The translations under genes were made by a program, and so were the position numbers. Below the pieces are notes generated by a model. That model made no database searches. It had not been told where the DNA came from and saw nothing but the letters and a program-made list of their open reading frames with translations. From positions 1-36,677 of the IMG/VR virus record IMGVR_UViG_3300008050_000124: a stretch of 36,677 nucleotides of DNA; one strand, written 5' to 3'. Shown here in pieces: positions 1 through 36,677 of the stretch; the stretch's first letter is position 1, and each line of letters begins with the position of its first letter. Source of the stretch: a virus.

Positions 1-456
1 CAGAGCCTACCCCCTGAAAGTCCTGCTCACTCAGCAGTGATGAAGGCTATCATTGAGCACTTGAACGTGACTAACCGTGAAGAGATCATTGAGATCCTAG
101 AGACTCCGCCTCAACCAGATCCAGAGGCAACAGAGCGCCAGAAACAGAAGGAACAGCTAGAGATGGGTGTCCTTCAGAGTCAAGTGCAGTTACTGCAAGC
201 GCAGGCTGGAGAAGCACAATCCAGATCCCAGAAGAACGTAGTTGAAGCTGAACTGATGCCTAAAGAGGCTGTCATGAAGTACAGTGACATGAACAACGAT
301 GGTGAAATGGACAAGGACTTTGAGCAGAAGATGCGCTTGGCAGACCTCGACATCCGATACCGTCAGCTAGAACAGCAAGAGAAAGATAAAGATACCCACA
401 AGAAAGAAGCTGCGGAGGCAGAGCTGATTCGTCAATTAAGTGGTCAGCCTAAGTGA
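1..456 (+). CDS. Portal (head-tail connector) protein, C-terminal part only
   Basis: The frame is open from base 1, so this is the last 151 residues of a longer protein whose start lies outside the window. The visible part is a helical, strongly charged, Gln/Glu/Lys-rich tail, typical of the C-terminus of podovirus portal proteins, which form the 12-subunit ring for DNA entry and exit. An Asp/Asn-rich stretch at bases 286-321 (DMNNDGEMDKD) resembles an EF-hand calcium loop, except that the usual Glu at loop position 12 is displaced by one. The stop overlaps the GTG start of the next gene. The portal call rests on position ahead of the scaffold and capsid genes and on composition. A different connector-associated protein is possible. 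Confidence 0.6.
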   Translation, partial: QSLPPESPAHSAVMKAIIEHLNVTNREEIIEILETPPQPDPEATERQKQKEQLEMGVLQSQVQLLQAQAGEAQSRSQKNVVEAELMPKEAVMKYSDMNNDGEMDKDFEQKMRLADLDIRYRQLEQQEKDKDTHKKEAAEAELIRQLSGQPK

Positions 457-1025
457 ACGATCTTACCCTCCTAGCTCTCCTTAAGAGGCTGCAAGACCAG
501 ATTGCCTCGGTAACGAAGCAAGTAGGCCCGAAGGGTGAGCGTGGCCCAGCAGGTAAAGACGGCACAAGCATCAAAGGAGAGAAGGGTGACCGTGGTGAGA
601 TGGGAGTTGGCCGAGATGGCCATGACGGCCCTGAAGGCTCACCGGGAATGGATGGTAAAGATGGAGTCTCCGTCACAGGAGTTGAACTCGGAGCAGACGA
701 CTCCCTCATCTTCCAGTTCTCAAACGGAGACGAAGACTCAGTAGAGCTTCCCAGTCTAGGAAAAGGTGGAGACACCTACATATCCCACGGTGGTAGCGGC
801 AGCACATTACCGGAACAAGTCACGCCTGCAGAACTGGCAGCAGGGACAGAGACAGAGTTGCGCTCTTTCTCACCTGCGGACATTGCAGCAGCACCTATCT
901 CTTCTCATTCCCATTCGTTTGCGAGTCTTACAAGCATACCAACGACTATCTCTGGCTATACTATCGCAGATGCATATACTAAAACAGAAATCGACACAAT
1001 GAACATAGATGGAGGATACTTCTAA
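453..1025 (+). CDS. Collagen-like virion/fibre protein
   Basis: This 190-residue protein begins with a short helical segment (residues 1-24). A Gly-X-Y collagen-like stretch follows at about residues 25-71, with two breaks in phase and many charged K/E/D triplets. A Ser/Thr-rich C-terminal part follows. Collagen-like repeats in phages form rigid trimeric rods in tail fibres and virion decorations. GTG is chosen as start because it overlaps the portal stop (GTGA), which indicates translational coupling; the stop overlaps the ATG of the next fibre gene (TAATG). Its position between the portal and two fibre genes suggests a fibre shaft or adaptor. The exact role is inferred. Confidence 0.75.
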   Translation: MNDLTLLALLKRLQDQIASVTKQVGPKGERGPAGKDGTSIKGEKGDRGEMGVGRDGHDGPEGSPGMDGKDGVSVTGVELGADDSLIFQFSNGDEDSVELPSLGKGGDTYISHGGSGSTLPEQVTPAELAAGTETELRSFSPADIAAAPISSHSHSFASLTSIPTTISGYTIADAYTKTEIDTMNIDGGYF

Positions 1026-2203
1026 TGGCCCAACAGGTACGCATTCCGCGCTCAACATCTACAAACACACCATCTTCTCTCGATCAAGGTGAGTTGGCAT
1101 ATTCAGAAGATGGATCACCTAATGGCGAGGGTGAACTGTTTATCGGAACTGCTGGAGCAACCGTAACCAAGATCACCACTACCGTAACAACAGGTACAGA
1201 TGGTGTAGCAGCACAGCCTAACTCTTCCGCACAGGATAACCAAACCATCACGACTGGTACAGGTGTCTCTGGTGCAGATGGGGGCAGTACAGGGGATGTA
1301 ACTGTCTCTCTGGATTACACGGGTGCTGATAACTTTGTTGATGTTGCTACGAACCAAGAAGGTTCTGCTATTGCAACCAGTGACACTATAATCTATAACG
1401 ATGCCACTAGTGGTAATGTCGTTAAAGGTCTGGTATCAGACTTACCGTTCGGGTTAGGTAGTGGAGATATCTCACGAGTTGATATCACTGCTGGTATTGG
1501 TCTGACTGGCGATCTGAACACTGTATCTGGTGACCATATCCAGACTATTGACATGGACTTCACCACTCTCACCGACATGACAGGTGATGTCAGCGGTACT
1601 ACTGAAGTTATCTTGAACAACGCTGGCACTGAGAGTCGTAAGGCTGTCAGCGAGATTAAGCTGAGCGAGTTCAACAACAACAGTGGGTGGGAGGCAAATG
1701 ATGCAGCTACAGTTCTTACCACAGATGCTGGCTCCTCTTCATGGAACTGGATCTTAGATGAAGATGCTATGGGGTCTGACTCAGCTACCCATGTACCCAC
1801 ACAGCAGTCTGTAAAGGCGTATGTGGACAATGCTGTTACAGGTGGTCTGACACACAAGGGTGGGTATAACGCATCCACAAACACCCCTGCGTTGGACACA
1901 GGAACACCTTCAATCTCTATTGGTGATATGTATACTGTTACAGCAGCAGGTACGTTCTTCACTGAAGCAGTAGAGATAGGTGATGTGCTGATCTCTGATG
2001 TAGACTCCAGTGATGCAGCCTCTCTGTCTGACTGGACAGTAGTACAGAGTAACATAGGGGCTGCTAGTGAGTCAACTGCTGGCTACATCCAGATTGCTAC
2101 CCAAGGGGAGACTAACACAGGTACTAATGATACCAAAACAGTAACCCCTCTTAAGATGACAACCGTATTAGATGACCTCGTGATCGACTGTGGAACCTTT
2201 TAA
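1025..2203 (+). CDS. Tail fibre/appendage protein with Mtd-like N-terminus
   Basis: This 392-residue protein is rich in Thr, Ser, Gly and Asp and poor in Cys, typical of beta-structured fibres. Residues 19-42 contain a GELAYSEDG...GELFIG pattern. Many phage receptor-binding proteins have this type of N-terminal domain (major tropism determinant-like). Near residues 352-375 is a fibre motif of the form IATxxExxxGTxxxxxVTP, also present in the 6431-7408 protein. The ATG overlaps the preceding stop, and its own stop overlaps the next ATG, so it belongs to a tightly coupled fibre cluster. It probably contacts the host surface. The receptor is unknown. Confidence 0.7.
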   Translation: MAQQVRIPRSTSTNTPSSLDQGELAYSEDGSPNGEGELFIGTAGATVTKITTTVTTGTDGVAAQPNSSAQDNQTITTGTGVSGADGGSTGDVTVSLDYTGADNFVDVATNQEGSAIATSDTIIYNDATSGNVVKGLVSDLPFGLGSGDISRVDITAGIGLTGDLNTVSGDHIQTIDMDFTTLTDMTGDVSGTTEVILNNAGTESRKAVSEIKLSEFNNNSGWEANDAATVLTTDAGSSSWNWILDEDAMGSDSATHVPTQQSVKAYVDNAVTGGLTHKGGYNASTNTPALDTGTPSISIGDMYTVTAAGTFFTEAVEIGDVLISDVDSSDAASLSDWTVVQSNIGAASESTAGYIQIATQGETNTGTNDTKTVTPLKMTTVLDDLVIDCGTF

Positions 2204-3498
2204 TGCCGAACAAAGTCTATATCAAGACAGGATTGGAAGCATCTCGCTCTGGAGTTACACCTGAGACAGGTGAGTTATTGTGGACAACAGATGACCATGA
2301 GTTGTTTGTTGGTGATGGGTCTACAGCGGGAGGGATATCTTTATCCTACTCCCCTACATCACATACCCATACAGACTACCTATTAAATACCACAGACTCG
2401 CTTACTGGTAACCTAGATGTTACAGGTAAGATGGCAATAGGTACGTCTATACACGGAACCTATGCACTAGCGATAAATGGGACTATAGAAGCAGGACAGA
2501 CTGGTGGCGGCCTACGGTTAGGCAACTCGGGTAATAACGGGATGATCCAATCCATAAATACCTCAAGCTCTTATGTCCCTCTGTATATACAAGCTGGTTC
2601 TTCATTCCTTACATCGGTAGACGGTGATAATGCTATTGGGGCCACAGCAGGGGGGAGTGTTGATCTATACTATGATGGAGTAAAAGTCGCTACCACAACA
2701 GCCGATGGGATAGATACTGATCAGATAGATTACACCACAACTCTAACACTAAGTGATGGCACTGCTAACCTGAAGATAGAAGGCAGAACTATTACTGGTG
2801 AGTTGGAAGCTGGTGGTAGTGAGGCACCTTTCATAGGACAGTCTCTTACCCAAGGTTTCACATACGGTGCTTTCGGTAACTCTCTACACATTGCATATGA
2901 CGAGGATGCAGATACTGAATCAGGCGCAGGTTATATAGCTGAGTCAATGACACACAAAGCCATATCAGGTGACTTTAAGTGGACGGTCGATGCTAATGTA
3001 GAGGTAGGTAGGCTCACTCAAGATGGTTATCTTGACAATGGTTTTAAGCGGCCCGTAGCTCACCTCAGGCAAGTCGCCAACCAGAACTTAGGAGGGGTAA
3101 ACGGGACTAACAATCAAGTAAAGTGGGATAAGACTCCTGACCGTATAGATACTGACTACTATACACACAGCACATCAACTAACCCTAGCCGATGTACTGT
3201 TGTTGAAGCTGGCAGGTATCAAATCACAGGTCATATAGGTCTGAACCCTTCAGGGTCTGGACGAACTACTCTGGTTATGAGGGTCAGGATAGACGGCTCT
3301 AATACACATGCAGGAGCCGCAAGGGGATATCACAGAGGTAGTAATTATGGTGACTTCAGTGTTCATCTGGATACCGAAAGAGAGCTAACTGCTGGTCAGT
3401 ATATTGAGATGGATGTCGAGGTAGACGATTCAGACGGTACATATACAACTGACACTTGGAAGGATGAGTGTGAGTTAATCATAAGGAAGGTAGAGTAA
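2203..3498 (+). CDS. Tail fibre protein with jelly-roll-like C-terminal head
   Basis: This 431-residue protein starts with the same kind of domain as its upstream neighbour (GELLWTTDDHELFVGDG at about residues 22-38), suggesting a shared attachment fold. The middle is Gly/Ser/Thr-rich and carries SHTHTDYL and LTGNLDVTG segments typical of fibre shafts. The last 150 residues form an alternating hydrophobic pattern (GRYQITGHIGL, LVMRVRIDG, GQYIEMDVEV) that resembles C1q/TNF-like jelly-roll heads found at the tips of phage fibres. It is translationally coupled on both sides through TAATG overlaps. A receptor-binding role is inferred. Confidence 0.7.
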   Translation: MPNKVYIKTGLEASRSGVTPETGELLWTTDDHELFVGDGSTAGGISLSYSPTSHTHTDYLLNTTDSLTGNLDVTGKMAIGTSIHGTYALAINGTIEAGQTGGGLRLGNSGNNGMIQSINTSSSYVPLYIQAGSSFLTSVDGDNAIGATAGGSVDLYYDGVKVATTTADGIDTDQIDYTTTLTLSDGTANLKIEGRTITGELEAGGSEAPFIGQSLTQGFTYGAFGNSLHIAYDEDADTESGAGYIAESMTHKAISGDFKWTVDANVEVGRLTQDGYLDNGFKRPVAHLRQVANQNLGGVNGTNNQVKWDKTPDRIDTDYYTHSTSTNPSRCTVVEAGRYQITGHIGLNPSGSGRTTLVMRVRIDGSNTHAGAARGYHRGSNYGDFSVHLDTERELTAGQYIEMDVEVDDSDGTYTTDTWKDECELIIRKVE

Positions 3499-3806
3499 TG
3501 GCGAGAACTAGAACAACCCCAGTTGTAACAAGGTCTATTGTAACAGATACTGTCGAACGCTTTGGCTTAGTCATAGACCGCAGGCAAGATGGGTCTATTA
3601 TCAACAGGAATGTCAGGCTTACTTACCAGATCGCTAACCGTGATGATGCAGGAGAGCCTGTGAACTATATAACCGAACGGCTACGTTTCAGTGATGTTGG
3701 TGCGAACACACGAAAAACCCTCAGAGATTTACATGATGCTATCTTGGCTCACGCTGAAGCCCAAGGGCACATTGGTGCTGGCACAGATGACGATGAATTG
3801 GTGTAA
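3498..3806 (+). CDS. Conserved-looking hypothetical protein
   Basis: This 102-residue protein follows the fibre genes directly (TAATG overlap). It has an Arg/Thr-rich N-terminus, a middle resembling a small beta sheet (RFGLVIDRRQDGSIINRNV) and a helical, acidic C-terminus ending in DDDELV. No family is recognised. Coupling to the fibre genes suggests a virion or assembly role, for example a chaperone or small fibre-associated subunit, but nothing in the sequence proves it. Confidence 0.55.
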   Translation: MARTRTTPVVTRSIVTDTVERFGLVIDRRQDGSIINRNVRLTYQIANRDDAGEPVNYITERLRFSDVGANTRKTLRDLHDAILAHAEAQGHIGAGTDDDELV

Positions 3807-3916
3807 CTGATGTCTGAATGGACTAAGCAAGTATGGGATATCTATGACGAGAGTCAAGATTGACGAGCTGATGGGGCCTTAATGTGAAAGTTAATATCTG
3901 GTTAGGAGAACCTTAA

Positions 3917-4063
3917 ATGGCACTAGTTAAAGCACACGAAGTACAGAAAGAACTGTACTCAGCGGTAGAGCAGATAAACAAGATCCTTAAAAGCATAACG
4001 GATCGGATTGACGTTTTAGAGAATCCTCCAAAACAGGTGACTAAAACAAGGGCTAAGAAATGA
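3917..4063 (+). CDS. Small helical protein, 48 aa
   Basis: This short gene has a good ribosome-binding site (TTAGGAGAA, 7 bases before ATG), and its stop overlaps the next start (ATGA). The product is a single predicted amphipathic helix (residues 5-35, heptad-like Leu/Ile/Val) followed by a basic tail (KQVTKTRAKK). The gap 3807-3916 before it holds only a 17-codon frame without a convincing ribosome-binding site. The function is unknown. Confidence 0.6.
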   Translation: MALVKAHEVQKELYSAVEQINKILKSITDRIDVLENPPKQVTKTRAKK

Positions 4064-4290
4064 GTGAAGACTATACAGCGTATTATGAATCATTAGTTGA
4101 CCTGTTTGCTAGTACTGGATGGCATGCTTTCGTAGAGGACATGCAGGCAGGAGCAGACCAGATTAAATTGGAGAACTGCAATTCAACGGAAGAATTCTGG
4201 AAAGCTAAGGGTGCTTATGAAGTATTCAACAGAATGCTTGGCTATGAGGATTTCATCAGGCAGGGCTTTGAGGAATACGAAAATGCTTAG
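4060..4290 (+). CDS. Hypothetical acidic protein, 76 aa
   Basis: The product is a small acidic protein rich in aromatic residues (Tyr, Phe, Trp). It is mostly helical, with patterns such as SLVDLFASTGWHAFVEDM and DFIRQGFEEYENA. The start overlaps the upstream stop, and its 3' end overlaps the start of the zinc-ribbon gene by 8 bases, so all three small genes appear to be one coupled unit before the scaffold gene. Similar small proteins are common in this position in marine podophages; no biochemical role can be assigned. Confidence 0.6.
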   Translation: MSEDYTAYYESLVDLFASTGWHAFVEDMQAGADQIKLENCNSTEEFWKAKGAYEVFNRMLGYEDFIRQGFEEYENA

Positions 4291-4501
4291 ACTGTATGAT
4301 TTTAGATGTACAGAATCTAATAGAGTTTATGAACGTATGGTGCAGCATGAGGTTCGGATGGTCGAATGCGAATGTGGCGCACCTGCTAAAAGAATGATAT
4401 CGCCAATACGGTGCAAGCTTGACCACACCTTCCCCGGTGAGGGGATGAAGTGGGAGAAAATGCACGAGAGAGAGGCGAAAAAAGGTAAGGATAAAGGCTA
4501 G
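4283..4501 (+). CDS. FmdB-like small zinc-ribbon protein
   Basis: The product is 72 residues. It opens with LRLYDFRC and later has VECECGAPAKRMIS, matching the FmdB-type regulatory zinc-ribbon pattern (Y-x-F/Y-x-C at the start, CxCG and KR near the middle). The N-terminal pair is reduced to one Cys (C9), so zinc binding may be incomplete. The internal ATG at 4283 is preferred over an upstream one because it follows AGGAATACG at suitable spacing and gives the family-typical N-terminus. The tail is basic (EREAKKGKDKG). The function of phage FmdB-like proteins is not established. Confidence 0.6.
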   Translation: MLRLYDFRCTESNRVYERMVQHEVRMVECECGAPAKRMISPIRCKLDHTFPGEGMKWEKMHEREAKKGKDKG

Positions 4502-4551
4502 CCAGCCCCCCTTATCATTTCCATAATACCCAAAGGGTACGGAGAACTACA

Positions 4552-5388
4552 ATGGCAACACTGATTGACCCTGAGCAGGCAACTGATCAAGAGCACGAAG
4601 GCGCAGTAGATAATTCTAAGACTGATACACGGGAGGAGCTGTTCGATGAGGTTCCTCTTACAGACGAAGAAGTAGAAGCAACGCCTGAGGTTACTTCCGA
4701 GGATACCGAAGAAGATGATCTCCCTGAAAAGTACAAGGGTAAGACTAGGGCAGAGATTGCCCGAATGCACACCGAAGCCGAAAAAGCAATTGGACGGCAG
4801 TCCAGCGAAGTCGGAGAACTACGAGCAGCATTCGATGAGTTCGTCACCTCATCTGTCAAGGCAAAAGACGAGCCTAAGGTAGAAGAAGATGTTGATTTCT
4901 TCATTGATCCTGAAGCAGCAGTAAAAAGAGCGATTGACAACCATCCGAAGCTGAAACAAGCCGAGGCTGTTACTGCCGAAATGCAGAAGCGACAATCACT
5001 CGCTAGACTAAAGACTGACTTCCCTGATATGGAGAAGACGTTGGCTGAACCTGCTTTTGCTGAGTGGGTGAAGGCTTCGCCAGTCCGAGTACGTTTGTAT
5101 CAAAACGCTGATAAGACTTACGACTACGACAGTGCCGCTGAGTTATTTAATAACTGGGCAGAGCGCGCTAACATAGTTGAACAGACTAAGGTGACAGAGA
5201 AACAAGCGCAGTCTAACGAGGTTAGAAAAGCATCTACAGGCAACACCCGCTCTAACCCTGATGCTAGGCGTACTAAGAAGGTCTATCGGCGTTCTGATAT
5301 AATCCGTATGATGCGTACTGATCCTGAGCGTTATGCTAGCATGGAAGAAGAGATCCAACTAGCTTACTTGGAGAAGCGTGTCAAATAG
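4552..5388 (+). CDS. Capsid scaffolding protein
   Basis: The product is 278 residues. It is very acidic in its first 60 residues, then has DLPEKYKGKTRAEIARMHTE and IGRQSSEVGELR segments typical of scaffolding proteins of marine podoviruses. A long helical, Lys/Glu-rich body and a basic C-terminal end follow; the C-terminus is the usual capsid-contacting part. It is directly upstream of the major capsid gene, the standard order. Scaffolds guide procapsid assembly inside the shell and leave before or during packaging. The start has GGAGAACTACA before ATG. Confidence 0.85.
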   Translation: MATLIDPEQATDQEHEGAVDNSKTDTREELFDEVPLTDEEVEATPEVTSEDTEEDDLPEKYKGKTRAEIARMHTEAEKAIGRQSSEVGELRAAFDEFVTSSVKAKDEPKVEEDVDFFIDPEAAVKRAIDNHPKLKQAEAVTAEMQKRQSLARLKTDFPDMEKTLAEPAFAEWVKASPVRVRLYQNADKTYDYDSAAELFNNWAERANIVEQTKVTEKQAQSNEVRKASTGNTRSNPDARRTKKVYRRSDIIRMMRTDPERYASMEEEIQLAYLEKRVK

Positions 5389-5426
5389 GGCAATTAAGCC
5401 CGAACCCTTAATAAGGAATTAGTAAA

Positions 5427-6329
5427 ATGGCAGCATTTAATAACGTCCCTAGTGTAACTAACACTACGGCAGCAGTATTCATCCCCGAACTTTGGAGTGA
5501 TGAAGTAATCGCGGCTTACGAGAAATCCCTCGTAATGGCTCCGCTTGTACGTAACCTGAGCATGGAAGGAAAGAAGGGTGATACCATCCACATTCCTAAG
5601 CCTGTTCGTGGTTCAGCCAATGCAAAGACTGCTGAAGCGCAAGTCACTCTGCAAGCTAACACTCACACCGAGTTGGTAGTTGCAATCGACAAGCACTTTG
5701 AGTACTCTAACCACATTGAAGATATTACTGCTACTCAGGCGCTTGCGTCTCTGCGTCAGTTCTACACTTCTGATGCTGGTTACGCTCTGGCACTCCAGAA
5801 GGACAGTGATCTGTTCGATCTCACCAAGTCTATCGGTAACGGTACTGGTGCAGACAACCAAACTGATCAGTCTTTCACTGACACTGCTGGTGTTCTGTCT
5901 GCTTACGTTACTGGCGTAGGCTCTGACTTCACCGATGCAGGTTTCCGTAACCTCATTCAGAAAATGGATGACGCGGATACCCCCATGGATGGACGTAAGT
6001 TTGTTATCGCACCTCAGGTACGTAACAAGATTATGGGCATTGATCGTTACGTATCTTCTGACTTCGTGAATGGTCGTGGTGTTGTAAACGGTAAGATCGG
6101 TGAGCTGTACGGCATCGACATCTACGTTTCTACCAACGTCCCCACTGAGTCAGGCGCACGTGGCAACGTGTTGTTCCACTCTGACACCTTCCTCTGTGTA
6201 AACCAGAAGGGTGTTCGTTCTCAGACTCAGTACCAGCAGGAGTACTTGGCAACTCTGTACACCGCTGATACTCTGTACGGTACTTCAATCTACCGTCCTG
6301 AGTCTGGTTTCACTCTCTGGACTGAGTAA
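5427..6329 (+). CDS. Major capsid protein
   Basis: The product is 300 residues. Features consistent with an HK97-fold coat protein of podoviruses are an N-terminal PELWSDEVIAAYEKSLV segment, GDTIHIPKP (beta hinge), a long central helical region (YALALQKDSDLFD), GRKFVIAP and GELYGIDIYVSTNVP, the P-domain/A-domain elements seen in this family, and a C-terminal ETLYGTSIY-like strand. It lies right after the scaffold gene, has a ribosome-binding site (AAGGAATTAG), and is followed by a strong hairpin. Codon choice (CGT, AAC, GGT, CTG) looks more biased to highly expressed codons than in neighbouring genes, as expected for the most abundant virion protein. Confidence 0.9.
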   Translation: MAAFNNVPSVTNTTAAVFIPELWSDEVIAAYEKSLVMAPLVRNLSMEGKKGDTIHIPKPVRGSANAKTAEAQVTLQANTHTELVVAIDKHFEYSNHIEDITATQALASLRQFYTSDAGYALALQKDSDLFDLTKSIGNGTGADNQTDQSFTDTAGVLSAYVTGVGSDFTDAGFRNLIQKMDDADTPMDGRKFVIAPQVRNKIMGIDRYVSSDFVNGRGVVNGKIGELYGIDIYVSTNVPTESGARGNVLFHSDTFLCVNQKGVRSQTQYQQEYLATLYTADTLYGTSIYRPESGFTLWTE

Positions 6330-6338
6330 GTCCTACTC

Positions 6339-6362
6339 GTACTGCCCCTTCGGGGGCGGTAC
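6339..6362 (+). terminator. Hairpin terminator after the capsid gene
   Basis: A 10-bp stem (GTACTGCCCC with GGGGCGGTAC, one G-T pair) closes a TTCG tetraloop 9 bases after the capsid stop. The downstream sequence is only moderately T-rich (TTATTGCTGTGTTTT), so it is likely partial termination or 3'-end protection of capsid mRNA. Confidence 0.7.
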
Positions 6363-6378
6363 ACCTTATTGCTGTGTT

Positions 6379-6394
6379 TTATAACTTATTATAG
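6379..6394. repeat. Dispersed palindrome TATAA-N4-TTATA, copy in late operon
   Basis: Sequence TTATAACTTATTATAG, lying between the capsid terminator and the next fibre gene, about 35 bases upstream of its ATG. It is one of only three exact copies in the late half. Confidence 0.75.
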
Positions 6395-6430
6395 AACAGA
6401 TTAATACGGTGTAACTAACAGGAACCTTTT

Positions 6431-7408
6431 ATGATTACGTACAATATCACAACTAACTTCGGAGCTAAAGATACTCTACCTGCTGCTGATCCTGACAAGG
6501 TAGTTCAAGGAGCAGAGCATACTACAGAGTACGAATCTATTAAGGCGGCCTTTGCCTTAGCTGCTCCTACATCAAACCCTGTCTTTACAGGGACGGTCAC
6601 TGCTGCCAATGTCACTGCCACAGGGACAGTTACCTTCGCAGGTGCGACTGTTGATGATGGCGGTTCTGTCACCACTGTTGATATCAACGGCGGTACGATT
6701 GATGGCGCTGTGATAGGCGGGTCTACCCCTGCTGCTGGCACATTCACCACCTTATCTGCTACCGATGGTGCGTTCACTACCCTATCTGCCGATGATGGCA
6801 CATTCACTTCTCTAACAGCGTCCACCTTTGTTGGCATTCCTACTGCTGACCTGACAACATCAGGCTTGGTAGAGCTTGCCACAGTTGCAGAAACAAACGC
6901 AGGAACTGATGCCACTCGCTCAGTTACCCCTGACGGACTGGATGGGTGGACAGGTTCTGCACAGATTACCACTCTTGGTACGATTACCTCTCTCACTGCC
7001 ACCACTGCTGACATTAACGGAGGCACTGTAGATGCCGTTGTGGGTAGTAACACCCCAGCAGCAGGTGACTTCACTGTTCTCACAGCCACACAGGTTAATG
7101 AGACTGCTGCGGCTATCTCTGCTTCGGTTATTAATTGCGCTTTAGGGAATGTTCAACACAAGACGCTATCATCTAACACCACGTTCACCTTTAGCAATGT
7201 ACCATCTACAGGTAATGCCTTTGGGTTGACGCTTGTTATTACACAAGGGGGTAGTGCTTACACGATTACATGGCCTGCCGCTGTTAAGTGGGACGGAGGC
7301 TCTGCGCCTTCTGTTCCTGCTGCTACCGATGTTGCGATATACACAATGTTTACCTATGACGGTGGGACAACGTGGTATGGCTTCCAAGCCGGGAGTGATA
7401 TGTCGTGA
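6431..7408 (+). CDS. Tail fibre/spike protein with Gly-Thr beta repeats
   Basis: The product is 325 residues. It has repeated short modules (INGGTIDG, STPAAGTFTTLSA, TDGAFTTLSADDGTFTSL, then INGGTVDA and NTPAAGDFTVLTA) typical of elongated marine-phage fibre proteins. A SGLVELAT..E...GTDATRSVTP motif is shared with the 1025-2203 protein. The C-terminal 100 residues look like a small beta-sandwich (LTLVITQGGSAYTITWP, TMFTYDGGTTWYGF). A ribosome-binding site (CAGGAACC) precedes ATG. It is probably a fibre or neck appendage. Its stop overlaps the GTG of the next gene. Confidence 0.7.
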   Translation: MITYNITTNFGAKDTLPAADPDKVVQGAEHTTEYESIKAAFALAAPTSNPVFTGTVTAANVTATGTVTFAGATVDDGGSVTTVDINGGTIDGAVIGGSTPAAGTFTTLSATDGAFTTLSADDGTFTSLTASTFVGIPTADLTTSGLVELATVAETNAGTDATRSVTPDGLDGWTGSAQITTLGTITSLTATTADINGGTVDAVVGSNTPAAGDFTVLTATQVNETAAAISASVINCALGNVQHKTLSSNTTFTFSNVPSTGNAFGLTLVITQGGSAYTITWPAAVKWDGGSAPSVPAATDVAIYTMFTYDGGTTWYGFQAGSDMS

Positions 7409-8046
7409 GCATAGCTCGCAAAGTAATGGCCATCTCTGGCCCTGCCATTGAGTTGATGGACACGGTAACAGGAACAGGTGACGCGGGTTTTACTTTAGAC
7501 ATATCTGGTGCTGTCTTCGATACCGGGGATATTGGTGTCATGTGGATAGTCGCTGACACTAATGGCACGATACAAGTGGCCGACTGGACACGAATCAAGG
7601 CAACCCCTCCCGGCAGTGATAACTCTGGTTGCCTCTGGGTGAGGACGATGGATAGTGGAGATACTTCTATTGTCTCCACCAACGGCGAGAGGAGCAATTC
7701 AGCAGTCGTAACTTTTTGGCGAGGTTGTGTAGAGCCGACAAGTGGCGACTCGACCTCTAACTATGACCAAGGCAACGCACCAAATCCACCGCCAGCTTCG
7801 GGCAGCGTTGGTAGGAGGGATTTCGTTGTGTCGTGCGGTGGCGAGATGGGCGAGGGTGCCGACATAACCGGAGCACCATCTGGATATACTCTGGCAGGCA
7901 CGGTGAAAAGGGCCGACTTCGATTGGGAGAGTAGCGGGGCTATCGCCTATGCAACAAGGCTCACTGGAATCCCCGACCCCGGCGTATTCACAGGGACTGT
8001 TTCGGGTGACAATATAGCTAACACTCTCATTTTGACACCCGCATAA
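7405..8046 (+). CDS. Probable fibre-associated or receptor-binding protein
   Basis: The product is 213 residues, Gly/Thr/Asp-rich with regular beta-like segments (VTGTGDAGFTLDISG, GVMWIVADTNGTIQVADW) and an FTGTVSGDNIANTLIL C-terminus. GTG is the likely start because it overlaps the preceding stop (GTGA). Codon use is visibly more GC-ending (GCC, GAC, CCC) than in the fibre gene before it, which suggests separate acquisition of this gene, common for phage tips. No specific family is recognised; the fibre role comes from composition and position. Confidence 0.55.
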   Translation: MSIARKVMAISGPAIELMDTVTGTGDAGFTLDISGAVFDTGDIGVMWIVADTNGTIQVADWTRIKATPPGSDNSGCLWVRTMDSGDTSIVSTNGERSNSAVVTFWRGCVEPTSGDSTSNYDQGNAPNPPPASGSVGRRDFVVSCGGEMGEGADITGAPSGYTLAGTVKRADFDWESSGAIAYATRLTGIPDPGVFTGTVSGDNIANTLILTPA

Positions 8047-8106
8047 ATGTACGTTCAATCAACAGGTGCTTAATGCCATTAGAAACTGACAAACAAGGCG
8101 GGCTTA

Positions 8107-8430
8107 ATGTCTAGATATAAGGAAAAGGTTACAGAGGTAACCAGAACAGAAACAACATACTACCGTCCAGCTAAGGTAACCTTCTTTACTCCTGAAGATC
8201 ATGAAGTTCTTGTGGAGGTACAAGAGGCTGTTATCAAAAGGCAGAACGGAGAGTTCGTAGATGCTAACTTCTCTCGTACGCTAAGTGCCAAGATGACTGC
8301 TGAGAACATGAATGACACGTTTGAAGTAACCTCTAGGCAAGGGAAATCTCAAGGGGTTATCTCCTATAAGCAGTTGTTCTTTGCAGTCGAATCTTTCTAC
8401 AAGCACCTAGCGGAATTAGAAGATGAGTAG
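8107..8430 (+). CDS. Hypothetical protein, 107 aa
   Basis: The product is a small charged protein with a Thr/Arg/Glu-rich N-terminus (KVTEVTRTETTYYRP), a central beta/alpha pattern and an acidic C-terminal helix (HLAELEDE). The ribosome-binding site is weak (AAGGCGGGC). The 60-base gap before it contains a 13-codon frame (8073-8114) overlapping its start, possibly a coupling leader. No function is recognised. Confidence 0.55.
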   Translation: MSRYKEKVTEVTRTETTYYRPAKVTFFTPEDHEVLVEVQEAVIKRQNGEFVDANFSRTLSAKMTAENMNDTFEVTSRQGKSQGVISYKQLFFAVESFYKHLAELEDE

Positions 8431-8488
8431 TAAATCGAAGAATGGATCTACCGCAGCAGTATTGACCTTAGAGTTGGAGTACACCTAA
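8423..8488 (+). CDS. Very small frame, 21 aa, doubtful
   Basis: This frame starts inside the end of the preceding gene (the ATG precedes its TAG by two bases) and stops two bases before the next start. The peptide is Ser/Lys-rich then LTLELEYT. The tight fit between neighbours is the only support; there is no clear ribosome-binding site, and it may simply carry the GGAG motif for the next gene. Confidence 0.25.
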   Translation: MSSKSKNGSTAAVLTLELEYT

Positions 8489-8489
8489 G

Positions 8490-10781
8490 ATGGCGACAGA
8501 GGCAAACCCCGAGTACTTCGGCGCTACACTAATAGACAAGCGGCTCACCCAAAATGACTTTTGGGGCGAGGGTAGTGACTACTCCGGGATGAACATCAAC
8601 CAAGAGGCGCGTCTGCGGTACGGCGATGGGTACGATGCCCTTACGAACGGGGAGAAGAAGGGACTTCGTAAGGATGTTCGTGAAGGGCGCTTAAAGGAGT
8701 ACAACAATAGGCAATTCGGGGATGGGCCTCAAGAAGGAGAAACCCTCTCGGAGTACATGACCCGTACGAAGGCCATTACGGACGCGCAGGGAGGTCATCG
8801 GACGGCAGGTCAGTTTTCGGGTGGCGGTGGAAGACACGCGCAGTCGAAAGGTGGTCAGGTGGCCAAGGCTATCGACAGGGTGCAGGCCACACAGACGGCT
8901 GATGCCCATAAGGCTGCTGAGGCTGCTGGTGTCCCACTAGTCAAGGTAGAGAACGGTGAAGTAAAAGTCCTCAATACGGGCTACGGGGGACACCCTGGCA
9001 TTCAGGCAAAGCAGCTCGGAATGGAGTCCCCCACAGGACACTTTGAGTACAAAGGGGATGCCGAGATTGGGGAGTACAACACCCTACAGGCCCAGTTGCG
9101 GGACGATCCCACAGGCTTAGCTCGTGTCCTGACGGAGGGTGGCCCCCTCCTTGCCGCAGCAGTGGTGGGCTTAGCAACAGGAGGTGCTGCGCTCGGTGCT
9201 CTTGCTCCGGGAGCTACAGCGGCCACTGCGGGTGCGGGAGCACTTGCCGGAAGTGGCGCTGCGGCGGCTTTAGGCTCCACGGCAGCACAGCAGTGGATGG
9301 CGCAGGATTTTGACGCTGAGGGGCTTCTTAAGGCTGGTGCAACGGGTGCCTTATCTGGAGGGGTTTTAAGTAAGGTTCCCGGATTTGGTAGCGTATACGC
9401 TGACGATTCTGTAATCGGTTCCCTAACACGCCACACTACTAACGATGCCGTATCACAGGCTATCAACGATGGTAGCCTAGACATTGAAGACGCTATCAAG
9501 GCGGGCCTATTAGGGACAGGTGCAGATATTGTCGTAGACGCATTTGGTGACACAAAGCAGACGAATGACAATAACCTAGAGGTTGATCGGGATAAGATTG
9601 ACGGTGATGATATAATACCTGACGACATACGGCGTATAGGCAACACCACAGACCTGCACGGTATTCTCGGTAAAGAAGGGCTACTAAGTAAAATAGGTCT
9701 TAATCCTGAGAATGTAGGTTCTCTTTTTACTGAAGATGGGTACTTAAGAACAGACTACCTAGGCGATGCGCTCGACTTTATAGGTATGGGTGGTCGTCCT
9801 ATGGTCAATGTTGATCAGGAGTCAGGTAGACTTAGAGAAGAGCAAGGCGAAAACAAGAGGCTCTACCTTGAAGAGAAAGCAAGACTAGACCAGCAACTAG
9901 CTGATGGAGACATTACTCTACCGGAGTATCGGAAGTTAATTACACACCAAAACAACGTACGCTCTACCGAGTGGGATAGGATTCAACAGAACTACTACGA
10001 CAACACAGCGCCGTACGACCCGCGTTTTCTTGCCCCCTTCACACCTAAGGGGGAGTCCATATACTCTGGGATACACGAGAGGAATCCAATAGCCAACCTA
10101 TCATCCTATTCAGGATTGTTTTCAGGAGAAGGTAACGCCCCAGCAGCTACATCAAAGCCTACTTGGGTTTCTCCAGAAGAACAAGATGGAGACATGACAC
10201 CTGTAGACGACTCAGCCTTCCGAGAATACATGGATAGGAACCCTACTGCGTCTATAGATGACACGGTTTACGCAGAAGCTCCAGTAGAAACAGAAGAGGT
10301 AGATATTAACGAAGACACTACCTATGACGACACATTGGCTACTGACAAGTCTGATTGGGGTTACTACTGGAACTCAGATGGCGAGTACGTCAGAGGTGAG
10401 GTTCCTACTGAGTACTACAGAGATGGTTACGGCGACATGCATGAAGGTAAAGACCTTAATGCTGTAGAGGATGGTTACCGTAGCGAACTGACCTTAGGAG
10501 GTTACGATACTTTACCTACTGATGATACCTACTTACCTCCTAGTGATGGGGCTTTCGAGGATAGTGACTATCCTACATATAGAACTGAACAGGGTACAAG
10601 CACCACGGTAATACCTACAGGCACAGCCTCTTCAAGTGTGTTACCGGGAGAAGGTGCTGGAATACCTAATGCAGCCCCTACAGAGGCTGAGTGGACTGAG
10701 CTATTCCCGTACACTAAGCTAACAAGGCTACAGAAGAAGAACCTGTTACCACACGTTAATTACATAAGGAGCATTAAGTGA
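8490..10781 (+). CDS. Large virion-associated protein of unknown function
   Basis: The product is 763 residues. Residues 1-200 are polar and charged. Residues 215-290 form a Gly/Ala-rich hydrophobic segment with repeated GAxxGALAxG patterns, a feature of phage internal or injected proteins that interact with membranes. The remainder is acidic with many Asp/Glu/Tyr (for example around residues 600-720, where DDT and EY pairs recur), ending in a basic helix (KLTRLQKKNLLPH). It sits just before the tail tube genes, where podophages encode internal virion or tail-associated proteins. The first 900 bases are clearly more GC-rich than the rest, so the gene looks mosaic. GGAG lies 10 bases before ATG. 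Confidence 0.6.
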   Translation: MATEANPEYFGATLIDKRLTQNDFWGEGSDYSGMNINQEARLRYGDGYDALTNGEKKGLRKDVREGRLKEYNNRQFGDGPQEGETLSEYMTRTKAITDAQGGHRTAGQFSGGGGRHAQSKGGQVAKAIDRVQATQTADAHKAAEAAGVPLVKVENGEVKVLNTGYGGHPGIQAKQLGMESPTGHFEYKGDAEIGEYNTLQAQLRDDPTGLARVLTEGGPLLAAAVVGLATGGAALGALAPGATAATAGAGALAGSGAAAALGSTAAQQWMAQDFDAEGLLKAGATGALSGGVLSKVPGFGSVYADDSVIGSLTRHTTNDAVSQAINDGSLDIEDAIKAGLLGTGADIVVDAFGDTKQTNDNNLEVDRDKIDGDDIIPDDIRRIGNTTDLHGILGKEGLLSKIGLNPENVGSLFTEDGYLRTDYLGDALDFIGMGGRPMVNVDQESGRLREEQGENKRLYLEEKARLDQQLADGDITLPEYRKLITHQNNVRSTEWDRIQQNYYDNTAPYDPRFLAPFTPKGESIYSGIHERNPIANLSSYSGLFSGEGNAPAATSKPTWVSPEEQDGDMTPVDDSAFREYMDRNPTASIDDTVYAEAPVETEEVDINEDTTYDDTLATDKSDWGYYWNSDGEYVRGEVPTEYYRDGYGDMHEGKDLNAVEDGYRSELTLGGYDTLPTDDTYLPPSDGAFEDSDYPTYRTEQGTSTTVIPTGTASSSVLPGEGAGIPNAAPTEAEWTELFPYTKLTRLQKKNLLPHVNYIRSIK

Positions 10782-11428
10782 CATATTTAGAAATAGTTAA
10801 CGAGGTGTTAGCTCGATTACGTCAGGATGCTATCACTACTGTAGTGTCCCAAGATGACGAATCGGCTAAGATGGTGATTGCTCTCGTTAATGACGCAAAG
10901 ACTAAAGTAGAGAATGCTTGGAACTGGAACGTACTACGTACTGAATGGGTTATTCCTACAGTCCAGAGTACAAAGACGTATGCTCTTACAGGCTCAGATA
11001 CTTATGTTCGGCTGGACTACGTTACAGAGGATAACCAAGGGTACTTCCTGAATCAATCCTCCCCTCGTGACCTTAAACGTAAACACCAAGGTGGAGTAGC
11101 AGAGGCATTCCCTTTGCTGTACGCTATCAACGGGACTAACGCTTCAAGGGAGATCCAGATAGAACTCTGGCCTACTCCTTCTGTTGCAGGTCAGTTAACA
11201 GTAGAGGGGTTCCAGAACCAAGTAGCCCTGTCCGGTGACGATGATGTACTCCTAGTGCCTCACCTTCCTGTGGTCTACGAAGCCTTAGCTATGGCTGCTC
11301 GTGAGCGTGGCGAGGTAGGTGGTCAGACTGCACTGGAGATATTTGGTGTAGCTAAGAAATACCTTGAGGATGCAGTAGCTCTAGACTCTGCCCTTAGTCC
11401 TCTTGAGAACGTCTGGTATGAAGTCTAA
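10778..11428 (+). CDS. Tail tubular protein A (adaptor)
   Basis: The product is 216 residues. The N-terminal helix-rich segment (LEIVNEVLARLRQDA), the NAWNWNVLR motif and the late FGVAKKYLEDAVALD helix match T7 gp11-type tail tubular A proteins, which form the 12-fold adaptor between portal and nozzle. The length is near the family norm of about 200. GTG is used as start, preceded by AAGGAG at good spacing and overlapping the previous stop. The following gene is the usual partner, tail tubular B. Confidence 0.8.
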   Translation: MTYLEIVNEVLARLRQDAITTVVSQDDESAKMVIALVNDAKTKVENAWNWNVLRTEWVIPTVQSTKTYALTGSDTYVRLDYVTEDNQGYFLNQSSPRDLKRKHQGGVAEAFPLLYAINGTNASREIQIELWPTPSVAGQLTVEGFQNQVALSGDDDVLLVPHLPVVYEALAMAARERGEVGGQTALEIFGVAKKYLEDAVALDSALSPLENVWYEV

Positions 11429-13104
11429 TGGCTCAACAACAAGTTAATGTAAGTATCGACTCAGTAGGCTTTAATGGCCTTAATACTGAAGACTCTCCTA
11501 TAACCCAAGACTATTCTTTTGCTGCCGTAGCTGACAATGCAGTGATAGATCAGTATGGTCGAATAGGCGCTAGAAAGGCATTCGATAACGACACTACTAA
11601 CTTCCCCACTTTAGCTACCATTCCCGGTGCTACAACTCATGTCTTAGAACTAGATGTTATCGAGAATGGTAATATCAATGGATCACCTAGTATAATCTGT
11701 ACAGGTAGGAACGTAGGGTATGATGCAGGGGGTGTCTACGTAGACCAAGATTACTACATCTTCAAGAGGGACGGAGGTACACTTACAAGTATCTCCTATC
11801 CTGCTATGTCAGATGACTCAGCCTTACAGACCTGCCAGATAGTCCCTACTGATGACAGGTACTACATACTGGCTGAAGGTAATGAGGTAATGATCTGGGA
11901 CGGGACTGCTATTACTTTGATCAGTGCTGAGGCAGGGTACTACGGTATCCAGAACATACCAGCAGGAGCGCAGGTTCCGCCTGAGTTCAACACAGGTCTT
12001 GCTGCTTATGGTCGTATATGGGGAGTAGGTCACAACTCAGAACAGAATGTAATCTATTACTCAGACCTCCTCGTAGGTGCCAGTAACTACACTGTAGACG
12101 GACTCGACCCACTCAGTACAGCAGGTAAGATCAACGTACTAGAGAGCTGGCCTAACGGCAGGGACGAGATCATAGGTCTAGCTGCACACAACAACCGTCT
12201 GATCGTATTTGGCAGACAGAATATACTGGTGTATAATAGTGGTTACGGTGATCCTGCTGATCCTGCTTCTGGATTTACTCTTGAAGATACGATTTCCAAT
12301 GTTGGGTGCGTCTCTCGTGATGCGATTGTTAATATTGGTAGTGACGTTATCTTTGTTGACGATAGTGGGGTTCGTTCACTGGGTAGAACAATACAAGAAC
12401 GCTCTAGCCCTATGGGTAACCTCACTAACAAAGTAAGAGGCGATATCACTCGGTTGATAGCCCAGACTATAGATAACGCCAGTATTAAGATCGTGTACGA
12501 TGCCTCTCAGTCTTTTGTTATAGCACTGTTCACAGAGCAGGAACTGGCGTACTGTCTGGACATGAAGAGTTACCTAACAGGTGGGTTGGCTAAAATTACT
12601 CGCTGGACTGATTGCTACTACAGAGATATGGCTTTTGTGGAAGGTGCTACTGTCCCTGTACTATTGTTCACTGGGAAGAACGACTTAGGAATAATCAAGT
12701 ACAACGGGTATTCTGGGGCTACAGGGGACGACTACATCTTCAAGTATTACAGCAACCAGCTTAACTTCGGTGAGCCTACCAAGACTAAGTTCATTAAACA
12801 GATAGACTACACTATCATCTCCTCTTTACTGACAGGTGATGCTTTTGCTAAGTGGGGTTATAACACTGTTAGTACGTTTAAGTCTAAGCACTTGACCCTA
12901 CTAGCTAACCCTGCATCGTACTGGGGGGAAGCTGAGTACAATGTAGGCTTATACGGCGAATCAGATTTATTTATAAAACGTTATAGAGTTAACACCTCTG
13001 GATCAGGAGAGTCTGTAAAGATAGGACTGGAAGTCACTATTAACGGCAACGGTGTTTCGCTCCAAGAAATTGATGTACAAACCCTCATAGGAAGGATAAT
13101 ATAA
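11428..13104 (+). CDS. Tail tubular protein B (nozzle)
   Basis: The product is 558 residues, starting with a segment typical of podophage nozzle proteins (GFNGLNTEDSPITQDYSFAA, then AVIDQYGRIGARKAF). It contains many short beta-propeller-like repeats, including a GLAAHNNRLIVFGRQNILVY element. T7 gp12-type nozzles are hexameric propeller tubes closing the tail end. The family is usually longer (700-800 residues in T7), but shorter versions are common in marine podoviruses. It overlaps its neighbours by TAATG at both ends, consistent with fixed stoichiometry. Confidence 0.8.
   Translation: MAQQQVNVSIDSVGFNGLNTEDSPITQDYSFAAVADNAVIDQYGRIGARKAFDNDTTNFPTLATIPGATTHVLELDVIENGNINGSPSIICTGRNVGYDAGGVYVDQDYYIFKRDGGTLTSISYPAMSDDSALQTCQIVPTDDRYYILAEGNEVMIWDGTAITLISAEAGYYGIQNIPAGAQVPPEFNTGLAAYGRIWGVGHNSEQNVIYYSDLLVGASNYTVDGLDPLSTAGKINVLESWPNGRDEIIGLAAHNNRLIVFGRQNILVYNSGYGDPADPASGFTLEDTISNVGCVSRDAIVNIGSDVIFVDDSGVRSLGRTIQERSSPMGNLTNKVRGDITRLIAQTIDNASIKIVYDASQSFVIALFTEQELAYCLDMKSYLTGGLAKITRWTDCYYRDMAFVEGATVPVLLFTGKNDLGIIKYNGYSGATGDDYIFKYYSNQLNFGEPTKTKFIKQIDYTIISSLLTGDAFAKWGYNTVSTFKSKHLTLLANPASYWGEAEYNVGLYGESDLFIKRYRVNTSGSGESVKIGLEVTINGNGVSLQEIDVQTLIGRII
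12971..12986. repeat. Dispersed palindrome copy inside the nozzle gene
   Basis: Sequence TTATAAAACGTTATAG. Both pentamer arms are exact, but the first spacer base is A instead of the usual pyrimidine, so this may be a chance match. Confidence 0.45.
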
Positions 13105-14129
13105 TGGCAGATAAACCGGGACTCTTTGAAAGCCTCTTACCGGGAGCTTTAACCGCTGGAGCAGGCGTAAGCATGGCTAGCGACATAACTAAATCTGGCG
13201 CTGACATGAATGATCAGCTACAGGCTATGGCAGATCAGGCTAGAGCGGAATCTGCATTCACTGGGTACGGAGTCAAGACAGGGCTAGCTGATAGCACTGT
13301 AGCTGCTGATGGGAGTATCAACCTTGGAGTAGGAGGTGGTGACTGGGGTAGACCTGACTACCAGACAGGCCAAGGCACCATGGCTAACGCTTCTAATATG
13401 ATGGGCGGAGGTATGGCAGGACTGCCAGATGCTCAGCAGACCGCTCTGGGAGCCTCTGAGGGCATGATGGGTAGGAGCATGCAGGATAACGCAGCTAGAG
13501 AACAAGAGATATACTCCCGTATGATGGCAGCACAGCAGCCCGGTATGGACAGAGCTAGGGCTGGTATGGAGTCCAGAGCGTTTGCTCAAGGTCGTGGGGG
13601 TATCTCAGGAAGCCAGTACGGAGGCTCAGGCGAGCAGTTTGCTCAGTCTAGGGCAGAGGCAGAAGCACGTAACTCAGCCATGCTAGGGGCTATGAACCAG
13701 TCTCAGCAGGAGATGATGAACCAAGGTGCTCTGGCTAGCCAGTACGGTAATTTGGCACAAGGGTACTCAGGTCTGCAAGGCAGCCTAGGTAGCCAGATGG
13801 GTCAGCTTGGTAACATGCAAGCAGGTCAAGGCTTACAAGGCTATCAGGCTAGCTTCATGCCTATGCAGAACCAACTGCAAGCCATGCAAATGGGTGCTAC
13901 TAACGCTGATATGGCCCAGACTGGCCAGCTCACAGGCGCTAACCTTGGTAGTCAGCTTGATCTTGGCGGTGCTCAGATCGACCTTAACTCTCAGAAGGCA
14001 GCCTCAGAACTGTACGGTAATATGTTCGGAGCTATGACTACCCCTCTCGCAGGGTTGGGAGGGATGATGGATGATGCAGGTGCAGGTCAGTGGGTCACTA
14101 ACAAACTCAAGGATATATTTAATACTTAA
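13104..14129 (+). CDS. Internal virion protein, Met/Gln/Gly-rich
   Basis: The product is 341 residues with an unusual composition: Met, Gln, Gly, Ala and Ser dominate, with repeated patterns such as QMGQLGNMQ, MMGGGMAG and QGALASQYGNLAQGY. Long low-complexity helices of this kind occur in internal (ejection) proteins of podophages encoded just after the nozzle gene. Such proteins are ejected ahead of the DNA and help build a channel across the envelope. No enzyme motif is seen. AAGGATAAT precedes the ATG that overlaps the previous stop. Confidence 0.65.
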   Translation: MADKPGLFESLLPGALTAGAGVSMASDITKSGADMNDQLQAMADQARAESAFTGYGVKTGLADSTVAADGSINLGVGGGDWGRPDYQTGQGTMANASNMMGGGMAGLPDAQQTALGASEGMMGRSMQDNAAREQEIYSRMMAAQQPGMDRARAGMESRAFAQGRGGISGSQYGGSGEQFAQSRAEAEARNSAMLGAMNQSQQEMMNQGALASQYGNLAQGYSGLQGSLGSQMGQLGNMQAGQGLQGYQASFMPMQNQLQAMQMGATNADMAQTGQLTGANLGSQLDLGGAQIDLNSQKAASELYGNMFGAMTTPLAGLGGMMDDAGAGQWVTNKLKDIFNT

Positions 14130-14139
14130 GGGGTAAGTA

Positions 14140-15459
14140 ATGGCAGGATCAGCAATTAATCTGGGCGGTATGCTCAGTCAAATGGCTAACGCCATGGGTA
14201 CAACTGGCTCCAATATAGGTGGCAACATGTTCAACCCTATGCTTGAGATGCAGAAGGAAGAACGAGACAGAAGGGAAAAGGAAAGACTGAAGGCAGAGAC
14301 TCTTGCTACGAACCAAGAGAATGCTCGTCTGTTGTCTGCGCCTATGATGCAGGCCCAAAGAGCTATCAATGGTGACGATGCAAGGTTACTAGGTCAAGCA
14401 GCTAAAAATATGCAGGCTGCTGCCATCAAGACAGGTAAGATGGAAGGCGTTACCAGTGCAGCAGCTATGCAAGGCAAGGTAGCCGAAGTACGTACCAAGG
14501 GTGCTCTGAAAGGGGTTCTGGATATCAATAAAGCACTAGCAGGTACTGTAGACCCCCGTGCTGTAGAGGTACTCAAAGCCCGAAGAGAAGAACTTATGGC
14601 TGTTGACGGTGTATCAGAGGCTATGACCAAGATCACTGACGCTACTGATAAGGCCGCTGATGAGACTATAAAACGTAAGCTAGAGGTTAAGTCTGCTGAA
14701 GACAAGCAGAGGATCAATGAGCATAATCAAAAGGTAGATACACTGACTGCTGGTGTTGTCGGAGGTCTTGATATTTCTAAGGTGCCTGACGAGTACAGGG
14801 TAGATGTTCAGGCGGCTATAACGAGTTATAACGAGAACTTGGAGAAAGAATCAGAGATTAACGCTAAGAACATACCTCTGGCAGATGACGTAAAGAAATG
14901 GGCTAAGAACAGTGACAATCCTGTAGTACAGGATGCCATAAAGAAGATAGAGAACGGAGCACCTGAAGGCACTGTATCTGCTTATCGTAAAATGATCAGT
15001 ACTGCATGGAAGGCAGACCACGACTACAGAACAGACCGTAAGCGTGAGAACGAGGAAGCTCTTGGTAAAGCCAGTGCCAACCGTAGAGTAGAGGAGACTC
15101 TTAAGCACTCTGCTACTAACTGGGGTATGGGAGAAGATGTGCTTGAAGCCATGTCCAGCGTAGATATAGAGGATAGAGAGGATAGTCCTTTATGGATAGA
15201 AGCTAGGGCTATAGTAGAGGCTAACCCTGAGATATCAAGCCGTGAACTAGCCAAGACGTTAGTTAATAACTTCGCTGAGTCCTATGATACAGAGAAGGCG
15301 AATGCTGTGTTTAAGGATCAAGAAACTATGTCTGCACTGTACAGAGAGTACGCAGCAGAGAATCCAGATGTTCCAGAAGATGTGGTGCGCCAGCGCGTAG
15401 ATAACATAGTTCAAGAGCGCCTTGCTTCCAAGGCTATTAAGGGAGGTAATATTAATTGA
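14140..15459 (+). CDS. Internal virion protein, coiled-coil
   Basis: The product is 439 residues. A Gly/Met-rich N-terminus (residues 1-35) is followed by a long charged helical region (EMQKEERDRREKERLKAET and further Lys/Glu-rich segments) with predicted coiled coils. There are no membrane segments or catalytic motifs. It sits between two other ejection-type proteins and is coupled to the next one by an overlapping TTG start. By position and composition it corresponds to the middle internal core protein of podophages. The ribosome-binding site is AAGGGGTAAG. Confidence 0.65.
   Translation: MAGSAINLGGMLSQMANAMGTTGSNIGGNMFNPMLEMQKEERDRREKERLKAETLATNQENARLLSAPMMQAQRAINGDDARLLGQAAKNMQAAAIKTGKMEGVTSAAAMQGKVAEVRTKGALKGVLDINKALAGTVDPRAVEVLKARREELMAVDGVSEAMTKITDATDKAADETIKRKLEVKSAEDKQRINEHNQKVDTLTAGVVGGLDISKVPDEYRVDVQAAITSYNENLEKESEINAKNIPLADDVKKWAKNSDNPVVQDAIKKIENGAPEGTVSAYRKMISTAWKADHDYRTDRKRENEEALGKASANRRVEETLKHSATNWGMGEDVLEAMSSVDIEDREDSPLWIEARAIVEANPEISSRELAKTLVNNFAESYDTEKANAVFKDQETMSALYREYAAENPDVPEDVVRQRVDNIVQERLASKAIKGGNIN
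14816..14831. repeat. Dispersed palindrome copy inside internal virion protein gene
   Basis: Sequence CTATAACGAGTTATAA, fully matching TATAAYNNRTTATA. It lies well inside a rightward coding region, so a promoter role for the following gene is unlikely. Confidence 0.65.
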
Positions 15460-18269
15460 GTTTTGAAGACTCACTTGCTGAATTCGTTAACCTTGAGGTT
15501 GAAAAGGAAAGTCCTGAGGTTATCTCGTCTGCTTTCGATAAACATTTATCGGAAGTGGTTGAGGGTAAGCAAGATATCGTAGAAGCCCTTGAGCGTAAAG
15601 CTGTCAAGGGTGCTACCTTTGGTTTCTCTGAACTGCTAGGTACTGTAGTTGAAGCTGAGCTTAATGGCGAAGACATAGACATAACTAAGTGGAAGCGTGA
15701 CCAGAAGGACAAGAAACTAGAGACTCTGTACCCCGGCATGGCAATGGGTGCTGAGATCCTTGGTAGTTTGCCTACTTCAGCGGCCTTCTTTACAGGGTTG
15801 AAGAACAGAGGTATGAGCACAACTATGGCAGGCGCTATAGAGGGTGGTTTGTACGGTACTATCTCTGAAGGCCCAGTCGAGGGCGCTATAGGTGCTGCTG
15901 CTGGTGGTGCGTTAGGAAGGATAGCCCAGCACTTTGAGGCACCTACTACACCTAGTTTATCATCAGGGGGTAGAGAAGGGGGTATCATAGTAGCTGTAGA
16001 GGATGCCATAGCTGATGTACGTGCAGGGTTACGTCCTGCTGAAGACCTTGATGCTTTCGCAGCCTCTGGTGCAGCGACTGATGATGATATCTCTAAGATG
16101 GTATTTGATTGGGCAGAGCGTGAGCATATCAAAGGTAATCGTCACCTGATGGAAGCTGCCGAAGACGTAGAAGCTACCCGACTCCGTGAGCTAGGCAGAG
16201 GCAGTATAGAGGATTACGCAGAACACACCTTAGATACACCTCCTGTTATTGGTATATCTCCTGTTACTATCGGCAAGACCGTACAACACTTTACTGAGCT
16301 AGTACCCGATAACCAACGTGATGCCTTAGCTGAACAGATATTAAGAGTAGTCAGGAAGAAAGGAGGGTTACGTTTCACTGAAGATGTAGCTGAGCTAGCC
16401 AAGGCAGACAAGGTACTCAAGACTCCCGGCGCTTCTAAGTTAAAGAGCAAGAACAGCCTGAATCACTGGTATCGTAGGAACTTCCTACCTATTTCTGAGA
16501 ACATACGCTCACTCATAGACCCTAAGGTAGCAGCTTACTGGGAGAGAGCAGTTGAGCGTACTGTCAGAGTTAACGCCAACTACACTGACAACTACATGAA
16601 CCCTATGAAGGGAGCTGTGGAGTTCGTCAACAACAACGAGGCAGCTAAACGGTTACTGCTGGACATGTGGCACAGTCCTGAGAACCTTGATAAGTTCAGG
16701 AAGATGCTCCCAGAGGCAGACCGGAAAGCGTTTGATAACTGGTGGGGCTACTCCAAGCAGCGCAACGAAGCTGCCATGAAGAGGCTGTTCCAATCTCAAG
16801 AGAAGAAAGACAAAACATGGACTCCTGTAGAAGGATGGGATGAGAACTTCATACACACTACTCATCGTGTAGGGCGTGAAGATGAAGTAATGACCGGGGG
16901 TAGTTCGTTCAGGGCAGGTAGCCAGAAAGAACCCGCTCTACGTACCCGCTCACGTAAGCTCACTAAGGACATGGATCAGGAAACTCTTGACGCTTACGAG
17001 AACCCGCTCCTTAGCCACAGCAAGTACGTATCAGACCAAGAGCAGCTACTCCAGATAGGTGAACGGTTCGGGCTACGTCCCTCTCTAGCCATGCATGGAG
17101 GTAGTTCTCAGTTCTTCAAAGAGATGGAACGTAGACTCCTTAGTGATGGCTTCGATGAAGCTAGAGCACACGCTGCCGCTAGTGCCATGCATGAGGCTTA
17201 TATGGGGGCTAAGAGGGCTCCTCCTGCTCCTGTACGGGCTTTTATGAACCTAGCCTATGCCGGGACATTAGCTCAGTTTAAAACCGCTGTATTGAACCTG
17301 CATGACTTACCAGTGTCCATGGTGAACAACGGTGCTCTCCCTACTATGAAGGGGGTATTCGATTCCATGGAGGGTGAGTTCGGTAAGACAGTCCGTGGCT
17401 TCCTTGGTAATCAGAACACTGGCGAGTTCATTCAGAACCATGATATGTTCCTGTCCAACCCTAGCTTATTAGATAAGTTCAGTGCTGGCTCTAAGAAGTT
17501 TTCTGATGGTGCCATGTTAGTATCTGGTTTCCGTAATATGGACGAGGTAGGCAAAGGTGGAGTACTCCGTGGCGCTGTTAACCTAGCCCGTGACTCTGCC
17601 CGTGACGGTACGCTTAAACAGAAGTTCACCCAGTTGTTTGATGATCGTGAACTAGATATGATACAACCTTGGCTAGCCTCTGGTAAGCCTGTTAAGGAAT
17701 TCCCTGAGCCTATTAGGGCGCTAGTAGAGGATCTGGCATTTGCTCGGTTAGGTGAGCAGCAGTTGATCTCTATTGCTGGTAGGCCTATGGGGTACGTGAA
17801 GCATGAGCTACTACGCCCTGCTTATGCTATGACAGGTTTTGCTATCAAGCAACAAGCCCTTCTCCGCAAGAACGTACTGGAAGCAGCTATGGAGGGTAGG
17901 CCGAAGGAAGCAGCAGCCTATGCCGCTAAGTATGTCCTGTATGCAGGGTTAGGCTATGGTATGATCAATGAACTACGTAATGCAGCCTTCAAAGGTGATG
18001 ACTTTGAAATACAAGATGTATTCATGGGTACAGTAGATCAGGTAGCAGCAGCCATGACACTGAACAGACTAGGAGATGACTTCTCTAGGACTATGTTTAT
18101 GGATAACCCTGTAGAGTTCCTGATGGCATCCTTCCTACCTCCCGGTGGGTATGGTGCAGCGGTAGCTCAAGGTCTTGTAGGTGACTTCGAGCCAATGATA
18201 TACCGTATGCCAGCTATAGGCGACCCAATCAAAATGATGTTCAAGAAAGCAGAAGAGGCTGAAGACTAA
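15456..18269 (+). CDS. Large internal virion (DNA ejection) protein
   Basis: The product is 937 residues, the longest in the window. Residues about 85-165 are Gly/Ala-rich and hydrophobic, the middle is charged and helical, and a conserved-looking stretch (AYAGTLAQFKTAVLNLHDLP) begins near residue 605. Large proteins with this pattern close the internal-protein block of podophages and are thought to form part of the ejection tube. No transglycosylase motif is evident here; a lysozyme-like gene is encoded separately at 36450. TTG is the likely start: it overlaps the upstream stop (TTGA), follows GGGAGG at 9 bases, and no better ATG lies near. Confidence 0.7.
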   Translation: MSFEDSLAEFVNLEVEKESPEVISSAFDKHLSEVVEGKQDIVEALERKAVKGATFGFSELLGTVVEAELNGEDIDITKWKRDQKDKKLETLYPGMAMGAEILGSLPTSAAFFTGLKNRGMSTTMAGAIEGGLYGTISEGPVEGAIGAAAGGALGRIAQHFEAPTTPSLSSGGREGGIIVAVEDAIADVRAGLRPAEDLDAFAASGAATDDDISKMVFDWAEREHIKGNRHLMEAAEDVEATRLRELGRGSIEDYAEHTLDTPPVIGISPVTIGKTVQHFTELVPDNQRDALAEQILRVVRKKGGLRFTEDVAELAKADKVLKTPGASKLKSKNSLNHWYRRNFLPISENIRSLIDPKVAAYWERAVERTVRVNANYTDNYMNPMKGAVEFVNNNEAAKRLLLDMWHSPENLDKFRKMLPEADRKAFDNWWGYSKQRNEAAMKRLFQSQEKKDKTWTPVEGWDENFIHTTHRVGREDEVMTGGSSFRAGSQKEPALRTRSRKLTKDMDQETLDAYENPLLSHSKYVSDQEQLLQIGERFGLRPSLAMHGGSSQFFKEMERRLLSDGFDEARAHAAASAMHEAYMGAKRAPPAPVRAFMNLAYAGTLAQFKTAVLNLHDLPVSMVNNGALPTMKGVFDSMEGEFGKTVRGFLGNQNTGEFIQNHDMFLSNPSLLDKFSAGSKKFSDGAMLVSGFRNMDEVGKGGVLRGAVNLARDSARDGTLKQKFTQLFDDRELDMIQPWLASGKPVKEFPEPIRALVEDLAFARLGEQQLISIAGRPMGYVKHELLRPAYAMTGFAIKQQALLRKNVLEAAMEGRPKEAAAYAAKYVLYAGLGYGMINELRNAAFKGDDFEIQDVFMGTVDQVAAAMTLNRLGDDFSRTMFMDNPVEFLMASFLPPGGYGAAVAQGLVGDFEPMIYRMPAIGDPIKMMFKKAEEAED

Positions 18270-18535
18270 TGGCTACTACTAAAGAAGCTAAGGCGGCGTA
18301 CCAGAAGAAGTACAACGCCACAGCAAAGGCTAAAAAGAAACGAGCAGCAGACAACAAAGCTCGGAAAGCCCTCGGCCTTAAAAAGGGGGACAAACGGGAC
18401 GCATCACGGCAGAAAGGAGGGGGTGTCAAGGCAGAGGATCGTTCCACCAATCGGAGTCGTGGAGGCAAAGTAGGGAATAGGGCAGGAAAAGCGGCGGGAG
18501 GTAGGAAGTCTAGGCCACCGGGTAAAAGGAAATGA
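18269..18535 (+). CDS. Very basic small protein, HNH-neighbour-like
   Basis: The product is 88 residues, about one third Lys/Arg, with an Ala/Lys helix (residues 1-35) and a Gly/Arg/Ser-rich tail (GGRKSRPPGKRK). The order KKRAADNKARKALGLKKGD...STNRSR resembles a family of small basic phage proteins that normally carry a KDVDHK-type HNH core. Here the Asp-His pair is replaced by DASRQ, so nuclease activity is unlikely and a nucleic-acid-binding or DNA-condensing role is more plausible. This is a comparison by eye. The start overlaps the preceding stop. Confidence 0.6.
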   Translation: MATTKEAKAAYQKKYNATAKAKKKRAADNKARKALGLKKGDKRDASRQKGGGVKAEDRSTNRSRGGKVGNRAGKAAGGRKSRPPGKRK

Positions 18536-18987
18536 GTTTAGGTGATAACACAATACACTACGATACACGATTAAACCATGTAGAGCAAGACCTTGCTGGC
18601 CTACGAGGGATAGTCGAGACTAACCAACGTGCTACTATTGACCGTATTGATCGCTTGACTAACGCAGTTGAGGGGATTAAGGAGTATGATCAGTCGTCTG
18701 GATGGGATACCAAGGATGTATTAAGTCTGGTAGGTAAGACTTTTCTGGGACTAGCTGCTGTTATTGTCTCTCTTATGTACGGAGGTGCTCAGTATATCAA
18801 CAGCGAGATTGACAACGGTACAGCAGAGATACATAACCTACAGCGAAAGATTGAACACTTTGATGAATTAGCTCATAAGCGGGATGATATTATTATGGGG
18901 TTAGTAGCTCAGGCATCAGCTTCGGAAGTCAGTCGTAAGGCTATAGGTGACTATGCTAAAGAGACTAGGGAAGCACTAGGGAAATGA
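18532..18987 (+). CDS. Single-pass membrane protein with flanking coiled coils
   Basis: The product is 151 residues. An N-terminal helix (HVEQDLAGLRGIVETNQRA...) is followed by one strong transmembrane segment (residues 67-88) and a second charged helix. It has no signal peptidase site. The location just before the holin suggests a lysis role such as an i-spanin-like or holin-accessory protein; virion membrane anchoring is an alternative. It is coupled upstream and downstream by ATGA overlaps. Confidence 0.6.
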   Translation: MSLGDNTIHYDTRLNHVEQDLAGLRGIVETNQRATIDRIDRLTNAVEGIKEYDQSSGWDTKDVLSLVGKTFLGLAAVIVSLMYGGAQYINSEIDNGTAEIHNLQRKIEHFDELAHKRDDIIMGLVAQASASEVSRKAIGDYAKETREALGK

Positions 18988-19118
18988 TTAAGTACCTACT
19001 TATAGTGTACTTGACTACAGGGCCATTAGTGGTTGGTGATACCGCTAACGAGTCAGCTTGTATAGCTTGGGAACAGTACTCAGTCTGGAACAAATGCGTA
19101 AGACTTATAGACTTATAA
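18984..19118 (+). CDS. Small secreted-type protein, 44 aa
   Basis: The short gene starts within the preceding stop (ATGA) and ends 12 bases before the holin. The product has a hydrophobic N-terminus (residues 3-18) like a signal sequence, then a polar C-terminal part with two Cys (ACIAWEQYSVWNKC), which could form a disulphide in the periplasm. No lipobox is seen, so it is not a clear o-spanin. Position supports a lysis-module accessory role. Its stop codon lies inside the TATAA-N5-TTATA near-palindrome at 19114. Confidence 0.5.
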   Translation: MIKYLLIVYLTTGPLVVGDTANESACIAWEQYSVWNKCVRLIDL

Positions 19119-19130
19119 CGGAGTTATAGA

Positions 19131-19532
19131 ATGATTGGACAGTTCAAAGTGCTTGATCTCATAGCTAGCATATTCAAGCCAGCCGCTGAGCTTATTGACG
19201 AGGTGCACACCTCCAGAGATGAGAAGAACCAGCATAAGGAGAGACTGCTAGAGGTACAGGCAGCATGTATGCAGGTGGTGTTCGATTATGAGCTTCAGGC
19301 GCTCAAGGGCCAACAGGATATTATAGCAGCCGAGGCCAAGAGTGACCACTGGATTGTGGCATCTTGGCGGCCTATTACTATGCTTACGTTTTTAACCCTA
19401 GCGGTAGGGGACTCTCTAGGGTTCTTAGCCACCCCATTGCGGGATGAAGCATGGATGCTCCTGCAACTAGGACTTGGGGGGTACGTAGTTGGCAGGAGTG
19501 GGGAAAAGATTGCTGGTATTATTAAGAAGTAG
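19131..19532 (+). CDS. Holin (gene-transfer-agent type)
   Basis: The product is 133 residues. A charged N-terminal helix (DEVHTSRDEKNQHKERLLE) leads to a long Ala/Gln helix, then the diagnostic SDHWIVASWRPI segment followed by two transmembrane helices (about residues 81-100 and 106-122). This matches the 3TM holin family first described for gene transfer agents (NEH...WRP pattern). Holins permeabilise the inner membrane to time lysis. It is the last gene of the rightward operon, and its 3' end overlaps the converging leftward gene by 11 bases. Confidence 0.75.
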   Translation: MIGQFKVLDLIASIFKPAAELIDEVHTSRDEKNQHKERLLEVQAACMQVVFDYELQALKGQQDIIAAEAKSDHWIVASWRPITMLTFLTLAVGDSLGFLATPLRDEAWMLLQLGLGGYVVGRSGEKIAGIIKK

Positions 19533-19785
19533 ACCTCCAGTTATTGAACTTATCGGCTAGAAAGTACGCCCGTTCGTAAATCCTACCTTCAAAGAATCTA
19601 CGGATAATATAGACCCTTGTAAGTCCAAGTACAGTAAATATAACAGTGATCCCAAGATGACTGCTGTAAGCATACGGTATGTCATACAATGCTCCTACGA
19701 AAGGCCAAGCTACAAGGGATACACAAAAACCTATCCCTACGGTCATGAAAGTCTCAATAAGAGACACTAGTTTAGTTTGTTTCAT
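19522..19785 (-). CDS. Small membrane protein, DUF7220-like
   Basis: The product is 87 residues with two transmembrane helices (about 14-35 and 45-63). It starts MKQTKLVSLIETFMTVGIGF and has a TRVYIIRRFFE motif after the second helix. This arrangement is typical of a small phage membrane protein family often encoded at the end of early operons; the family identity is from memory. The function is unknown. It is the last leftward gene and overlaps the holin tail to tail. Confidence 0.6.
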   Translation of the reverse strand: MKQTKLVSLIETFMTVGIGFCVSLVAWPFVGALYDIPYAYSSHLGITVIFTVLGLTRVYIIRRFFEGRIYERAYFLADKFNNWRSTS

Positions 19786-19967
19786 ACTTCCTCCGCTATC
19801 TTTAGCCTACAGCCCATTACTATATTTAGTTCATGGCCTACCTGCTCAGTAAGCAAGGCAAAGGCTTTCTCTGTAATAACCAGTTCCTTAGCTGGCTGCC
19901 CGTTGTCACGGGCGTAGTCTATCAGTGACACTATCTGCTCCAGTACTGGCTCAGGGTCTTCACTCAC
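19782..19967 (-). CDS. Hypothetical acidic protein, 61 aa
   Basis: The product is small, helical and acidic, with no Trp and a single Cys. The start is GTG, preceded by a strong GGGGGAGG ribosome-binding site and overlapping the stop of the upstream gene by 8 bases; the end overlaps the next start. The tight overlaps and ribosome-binding site support it as real. No family is recognised. Confidence 0.55.
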   Translation of the reverse strand: MSEDPEPVLEQIVSLIDYARDNGQPAKELVITEKAFALLTEQVGHELNIVMGCRLKIAEEV

Positions 19968-20340
19968 CGAAACCTCCCCCTACAATGTAGTCAAGAATCC
20001 ACTGCTTAGAGGCTTCTTGAGCGTCATACAGTGTATCCTCAATCTTAACCGTATCAACAACAGGATGTGTCCACTCATGCCTGAGAGAGGTAATAGTCCT
20101 AGGGTACAGCATAAGCCATACCCAGTCTCCTACGTTGAGATACTCCTCATCAATGAAGGGGTCTAATATGCCGATAGTCTGTGATACAGAAGTATCAGCC
20201 TTACCCTCACTGTTAATGCCTACGTGTGTCCCAGGTTTAGAGTCGTGCTGAAGCTGTATAGGCATACAAGCTACATGTACAGCATCTCTGGCCTGGTTAG
20301 AGTCTATCTTAGTGCCGAGAGTTTTTAGTGCGTCATCCAT
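19960..20340 (-). CDS. Hypothetical protein, 126 aa
   Basis: The product is 126 residues. Two segments are notable: GILDPFIDEEYLNVGDWVWLMLYPRTITSLRHEWTHP, which looks like a small SH3-like beta barrel with a short helix, and an ending YIVGGGFGE. ATG is preceded by AAAGGGGATT. Phages of this type often carry an uncharacterised gene near the reductase genes, but no function can be given. Confidence 0.55.
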   Translation of the reverse strand: MDDALKTLGTKIDSNQARDAVHVACMPIQLQHDSKPGTHVGINSEGKADTSVSQTIGILDPFIDEEYLNVGDWVWLMLYPRTITSLRHEWTHPVVDTVKIEDTLYDAQEASKQWILDYIVGGGFGE

Positions 20341-20351
20341 TTCAATCCCCT

Positions 20352-20690
20352 TTAACAGCTAGCATCTTCATACATCTCCTTGAACTTATCAGCTTTTGCA
20401 ATGTCTTGTTGCATGTCATCTTTGTTACCCGCCCTTAGTCGGTACTTCAATAAACTCCCCAAACAGTAGGACTGATAGGGTGTGATCGTATCACCTAGAC
20501 TATCTAATACATACATGATAATCTCCTTAGCCTCAATACCGGGGACTACCTCGTAGTGACTAGGTGAGTCTACGTTCTTAGGGTTAAAGTACTTCTTACT
20601 GATCAATCTATCCTGTACCTCCCCGTAAGTAAGCTCAAGATCCAGCTTGTTCTTGTCATCCCATACGTCCATTTCTTTCTCCTCTTTCAT
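20352..20690 (-). CDS. DUF3310 protein (nucleotide kinase-like, T7 gp1.7 family)
   Basis: The product is 112 residues from the chosen start. The C-terminal half carries the DUF3310 pattern: SPSHYEV, GIEAKEII, then YCLGSLLKYRLRAGNKDD...DIAKADKF. T7 gp1.7, which contains this domain, is a nucleotide kinase acting on dTMP/dGMP. The longer frame would overlap nrdJ by 200 bases; ATG 20690 follows AGAGGAG at good spacing and lies 29 bases after the nrdJ stop, so it is preferred (ATG 20672 is an alternative, also with a GAGGAG). Pairing with the reductase indicates a dNTP supply module. Confidence 0.75.
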   Translation of the reverse strand: MKEEKEMDVWDDKNKLDLELTYGEVQDRLISKKYFNPKNVDSPSHYEVVPGIEAKEIIMYVLDSLGDTITPYQSYCLGSLLKYRLRAGNKDDMQQDIAKADKFKEMYEDASC

Positions 20691-20718
20691 TGCTTTCTCC
20701 TCTCTATCCTTATCTTGA

Positions 20719-22359
20719 TTAGACTCCGCAAACGCCGCCAGCGCATACAGACTCTGAGTTTTCTTCGTAGACCATTCCTTTGTGTCGCTTTGCTTCTTTG
20801 TAAGAGCAGACGGTAAGTGGTTGACCTCCTCGTGCTCCGTCTGGGTATACGGTGAATCCCCGTAACCTCGGTGCGTATTTTGCAAGCGTCTCCGCAAATC
20901 CTTGTACCATAGACTCATTGTTTAACTCCGTGCCCCATGCAGGCATATTGATTGTAGATGATATAGCCATATCGACATAATCTTGAACATCAGCTTGGAA
21001 CTTCAGCCTACGCTCATAGTCATTGACCAGTGACAGACTAGTCTCAATCTTGTTAGGATCGAGTTTATAATTAGTTATAAGTTCCTCCGCTGTACTGTCT
21101 ACAACATATTCATATCGCCACTTGTCACCACCCACAAGATACCTACGCTTATACGCCACAGCAAATAGAGGCTCAATACCAGTAGTAGTACCCGCCAAGA
21201 TTCCAATCGTTCCGGTAGGTGCAATTGCACGATAAGCAATAGGCCGACTAATACCAAGGCGGTCACACAAACTATTAGCGGCACGTTCACTCTCCTCTCT
21301 GTATACTTCCATCCATTGGCGGAGTTCTTTGTTCATTCCGTACTCGTAGCCACGCTTCAGTAGCCACTCATGGATTCCCATCAGGCCTAGCCCTAGTCGT
21401 CTGTTCTTCTTACGGATTTCTCGGATCTTGTCGTAAGGTAGGTCTGCTGTAAGTGTCCCGCAAACAAGAAAACCAGCACCAACCCGAACCACTGAGCGGA
21501 ACTCATCGAGAGTTTCAATGGCACCCATATTAACGCTACCCAAGTTACATACATCGCTATCGTCAGCACTAGTAACTTCAGTGCAAGCGTTGCGTAATGT
21601 CTCATTCTCTTTATCTCCAAAGTTAAAGCTGAAGCCCGGCTCACCAGTCTGCATGGCATTACGACAGTTATCTATAAAGATCTGTGGTAGATGCCCTTGA
21701 CTGATATGATCGAGGAAAGCATTGTCATAGTTCAGTGAGATATTAGTCATATCCATAGGGGCATGGGCATTGAAGTCAAAGTTCTTGGAGTCATGATACG
21801 TGACACCTTCAGCAATCTCCTGAGTCTTCCAGTCCTTCATTTTAAGGAAGTCGTGGGCATCTCCATGTCTCCAGTTAAGGCTAGCGTAAATAGCTGATCT
21901 TCGGGAACCGCCTTGCATAACATTCCTTCCGACTTCGTTAACGGAACACATAAGAGGGATTGGCCCTGAAGCTGTTCCTCCGGTTCTACCAAGTGGAGCA
22001 CCGTTAGGACGAAACACGCTATAATCAATCCCAATACCGCCCCCAGACATAAGGCAATCAGACGCTCTGTTAAGTAACCTACCCCATTCTTCACGGGTAT
22101 CCTCCTCTCCTTTCAACAGGTAGCAGTTGTTATAGAACTTAGCTTCACGACCAGCGTAGTAGGTATACCGACCTCCAGACATAAATTTGAAGTCCTTCAT
22201 GTATGCCTTCAGTGTTGCACGAGAGTCATCATCAAAGATATTCTCGGTTACATCATCGACAATCAGCTCACACTTCTCAGCCCATGTTTGTTCAGGATGA
22301 TTGGCATACTTGTGCTTAAAGATCCGTTCACCAAATTCATTCTTAAATTCACTGCTCAT
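20719..22359 (-). CDS. nrdJ: Adenosylcobalamin-dependent (class II) ribonucleotide reductase
   Basis: The 546-residue protein converts ribonucleotides to deoxyribonucleotides. Key features are a first redox Cys in FYNNC79Y, MSGGGIGIDYS (residues 104-113), the active-site motif N257-A-C259-T-E261 (thiyl Cys with Asn and Glu), a second redox Cys in C271NLGSVNMGAIE, the phosphate-binding loop APTGTIGILAGTTTGIEP, and a C-terminal shuttle pair (C539, C544). No R2-like subunit or glycyl-radical site is seen in the window. The length is short for class II, as in marine phages, with no ATP-cone at the N-terminus. It needs adenosylcobalamin, which fits marine hosts. A copy of the dispersed palindrome lies inside the gene at 21065-21080. 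Confidence 0.88.
   Translation of the reverse strand: MSSEFKNEFGERIFKHKYANHPEQTWAEKCELIVDDVTENIFDDDSRATLKAYMKDFKFMSGGRYTYYAGREAKFYNNCYLLKGEEDTREEWGRLLNRASDCLMSGGGIGIDYSVFRPNGAPLGRTGGTASGPIPLMCSVNEVGRNVMQGGSRRSAIYASLNWRHGDAHDFLKMKDWKTQEIAEGVTYHDSKNFDFNAHAPMDMTNISLNYDNAFLDHISQGHLPQIFIDNCRNAMQTGEPGFSFNFGDKENETLRNACTEVTSADDSDVCNLGSVNMGAIETLDEFRSVVRVGAGFLVCGTLTADLPYDKIREIRKKNRRLGLGLMGIHEWLLKRGYEYGMNKELRQWMEVYREESERAANSLCDRLGISRPIAYRAIAPTGTIGILAGTTTGIEPLFAVAYKRRYLVGGDKWRYEYVVDSTAEELITNYKLDPNKIETSLSLVNDYERRLKFQADVQDYVDMAISSTINMPAWGTELNNESMVQGFAETLAKYAPRLRGFTVYPDGARGGQPLTVCSYKEAKRHKGMVYEENSESVCAGGVCGV
21065..21080. repeat. Dispersed palindrome copy inside nrdJ
   Basis: Sequence TTATAATTAGTTATAA, exact arms and the commonest TTAG spacer, within the reading frame. 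Confidence 0.8.
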
Positions 22360-22371
22360 CTTTTATCCTCT

Positions 22372-22479
22372 TTATGCCAAAAGAAATTTATCAATAAAAT
22401 ACAATATCTGGAGATCAACTACCCCAGCACTTATGCACCAAGGTGTGTAATCAACATCAATTATCCTATGACGCATCAT
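22372..22479 (-). CDS. Possible small gene, 35 aa, upstream of nrdJ
   Basis: This frame overlaps the end of the preceding leftward gene and stops 12 bases before nrdJ. It would encode a hydrophobic 35-residue peptide (VVDLQILYFIDKFLLA). There is no convincing ribosome-binding site, so translation would depend on re-initiation; its fit in the gap is the main support. Confidence 0.3.
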   Translation of the reverse strand: MMRHRIIDVDYTPWCISAGVVDLQILYFIDKFLLA

Positions 22480-22678
22480 TGCATATACTGCTACAACACT
22501 GAGCATCTTCTACCTCCTTCAGTAGAGCTTCGTCTACTTGTGCTTTGAAAGACTCAGGCCATTTGAAGTCACTACCTCGGGCAATGCGTAGCAACTCCTC
22601 GTACCGCTTGTTCTTGGCTTGTAGTTCAGCAATCTGCTTTCGGCAGTCTTTGATAATTGTCGTCTGCATCTTACTCAT
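22466..22678 (-). CDS. Small coiled-coil protein, third of a tandem family
   Basis: The product is 70 residues from the ATG that follows GGAGGTGG (an upstream in-frame start is rejected because it would overlap the previous gene deeply). It has a coiled-coil segment (CRKQIAELQAKNKRYEELL), a short linker, an EALLKEVED stretch and a C-terminal CCSSIC cluster. It shares the (K/R)xIAEL(E/Q)A core and the KEVE end with the two genes upstream, so the three look like diverged tandem copies. The Cys cluster is C-terminal here rather than N-terminal. Confidence 0.55.
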   Translation of the reverse strand: MSKMQTTIIKDCRKQIAELQAKNKRYEELLRIARGSDFKWPESFKAQVDEALLKEVEDAQCCSSICNDAS

Positions 22679-22871
22679 AATCCACCTCCAGTGCTGCCAA
22701 GCATTGCTTTGCATTGACTGAGTGAATCCACTGTCCTCGGGTAGTTGTTAGCGCCTCCCGCAGTGCCTGTAGCTCGGCTTCCAGCTCAGCGATGCGCCGT
22801 TTCTGCCTGTTGTAATACACGGGGCAGTTCACCGCATGGGCCGAATTAGTGCCACAAGTGCAAACGTCCAT
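22671..22871 (-). CDS. Small Cys/coiled-coil protein, second of a tandem family
   Basis: The product is 66 residues: an N-terminal Cys-rich section (MDVCTCG...NCPVYYNRQ) that could bind zinc, then the coiled-coil core KRRIAELEAELQALREAL, then a short C-terminal part. The start is the ATG overlapping the preceding TGA and placed 6-8 bases after AAGGAGG. Its end overlaps the next paralogue. CxCG...C followed by a coiled coil suggests a small DNA- or protein-binding adaptor; no named family is recognised. Confidence 0.55.
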   Translation of the reverse strand: MDVCTCGTNSAHAVNCPVYYNRQKRRIAELEAELQALREALTTTRGQWIHSVNAKQCLAALEVDYE

Positions 22872-23083
22872 CACTCTACCTCCTTCAGTGCTGCTTTGAG
22901 TGTCAGCGCCTTGTGCCAATCCATCCTGTCCTCCAGCACCGCCCTAGCCGCCTCACGCAGCATCTTGTTCTCTGCCTCCAGTTCAGCGATGCGCCGTTTA
23001 GCCACCCTATGCTCTCGGCTAATGTGAGGGTGCGCTATACAGGTTATCTCAGGGTCTTTAATACAAGTACACTGCTCACTCAT
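22871..23083 (-). CDS. Small Cys/coiled-coil protein, first of a tandem family
   Basis: The product is 70 residues: MSEQCTCIKDPEITCIAHPH (Cys/His-rich), then AKRRIAELEAENKMLREAAR and a C-terminal ALTLKAALKEVE. It is clearly related to the next gene in domain order and in the RRIAELEAE core. The ribosome-binding site GAGGAGG precedes the ATG, which overlaps the stop of the gene before. The KEVE codons at its 3' end double as the ribosome-binding site for the next copy, which keeps the repeat units coupled. Confidence 0.55.
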   Translation of the reverse strand: MSEQCTCIKDPEITCIAHPHISREHRVAKRRIAELEAENKMLREAARAVLEDRMDWHKALTLKAALKEVE

Positions 23084-23276
23084 CTTCCGCCTCCTCTCCG
23101 TAGTACTGATCCCATTGCTCTTTAGTAGCGTATAGCTTTATGACCTTTTTAAGGATCTTAGCGTCTTTTATATCGTAAGTCCAATCAGAGTTTACTATAT
23201 CTTGATGCCACTCCATCAGGTCTTGTGTCATCATCTTGTGTATGTCGTCTAAGTTCAGGTCTATTTCATACTTCAT
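23076..23276 (-). CDS. Hypothetical acidic protein, 66 aa
   Basis: The product is acidic and helical (NLDDIHKMMTQDLMEWHQDIV, later KILKKVIKLYATKEQWDQYY) and ends in GEEAEDE. AGGTGA is the ribosome-binding site, 5 bases before ATG, directly preceded by a copy of the dispersed palindrome (23284-23299). No family is recognised; it looks like the small acidic proteins found next to phage nucleotide-metabolism genes. Confidence 0.6.
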   Translation of the reverse strand: MKYEIDLNLDDIHKMMTQDLMEWHQDIVNSDWTYDIKDAKILKKVIKLYATKEQWDQYYGEEAEDE

Positions 23277-23283
23277 AAGTCAC

Positions 23284-23299
23284 CTATAATTAGTTATAC
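23284..23299. repeat. Dispersed palindrome copy at phosphatase end / upstream of 66-aa gene
   Basis: Sequence CTATAATTAGTTATAC. It contains the phosphatase stop codon and abuts the ribosome-binding site of the next gene. Confidence 0.8.
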
Positions 23300-24051
23300 T
23301 TGTTACGCAAGTAATCCAAAGACACAGGCATCTCATCGAAATGCCCATCACTTACCTCGTTAAGCATCCATAGCCCTCTCCAACTCTCGTTGGTCTGGGG
23401 GTTAAGGTAGCCCTCATCGTGCTGATAGAAGATACCAGCGAACAACCCTGTCATGCTAGTACCATCTGCTCTCTTGGCGTAGGCTATGTCACGGTCTTGA
23501 ACGTGTCCCATCACACAGGACATATGCTTTTTATTGAGCATGAGCCTTGCGCTACTGACAGGGCGGCCCATAACACCGCTAGTGAAGTAGTGACTATAAG
23601 CGACTCCATCAATAACTTCCACTTCCAAGAAAGGAACGACCTCCCAACCATGCTGTTCAAGATTGAAGTGATGGTAACCAATAAGATCAGCAAGCTGAAT
23701 ATTATCATTAATAGCCCTCTCTATACGTTCTTCGTGATTACCCATGATGAACACCAAGCGAGGGTTCCATACCTGCTTTTTGTTCTTACGCTGGCGCTTC
23801 TGTTCCTTACGAATAGGAGCCATGAACTTGTCCATAGCATCGTTACCAGCCTGTATATCATCAAGGTAGCGCCTGCCTTCCATAGAGCCTTTGCCTTTGT
23901 CGTAGCTTGACAGACTGCCTAGGTTCCAGTGATCGCCTAGATGAATAATAACATCAGGCTTATGACGTACTGCGTACTTGCCAGCCCATGTAAGGTGACC
24001 GTCAGGTCTACCGGGGTCACACTGCGTATCTGGGATTATTAGATGTTTCAT
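23290..24051 (-). CDS. Calcineurin-like metallophosphatase
   Basis: The product is 253 residues. Metal-binding motifs are seen in order: PDTQCD (residues 7-12), HLGDHWNLGS (38-47), GNHEER (104-109), and late His residues in YSHYF and MGHVQDRD. Motif I has D8-x-Q10 instead of D-x-H, a common phage variant. Such enzymes cleave phosphodiesters or phosphomonoesters; in marine podoviruses they lie with DNA replication genes, and the substrate is not known. ATG 24051 is chosen over an upstream one because it follows AAGGTGG and overlaps the preceding stop. Confidence 0.8.
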   Translation of the reverse strand: MKHLIIPDTQCDPGRPDGHLTWAGKYAVRHKPDVIIHLGDHWNLGSLSSYDKGKGSMEGRRYLDDIQAGNDAMDKFMAPIRKEQKRQRKNKKQVWNPRLVFIMGNHEERIERAINDNIQLADLIGYHHFNLEQHGWEVVPFLEVEVIDGVAYSHYFTSGVMGRPVSSARLMLNKKHMSCVMGHVQDRDIAYAKRADGTSMTGLFAGIFYQHDEGYLNPQTNESWRGLWMLNEVSDGHFDEMPVSLDYLRNKYN

Positions 24052-24227
24052 AGTTCTACCACCTTGTATGCATTCTTGCACATCTTAGTAAAGATTTTGT
24101 CCGATACTTCCTTGTACCGGGCCTTGTCCTTGTACTTGAAATCAACGTGCCTATACACTACGTCAATCTTACGGGGGCTATAATGAATTATAGATCCTTT
24201 AGGTGTACGCTCAGTAATAGTATGCAT
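24048..24227 (-). CDS. Small basic protein, 59 aa
   Basis: This gene is too short for many gene finders. The frame starts MHTITERTPKGSIIHYSPRK and ends FTKMCKNAYKVVEL, with many Lys/Tyr/Arg residues and a FKYKDKARYKEVSDKI helix. Its ATG overlaps the endonuclease VII stop (TAATG) and follows GGAG at about 10 bases; its TGA overlaps the phosphatase ATG. These double overlaps strongly suggest a real gene. It contains palindrome copy 24178-24193. The function is unknown. Confidence 0.6.
   Translation of the reverse strand: MHTITERTPKGSIIHYSPRKIDVVYRHVDFKYKDKARYKEVSDKIFTKMCKNAYKVVEL
24178..24193. repeat. Dispersed palindrome copy inside the 59-aa gene
   Basis: Sequence CTATAATGAATTATAG, exact arms with spacer TGAA. 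Confidence 0.8.
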
Positions 24228-24634
24228 TATCGTTTACTCCTTGGCTTTTTTAGCTTGGGTGATTTCTTTAAGGTCTTCTTCGTAGTCTGAGAAGAGCTGG
24301 TTGATTTCCTTCTGGAAGGTCGCCTCTTCTTCGGGACTCCATGTTTTGGGTGCAGCGGATTCCCCCCGAAATCCTGCTCCCAATAACGCATCAAGTTCTT
24401 TAGAAAGGTTATAGGACAATCGCCTTTGCTTCTCTGACCAGCCCATGAGAGTATTCTCCCTTCGGCACCGTTGCAAGACCTGTGCAGGACATGTCGAACA
24501 TTGCCTGTCGCATGGCAATGGTCTAGTGTCGCTTCGTGTTTCTCGATCTTTGTTAGACATAGTGGGCATATCCCCCCTTGTTTACGTAACTGTTCTTCAC
24601 GGTATGCTTTGATTTCAGTAGTCTTAAGTTTCAA
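24227..24634 (-). CDS. Endonuclease VII-like Holliday junction resolvase (zero frame)
   Basis: The product is 135 residues in the zero frame. The family core is plain: C23PLC26 zinc pair, D38-H-C-H41 active site, ATGNVRHVLHRSC54N55GAEG (the second zinc pair is H51/C54 rather than two Cys) and ITFLKNLMRYWEQDF. T4 endonuclease VII-type enzymes resolve branched DNA before packaging and mismatched or arrested forks. TTG 24634 is the likely start: the first codons give the family-typical N-terminus, GGGAGG lies just upstream, and it overlaps the exonuclease stop. After residue 97 the zero-frame tail is almost pure Lys/Arg/Ser, unlike the family; see the slippery site at 24344-24350 for an alternative ending at 24234. 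Confidence 0.8.
   Translation of the reverse strand: MKLKTTEIKAYREEQLRKQGGICPLCLTKIEKHEATLDHCHATGNVRHVLHRSCNGAEGRILSWAGQRSKGDCPITFLKNLMRYWEQDFGGNPLHPKHGVPKKRRPSRRKSTSSSQTTKKTLKKSPKLKKPRSKR
24344..24350 (-). promoter_or_regulatory. Candidate -1 frameshift site CCCAAAA in endonuclease VII
   Basis: The heptamer reads C-CCA-AAA in phase with the zero frame (codons 96-97), the exact X-XXY-YYZ form needed for -1 slippage. After a -1 shift the frame continues for 36 codons (TWSPEEEATFQKEINQ...KKAKE) to a TAA at 24234-24236, giving 133 residues. The shifted tail has ordinary amino-acid composition, whereas the zero-frame tail is Lys/Arg/Ser-biased as a shadow of GAA/GAG codons would be. A short imperfect stem can form downstream. 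A lost A in the AAAA run (mutation or assembly error) would look the same. Confidence 0.5.
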
Positions 24635-25460
24635 ACTCCCTCCCGTACTCTTTCCAAAGATGCATAGCCTGAACTGAATCAGGTTCCCACATGACAGGCG
24701 AACCTAGGTCATCCAGTTCGCGTACCATCCAAAGAAGCTGCCCTTGTTCAGTTATGTACTCAAGCATCTCAGAGAACTCAAGCCCTGCATCCTTGGCCCA
24801 GTGTACATAACAAGTTATACCCGCTACTACGGCACTCTCCTCGGATACACTGTGCTCTAGAACGCGCTTAGCTGATTTGTCACCGAAACCTTTAAGCACA
24901 TGGCGTGTAAGGGTAGGGTATAGCTCTACCAGAGACTCAGTGCCGTTAGGGAGGCCGGGGATATTGTCTACCTTGTCGCCTGCTAGCATCTGATACCAGA
25001 AGTGTCGTGTAGCCTGTCGTCTAGTTACCCAGTACTTCTTCCGAGTCCGTGGGTTGTAGTGCATACCGGGAGTGTTGTTCAGATCCTTGTCACCAGAGGA
25101 AAGTATGAGAGTACTACCCCCTTTGATAAAGTCTCCCCACAGCAGTATGCTTACGTGGTCATCAACCTCCATGTCGTCTACTTCAGTTGCACCCCATTGT
25201 TCCTTGAGGTAGTTACGTACACCCTCCCAGTGCTCAGGTCTAGGCGTAGTCCGTTGTGCTTTGTATCCTTGTGTCACAGCTACGTCCTCCCTGAAGTTAC
25301 CTTCACCTGCTATGAACACCTCGTACTCGTCTGCCTCTGTGTCAGCTATGATCTTCTGCATAGCCTTTTTTGCCATTTGCAGGGCATGACTAAGCGGCTC
25401 ACCTTCGCAGGAAAAGCCGCATGCATAAGGTATCTGATCTGCGTCTATGATTACTTTCAT
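24624..25460 (-). CDS. 5'-3' exonuclease (FEN/T7 gp6-like)
   Basis: The product is 278 residues. Acidic metal-binding residues of the FEN/PIN fold are visible: D6 and D8 in VIIDADQIPY, E98/D100/D101 in EVDDHV, D124/D126 in SSGDKDL, and D162/D165 in MLAGDKVDNIPG, the start of the helix-three-turn-helix DNA-binding element. YKAQR (66-70) matches the arch-base Lys/Arg. The length fits phage flap exonucleases. It likely removes RNA primers and degrades host DNA, working with the family A polymerase, which lacks this domain. Coupled at both ends. Confidence 0.85.
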   Translation of the reverse strand: MKVIIDADQIPYACGFSCEGEPLSHALQMAKKAMQKIIADTEADEYEVFIAGEGNFREDVAVTQGYKAQRTTPRPEHWEGVRNYLKEQWGATEVDDMEVDDHVSILLWGDFIKGGSTLILSSGDKDLNNTPGMHYNPRTRKKYWVTRRQATRHFWYQMLAGDKVDNIPGLPNGTESLVELYPTLTRHVLKGFGDKSAKRVLEHSVSEESAVVAGITCYVHWAKDAGLEFSEMLEYITEQGQLLWMVRELDDLGSPVMWEPDSVQAMHLWKEYGREFET

Positions 25461-25645
25461 CTCAGTACCTCCGTTAAAAGGGCGTACTCCCAGTGTACGT
25501 TCTGGACACTATCCCAGTCCATGTAGTCGTCACAGTCGTCCTTAATGGATTCCAGATGCCGTAACCTCTTCTCAGCTACCTTGCGTTTGTACGCGGTTAG
25601 ATTGTTTCTTTCGACAGTTGCTAGTCGTTCAATTTCCAAGTTCAT
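25457..25645 (-). CDS. Hypothetical helical protein, 62 aa
   Basis: The product is charged and helical (ERLATVERNNLTAYKRKVAEKRLRHLESIKDD) and acidic in the middle. Its end overlaps the exonuclease ATG. AGGTAG is the ribosome-binding site, and palindrome copy 25654-25669 lies immediately upstream of it. The function is unknown; a small exonuclease partner is possible by position only. Confidence 0.55.
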   Translation of the reverse strand: MNLEIERLATVERNNLTAYKRKVAEKRLRHLESIKDDCDDYMDWDSVQNVHWEYALLTEVLR

Positions 25646-25653
25646 GTCGCTAC

Positions 25654-25669
25654 CTATAATTCGTTATAG
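25654..25669. repeat. Dispersed palindrome copy upstream of the 62-aa gene
   Basis: Sequence CTATAATTCGTTATAG, directly abutting the ribosome-binding site of the 62-aa gene. A short CCCC-AAA-GGGG stem (25672-25682) lies just before it in the direction of transcription. Confidence 0.8.
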
Positions 25670-25719
25670 AGCCCCAAAGGGGAGCAGTTTGGATCATGCT
25701 CAGGATCTCAAAGCAACAT

Positions 25720-26238
25720 CTAGAAGAGGTCTTCCAGATCGTCAAGGTCTGCCTCCTCAGTAGCTGCCTTCTTAGCAGGTACTGGCTCTTCAGGTTTCTC
25801 TGCAACCTTAGGCTCACCGAGCTTAGCCTTCAAGCCTTTCATGAGCTTGTAGATAGTCTCAGTCTCCTTAATGAACAGCTTGTAGTACTCAGCAGTACCT
25901 ACCTCTGTATAGGCGAGGCCAGAACCTTCAGTCAGTCGTTGCTCCATGACCCGCATAGCGAGGTTACTAGCGTGACCTACCTCTACACCGATATTAGAGT
26001 AACCACCCGAGGCGGCCTTAGCAGTGCCTGCTGAACCACCGGGAGATGATACGATCTTCATCTTACCGAGGTACTTCTTACCGCCGTCATCAAAAGTAAT
26101 AACGTCACCTACAGCTGGCTTTACAGGCCACTCCGCTGCGTACTCTGCTTTTGTATTGTACCACTTCTCCTCAATTAGTACTGCAAACTTCTCGTACTTG
26201 TAGGAGATTGCTTCTACTGTGCCTTTATGGATCGCCAT
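25720..26238 (-). CDS. Single-stranded DNA-binding protein (T7 gp2.5-like, inferred)
   Basis: The product is 172 residues. The N-terminal 70 residues have an OB-fold-like pattern of short beta strands (GTVEAISYKYEKFAVLIE, GDVITFDDGG, YLGKMKIVSS). A Gly/Ala/Ser linker and two helices follow, then a Pro/Lys linker and a terminal acidic tail ending DDLEDLF. An acidic tail with a final aromatic residue is the hallmark of T7 gp2.5-type and bacterial SSBs, where it recruits the polymerase and helicase. It is the first gene after promoter 26295-26323, next to polA. The family name is inferred from architecture rather than clear sequence identity. Confidence 0.65.
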   Translation of the reverse strand: MAIHKGTVEAISYKYEKFAVLIEEKWYNTKAEYAAEWPVKPAVGDVITFDDGGKKYLGKMKIVSSPGGSAGTAKAASGGYSNIGVEVGHASNLAMRVMEQRLTEGSGLAYTEVGTAEYYKLFIKETETIYKLMKGLKAKLGEPKVAEKPEEPVPAKKAATEEADLDDLEDLF

Positions 26239-26294
26239 GATATTAACCCTTTTCTATTGAATTGAAAGAACGATTTTTCATTCTCTATACATAT

Positions 26295-26323
26295 ATTATA
26301 CCACACAATGCGGTATTTGTCAA
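26295..26323 (-). promoter_or_regulatory. Leftward sigma70 promoter P1 (consensus)
   Basis: On the minus strand: TTGACA (26318-26323), 17-bp spacer, TATAAT (26295-26300), with an extended -10 TGG just before. It drives the SSB-like gene and the downstream replication and nrdJ genes. The spacer contains a near-perfect dyad (ATACCGCA / TGTGGTAT, one mismatch, arms at 26298-26305 and 26309-26316), a possible operator. A dispersed palindrome lies just upstream of the -35 box. Confidence 0.9.
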
Positions 26324-26324
26324 G

Positions 26325-26340
26325 CTATAATTAGTTATAG
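26325..26340. repeat. Dispersed palindrome copy upstream of promoter P1
   Basis: Sequence CTATAATTAGTTATAG, one base from the -35 box of P1 and one base from the polA stop. Confidence 0.85.
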
Positions 26341-26341
26341 C

Positions 26342-28252
26342 CTAGTGTACTTCTGCCCAGTTCTTGCCTATCTTACCCTCTGCTCCAAGAGGTATGTTAA
26401 GTTTAAGTGTCTCACCTGATTGTTGTATACTACGTACTCCTAAGGCGAGTACCTTCGGTGCGTCATCAGGATCGCATTCCCAAATCTCTTCATCATGATA
26501 ACGAATAAGACCTACTGCTTGCAGTTCTGTTTTCTTGATCCAGTGATCCGCAATTATCATCGAGTACTTCATAATCACAGCCCCTGCTGATTGAAACAGA
26601 GCATTCAGTAAAGAGTGCTTACTCCTAGTCCATATCTTCCTCCCGTCCAGTCCGTTAATATATTTCTTACCGTTAATCTCCCACTCTTTTTCAAGATCAC
26701 GTTTGAGCTTACTCAGTGCAGGGTTAGCTTTCCAGAAAGCATCGAACACTTCCTGTGCTTCTGCTGTTGTACCGCCTAGTGTCTTAGCGAGAGTAGGGGG
26801 TTGAGCACCGTAGGTTATAGCGTACTTGAAAGTCTTAGCTGTAGTCCTGTCAGGTAACCCTAGCGCCTTCTGGTTCTTGGTGTGTACGTCACCCTCCATC
26901 AACTCCTTGGCGTACTTCCCATCGTCATACGGGTATGTGTAGTGAGCTTCCACACAAGCCTCCAGACTGGACGCATCCCAGCCTACCCATACTGTCCCCT
27001 CCCTCGCAGTGAAACAACTCCTAATGGCTTCTCCGTACTCAGAGGTGATACGTGGGACATTAGCTATGCCTTTGTGAGTCCACCTGCAAGTGTTAGCACC
27101 CATGCTATCAGCGTCACTAGGCATAGAGCTTGTAGGAGATCCCTTAGCCTTAGCTATCCAACCAGTACCCTTGTCGGATAACAAGATGTTCTTCCTTGAG
27201 CGGAGCATCAACCACCGTGATATGTCACTAGCCTTGTAGAAGCCCATACGGATAAGGTTAGGGCAAGGCTCCTTGGTGATCTTGTCAGTCAGGCGAGGTG
27301 AAGTCAGCACCTTCTTACCCTCTACGAACTTGTAATTCCAGTCAGTAGGTGACCAGCCCTCGCTTAGCAGCCAGTCCTTGAGAGCTGCTTGGTTCTTCAA
27401 GGTTAGTTTTTTATAACTAGTTATAGGTTCCTTCAAGGGAAGACGAAGCCACTCGTCACCACCTGTAGGGAACTTGAACTTAACAACCTGCTTACCATCT
27501 GAATCAGTTGAGATGCACCTGTCATGACGATCTACGTACCGGAGCAATGCAGCCGATGGAGTACCATCCTTCTTGAACTGTACTTTCGGGGGGTAGTCAA
27601 TCTCAGACTTAGTGAGAGGTATAGTAGGCAGCCATAGTACAGCATCCTCTTCTAGTTCTTTCATCTCTATACATATCTCCATGTAAGTCCTAGTTGCCAG
27701 ACTTACATCGAAGCGTACCTCGTGCTGTACCTGTTCATCGACCAGCGCAGCTACTTTCTGCTCTAGCTTAAGCGCAGTCTTCCAACTATCTTTGTTCTCC
27801 TTGAACAGGGGATCTAACAGCATGTGCTTAACTACTTCCCAAGTAACCTCGCAGTCCTTCTTGCAGTAGGCCTCTAACTCAGCCATAGTCGCCTCTGCAA
27901 AATCTATCTCAGATTTCCACTTAGTAGGGTCGGAAGGGAAGTAACTCTTAGCTACAGCGTCTAGGCTATGACCGCCTTTGACACCATGGAACATCAGCTT
28001 ATGTAAGAGCATACCGTCTAGCTGCTCATACATTGACAGGTCTACATCCCATAGCCTTTGGAGTAAAGGTATGTCAAACCTAGTCCCATTCCAAGTAACG
28101 ATAGTAGGTAACTCCTTAAAGGCACTCAGATAGCCCAAGAACCCTTCTACGGAGCGGTACGTACCACTAAATCCAGTACAAGGCTCATGTACTCCTATCA
28201 TGTCTATTCTAGACCACTCGAAGTCTGTTTCTATATCTACTACAAGATACAT
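26342..28252 (-). CDS. polA: DNA polymerase I, family A (T7-like), with 3'-5' exonuclease
   Basis: The product is 636 residues. The proofreading exonuclease motifs are D6-I-E8, N55...D60 and Y129...D133. Polymerase motif A is D426ASSLEACVEAHY. Motif B is R469TTAK473TFKY477AITYG, with Tyr at the position that is Phe762 in E. coli Pol I and Tyr526 in T7. Motif C is H586-D587-E588. There is no 5' nuclease domain, which is supplied by the separate exonuclease gene. It is the replicative polymerase, working with the adjacent primase-helicase. ATG follows AGGAG, which directly abuts palindrome copy 28262-28277; another copy lies inside the gene at 27411-27426. The Tyr variant is usually linked to lytic phages. 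Confidence 0.93.
   Translation of the reverse strand: MYLVVDIETDFEWSRIDMIGVHEPCTGFSGTYRSVEGFLGYLSAFKELPTIVTWNGTRFDIPLLQRLWDVDLSMYEQLDGMLLHKLMFHGVKGGHSLDAVAKSYFPSDPTKWKSEIDFAEATMAELEAYCKKDCEVTWEVVKHMLLDPLFKENKDSWKTALKLEQKVAALVDEQVQHEVRFDVSLATRTYMEICIEMKELEEDAVLWLPTIPLTKSEIDYPPKVQFKKDGTPSAALLRYVDRHDRCISTDSDGKQVVKFKFPTGGDEWLRLPLKEPITSYKKLTLKNQAALKDWLLSEGWSPTDWNYKFVEGKKVLTSPRLTDKITKEPCPNLIRMGFYKASDISRWLMLRSRKNILLSDKGTGWIAKAKGSPTSSMPSDADSMGANTCRWTHKGIANVPRITSEYGEAIRSCFTAREGTVWVGWDASSLEACVEAHYTYPYDDGKYAKELMEGDVHTKNQKALGLPDRTTAKTFKYAITYGAQPPTLAKTLGGTTAEAQEVFDAFWKANPALSKLKRDLEKEWEINGKKYINGLDGRKIWTRSKHSLLNALFQSAGAVIMKYSMIIADHWIKKTELQAVGLIRYHDEEIWECDPDDAPKVLALGVRSIQQSGETLKLNIPLGAEGKIGKNWAEVH
27411..27426. 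repeat. Dispersed palindrome copy inside polA
   Basis: Sequence TTATAACTAGTTATAG; the central TATAACTAGTTATA is a perfect 14-bp palindrome, within the reading frame. Confidence 0.85.
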
Positions 28253-28261
28253 GTCTTTCTC

Positions 28262-28277
28262 CTATAATGAATTATAA
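28262..28277. repeat. Dispersed palindrome copy upstream of polA
   Basis: Sequence CTATAATGAATTATAA. It contains the primase-helicase stop codon, and its inner end runs into the AGGAG of the polA ribosome-binding site. Confidence 0.85.
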
Positions 28278-29900
28278 AGTTGGTATTGATGCGACCCTCC
28301 CTGTAGACGGGTCGTACCGTAGACGGTCAGCCAGTCCAGTGAAACCCCATGTCCTGTTCTTCAGGATACGGGCTTGCATTTCGTTAGGATCCTCACCTTG
28401 TTGGTCACGCTCCAAAGCCATAACGCCCCAAGACAGTTGCTCAAGAGCTGCACTACCTCGGAGGTCAGTAAGCTCTACCTCGCCACCCTTGGCAAAGGAC
28501 TTGTCACCGCTTGACCGCTTAAGGTGCACGATCTGGATAAGCCCTACTCCAGTCTCAACTACCATCTTAGCAAGGTTAGTCATGAGTGTGTCAATATCCT
28601 TACGTTCATTGTTCCCGCCAGAGGCAGAGATAACCATGCTCAGGTGATCGAGAATGATGTAGTCCACGGACTTAGACTTAGCGTAGTAGTACAGTTTGTT
28701 CATAAGCGTATCAGATGTCAGCCCCCCGAAGTGCTTGTAGAAGTACGTACTGCCATTACCTACCATCTTATCATAACTAGGCTGGCACTCCTCCTTAGTC
28801 GGAGGATCAAACCTGAACTTAGATAAAGGTATGTCCATGTCCAGAGCAATCAACGCTTGTGCTGCTACCTCCATCTGATCCTCAAGCGCAACATTAGCTA
28901 CAGATAGTTTCTGTTCAATAAGAGACTTTGTAATCTCCCGCACTACAGTGGTCTTACCTATACCCGAGCCAGCACATACAGTCAGGATCTCAGCCTTGCG
29001 TACGCCATGGAGCTTACGCTGGATACCGTCAAAGGGAATCACATCACCCTCAGGCAGGGGATCTAGCAAACCGTCTAGGTCAATGTCCATGCCATTTACG
29101 ATACCATCAGGCTCGTACTGCTCAGCGTTCTTAATCGCTTTACGGAAGTCGTTACCTTTCTTTGCAGTCCAGTAGTCCGAGGCATCTTTACCGATCATAG
29201 GATCTAGTTGAATATCGTAACCACTAGTTATGCCACTGATCCAGTCAAGCATTTCAGCCTGTGCTTTCTGCCCCGGTTCGTCACCATCAAGGCAGAGATA
29301 AACACGCTTGTACTTCTCAAAGAAGTGAATCTCCTCTTCTACCAGCTTGCTGAAGTTAGCCCCGTTAGGCAGTGACACTATATCCATCTTAACAGCAGGT
29401 GACTTGTTCAAGATAGACCATGCCGCCATGCAATCCTCTTCACCTTCCACGACTAGCAAGTGCCGCCCTGTTATCTCGCAGAGCTGCTTACCCCATAACT
29501 GTTCAGGCTTCTTGCCTACGCTAGGTCTGAATTCCTTAGGGAGCTTGCGTACTTTATAACCAATTATAGAATCAGTACCCTTCCCAAACTGAGGATAGAA
29601 CACCTCGTCAGGCTCGCCAGTCTCAGGACTACAGCTATGCCGTACCCCGTACTTCTCAGCAGCCGTTGGTACGTTCCGGTAATCAGAAGTGCCGATAGGA
29701 TATGAGAGTACATGATCAACGGTTAGCTTGGATGACACAAAGATATCGCGGTGCTCTGTTCCTCCTCCTAGTTCATGGGCAGGGATACTACCGTGACCTG
29801 CATGGCAGTACCCGTTACCTTCAGGGAACACTACAAGGTGATCCCCTTTACTGTCCCTGCCGTCTGCACGGCATTTAGGGCATGCTGTTTTACGACTCAT
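28272..29900 (-). CDS. Primase-helicase (T7 gp4-like)
   Basis: The 542-residue protein fuses primase and replicative helicase. The N-terminal zinc finger has C7-x2-C10 with C32 and H33/H36. The TOPRIM primase has VVEGEED (around E152) and CLDGDEPG (D205/D207). The RecA-type DnaB-like helicase has Walker A GSGIGKTT (311-318), Walker B YIILDH (D418), QIVHLKR (457-463) and a probable arginine finger in LKNRTWG. This is the organisation of T7 gp4, which unwinds the fork as a hexamer and makes short RNA primers. Its start overlaps the preceding 44-codon gene (ATGA). Palindrome copy 29554-29569 is inside the coding region. Confidence 0.92.
   Translation of the reverse strand: MSRKTACPKCRADGRDSKGDHLVVFPEGNGYCHAGHGSIPAHELGGGTEHRDIFVSSKLTVDHVLSYPIGTSDYRNVPTAAEKYGVRHSCSPETGEPDEVFYPQFGKGTDSIIGYKVRKLPKEFRPSVGKKPEQLWGKQLCEITGRHLLVVEGEEDCMAAWSILNKSPAVKMDIVSLPNGANFSKLVEEEIHFFEKYKRVYLCLDGDEPGQKAQAEMLDWISGITSGYDIQLDPMIGKDASDYWTAKKGNDFRKAIKNAEQYEPDGIVNGMDIDLDGLLDPLPEGDVIPFDGIQRKLHGVRKAEILTVCAGSGIGKTTVVREITKSLIEQKLSVANVALEDQMEVAAQALIALDMDIPLSKFRFDPPTKEECQPSYDKMVGNGSTYFYKHFGGLTSDTLMNKLYYYAKSKSVDYIILDHLSMVISASGGNNERKDIDTLMTNLAKMVVETGVGLIQIVHLKRSSGDKSFAKGGEVELTDLRGSAALEQLSWGVMALERDQQGEDPNEMQARILKNRTWGFTGLADRLRYDPSTGRVASIPTL
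29554..29569. repeat. Dispersed palindrome copy inside the primase-helicase gene
   Basis: Sequence TTATAACCAATTATAG, exact arms, spacer CCAA, in the primase part of the coding region. Confidence 0.8.
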
Positions 29901-30031
29901 GATAACGCCTCCAACATTTCATTCAAGTCACTAGCTGTAAGAAATACAGGGCCGTTCTCTACGTCAATCATAACCACTGTACCAAAGTCCTCGTCATGGG
30001 ACTCGTCCCACTCATATCCTAAATCAGTCAT
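29897..30031 (-). CDS. Small acidic protein, 44 aa
   Basis: This gene is too short for many gene finders. The peptide is acidic (MTDLGYEWDESHDEDFG, then VVMIDVENGPVFLTASDL) and its stop overlaps the primase-helicase ATG (ATGA). The start overlaps the previous gene's stop region by 8 bases. The frame fits exactly between two genes, which supports it. Acidic early phage peptides of this size sometimes mimic DNA or bind RNA polymerase, but nothing specific is seen. Confidence 0.5.
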   Translation of the reverse strand: MTDLGYEWDESHDEDFGTVVMIDVENGPVFLTASDLNEMLEALS

Positions 30032-30209
30032 CAGTACGCACCTTCTTAATCATTGGGGAGTCTAGCTCGGTTAGTTCTTGGATCAACGCGCTTATGATCA
30101 TGTCAGTATCACGCATATGCTTGATAGCTTTCCAGACTGCATGGGCTAGCATGAACCATGTCGCCAGAAAGATTATTGCAGCCCACATAGGGATTACTAG
30201 GTCACTCAT
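30024..30209 (-). CDS. Small single-pass membrane protein, 61 aa
   Basis: The product has a clear N-terminal transmembrane helix (VIPMWAAIIFLATWFMLAHA, about residues 5-24) and a charged cytoplasmic-type tail (MIKKVRTDD). It overlaps both neighbours by 8 bases. Position among early genes points to a host-takeover or superinfection-related role, but this is only context. Confidence 0.55.
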   Translation of the reverse strand: MSDLVIPMWAAIIFLATWFMLAHAVWKAIKHMRDTDMIISALIQELTELDSPMIKKVRTDD

Positions 30210-30393
30210 TGTAGAACTCCTGTATATAATTGCTTATGAAATTATCAACGCATTCAGCGTCAGTTTCGCCATGCCCTTCGTCTGATCGGGTGATACAGTT
30301 AGAACACATGTCCTCGAAGGTATCGTCATCTAACAGTTTGGGGTAGAACGCCTTGTCGCAAGCCTTACATCTTGCATATGCTTTATCATTCAT
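30202..30393 (-). CDS. Small zinc-ribbon protein, 63 aa
   Basis: Four Cys form two CxxC pairs: CKAC (residues 9-12) and CSNC (30-33), a classical zinc-ribbon spacing, followed by an acidic C-terminal helix. Such proteins often bind DNA, RNA or host RNA polymerase. It is co-transcribed with the basic protein upstream and the membrane protein downstream. A near-copy of the dispersed palindrome (TATAATTGCTTATG, one mismatch) lies at 30225-30238 near its 3' end. Confidence 0.55.
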   Translation of the reverse strand: MNDKAYARCKACDKAFYPKLLDDDTFEDMCSNCITRSDEGHGETDAECVDNFISNYIQEFYNE

Positions 30394-30575
30394 TTTAACC
30401 TCTCTGGCATTGAAGCCCTACGTTTCAAGAAAGAACAGTAGCGAGCACGGAGAGATCCGTACTTGCGGGACACTTGACGATCAGTCATTTGCTTACGCGG
30501 CTTAGCCCTAGAGAAGACACCTGCCGTAGCTAAACGCATTTGACTAGGTTTACTCTTCTTGCGTACTCTTAACAT
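30390..30575 (-). CDS. Small highly basic protein, 61 aa
   Basis: The product is about 30% Lys/Arg (RVRKKSKPSQMRLATAG..., KYGSLRARYCSFLKRRA). It is the first gene after promoter P2 and has the strongest ribosome-binding site of the set (AAAAAAGGAGT). A DNA- or RNA-binding early regulator is plausible. It ends overlapping the zinc-ribbon gene. No family is recognised. Confidence 0.55.
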   Translation of the reverse strand: MLRVRKKSKPSQMRLATAGVFSRAKPRKQMTDRQVSRKYGSLRARYCSFLKRRASMPERLK

Positions 30576-30714
30576 CTTGTTACTCCTTTTTTACTTTGCT
30601 TGCAGCGGCCCCTTCAATCGGCAGGGTGCCTCTCTCGTTACCAGTGTTCCTAAGCTATCCGTCTACCTTCAGAGAAGCTAGACTATATTAACCGGGGGGG
30701 TTTTGTTTACTTTG
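30576..30714 (-). other. Structured 5' leader of the P2 transcript, no gene
   Basis: About 140 bases of untranslated leader lie between P2 and the first ATG. On the minus strand it contains a hairpin (CTAGCTTC / GAAGGTAG, one mismatch), then a GGCA-CCC-TGCC hairpin whose CCC loop could pair with a downstream GGGG as a pseudoknot, then AAGGAG. Some short motifs recall bacterial riboswitches, but no class matches. It could be a structured regulatory leader. Confidence 0.35.
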
Positions 30715-30721
30715 TATGTAT

Positions 30722-30750
30722 ATTATACCATGGAAATCAGCCTTTGTCAA
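30722..30750 (-). promoter_or_regulatory. Leftward sigma70 promoter P2 (consensus)
   Basis: Minus strand: TTGACA (30745-30750), 17-bp spacer, TATAAT (30722-30727), extended -10 TGG. An 11-of-12-bp inverted repeat (30727-30738 ACCATGGAAATC and 30753-30764 GATTCCCATGGT) brackets the -35 box, a strong operator candidate. It drives the small early genes and the primase-helicase/polA block. Confidence 0.9.
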
Positions 30751-30791
30751 GCGATTCCCATGGTTTTGGCCTAAATAGACCTGAAATAGAT

Positions 30792-30807
30792 CTATAATTA
30801 GTTATAG
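30792..30807. repeat. Dispersed palindrome copy upstream of promoter P2
   Basis: Sequence CTATAATTAGTTATAG. It contains the stop codon of the AAA+ gene and lies 41 bases upstream of the P2 -35 box. Confidence 0.85.
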
Positions 30808-31914
30808 ACTCTCCCCAGTCACCCCTCGCCATACCTCACGAACGTCATCAGTCTCGCACTCAGAAACACGGGACAGGTAGTTCAGCTTGAAAGCCTGAGC
30901 TGGTGTCATCCCTGCGGTGGCCAGCTTAGTGATAGCTTGCAAGTTGCGCGGTGAGAAGTCAGTAGTCAAGGTGCCGTCCTTGTTCCCGATATGCAGCATA
31001 TTAGAAACAGTTGAGAGCACTGCCGCAGCCTCGCGGCCCATACCAAGAGCGAGAAGGAACTCGAACTCTTGCCCTTGTGTCAGGTAGTCCATTTCGTGGA
31101 CGATATCGAAACGGTTAAGGAAGGCACTGTCCTGTACATTAGATGCAATGTACTTGTCCATGCCATCACCATTACCCTTGGTGTTGTCAGCGGCCATGAC
31201 AGACCAGCCAGCACAAGGCTTGATAGGATCCATACCCTCGCCTTTCATTTCAGGCAAGATCAGCTCACGGCGGTCTAGGAGCGTCCCTAGCACCATCAGC
31301 GCACCAGCAGGAGCACGGGTCAACTCATCAAGGAGTACCAGATAAGGCTCATTAAAGGATCGAGGCAGTACACCGGGGACAAAGTTAGTATCCCCATCAG
31401 TGATATGCACCTGACCGAACACTTCAGGCTTGTCGAAAGCCTCAGTGAAAGGGATCCGCATATATGGACGACCCACCATTGCAGCGTACCATTCAGCCAG
31501 TTGTGTCTTGCCACAGCCAGTTGGCCCTGTCACGTTCTGCTTAAGACCTAAGGACTCGCAGAGAGAGAACTGCTCTATCATAGCTTTATCCATAATGTAA
31601 CCTTCCATAGGAGCTGCATGGTCGTAGCCGTGGTAGGTCTTGACAAGGTGGTCAATAGCAGGAGTCCAGCCGAATACCTCAGCGAATGGCTTCTCATCTA
31701 CAGTGTGGCCGTTCTCATCTACATAGATATGACCCACAAGAGCGGTAGGCTCCGGGGCAGGCTCCGGGGCAGGCTCCGGGGCAGGTGCGATCTTCGGCAG
31801 CTCGGACTCTTCAGGGCCAGCGCCCAGTATTTCACGGATCAGTTCATCAGACATAGTTGTATCTCCTTTAATGGCTTTAATTGGGTCAAGTTTCTTACGG
31901 TCACTAGTTTTCAT
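30802..31914 (-). CDS. MoxR/CobS-like AAA+ ATPase
   Basis: The product is 370 residues. Walker A is GPTGCGKT (130-137), Walker B is LVLLDE (192-197), the sensor is in AADNT (241-245), and FLNRFD gives Arg 268 as the arginine finger. The fold and the A-D-N-T-x-G-x-G-D pattern match CobS-type MoxR ATPases. Residues 44-57 are a PAPEPAPEP linker encoded by 12-base repeats. It probably acts as an ATP-driven partner of the VWA protein encoded just upstream, like N4 gp24/gp25 or CobS/CobT. Two in-frame starts have good ribosome-binding sites: 31914 (CGGAG, just after the palindrome) and 31854 (AAGGAG). 31914 is chosen because it gives the usual palindrome-to-ribosome-binding-site spacing; 31854 may be the main start. 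Confidence 0.78.
   Translation of the reverse strand: MKTSDRKKLDPIKAIKGDTTMSDELIREILGAGPEESELPKIAPAPEPAPEPAPEPTALVGHIYVDENGHTVDEKPFAEVFGWTPAIDHLVKTYHGYDHAAPMEGYIMDKAMIEQFSLCESLGLKQNVTGPTGCGKTQLAEWYAAMVGRPYMRIPFTEAFDKPEVFGQVHITDGDTNFVPGVLPRSFNEPYLVLLDELTRAPAGALMVLGTLLDRRELILPEMKGEGMDPIKPCAGWSVMAADNTKGNGDGMDKYIASNVQDSAFLNRFDIVHEMDYLTQGQEFEFLLALGMGREAAAVLSTVSNMLHIGNKDGTLTTDFSPRNLQAITKLATAGMTPAQAFKLNYLSRVSECETDDVREVWRGVTGESL
31747..31782. repeat. Tandem 12-base repeat in the AAA+ gene
   Basis: Three exact copies of AGGCTCCGGGGC in a row, encoding the repeated Pro-Ala-Pro-Glu linker on the minus strand. Its in-frame length suggests slippage-prone linker variation between related phages. Confidence 0.85.
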
Positions 31915-31927
31915 TTTGATCTCCGAT

Positions 31928-31943
31928 CTATAATTAGTTATAG
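31928..31943. repeat. Dispersed palindrome copy between VWA and AAA+ genes
   Basis: Sequence CTATAATTAGTTATAG, just after the VWA gene stop and three bases from the CGGAG ribosome-binding site of the AAA+ gene. Confidence 0.85.
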
Positions 31944-31945
31944 AA

Positions 31946-33640
31946 TTAAATAAACTTCCGCTTGATAACGGAAAGTAGTGTGGGTTCAAGCTCAGATACT
32001 CTGGAGAGCACTTTACATTCAGGATAAAAAGATTCAACGGAACGGGACTCGATGCCTATACCGTACAGTTCACAGGAGCTGCCTATGTACTCTACTACAT
32101 CGCGCAGGTGACTAGCAGCATCTCCGGGTCGGTCGCAGCATGGCATACCATCAGACAACACAATGATCATCTTACGCTTCTCGGGCCGTGACATGATATC
32201 ACGGTAGGCCAGCATAAGAGAGTCACCATCAGCGTTTTGATGCAGCTTAGTAGATACCTTACCGAAATCTTCCACCATCTTTTCACGAGTACGATGTTCC
32301 GTGTAGTCCTTAATGATGTAGTCCTCAAGCTGAGATTCTCCCATGCGGGATCTCTCAGTGAATGCGCTTATTTTTACCGGGACTTTGAGAGGTGCCATAC
32401 TCTCAGCCATAAGCACTGAGGCAGCACAAGCAGCTTCAAATCTCGGGCCAGACATTGAGCCAGAGGCGTCAACAAGTAGATATAAAACAGTGCCTTGCGT
32501 TGATATCTTATCAACCTTTCTAGTAAACACATCACGAGCGCCGCTGGGTATACGGTACAGATCTCTCTTATCCAACCGGCCAGACTTGCGATTATGCTCA
32601 GTTAGAGATTGAGTTCGCGATTGAAAAAGCCGCTTAACTTTCTGGCTGAGCTTGCTGCCTTTACTTATATGTTCATTAGCGCAGGGAATGAACAGGTCGT
32701 CCACCCTAGGCAGATCTCGAGCCTTCTGGACAATGATCTCATCAGGACGATAGGGCTTGTAATCGTAGTAACGATCTTCTGTATATTCGATCACACCGTA
32801 CTCGCCACCAGCACCACCAGACTCGCCCTTGTGCACATGGCCTATCAAGTCCTCGTACTTGACAGTTCCGCCGGACTTACCACCATCTTCCGACTCTTCT
32901 ACCTTGCCATCGGCCTCGTATTCACCTTCCCCTTCCTCCGACTCACCTGTCTCGCCTTCCTCACCTTCTGCCGCAGACTTTGCCTTTTCTAGTTCATCTT
33001 CAAGATCAGACTCGGGATCCGCGTCAAAGAGCTTGCATACTAGGGCATAAACGTCATCGAAAGTAACGATATTGTATAACTCGTTATAGAACTCATCGAA
33101 CCTGTCAGGATTCGACACTCTAGAGAATTTCATACTAGGCGCTACCAGATCCGGTTGCCATTCCGCCCTGCACTTGTAGATCCAGCCGAACAGGTCTGTC
33201 ATAAACTGGTCTTCAGACTTAGCACCCGGCTTAGCAAGCGCCTCAGCCCCACGGTTGCAGTAAAAGCCCTGCATATAGGAGAGTACTTTGCAACGGCCGG
33301 GGAATTTGCCGTGATTATTGCGCTCATTGCGCCAATCTTCTATAAGGTTCGTTACTCTACCTACCCGACTATCAAACCCAATATTATATTTTTTCATCCC
33401 CGGCAGCAGGTCTGAAAGTTCAGGTGCGTGATGCCCGACTTCGTGGTAGTTCTCGCCTAACCACATCATAAGGTCGTGCTCAGTCCACTTACTGCTAGGC
33501 ATACGGGTATATATCTTGCCCGTTTCCATGCAAGTCCTAGGCTGACTACAGTCTTCCTCGAATTCAAAGTGCAACTTGCCTTTAGTAGTGATACGGCCAA
33601 ACCGCGTCAACGCATTTAGCCTTTGGTATGCATCAATCAT
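31946..33640 (-). CDS. VWA (CobT-like) protein with HEXXH N-terminal domain
   Basis: The product is 564 residues. The N-terminal half contains H66EVGH70, the HEXXH zinc-peptidase signature, in a domain like the putative metallopeptidase domains often linked to VWA modules. Residues 205-255 form a very acidic Glu/Gly-rich linker, as in CobT. The C-terminal VWA domain has the MIDAS motif D391-A-S393-G-S395, NADGDSL (469-475) and VLSDG (494-498), the order seen in CobT. Its partner AAA+ ATPase is the next gene, so the pair resembles CobS/CobT or phage N4 gp24/gp25. A cobaltochelatase role is possible given the B12-dependent reductase, but a chaperone-like or host-takeover role is as likely. The stop of the preceding gene overlaps its ATG. 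Confidence 0.8.
   Translation of the reverse strand: MIDAYQRLNALTRFGRITTKGKLHFEFEEDCSQPRTCMETGKIYTRMPSSKWTEHDLMMWLGENYHEVGHHAPELSDLLPGMKKYNIGFDSRVGRVTNLIEDWRNERNNHGKFPGRCKVLSYMQGFYCNRGAEALAKPGAKSEDQFMTDLFGWIYKCRAEWQPDLVAPSMKFSRVSNPDRFDEFYNELYNIVTFDDVYALVCKLFDADPESDLEDELEKAKSAAEGEEGETGESEEGEGEYEADGKVEESEDGGKSGGTVKYEDLIGHVHKGESGGAGGEYGVIEYTEDRYYDYKPYRPDEIIVQKARDLPRVDDLFIPCANEHISKGSKLSQKVKRLFQSRTQSLTEHNRKSGRLDKRDLYRIPSGARDVFTRKVDKISTQGTVLYLLVDASGSMSGPRFEAACAASVLMAESMAPLKVPVKISAFTERSRMGESQLEDYIIKDYTEHRTREKMVEDFGKVSTKLHQNADGDSLMLAYRDIMSRPEKRKMIIVLSDGMPCCDRPGDAASHLRDVVEYIGSSCELYGIGIESRSVESFYPECKVLSRVSELEPTLLSVIKRKFI
33074..33089. repeat. Dispersed palindrome copy inside the VWA gene
   Basis: Sequence GTATAACTCGTTATAG, exact arms with spacer CTCG. 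Confidence 0.8.
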
Positions 33641-33762
33641 ATTAATTTCTCCAGCTTACTGGCAACTTCCAAAGCTTTCCATTTAGTGTCGCAAGTCTCA
33701 ATGACTTGCCCGTTGTACATAACGGCCCACCATAGGCCGCCATCTGATTTTTGTACTGACAT
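33637..33762 (-). CDS. Small early protein, 41 aa
   Basis: The frame is short but has a good ribosome-binding site (AGGGAG, 8 bases before ATG), and its stop overlaps the VWA start. The peptide MSVQKSDGGLWWAVMYNGQV then IETCDTKWKALEVASKLEKLI looks like a small beta-alpha unit with an amphipathic helix. Its relatedness to small phage proteins of unknown function is guessed, not shown. Confidence 0.55.
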   Translation of the reverse strand: MSVQKSDGGLWWAVMYNGQVIETCDTKWKALEVASKLEKLI

Positions 33763-33772
33763 ATATTTCTCC

Positions 33773-33940
33773 CTAAACTACTTTGTAGCTAGATATAGTA
33801 AATGTGTCGGAATCGTAACGTCCGGTTTCATCCCAAGCTATAAGCCTGCGGACTACCTTCTCGGCTTTTTCAAACGAGCTGTACATACCGACATGGTATG
33901 ACTCATAACGATCAAAATGAAATTTAACTTCGTAAACCAT
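33773..33940 (-). CDS. Small early protein, 55 aa
   Basis: The product is 55 residues: MVYEVKFHFDRYESYHVGMY, a helix (SSFEKAEKVVRRLIAWDE), then DTFTISSYKVV, i.e. a likely beta-alpha-beta fold. GGAG lies 7 bases before ATG, and a degenerate palindrome copy (33955-33970) lies upstream. The arrangement (strand, helix, strand) resembles the 41-aa neighbour, so they may be diverged relatives. The function is unknown. Confidence 0.55.
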   Translation of the reverse strand: MVYEVKFHFDRYESYHVGMYSSFEKAEKVVRRLIAWDETGRYDSDTFTISSYKVV

Positions 33941-33989
33941 GATAATCTCCAAATTTATAACGAATTACAGACCCTTCCAGATCCATGTA

Positions 33990-34012
33990 GTAGCGCACCT
34001 CCGATACGCTAC
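33990..34012 (-). terminator. Hairpin between early genes
   Basis: A 6-bp stem (GTAGCG with CGCTAC, loop 11) lies 21 bases after the end of the 34033-34539 gene on the transcribed strand. It has no T tract, so it is more likely an attenuator or processing element than a full terminator. Confidence 0.35.
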
Positions 34013-34032
34013 ACCATGGGGACTGGTAGTTA

Positions 34033-34539
34033 CTACTTGATAGTGGCACCCGCCTCGGCCTTTTTGTAGAGAGCTATCGCACCATCAATCAGCTTTAACA
34101 TTTCCTTTTTTTGAGCCTCACTAGCACCTGACTCAAAAGCCTTCAGCGTTTTAACTGCTATGCTGTCAGTATTTGCAGCGCCTTTGCCTGCTCCAACCTT
34201 AGTGCCTACCAGATTACTATTCTGCACCTTGCAGCCGAATCCGAACATTTTGCGGGATTGAGTAGCAAGTGAGGCTTTGTAACTGGCTAGAGTTTCCTTG
34301 TCATCATTCCTCTCGATTTCCTCCCAACCTTCGACGATCAAGTCGACATTGGAAAAGATACACTCCTCGGCAATCAAGCCGTTAGTAAAGCTGTCCTCAA
34401 GTGCTCCCCGGAAGGCAGCGGCCAGTCCTTTAGAGGTGCTCGCGGCTTGTGCAAAAGGGTTGACGTATTCAGAGTCGAAAGTTACTTGGTATTTCTCAGC
34501 GGTAGTGTCAGTGGCTGCTATTGCTTTAACGGTATACAT
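34033..34539 (-). CDS. First leftward early gene, unknown function, 168 aa
   Basis: The product is 168 residues: beta-rich N-terminal part (VKAIAATDTTAEKYQVTF), an Ala/Ser/Gly-rich helix, a middle segment with NVDLIVEGWEEIER and YKASLATQSRKMFGFGCKV, and a C-terminal Lys/Ala helix. No catalytic motif is seen. It is the first gene read leftward from the control region, where phages often put host-takeover genes. Its 5' leader carries two strong dyads (see 34570-34646). A DNA-binding or antirepressor-type role cannot be excluded or shown. Confidence 0.55.
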   Translation of the reverse strand: MYTVKAIAATDTTAEKYQVTFDSEYVNPFAQAASTSKGLAAAFRGALEDSFTNGLIAEECIFSNVDLIVEGWEEIERNDDKETLASYKASLATQSRKMFGFGCKVQNSNLVGTKVGAGKGAANTDSIAVKTLKAFESGASEAQKKEMLKLIDGAIALYKKAEAGATIK

Positions 34540-34569
34540 AATAGTTTCCTGCCCTATGGGACTTTAGAT

Positions 34570-34646
34570 GGGGATAATCCCCGATTAAATGAGAGGTGTA
34601 ACCTCTCGAAATAGACCATGATAGTGAACTGTTGCCAGAACACTAT
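34570..34646. repeat. Cluster of three dyads upstream of the first leftward gene
   Basis: Dyads: GGGGAT-A-ATCCCC (34570-34582); GAGAGGT-GTA-ACCTCTC (34591-34607); ATAGTG ... CACTAT (34621-34646). The first two are perfect and within 70 bases of the ATG, so they are either leader hairpins or operators. Confidence 0.65.
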
Positions 34647-35095
34647 ACTTGTATATTTCTTATCGCCTATCTTTTTTGATAGTGCGTTTGACCTAGTCCC
34701 TATATGCCAGTTGATCGTAGTCACCTCAATCGGCCTCGCTCTCTTTCAGGTTAGGGCTGGCAACGTCATGTGACGGCTTATGCCAGTATCCAGTCTTATA
34801 GCCTGTTTTATCGATGTCGAAGAGTGCTGCTAGTGTTGAGTCAATACAATGCTTTGCAAAAGGTTTTCAGTCTAAAGGCATAGGACGCCGGATCAAGGGC
34901 AGTGCGCTAGCCTAGCAGTTTACATGGGTTGTCAATCCGGATCTGGCCTCAGCAACGAGCAATCACAGAACATGCCTTTCAGGGGAGTTTTGGGACAGTG
35001 ACGGAAGCCCGGTTCACTTCTGGTATGTCCCCTGATCGCCCTGATCAGGATTCCCAATATACAGATCATGACAAGGAACACAACTACTTTCTCAG

Positions 35096-35111
35096 CTATA
35101 ACGGATTATAG
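35096..35111. repeat. Dispersed palindrome copy in the control region
   Basis: Sequence CTATAACGGATTATAG, exact arms; the minus-strand reading contains TATAAT but no -35 box is found at 16-18 bp. Confidence 0.8.
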
Positions 35112-35402
35112 ATAGAACATCGAGTTATAAGCTTATGCATTTCAGTTATATATAGTTGCTATAAATAGGTGACTGTATTCTCCCCGGATCCTGCCCGGCA
35201 GTGTTAATGGTTATATGTAGGCATGGTTATATATCTAAAGGTTATTAAAACTGTACATTTATTGATCAAATTAGGGGTATTTTAGGGGGTTTGCAAACAG
35301 TTGCATAGCCTCTCAGACGCCCTGTACGGCCCTGTACCGAATGCTGGTGATCAGAGGTGCCACGGTATCAGAGCCTAGAGATCGTTGATTCTGGGATAAG
35401 TC

Positions 35403-35460
35403 TGTGGATAACCTGTGGATAAAAAGGGGCATCTAAAGCCTGTGGATAACCTGTGCATAA
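35403..35460 (+). other. DnaA-box cluster, candidate replication origin
   Basis: Three perfect TGTGGATAA boxes (35403, 35414, 35441) and one variant TGTGCATAA (35452) form two pairs, each with 11-bp spacing, both pairs in the same orientation. AT-rich DNA (35100-35290) to the left could serve as unwinding element. The near-palindrome CATAACTCGTTATAG abuts the last box. Host DnaA would be able to bind here; the phage encodes its own helicase, so DnaA could act as an opener or a regulator. Confidence 0.7.
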
Positions 35461-35499
35461 CTCGTTATAGATCAAGGGTTTAATGGCGCTCGGGGTCAG

Positions 35500-35583
35500 C
35501 CGGGATCACCGGGATAATACCGGATAGTTTGACTGTTTCAAGCAAGCCTGACTGTTTCGGCTTAGGTGCAGATGCAGGCACCT
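35500..35583. repeat. Short direct repeats and hairpins near the DnaA boxes
   Basis: CCGGGAT at 35500 and 35509 with a third, shortened CCGGAT at 35520; TGACTGTTTC at 35530 and 35549 (19-bp period); hairpins AAGCC/GGCTT (35544-35563) and AGGTGC/GCACCT (35564-35583). Confidence 0.55.
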
Positions 35584-35650
35584 TGTACCTTAGGCGGTTG
35601 CCACCCTAACTCTCCCCCTACCCAGATCCCCTGGATCCAGAGCCAGAGAC

Positions 35651-35674
35651 AGACCTAGATCCAGACCTAGATCC
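35651..35674. repeat. Two tandem 12-base repeats
   Basis: AGACCTAGATCC twice in direct succession, flanked by degenerate GATCCAGAG-like sequence on both sides. Confidence 0.7.
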
Positions 35675-35697
35675 AGAGCACTTGGCCGCGCTCTATC

Positions 35698-35738
35698 GGG
35701 GGGGCGGGGGGGACGGGGGCATGGCCCACCTTGGGGGG
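35698..35738 (+). other. G-quadruplex-type tract
   Basis: Four G runs on the + strand (G7, G7, G5, G6) separated by C, AC and a 13-base loop. The first three alone could fold as a three-layer quadruplex. It lies between the DnaA boxes and promoter P3. Confidence 0.6.
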
Positions 35739-35923
35739 TGCCACTGCCACTTTAGAAAAGTAGATTTTGAAACCTCCTTCGGATTTGACTTCGTCTGAAC
35801 GCCAAATATAGGTAATCGGGGGGATTTTAAGTCGAAAGAATTGAACTTCAGGGGTTTTAAAGGGTCTATATACTGCTTATTTCTGTCTTTTTGCTCAATA
35901 ACGTAAATAATTTAAGAAAAAGC

Positions 35924-35952
35924 TTGACTTTTAGTCAAAAGTATGGTATAAT
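35924..35952 (+). promoter_or_regulatory. Rightward sigma70 promoter P3
   Basis: TTGACT (35924-35929), 17-bp spacer, TATAAT (35947-35952), extended -10 TGG. The -35 box is half of a perfect dyad TTGACTTTTAGTCAA (35924-35938). It shares TGGTATAATATA with P1 and P2 and is the likely start of the late operon (small terminase, lysozyme-like gene, then presumably terminase and portal). The transcript leader (about 150 bases) contains GCCTAG/CTAGGC and GATTAAA/TTTAATC stems. Confidence 0.88.
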
Positions 35953-36093
35953 ATACCTATAGTATGGAAAAGTTCTTAGGGACTGGCCTAGACAGGTGAT
36001 AAAGGGGACTAGGCACCATGATTAAAAAAGAAATTTAATCTTTTCAAAACTAAACACTCTTTCCCCTGCCCCCTGCTATAATTGAAAACCAAC

Positions 36094-36111
36094 TTAATAC
36101 AGGTGTATTAA
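36094..36111 (+). promoter_or_regulatory. Inverted repeat enclosing the ribosome-binding site
   Basis: Perfect 7-bp arms TTAATAC and GTATTAA with AGGT between, ending 4 bases before the ATG at 36116. The AGGTG of the ribosome-binding site spans the loop and first arm base. As RNA it could mask ribosome access; as DNA it is a dyad operator. Confidence 0.55.
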
Positions 36112-36115
36112 CTTC

Positions 36116-36457
36116 ATGGGCGATAAGAAGATAGGGCGACCTAAGGCTACCAAGCTATCAAGGGGTAGACCGAAGGGTATGGAGACTATAATGAAGGATT
36201 ACCGCCTTCGTATGCTCCGTAGTCCTAAATCTAGGAAGGTTCTAGAGTCTATATTCGATGCAGCGTTAGATGACGACCATAAGCATCAGGCTGCTGCATG
36301 GAAACTTATAGTAGATCGTATAGCGCCTGTAAGTACCTTTACTGAAGCATCAGGTAAGAAGACTGGTGGTATCGAAATCAATATCACTGGGCTTAGTGCT
36401 GATGCTCGTCCTGTGGAGTCCATTGACGCTGAGTTCAAAGAGGTCGAAAGTGAGTAA
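36116..36457 (+). CDS. AT-hook protein, probable terminase small subunit
   Basis: The product is 113 residues. Residues 7-10 and 16-21 are GRPK and RGRPKG, AT-hook DNA-binding cores. The middle is a helical region (MLRSPKSRKVLESIFDAALDDD then HQAAAWKLIVDRIAP), and the C-terminus is acidic (IDAEFKEVESE). Its position at the start of the rightward morphogenesis operon and the DNA-binding plus helical plus acidic layout fit a small terminase subunit, which recognises the packaging site. The family cannot be confirmed by eye; a DNA-binding regulator is the alternative. Confidence 0.6.
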   Translation: MGDKKIGRPKATKLSRGRPKGMETIMKDYRLRMLRSPKSRKVLESIFDAALDDDHKHQAAAWKLIVDRIAPVSTFTEASGKKTGGIEINITGLSADARPVESIDAEFKEVESE

Positions 36458-36677
36458 AGAAGCACCTTATCTATCGGCGCTACTACAAGTAGGCGCAAAG
36501 AAAGGACTAACCCAAGAAGAGATTGCTCGTCTATCAGCCACTGTTAAGCGTGTAGGTTGGGTAGAGAGCAAGAATGACCCAGTTGCTATACAGCGTACTA
36601 AAGGCGGAGGGACTGGCCCCGGTAGAGGGCTGTTCCAGTATGAGGCGTTAGGGGAGAAAGGTAGCAGTGCTACAGCC
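36450..36677 (+). CDS. Lysozyme/transglycosylase-like protein, 5' part only
   Basis: The gene runs off the window; 76 codons are visible. The segment VGWVESKNDPVAIQ followed by TGPGRGLFQYEALGEKG matches a phage peptidoglycan-hydrolase-like motif with a probable catalytic Glu (in WVES) and GPGRGLFQ. The start is GTG, overlapping the previous gene by 8 bases, after AGAGGTC. It could be the endolysin or a virion-associated hydrolase; only the 5' end is seen. Confidence 0.55.
   Translation, partial: MSKEAPYLSALLQVGAKKGLTQEEIARLSATVKRVGWVESKNDPVAIQRTKGGGTGPGRGLFQYEALGEKGSSATA

Follow-up and report, generated by a model that had tools for sequence, protein, structure and literature searches.

The stretch of DNA analysed here (the window) is a virus record from IMG/VR, 36,677 bases long, whose contig has no terminal repeats. 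It carries a compact array of DnaA boxes which, judged by sequence comparison, is strongly supported as a recruitment site for host DnaA. This conclusion is based on the conservation of the array in place, on the helical phasing of box pairs and on the fact that bacterial dnaA/oriC loci carry the identical pair. The original prediction went one step further and proposed a DnaA-linked phage origin; while recruitment of DnaA stands, an origin role is plausible and would be one possible use of the array.

The array and its gene-free region

The window reads as most of a lytic podovirus genome. Its structural genes lie on the plus strand, while its replication genes, among them a PolA-type polymerase, a primase-helicase, an exonuclease and a ribonucleotide reductase, lie on the minus strand from 34539 down to 19960. 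Comparison with its closest full relative (G001, see below) indicates that the contig stops short of a full genome, lacking the large terminase and most of the portal gene between its two ends. The genes needed in the following are:

34033..34539, minus strand: first leftward (early) gene, no function assigned
36116..36457, plus strand: putative gene for the small terminase, assigned solely from its position; no family match
28272..29900, minus strand: primase-helicase (phrog_239)
26342..28252, minus strand: PolA-type DNA polymerase

Thus the phage has its own primase-helicase, as had been noted from the sequence. Its description as T7-like is justified for this protein and the PolA-type polymerase; however, the genome layout is closer to A-4L, Pf-WMP3 and VpV262 than to T7, and tblastn gave no significant match to a T7-type RNA polymerase, the phage single-subunit enzyme of T7-type promoter-primed origins, in G001, G002 or the (incomplete) window. 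A CobS-like ATPase and a CobT-like VWA protein are encoded as a pair adjoining the replication genes (window 30802-33640). No relatives were retrieved with the CobT-like protein, and a search for relatives with a 763-aa protein gave no match.

The array comprises four perfect DnaA boxes (TTATNCACA), all on the minus strand and arranged as two 11-bp pairs set 38 bp apart:

35391..35399, minus strand: doubtful degenerate box TTATCCCAG, 3 mismatches, 12 bp from box 1, found as a repeat copy
35403..35411, minus strand: DnaA box 1, TTATCCACA, perfect
35414..35422, minus strand: DnaA box 2, TTATCCACA, perfect, 11 bp from box 1
35441..35449, minus strand: DnaA box 3, TTATCCACA, perfect
35452..35460, minus strand: DnaA box 4, TTATGCACA, perfect, 11 bp from box 3

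This arrangement had been predicted correctly, and a listing of all sites with zero or one mismatch revealed no other perfect TTATNCACA in the 36.7 kb. Among 300 simulated genomes, which contained 0.62 boxes on average, none had two boxes less than 60 bp apart, and the expectation for four boxes within 50 bp is about 6e-11 per genome. A chance origin of the cluster is excluded. A consensus DnaA-box cluster in noncoding DNA, as looked for in oriC-type origins, is therefore present. The tandem boxes are separated by 2 bp, within the limit of the basal unwinding system, which combines tandem boxes (gap of 3 bp or less) with DnaA-trios within about 16 bp 3' of the box (PMC8287927). By eye, three weak trios at most lie beside the window boxes; over all viral arrays no trio enrichment was found by a test which missed the bacterial positive control as well.

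As predicted, the array is placed inside a large gene-free region: with a single 60-aa TTG ORF, 34540-36115 is the largest stretch of the window that lacks a convincing gene, and it separates divergent gene sets. It contains the following elements, the conserved blocks being those found by aligning this DNA with its counterpart in G001 (blocks A to E):

34881..34992, minus strand: block E, leader of the leftward transcript, 74% identity in G001
35056..35083, minus strand: candidate leftward early promoter TTGTGT-16-TATATT, aligned by eye with TTGCAC-16-TATAGT of G001
35226..35285, no strand: AT-rich stretch of low duplex stability, candidate unwinding region
35288..35361, minus strand: block D, direct repeats of about 10 bp (GTACAGGGC CGTACAGGGC) and CTATGCAACTGTTTGCA, 78% identity in G001
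35441..35475, minus strand: block C, boxes 3-4 plus TTGATCTATAACGAG, 94% identity in G001
35697..35778, minus strand: block B, GC-rich with several plus-strand G-runs (GGGGGGGCGGGGGGGACGGGGG...GGGGGGTGCCAC), conserved, candidate genome end or packaging site
35924..35952, plus strand: rightward sigma-70-like promoter TTGACT-17-TATAAT, upstream of the packaging genes, retained in relatives

The original claim that the boxes sit beside AT-rich DNA holds only in part. The weakest 60 bp nearby (35226-35285, z about 3) are indeed unstable but lie about 120 bp off the boxes, while the adjoining 100 bp are average in stability; the promoter region at 35904 is unstable as well. Adjacent AT excess was also lower at viral arrays than at bacterial loci, a comparison confounded by intergenic length. 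GATC is enriched in the gene-free region: its composition predicts 9.0 sites and 16 are present (scan p about 0.001). As a trait of the arrays this enrichment was rejected, since viral arrays overall have 227 GATC sites where 279 are expected.

A GC-skew profile, proposed as a check of the origin, gave no evidence for it. The bulk cumulative minimum near 35 kb vanishes at four-fold sites, where coding-strand skew on either arm is weakly negative or close to zero. Thus the skew shows no leading-strand pattern from the array, and the minimum was rejected as evidence because it reflects coding bias.

G001 (IMGVR_UViG_3300046167_000580; 39,847 bases), found through its primase-helicase (72% identity), is collinear with the window and has a 93% identical major capsid protein. 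Its perfect boxes, five genome-wide, all lie at 179-273 in the equivalent divergent gene-free region, with the second box group inverted and the DNA around the boxes diverged. More distant relatives (L148 to L151) retain block B and the rightward promoter and lack the boxes; most relatives of the window phage are without the array. Plain close conservation within the family was therefore rejected: the terminases of L148 to L151 are 78-79% identical to that of G001, yet these relatives are box-free.

Several further features of this region deserve mention. Repeats resembling block D occur, by reading, in L143 as well. Block E (counterpart at L130 835-943), which follows the early promoter, might form a structured RNA; a three-sequence fold gave no clear structure, and the window has no match to Rfam or in a tRNA scan. 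Repeats of the GAAACAGTCAGGCTTG type (window 35526-35565, L148 2218-2243, L150 519-541), perhaps a phage operator or iteron, are common to the window and to relatives that lack DnaA boxes. The region of the DnaA boxes of other relatives is occupied in L148 (500-1130 and 2000-2200) by TATATTACGGAGTG-N5-6-CCARAAACTC, present four times, and by sequences resembling a Fur box (GATAATGATTCTCATT), recognised by eye. The G-runs at 35690-35745 (GGGGGGGCGGGGGGGACGGGGG...GGGGGG) could fold as a G-quadruplex, and a G-rich element is retained in relatives and adjoins the box arrays of L534, L548 and L559. The contigs of G001, G002 and L149 terminate within block B; this could reflect a genome end, or merely a G-run that is hard to assemble. 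The array lies in the divergent early/late control region, probably close to the physical genome end.

Box pairs in other genomes and their link to the terminase

Among 2.9 million viral contigs (IMG/VR), the exact pair TGTGGATAACCTGTGSATAA was found at no fewer than 120 loci, where we estimate a chance expectation below one. Spacing and prevalence figures refer to the matches listed. Among these, 88 of 120 loci have three or more boxes and 109 of 120 are noncoding (100-aa ORF rule), with a median intergenic length of 933 bp. A looser word (TGTGGATAA-N0-30-TGTGGATAA) gave, among 114 listed loci, start-to-start spacings of 11-13 bp at 59, of 20-24 bp at 30 and of 30-34 bp at 14; 75% of the listed loci were noncoding (36% expected). 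With the reversed word as control, spacings were mostly multiples of three and 32% were noncoding (18% expected). The spacing pattern is that of helical phasing, as expected from cooperative DnaA binding. Bacterial copies of the pair are noncoding in 110 of 118 cases, and their flanking proteins (n=76) include dnaA 19 times, dnaN 12 times and dnaB 5 times.

The viral arrays vary in box number (2-11) and orientation and occur in phages of unlike replication type (T7-like, T5-like and Microviridae); no fixed partner sequence was found beside them. The Microviridae-type records, small single-stranded DNA phages (H54, H62, H68, H72 and H76), have near-identical tandem DnaA pairs, mostly in unannotated DNA. 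On the 3.8-kb plasmid pSOE2 of Candidatus Pantoea edessiphila (L437), the pair is present in six exact copies at 3417-3608.

Genes flanking the pairs are more often divergent than convergent (22 to 3 among the exact-pair matches listed; 20 to 8 in a second count). This is what one would expect if DnaA, bound between divergent early and late promoters, repressed or activated one of them, and the array indeed lies between two conserved promoters, at 35924 (rightward) and at about 35083 (leftward). The Fur-box-like sequence that an array-less relative has at this place, by eye, fits such control as well. However, the boxes are about 320 and 460 bp off the conserved promoters, too distant for simple blocking, while a nearer leftward promoter match (35541-35514) is weak and not seen in G001. 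We consider transcription control the least probable purpose of the array.

A podoviral large terminase was found at 43 of 120 exact-pair loci compared to 2 of 120 control loci among the matches listed, and in a tally of flanking proteins the terminase large subunit occurred at least 11 times in 133 as against 2 in 127 for the control. In both DnaA searches the best matches of these terminases belong mostly to the group of the window phage and are mainly 44-61% identical (47 of 62). The boxes lie upstream of the terminase in 61 of 62 loci, at a median distance of 1,347 bp.

Loci picked by their boxes are subject to ascertainment bias. Therefore, loci were also sampled by their terminase alone, 48 of them with at least 1.7 kb upstream, a cluster being defined as at least two perfect boxes in a span of 60 bp. 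An array precedes the terminase in 7 of the 48 loci, or in 8 under a relaxed rule; this prevalence is a lower bound since some array-free loci have barely more than 1.7 kb upstream. Eight clusters fell into 136 kb of upstream DNA and one into 528 kb elsewhere, the latter 54 bp beyond the cut-off. With the relaxed rule, eight loci upstream compare with none in 396 kb elsewhere; shuffled words averaged 0.4 loci.

On the terminase tree the 9 array-bearing rows require 9 changes, compared to 8.5 with shuffled labels. L534 and L536 have near-identical terminases and share 93% identity over a span that starts at the array edge and takes in the terminase, while a three-box stretch of one has an unlike counterpart in the other; L584 and L570 differ similarly across about 120 bp. 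Since arrays are gained or lost between near-identical relatives at a fixed place, the module is precisely placed but optional. By these comparisons, terminase-linked arrays turn over rapidly. We found no account of such arrays in the open-access papers searched.

The quick coming and going of optional arrays is a property expected of DnaA titration, the main rival of a replication start. Multiplying phage genomes would soak up DnaA and thereby halt host initiation, the array being an accessory host-takeover element that fits into the main noncoding space. The variable box number and orientation, the unlike replication types of the carriers and the missing partner sequence are in line with this idea. 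However, titration alone would not need the very restricted position, although noncoding space is scarce in such genomes, and four boxes per genome are few until the phage copy number is high. As the purpose of the array, titration is possible, yet rather doubtful.

A possible replication start near the genome end

Recurrence ahead of packaging genes and quick swapping suggest that the clusters probably serve either the start of the phage's own DNA or host takeover. The likeliest single purpose, though in our estimate short of an even chance, is a DnaA-assisted replication start near the genome end. Host DnaA would bind the 11-bp-spaced pairs as a phased oligomer and destabilise nearby DNA, with 35226-35285 or block D as candidates. 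The opened DNA would provide an entry point for the phage primase-helicase and polymerase and the array might thereby act as an optional or helper start near the terminus. T7 replication starts at promoters using the phage's own RNA polymerase; a DnaA start could replace this promoter-primed start.

The position of the array, its oriC-type pair, the T7-type replisome and the failure to detect a T7-type RNA polymerase favour an origin. We count against it the 7-8 carriers among 48 loci, the scatter on the terminase tree, the difference between L534 and L536, and the arrays which RNA-polymerase-bearing T7-like phages carry in terminal repeats. Also adverse, or at best neutral, are the lack of a clear unwinding element near the boxes and the skew minimum that coding bias accounts for. 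Among the metagenome array loci, those with an RNA polymerase were too few for a with/without contrast.

These terminal repeats point to another possible function. In the Berlinvirus A7 all eight perfect boxes lie within the 177-bp terminal repeats, and DnaA bound to a terminus might pace DNA entry, protect the end, or aid concatemer processing or packaging. Such a role has been suggested for the injection stop signal of T5, whose listed features include DnaA boxes (PMC13250531). Arrays also occur in the early terminal DNA of the T5-like River4 (a box pair) and, with three boxes, where the Vibrio BD1 record ends, apart from those upstream of terminase genes. Furthermore, the A-4L, Pf-WMP3 and VpV262 records end at the equivalent junction, where VpV262 also has its annotated terminal repeat. 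On the other hand, pairs are enriched only weakly at contig ends (p about 0.01). The array is absent from the T7, KP34, VpV262, SIO1, A-4L and Pf-WMP3 records examined, and its absence from T7, KP34, A-4L and VpV262 speaks against a genome-end function, which from this analysis appears unlikely.

The array of A7 (Shigella phage VB_Ship_A7, L185; 22-147 and 39903-40028) occupies the place of the CCTAAAG-type repeats of T7. The repeat sequence of A7 is common to P483 and nasanit, and portions of it are also present in Enterobacter phiEap-1 and in a number of Klebsiella phages; other relatives share the neighbouring terminal sequence only. In FBKp16, six boxes precede the early genes.

To our knowledge, it is not settled how a T7-type replisome begins DNA synthesis when the phage has no RNA polymerase. 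One might speculate, with little confidence, that widespread and rapidly exchanged DnaA-recruiting modules at the terminase-side end of lytic phage genomes let such replisomes start with host DnaA and are swapped for sites of other host proteins as hosts change. Array presence and absence between near-identical phages makes the start question directly testable, and a site-specific array of this kind would link the control of host initiation to lytic phage replication or takeover.

Comparison with known systems

With bacterial oriC and the DNA upstream of dnaA the window shares the identical tandem pair with its 2-bp gap in noncoding DNA, which in bacteria lies beside dnaA, dnaN or dnaB. In contrast, no dnaA or Rep gene was found in the window, neither an adjacent AT-rich element nor DnaA-trios could be made out clearly, its helicase is a phage primase-helicase and the array is patchy among relatives.

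A7, P483 and some Klebsiella and Enterobacter podophages likewise have same-strand boxes in noncoding early or terminal DNA, at steps of 11-12 and about 22 bp. However, those examined encode an RNA polymerase and are T7-like Autographiviridae, and a location within the terminal repeat is demonstrated only for A7. T5 resembles the window in the DnaA boxes of its injection stop signal region (PMC13250531), as does River4 in the pair of its early terminal DNA, while T5 is a siphovirus with two-step DNA transfer and no such entry is known for the window phage.

With T7, finally, the window phage shares the primase-helicase together with a PolA-type replisome, whereas T7 has no box cluster and a T7-type polymerase was undetected in the window.
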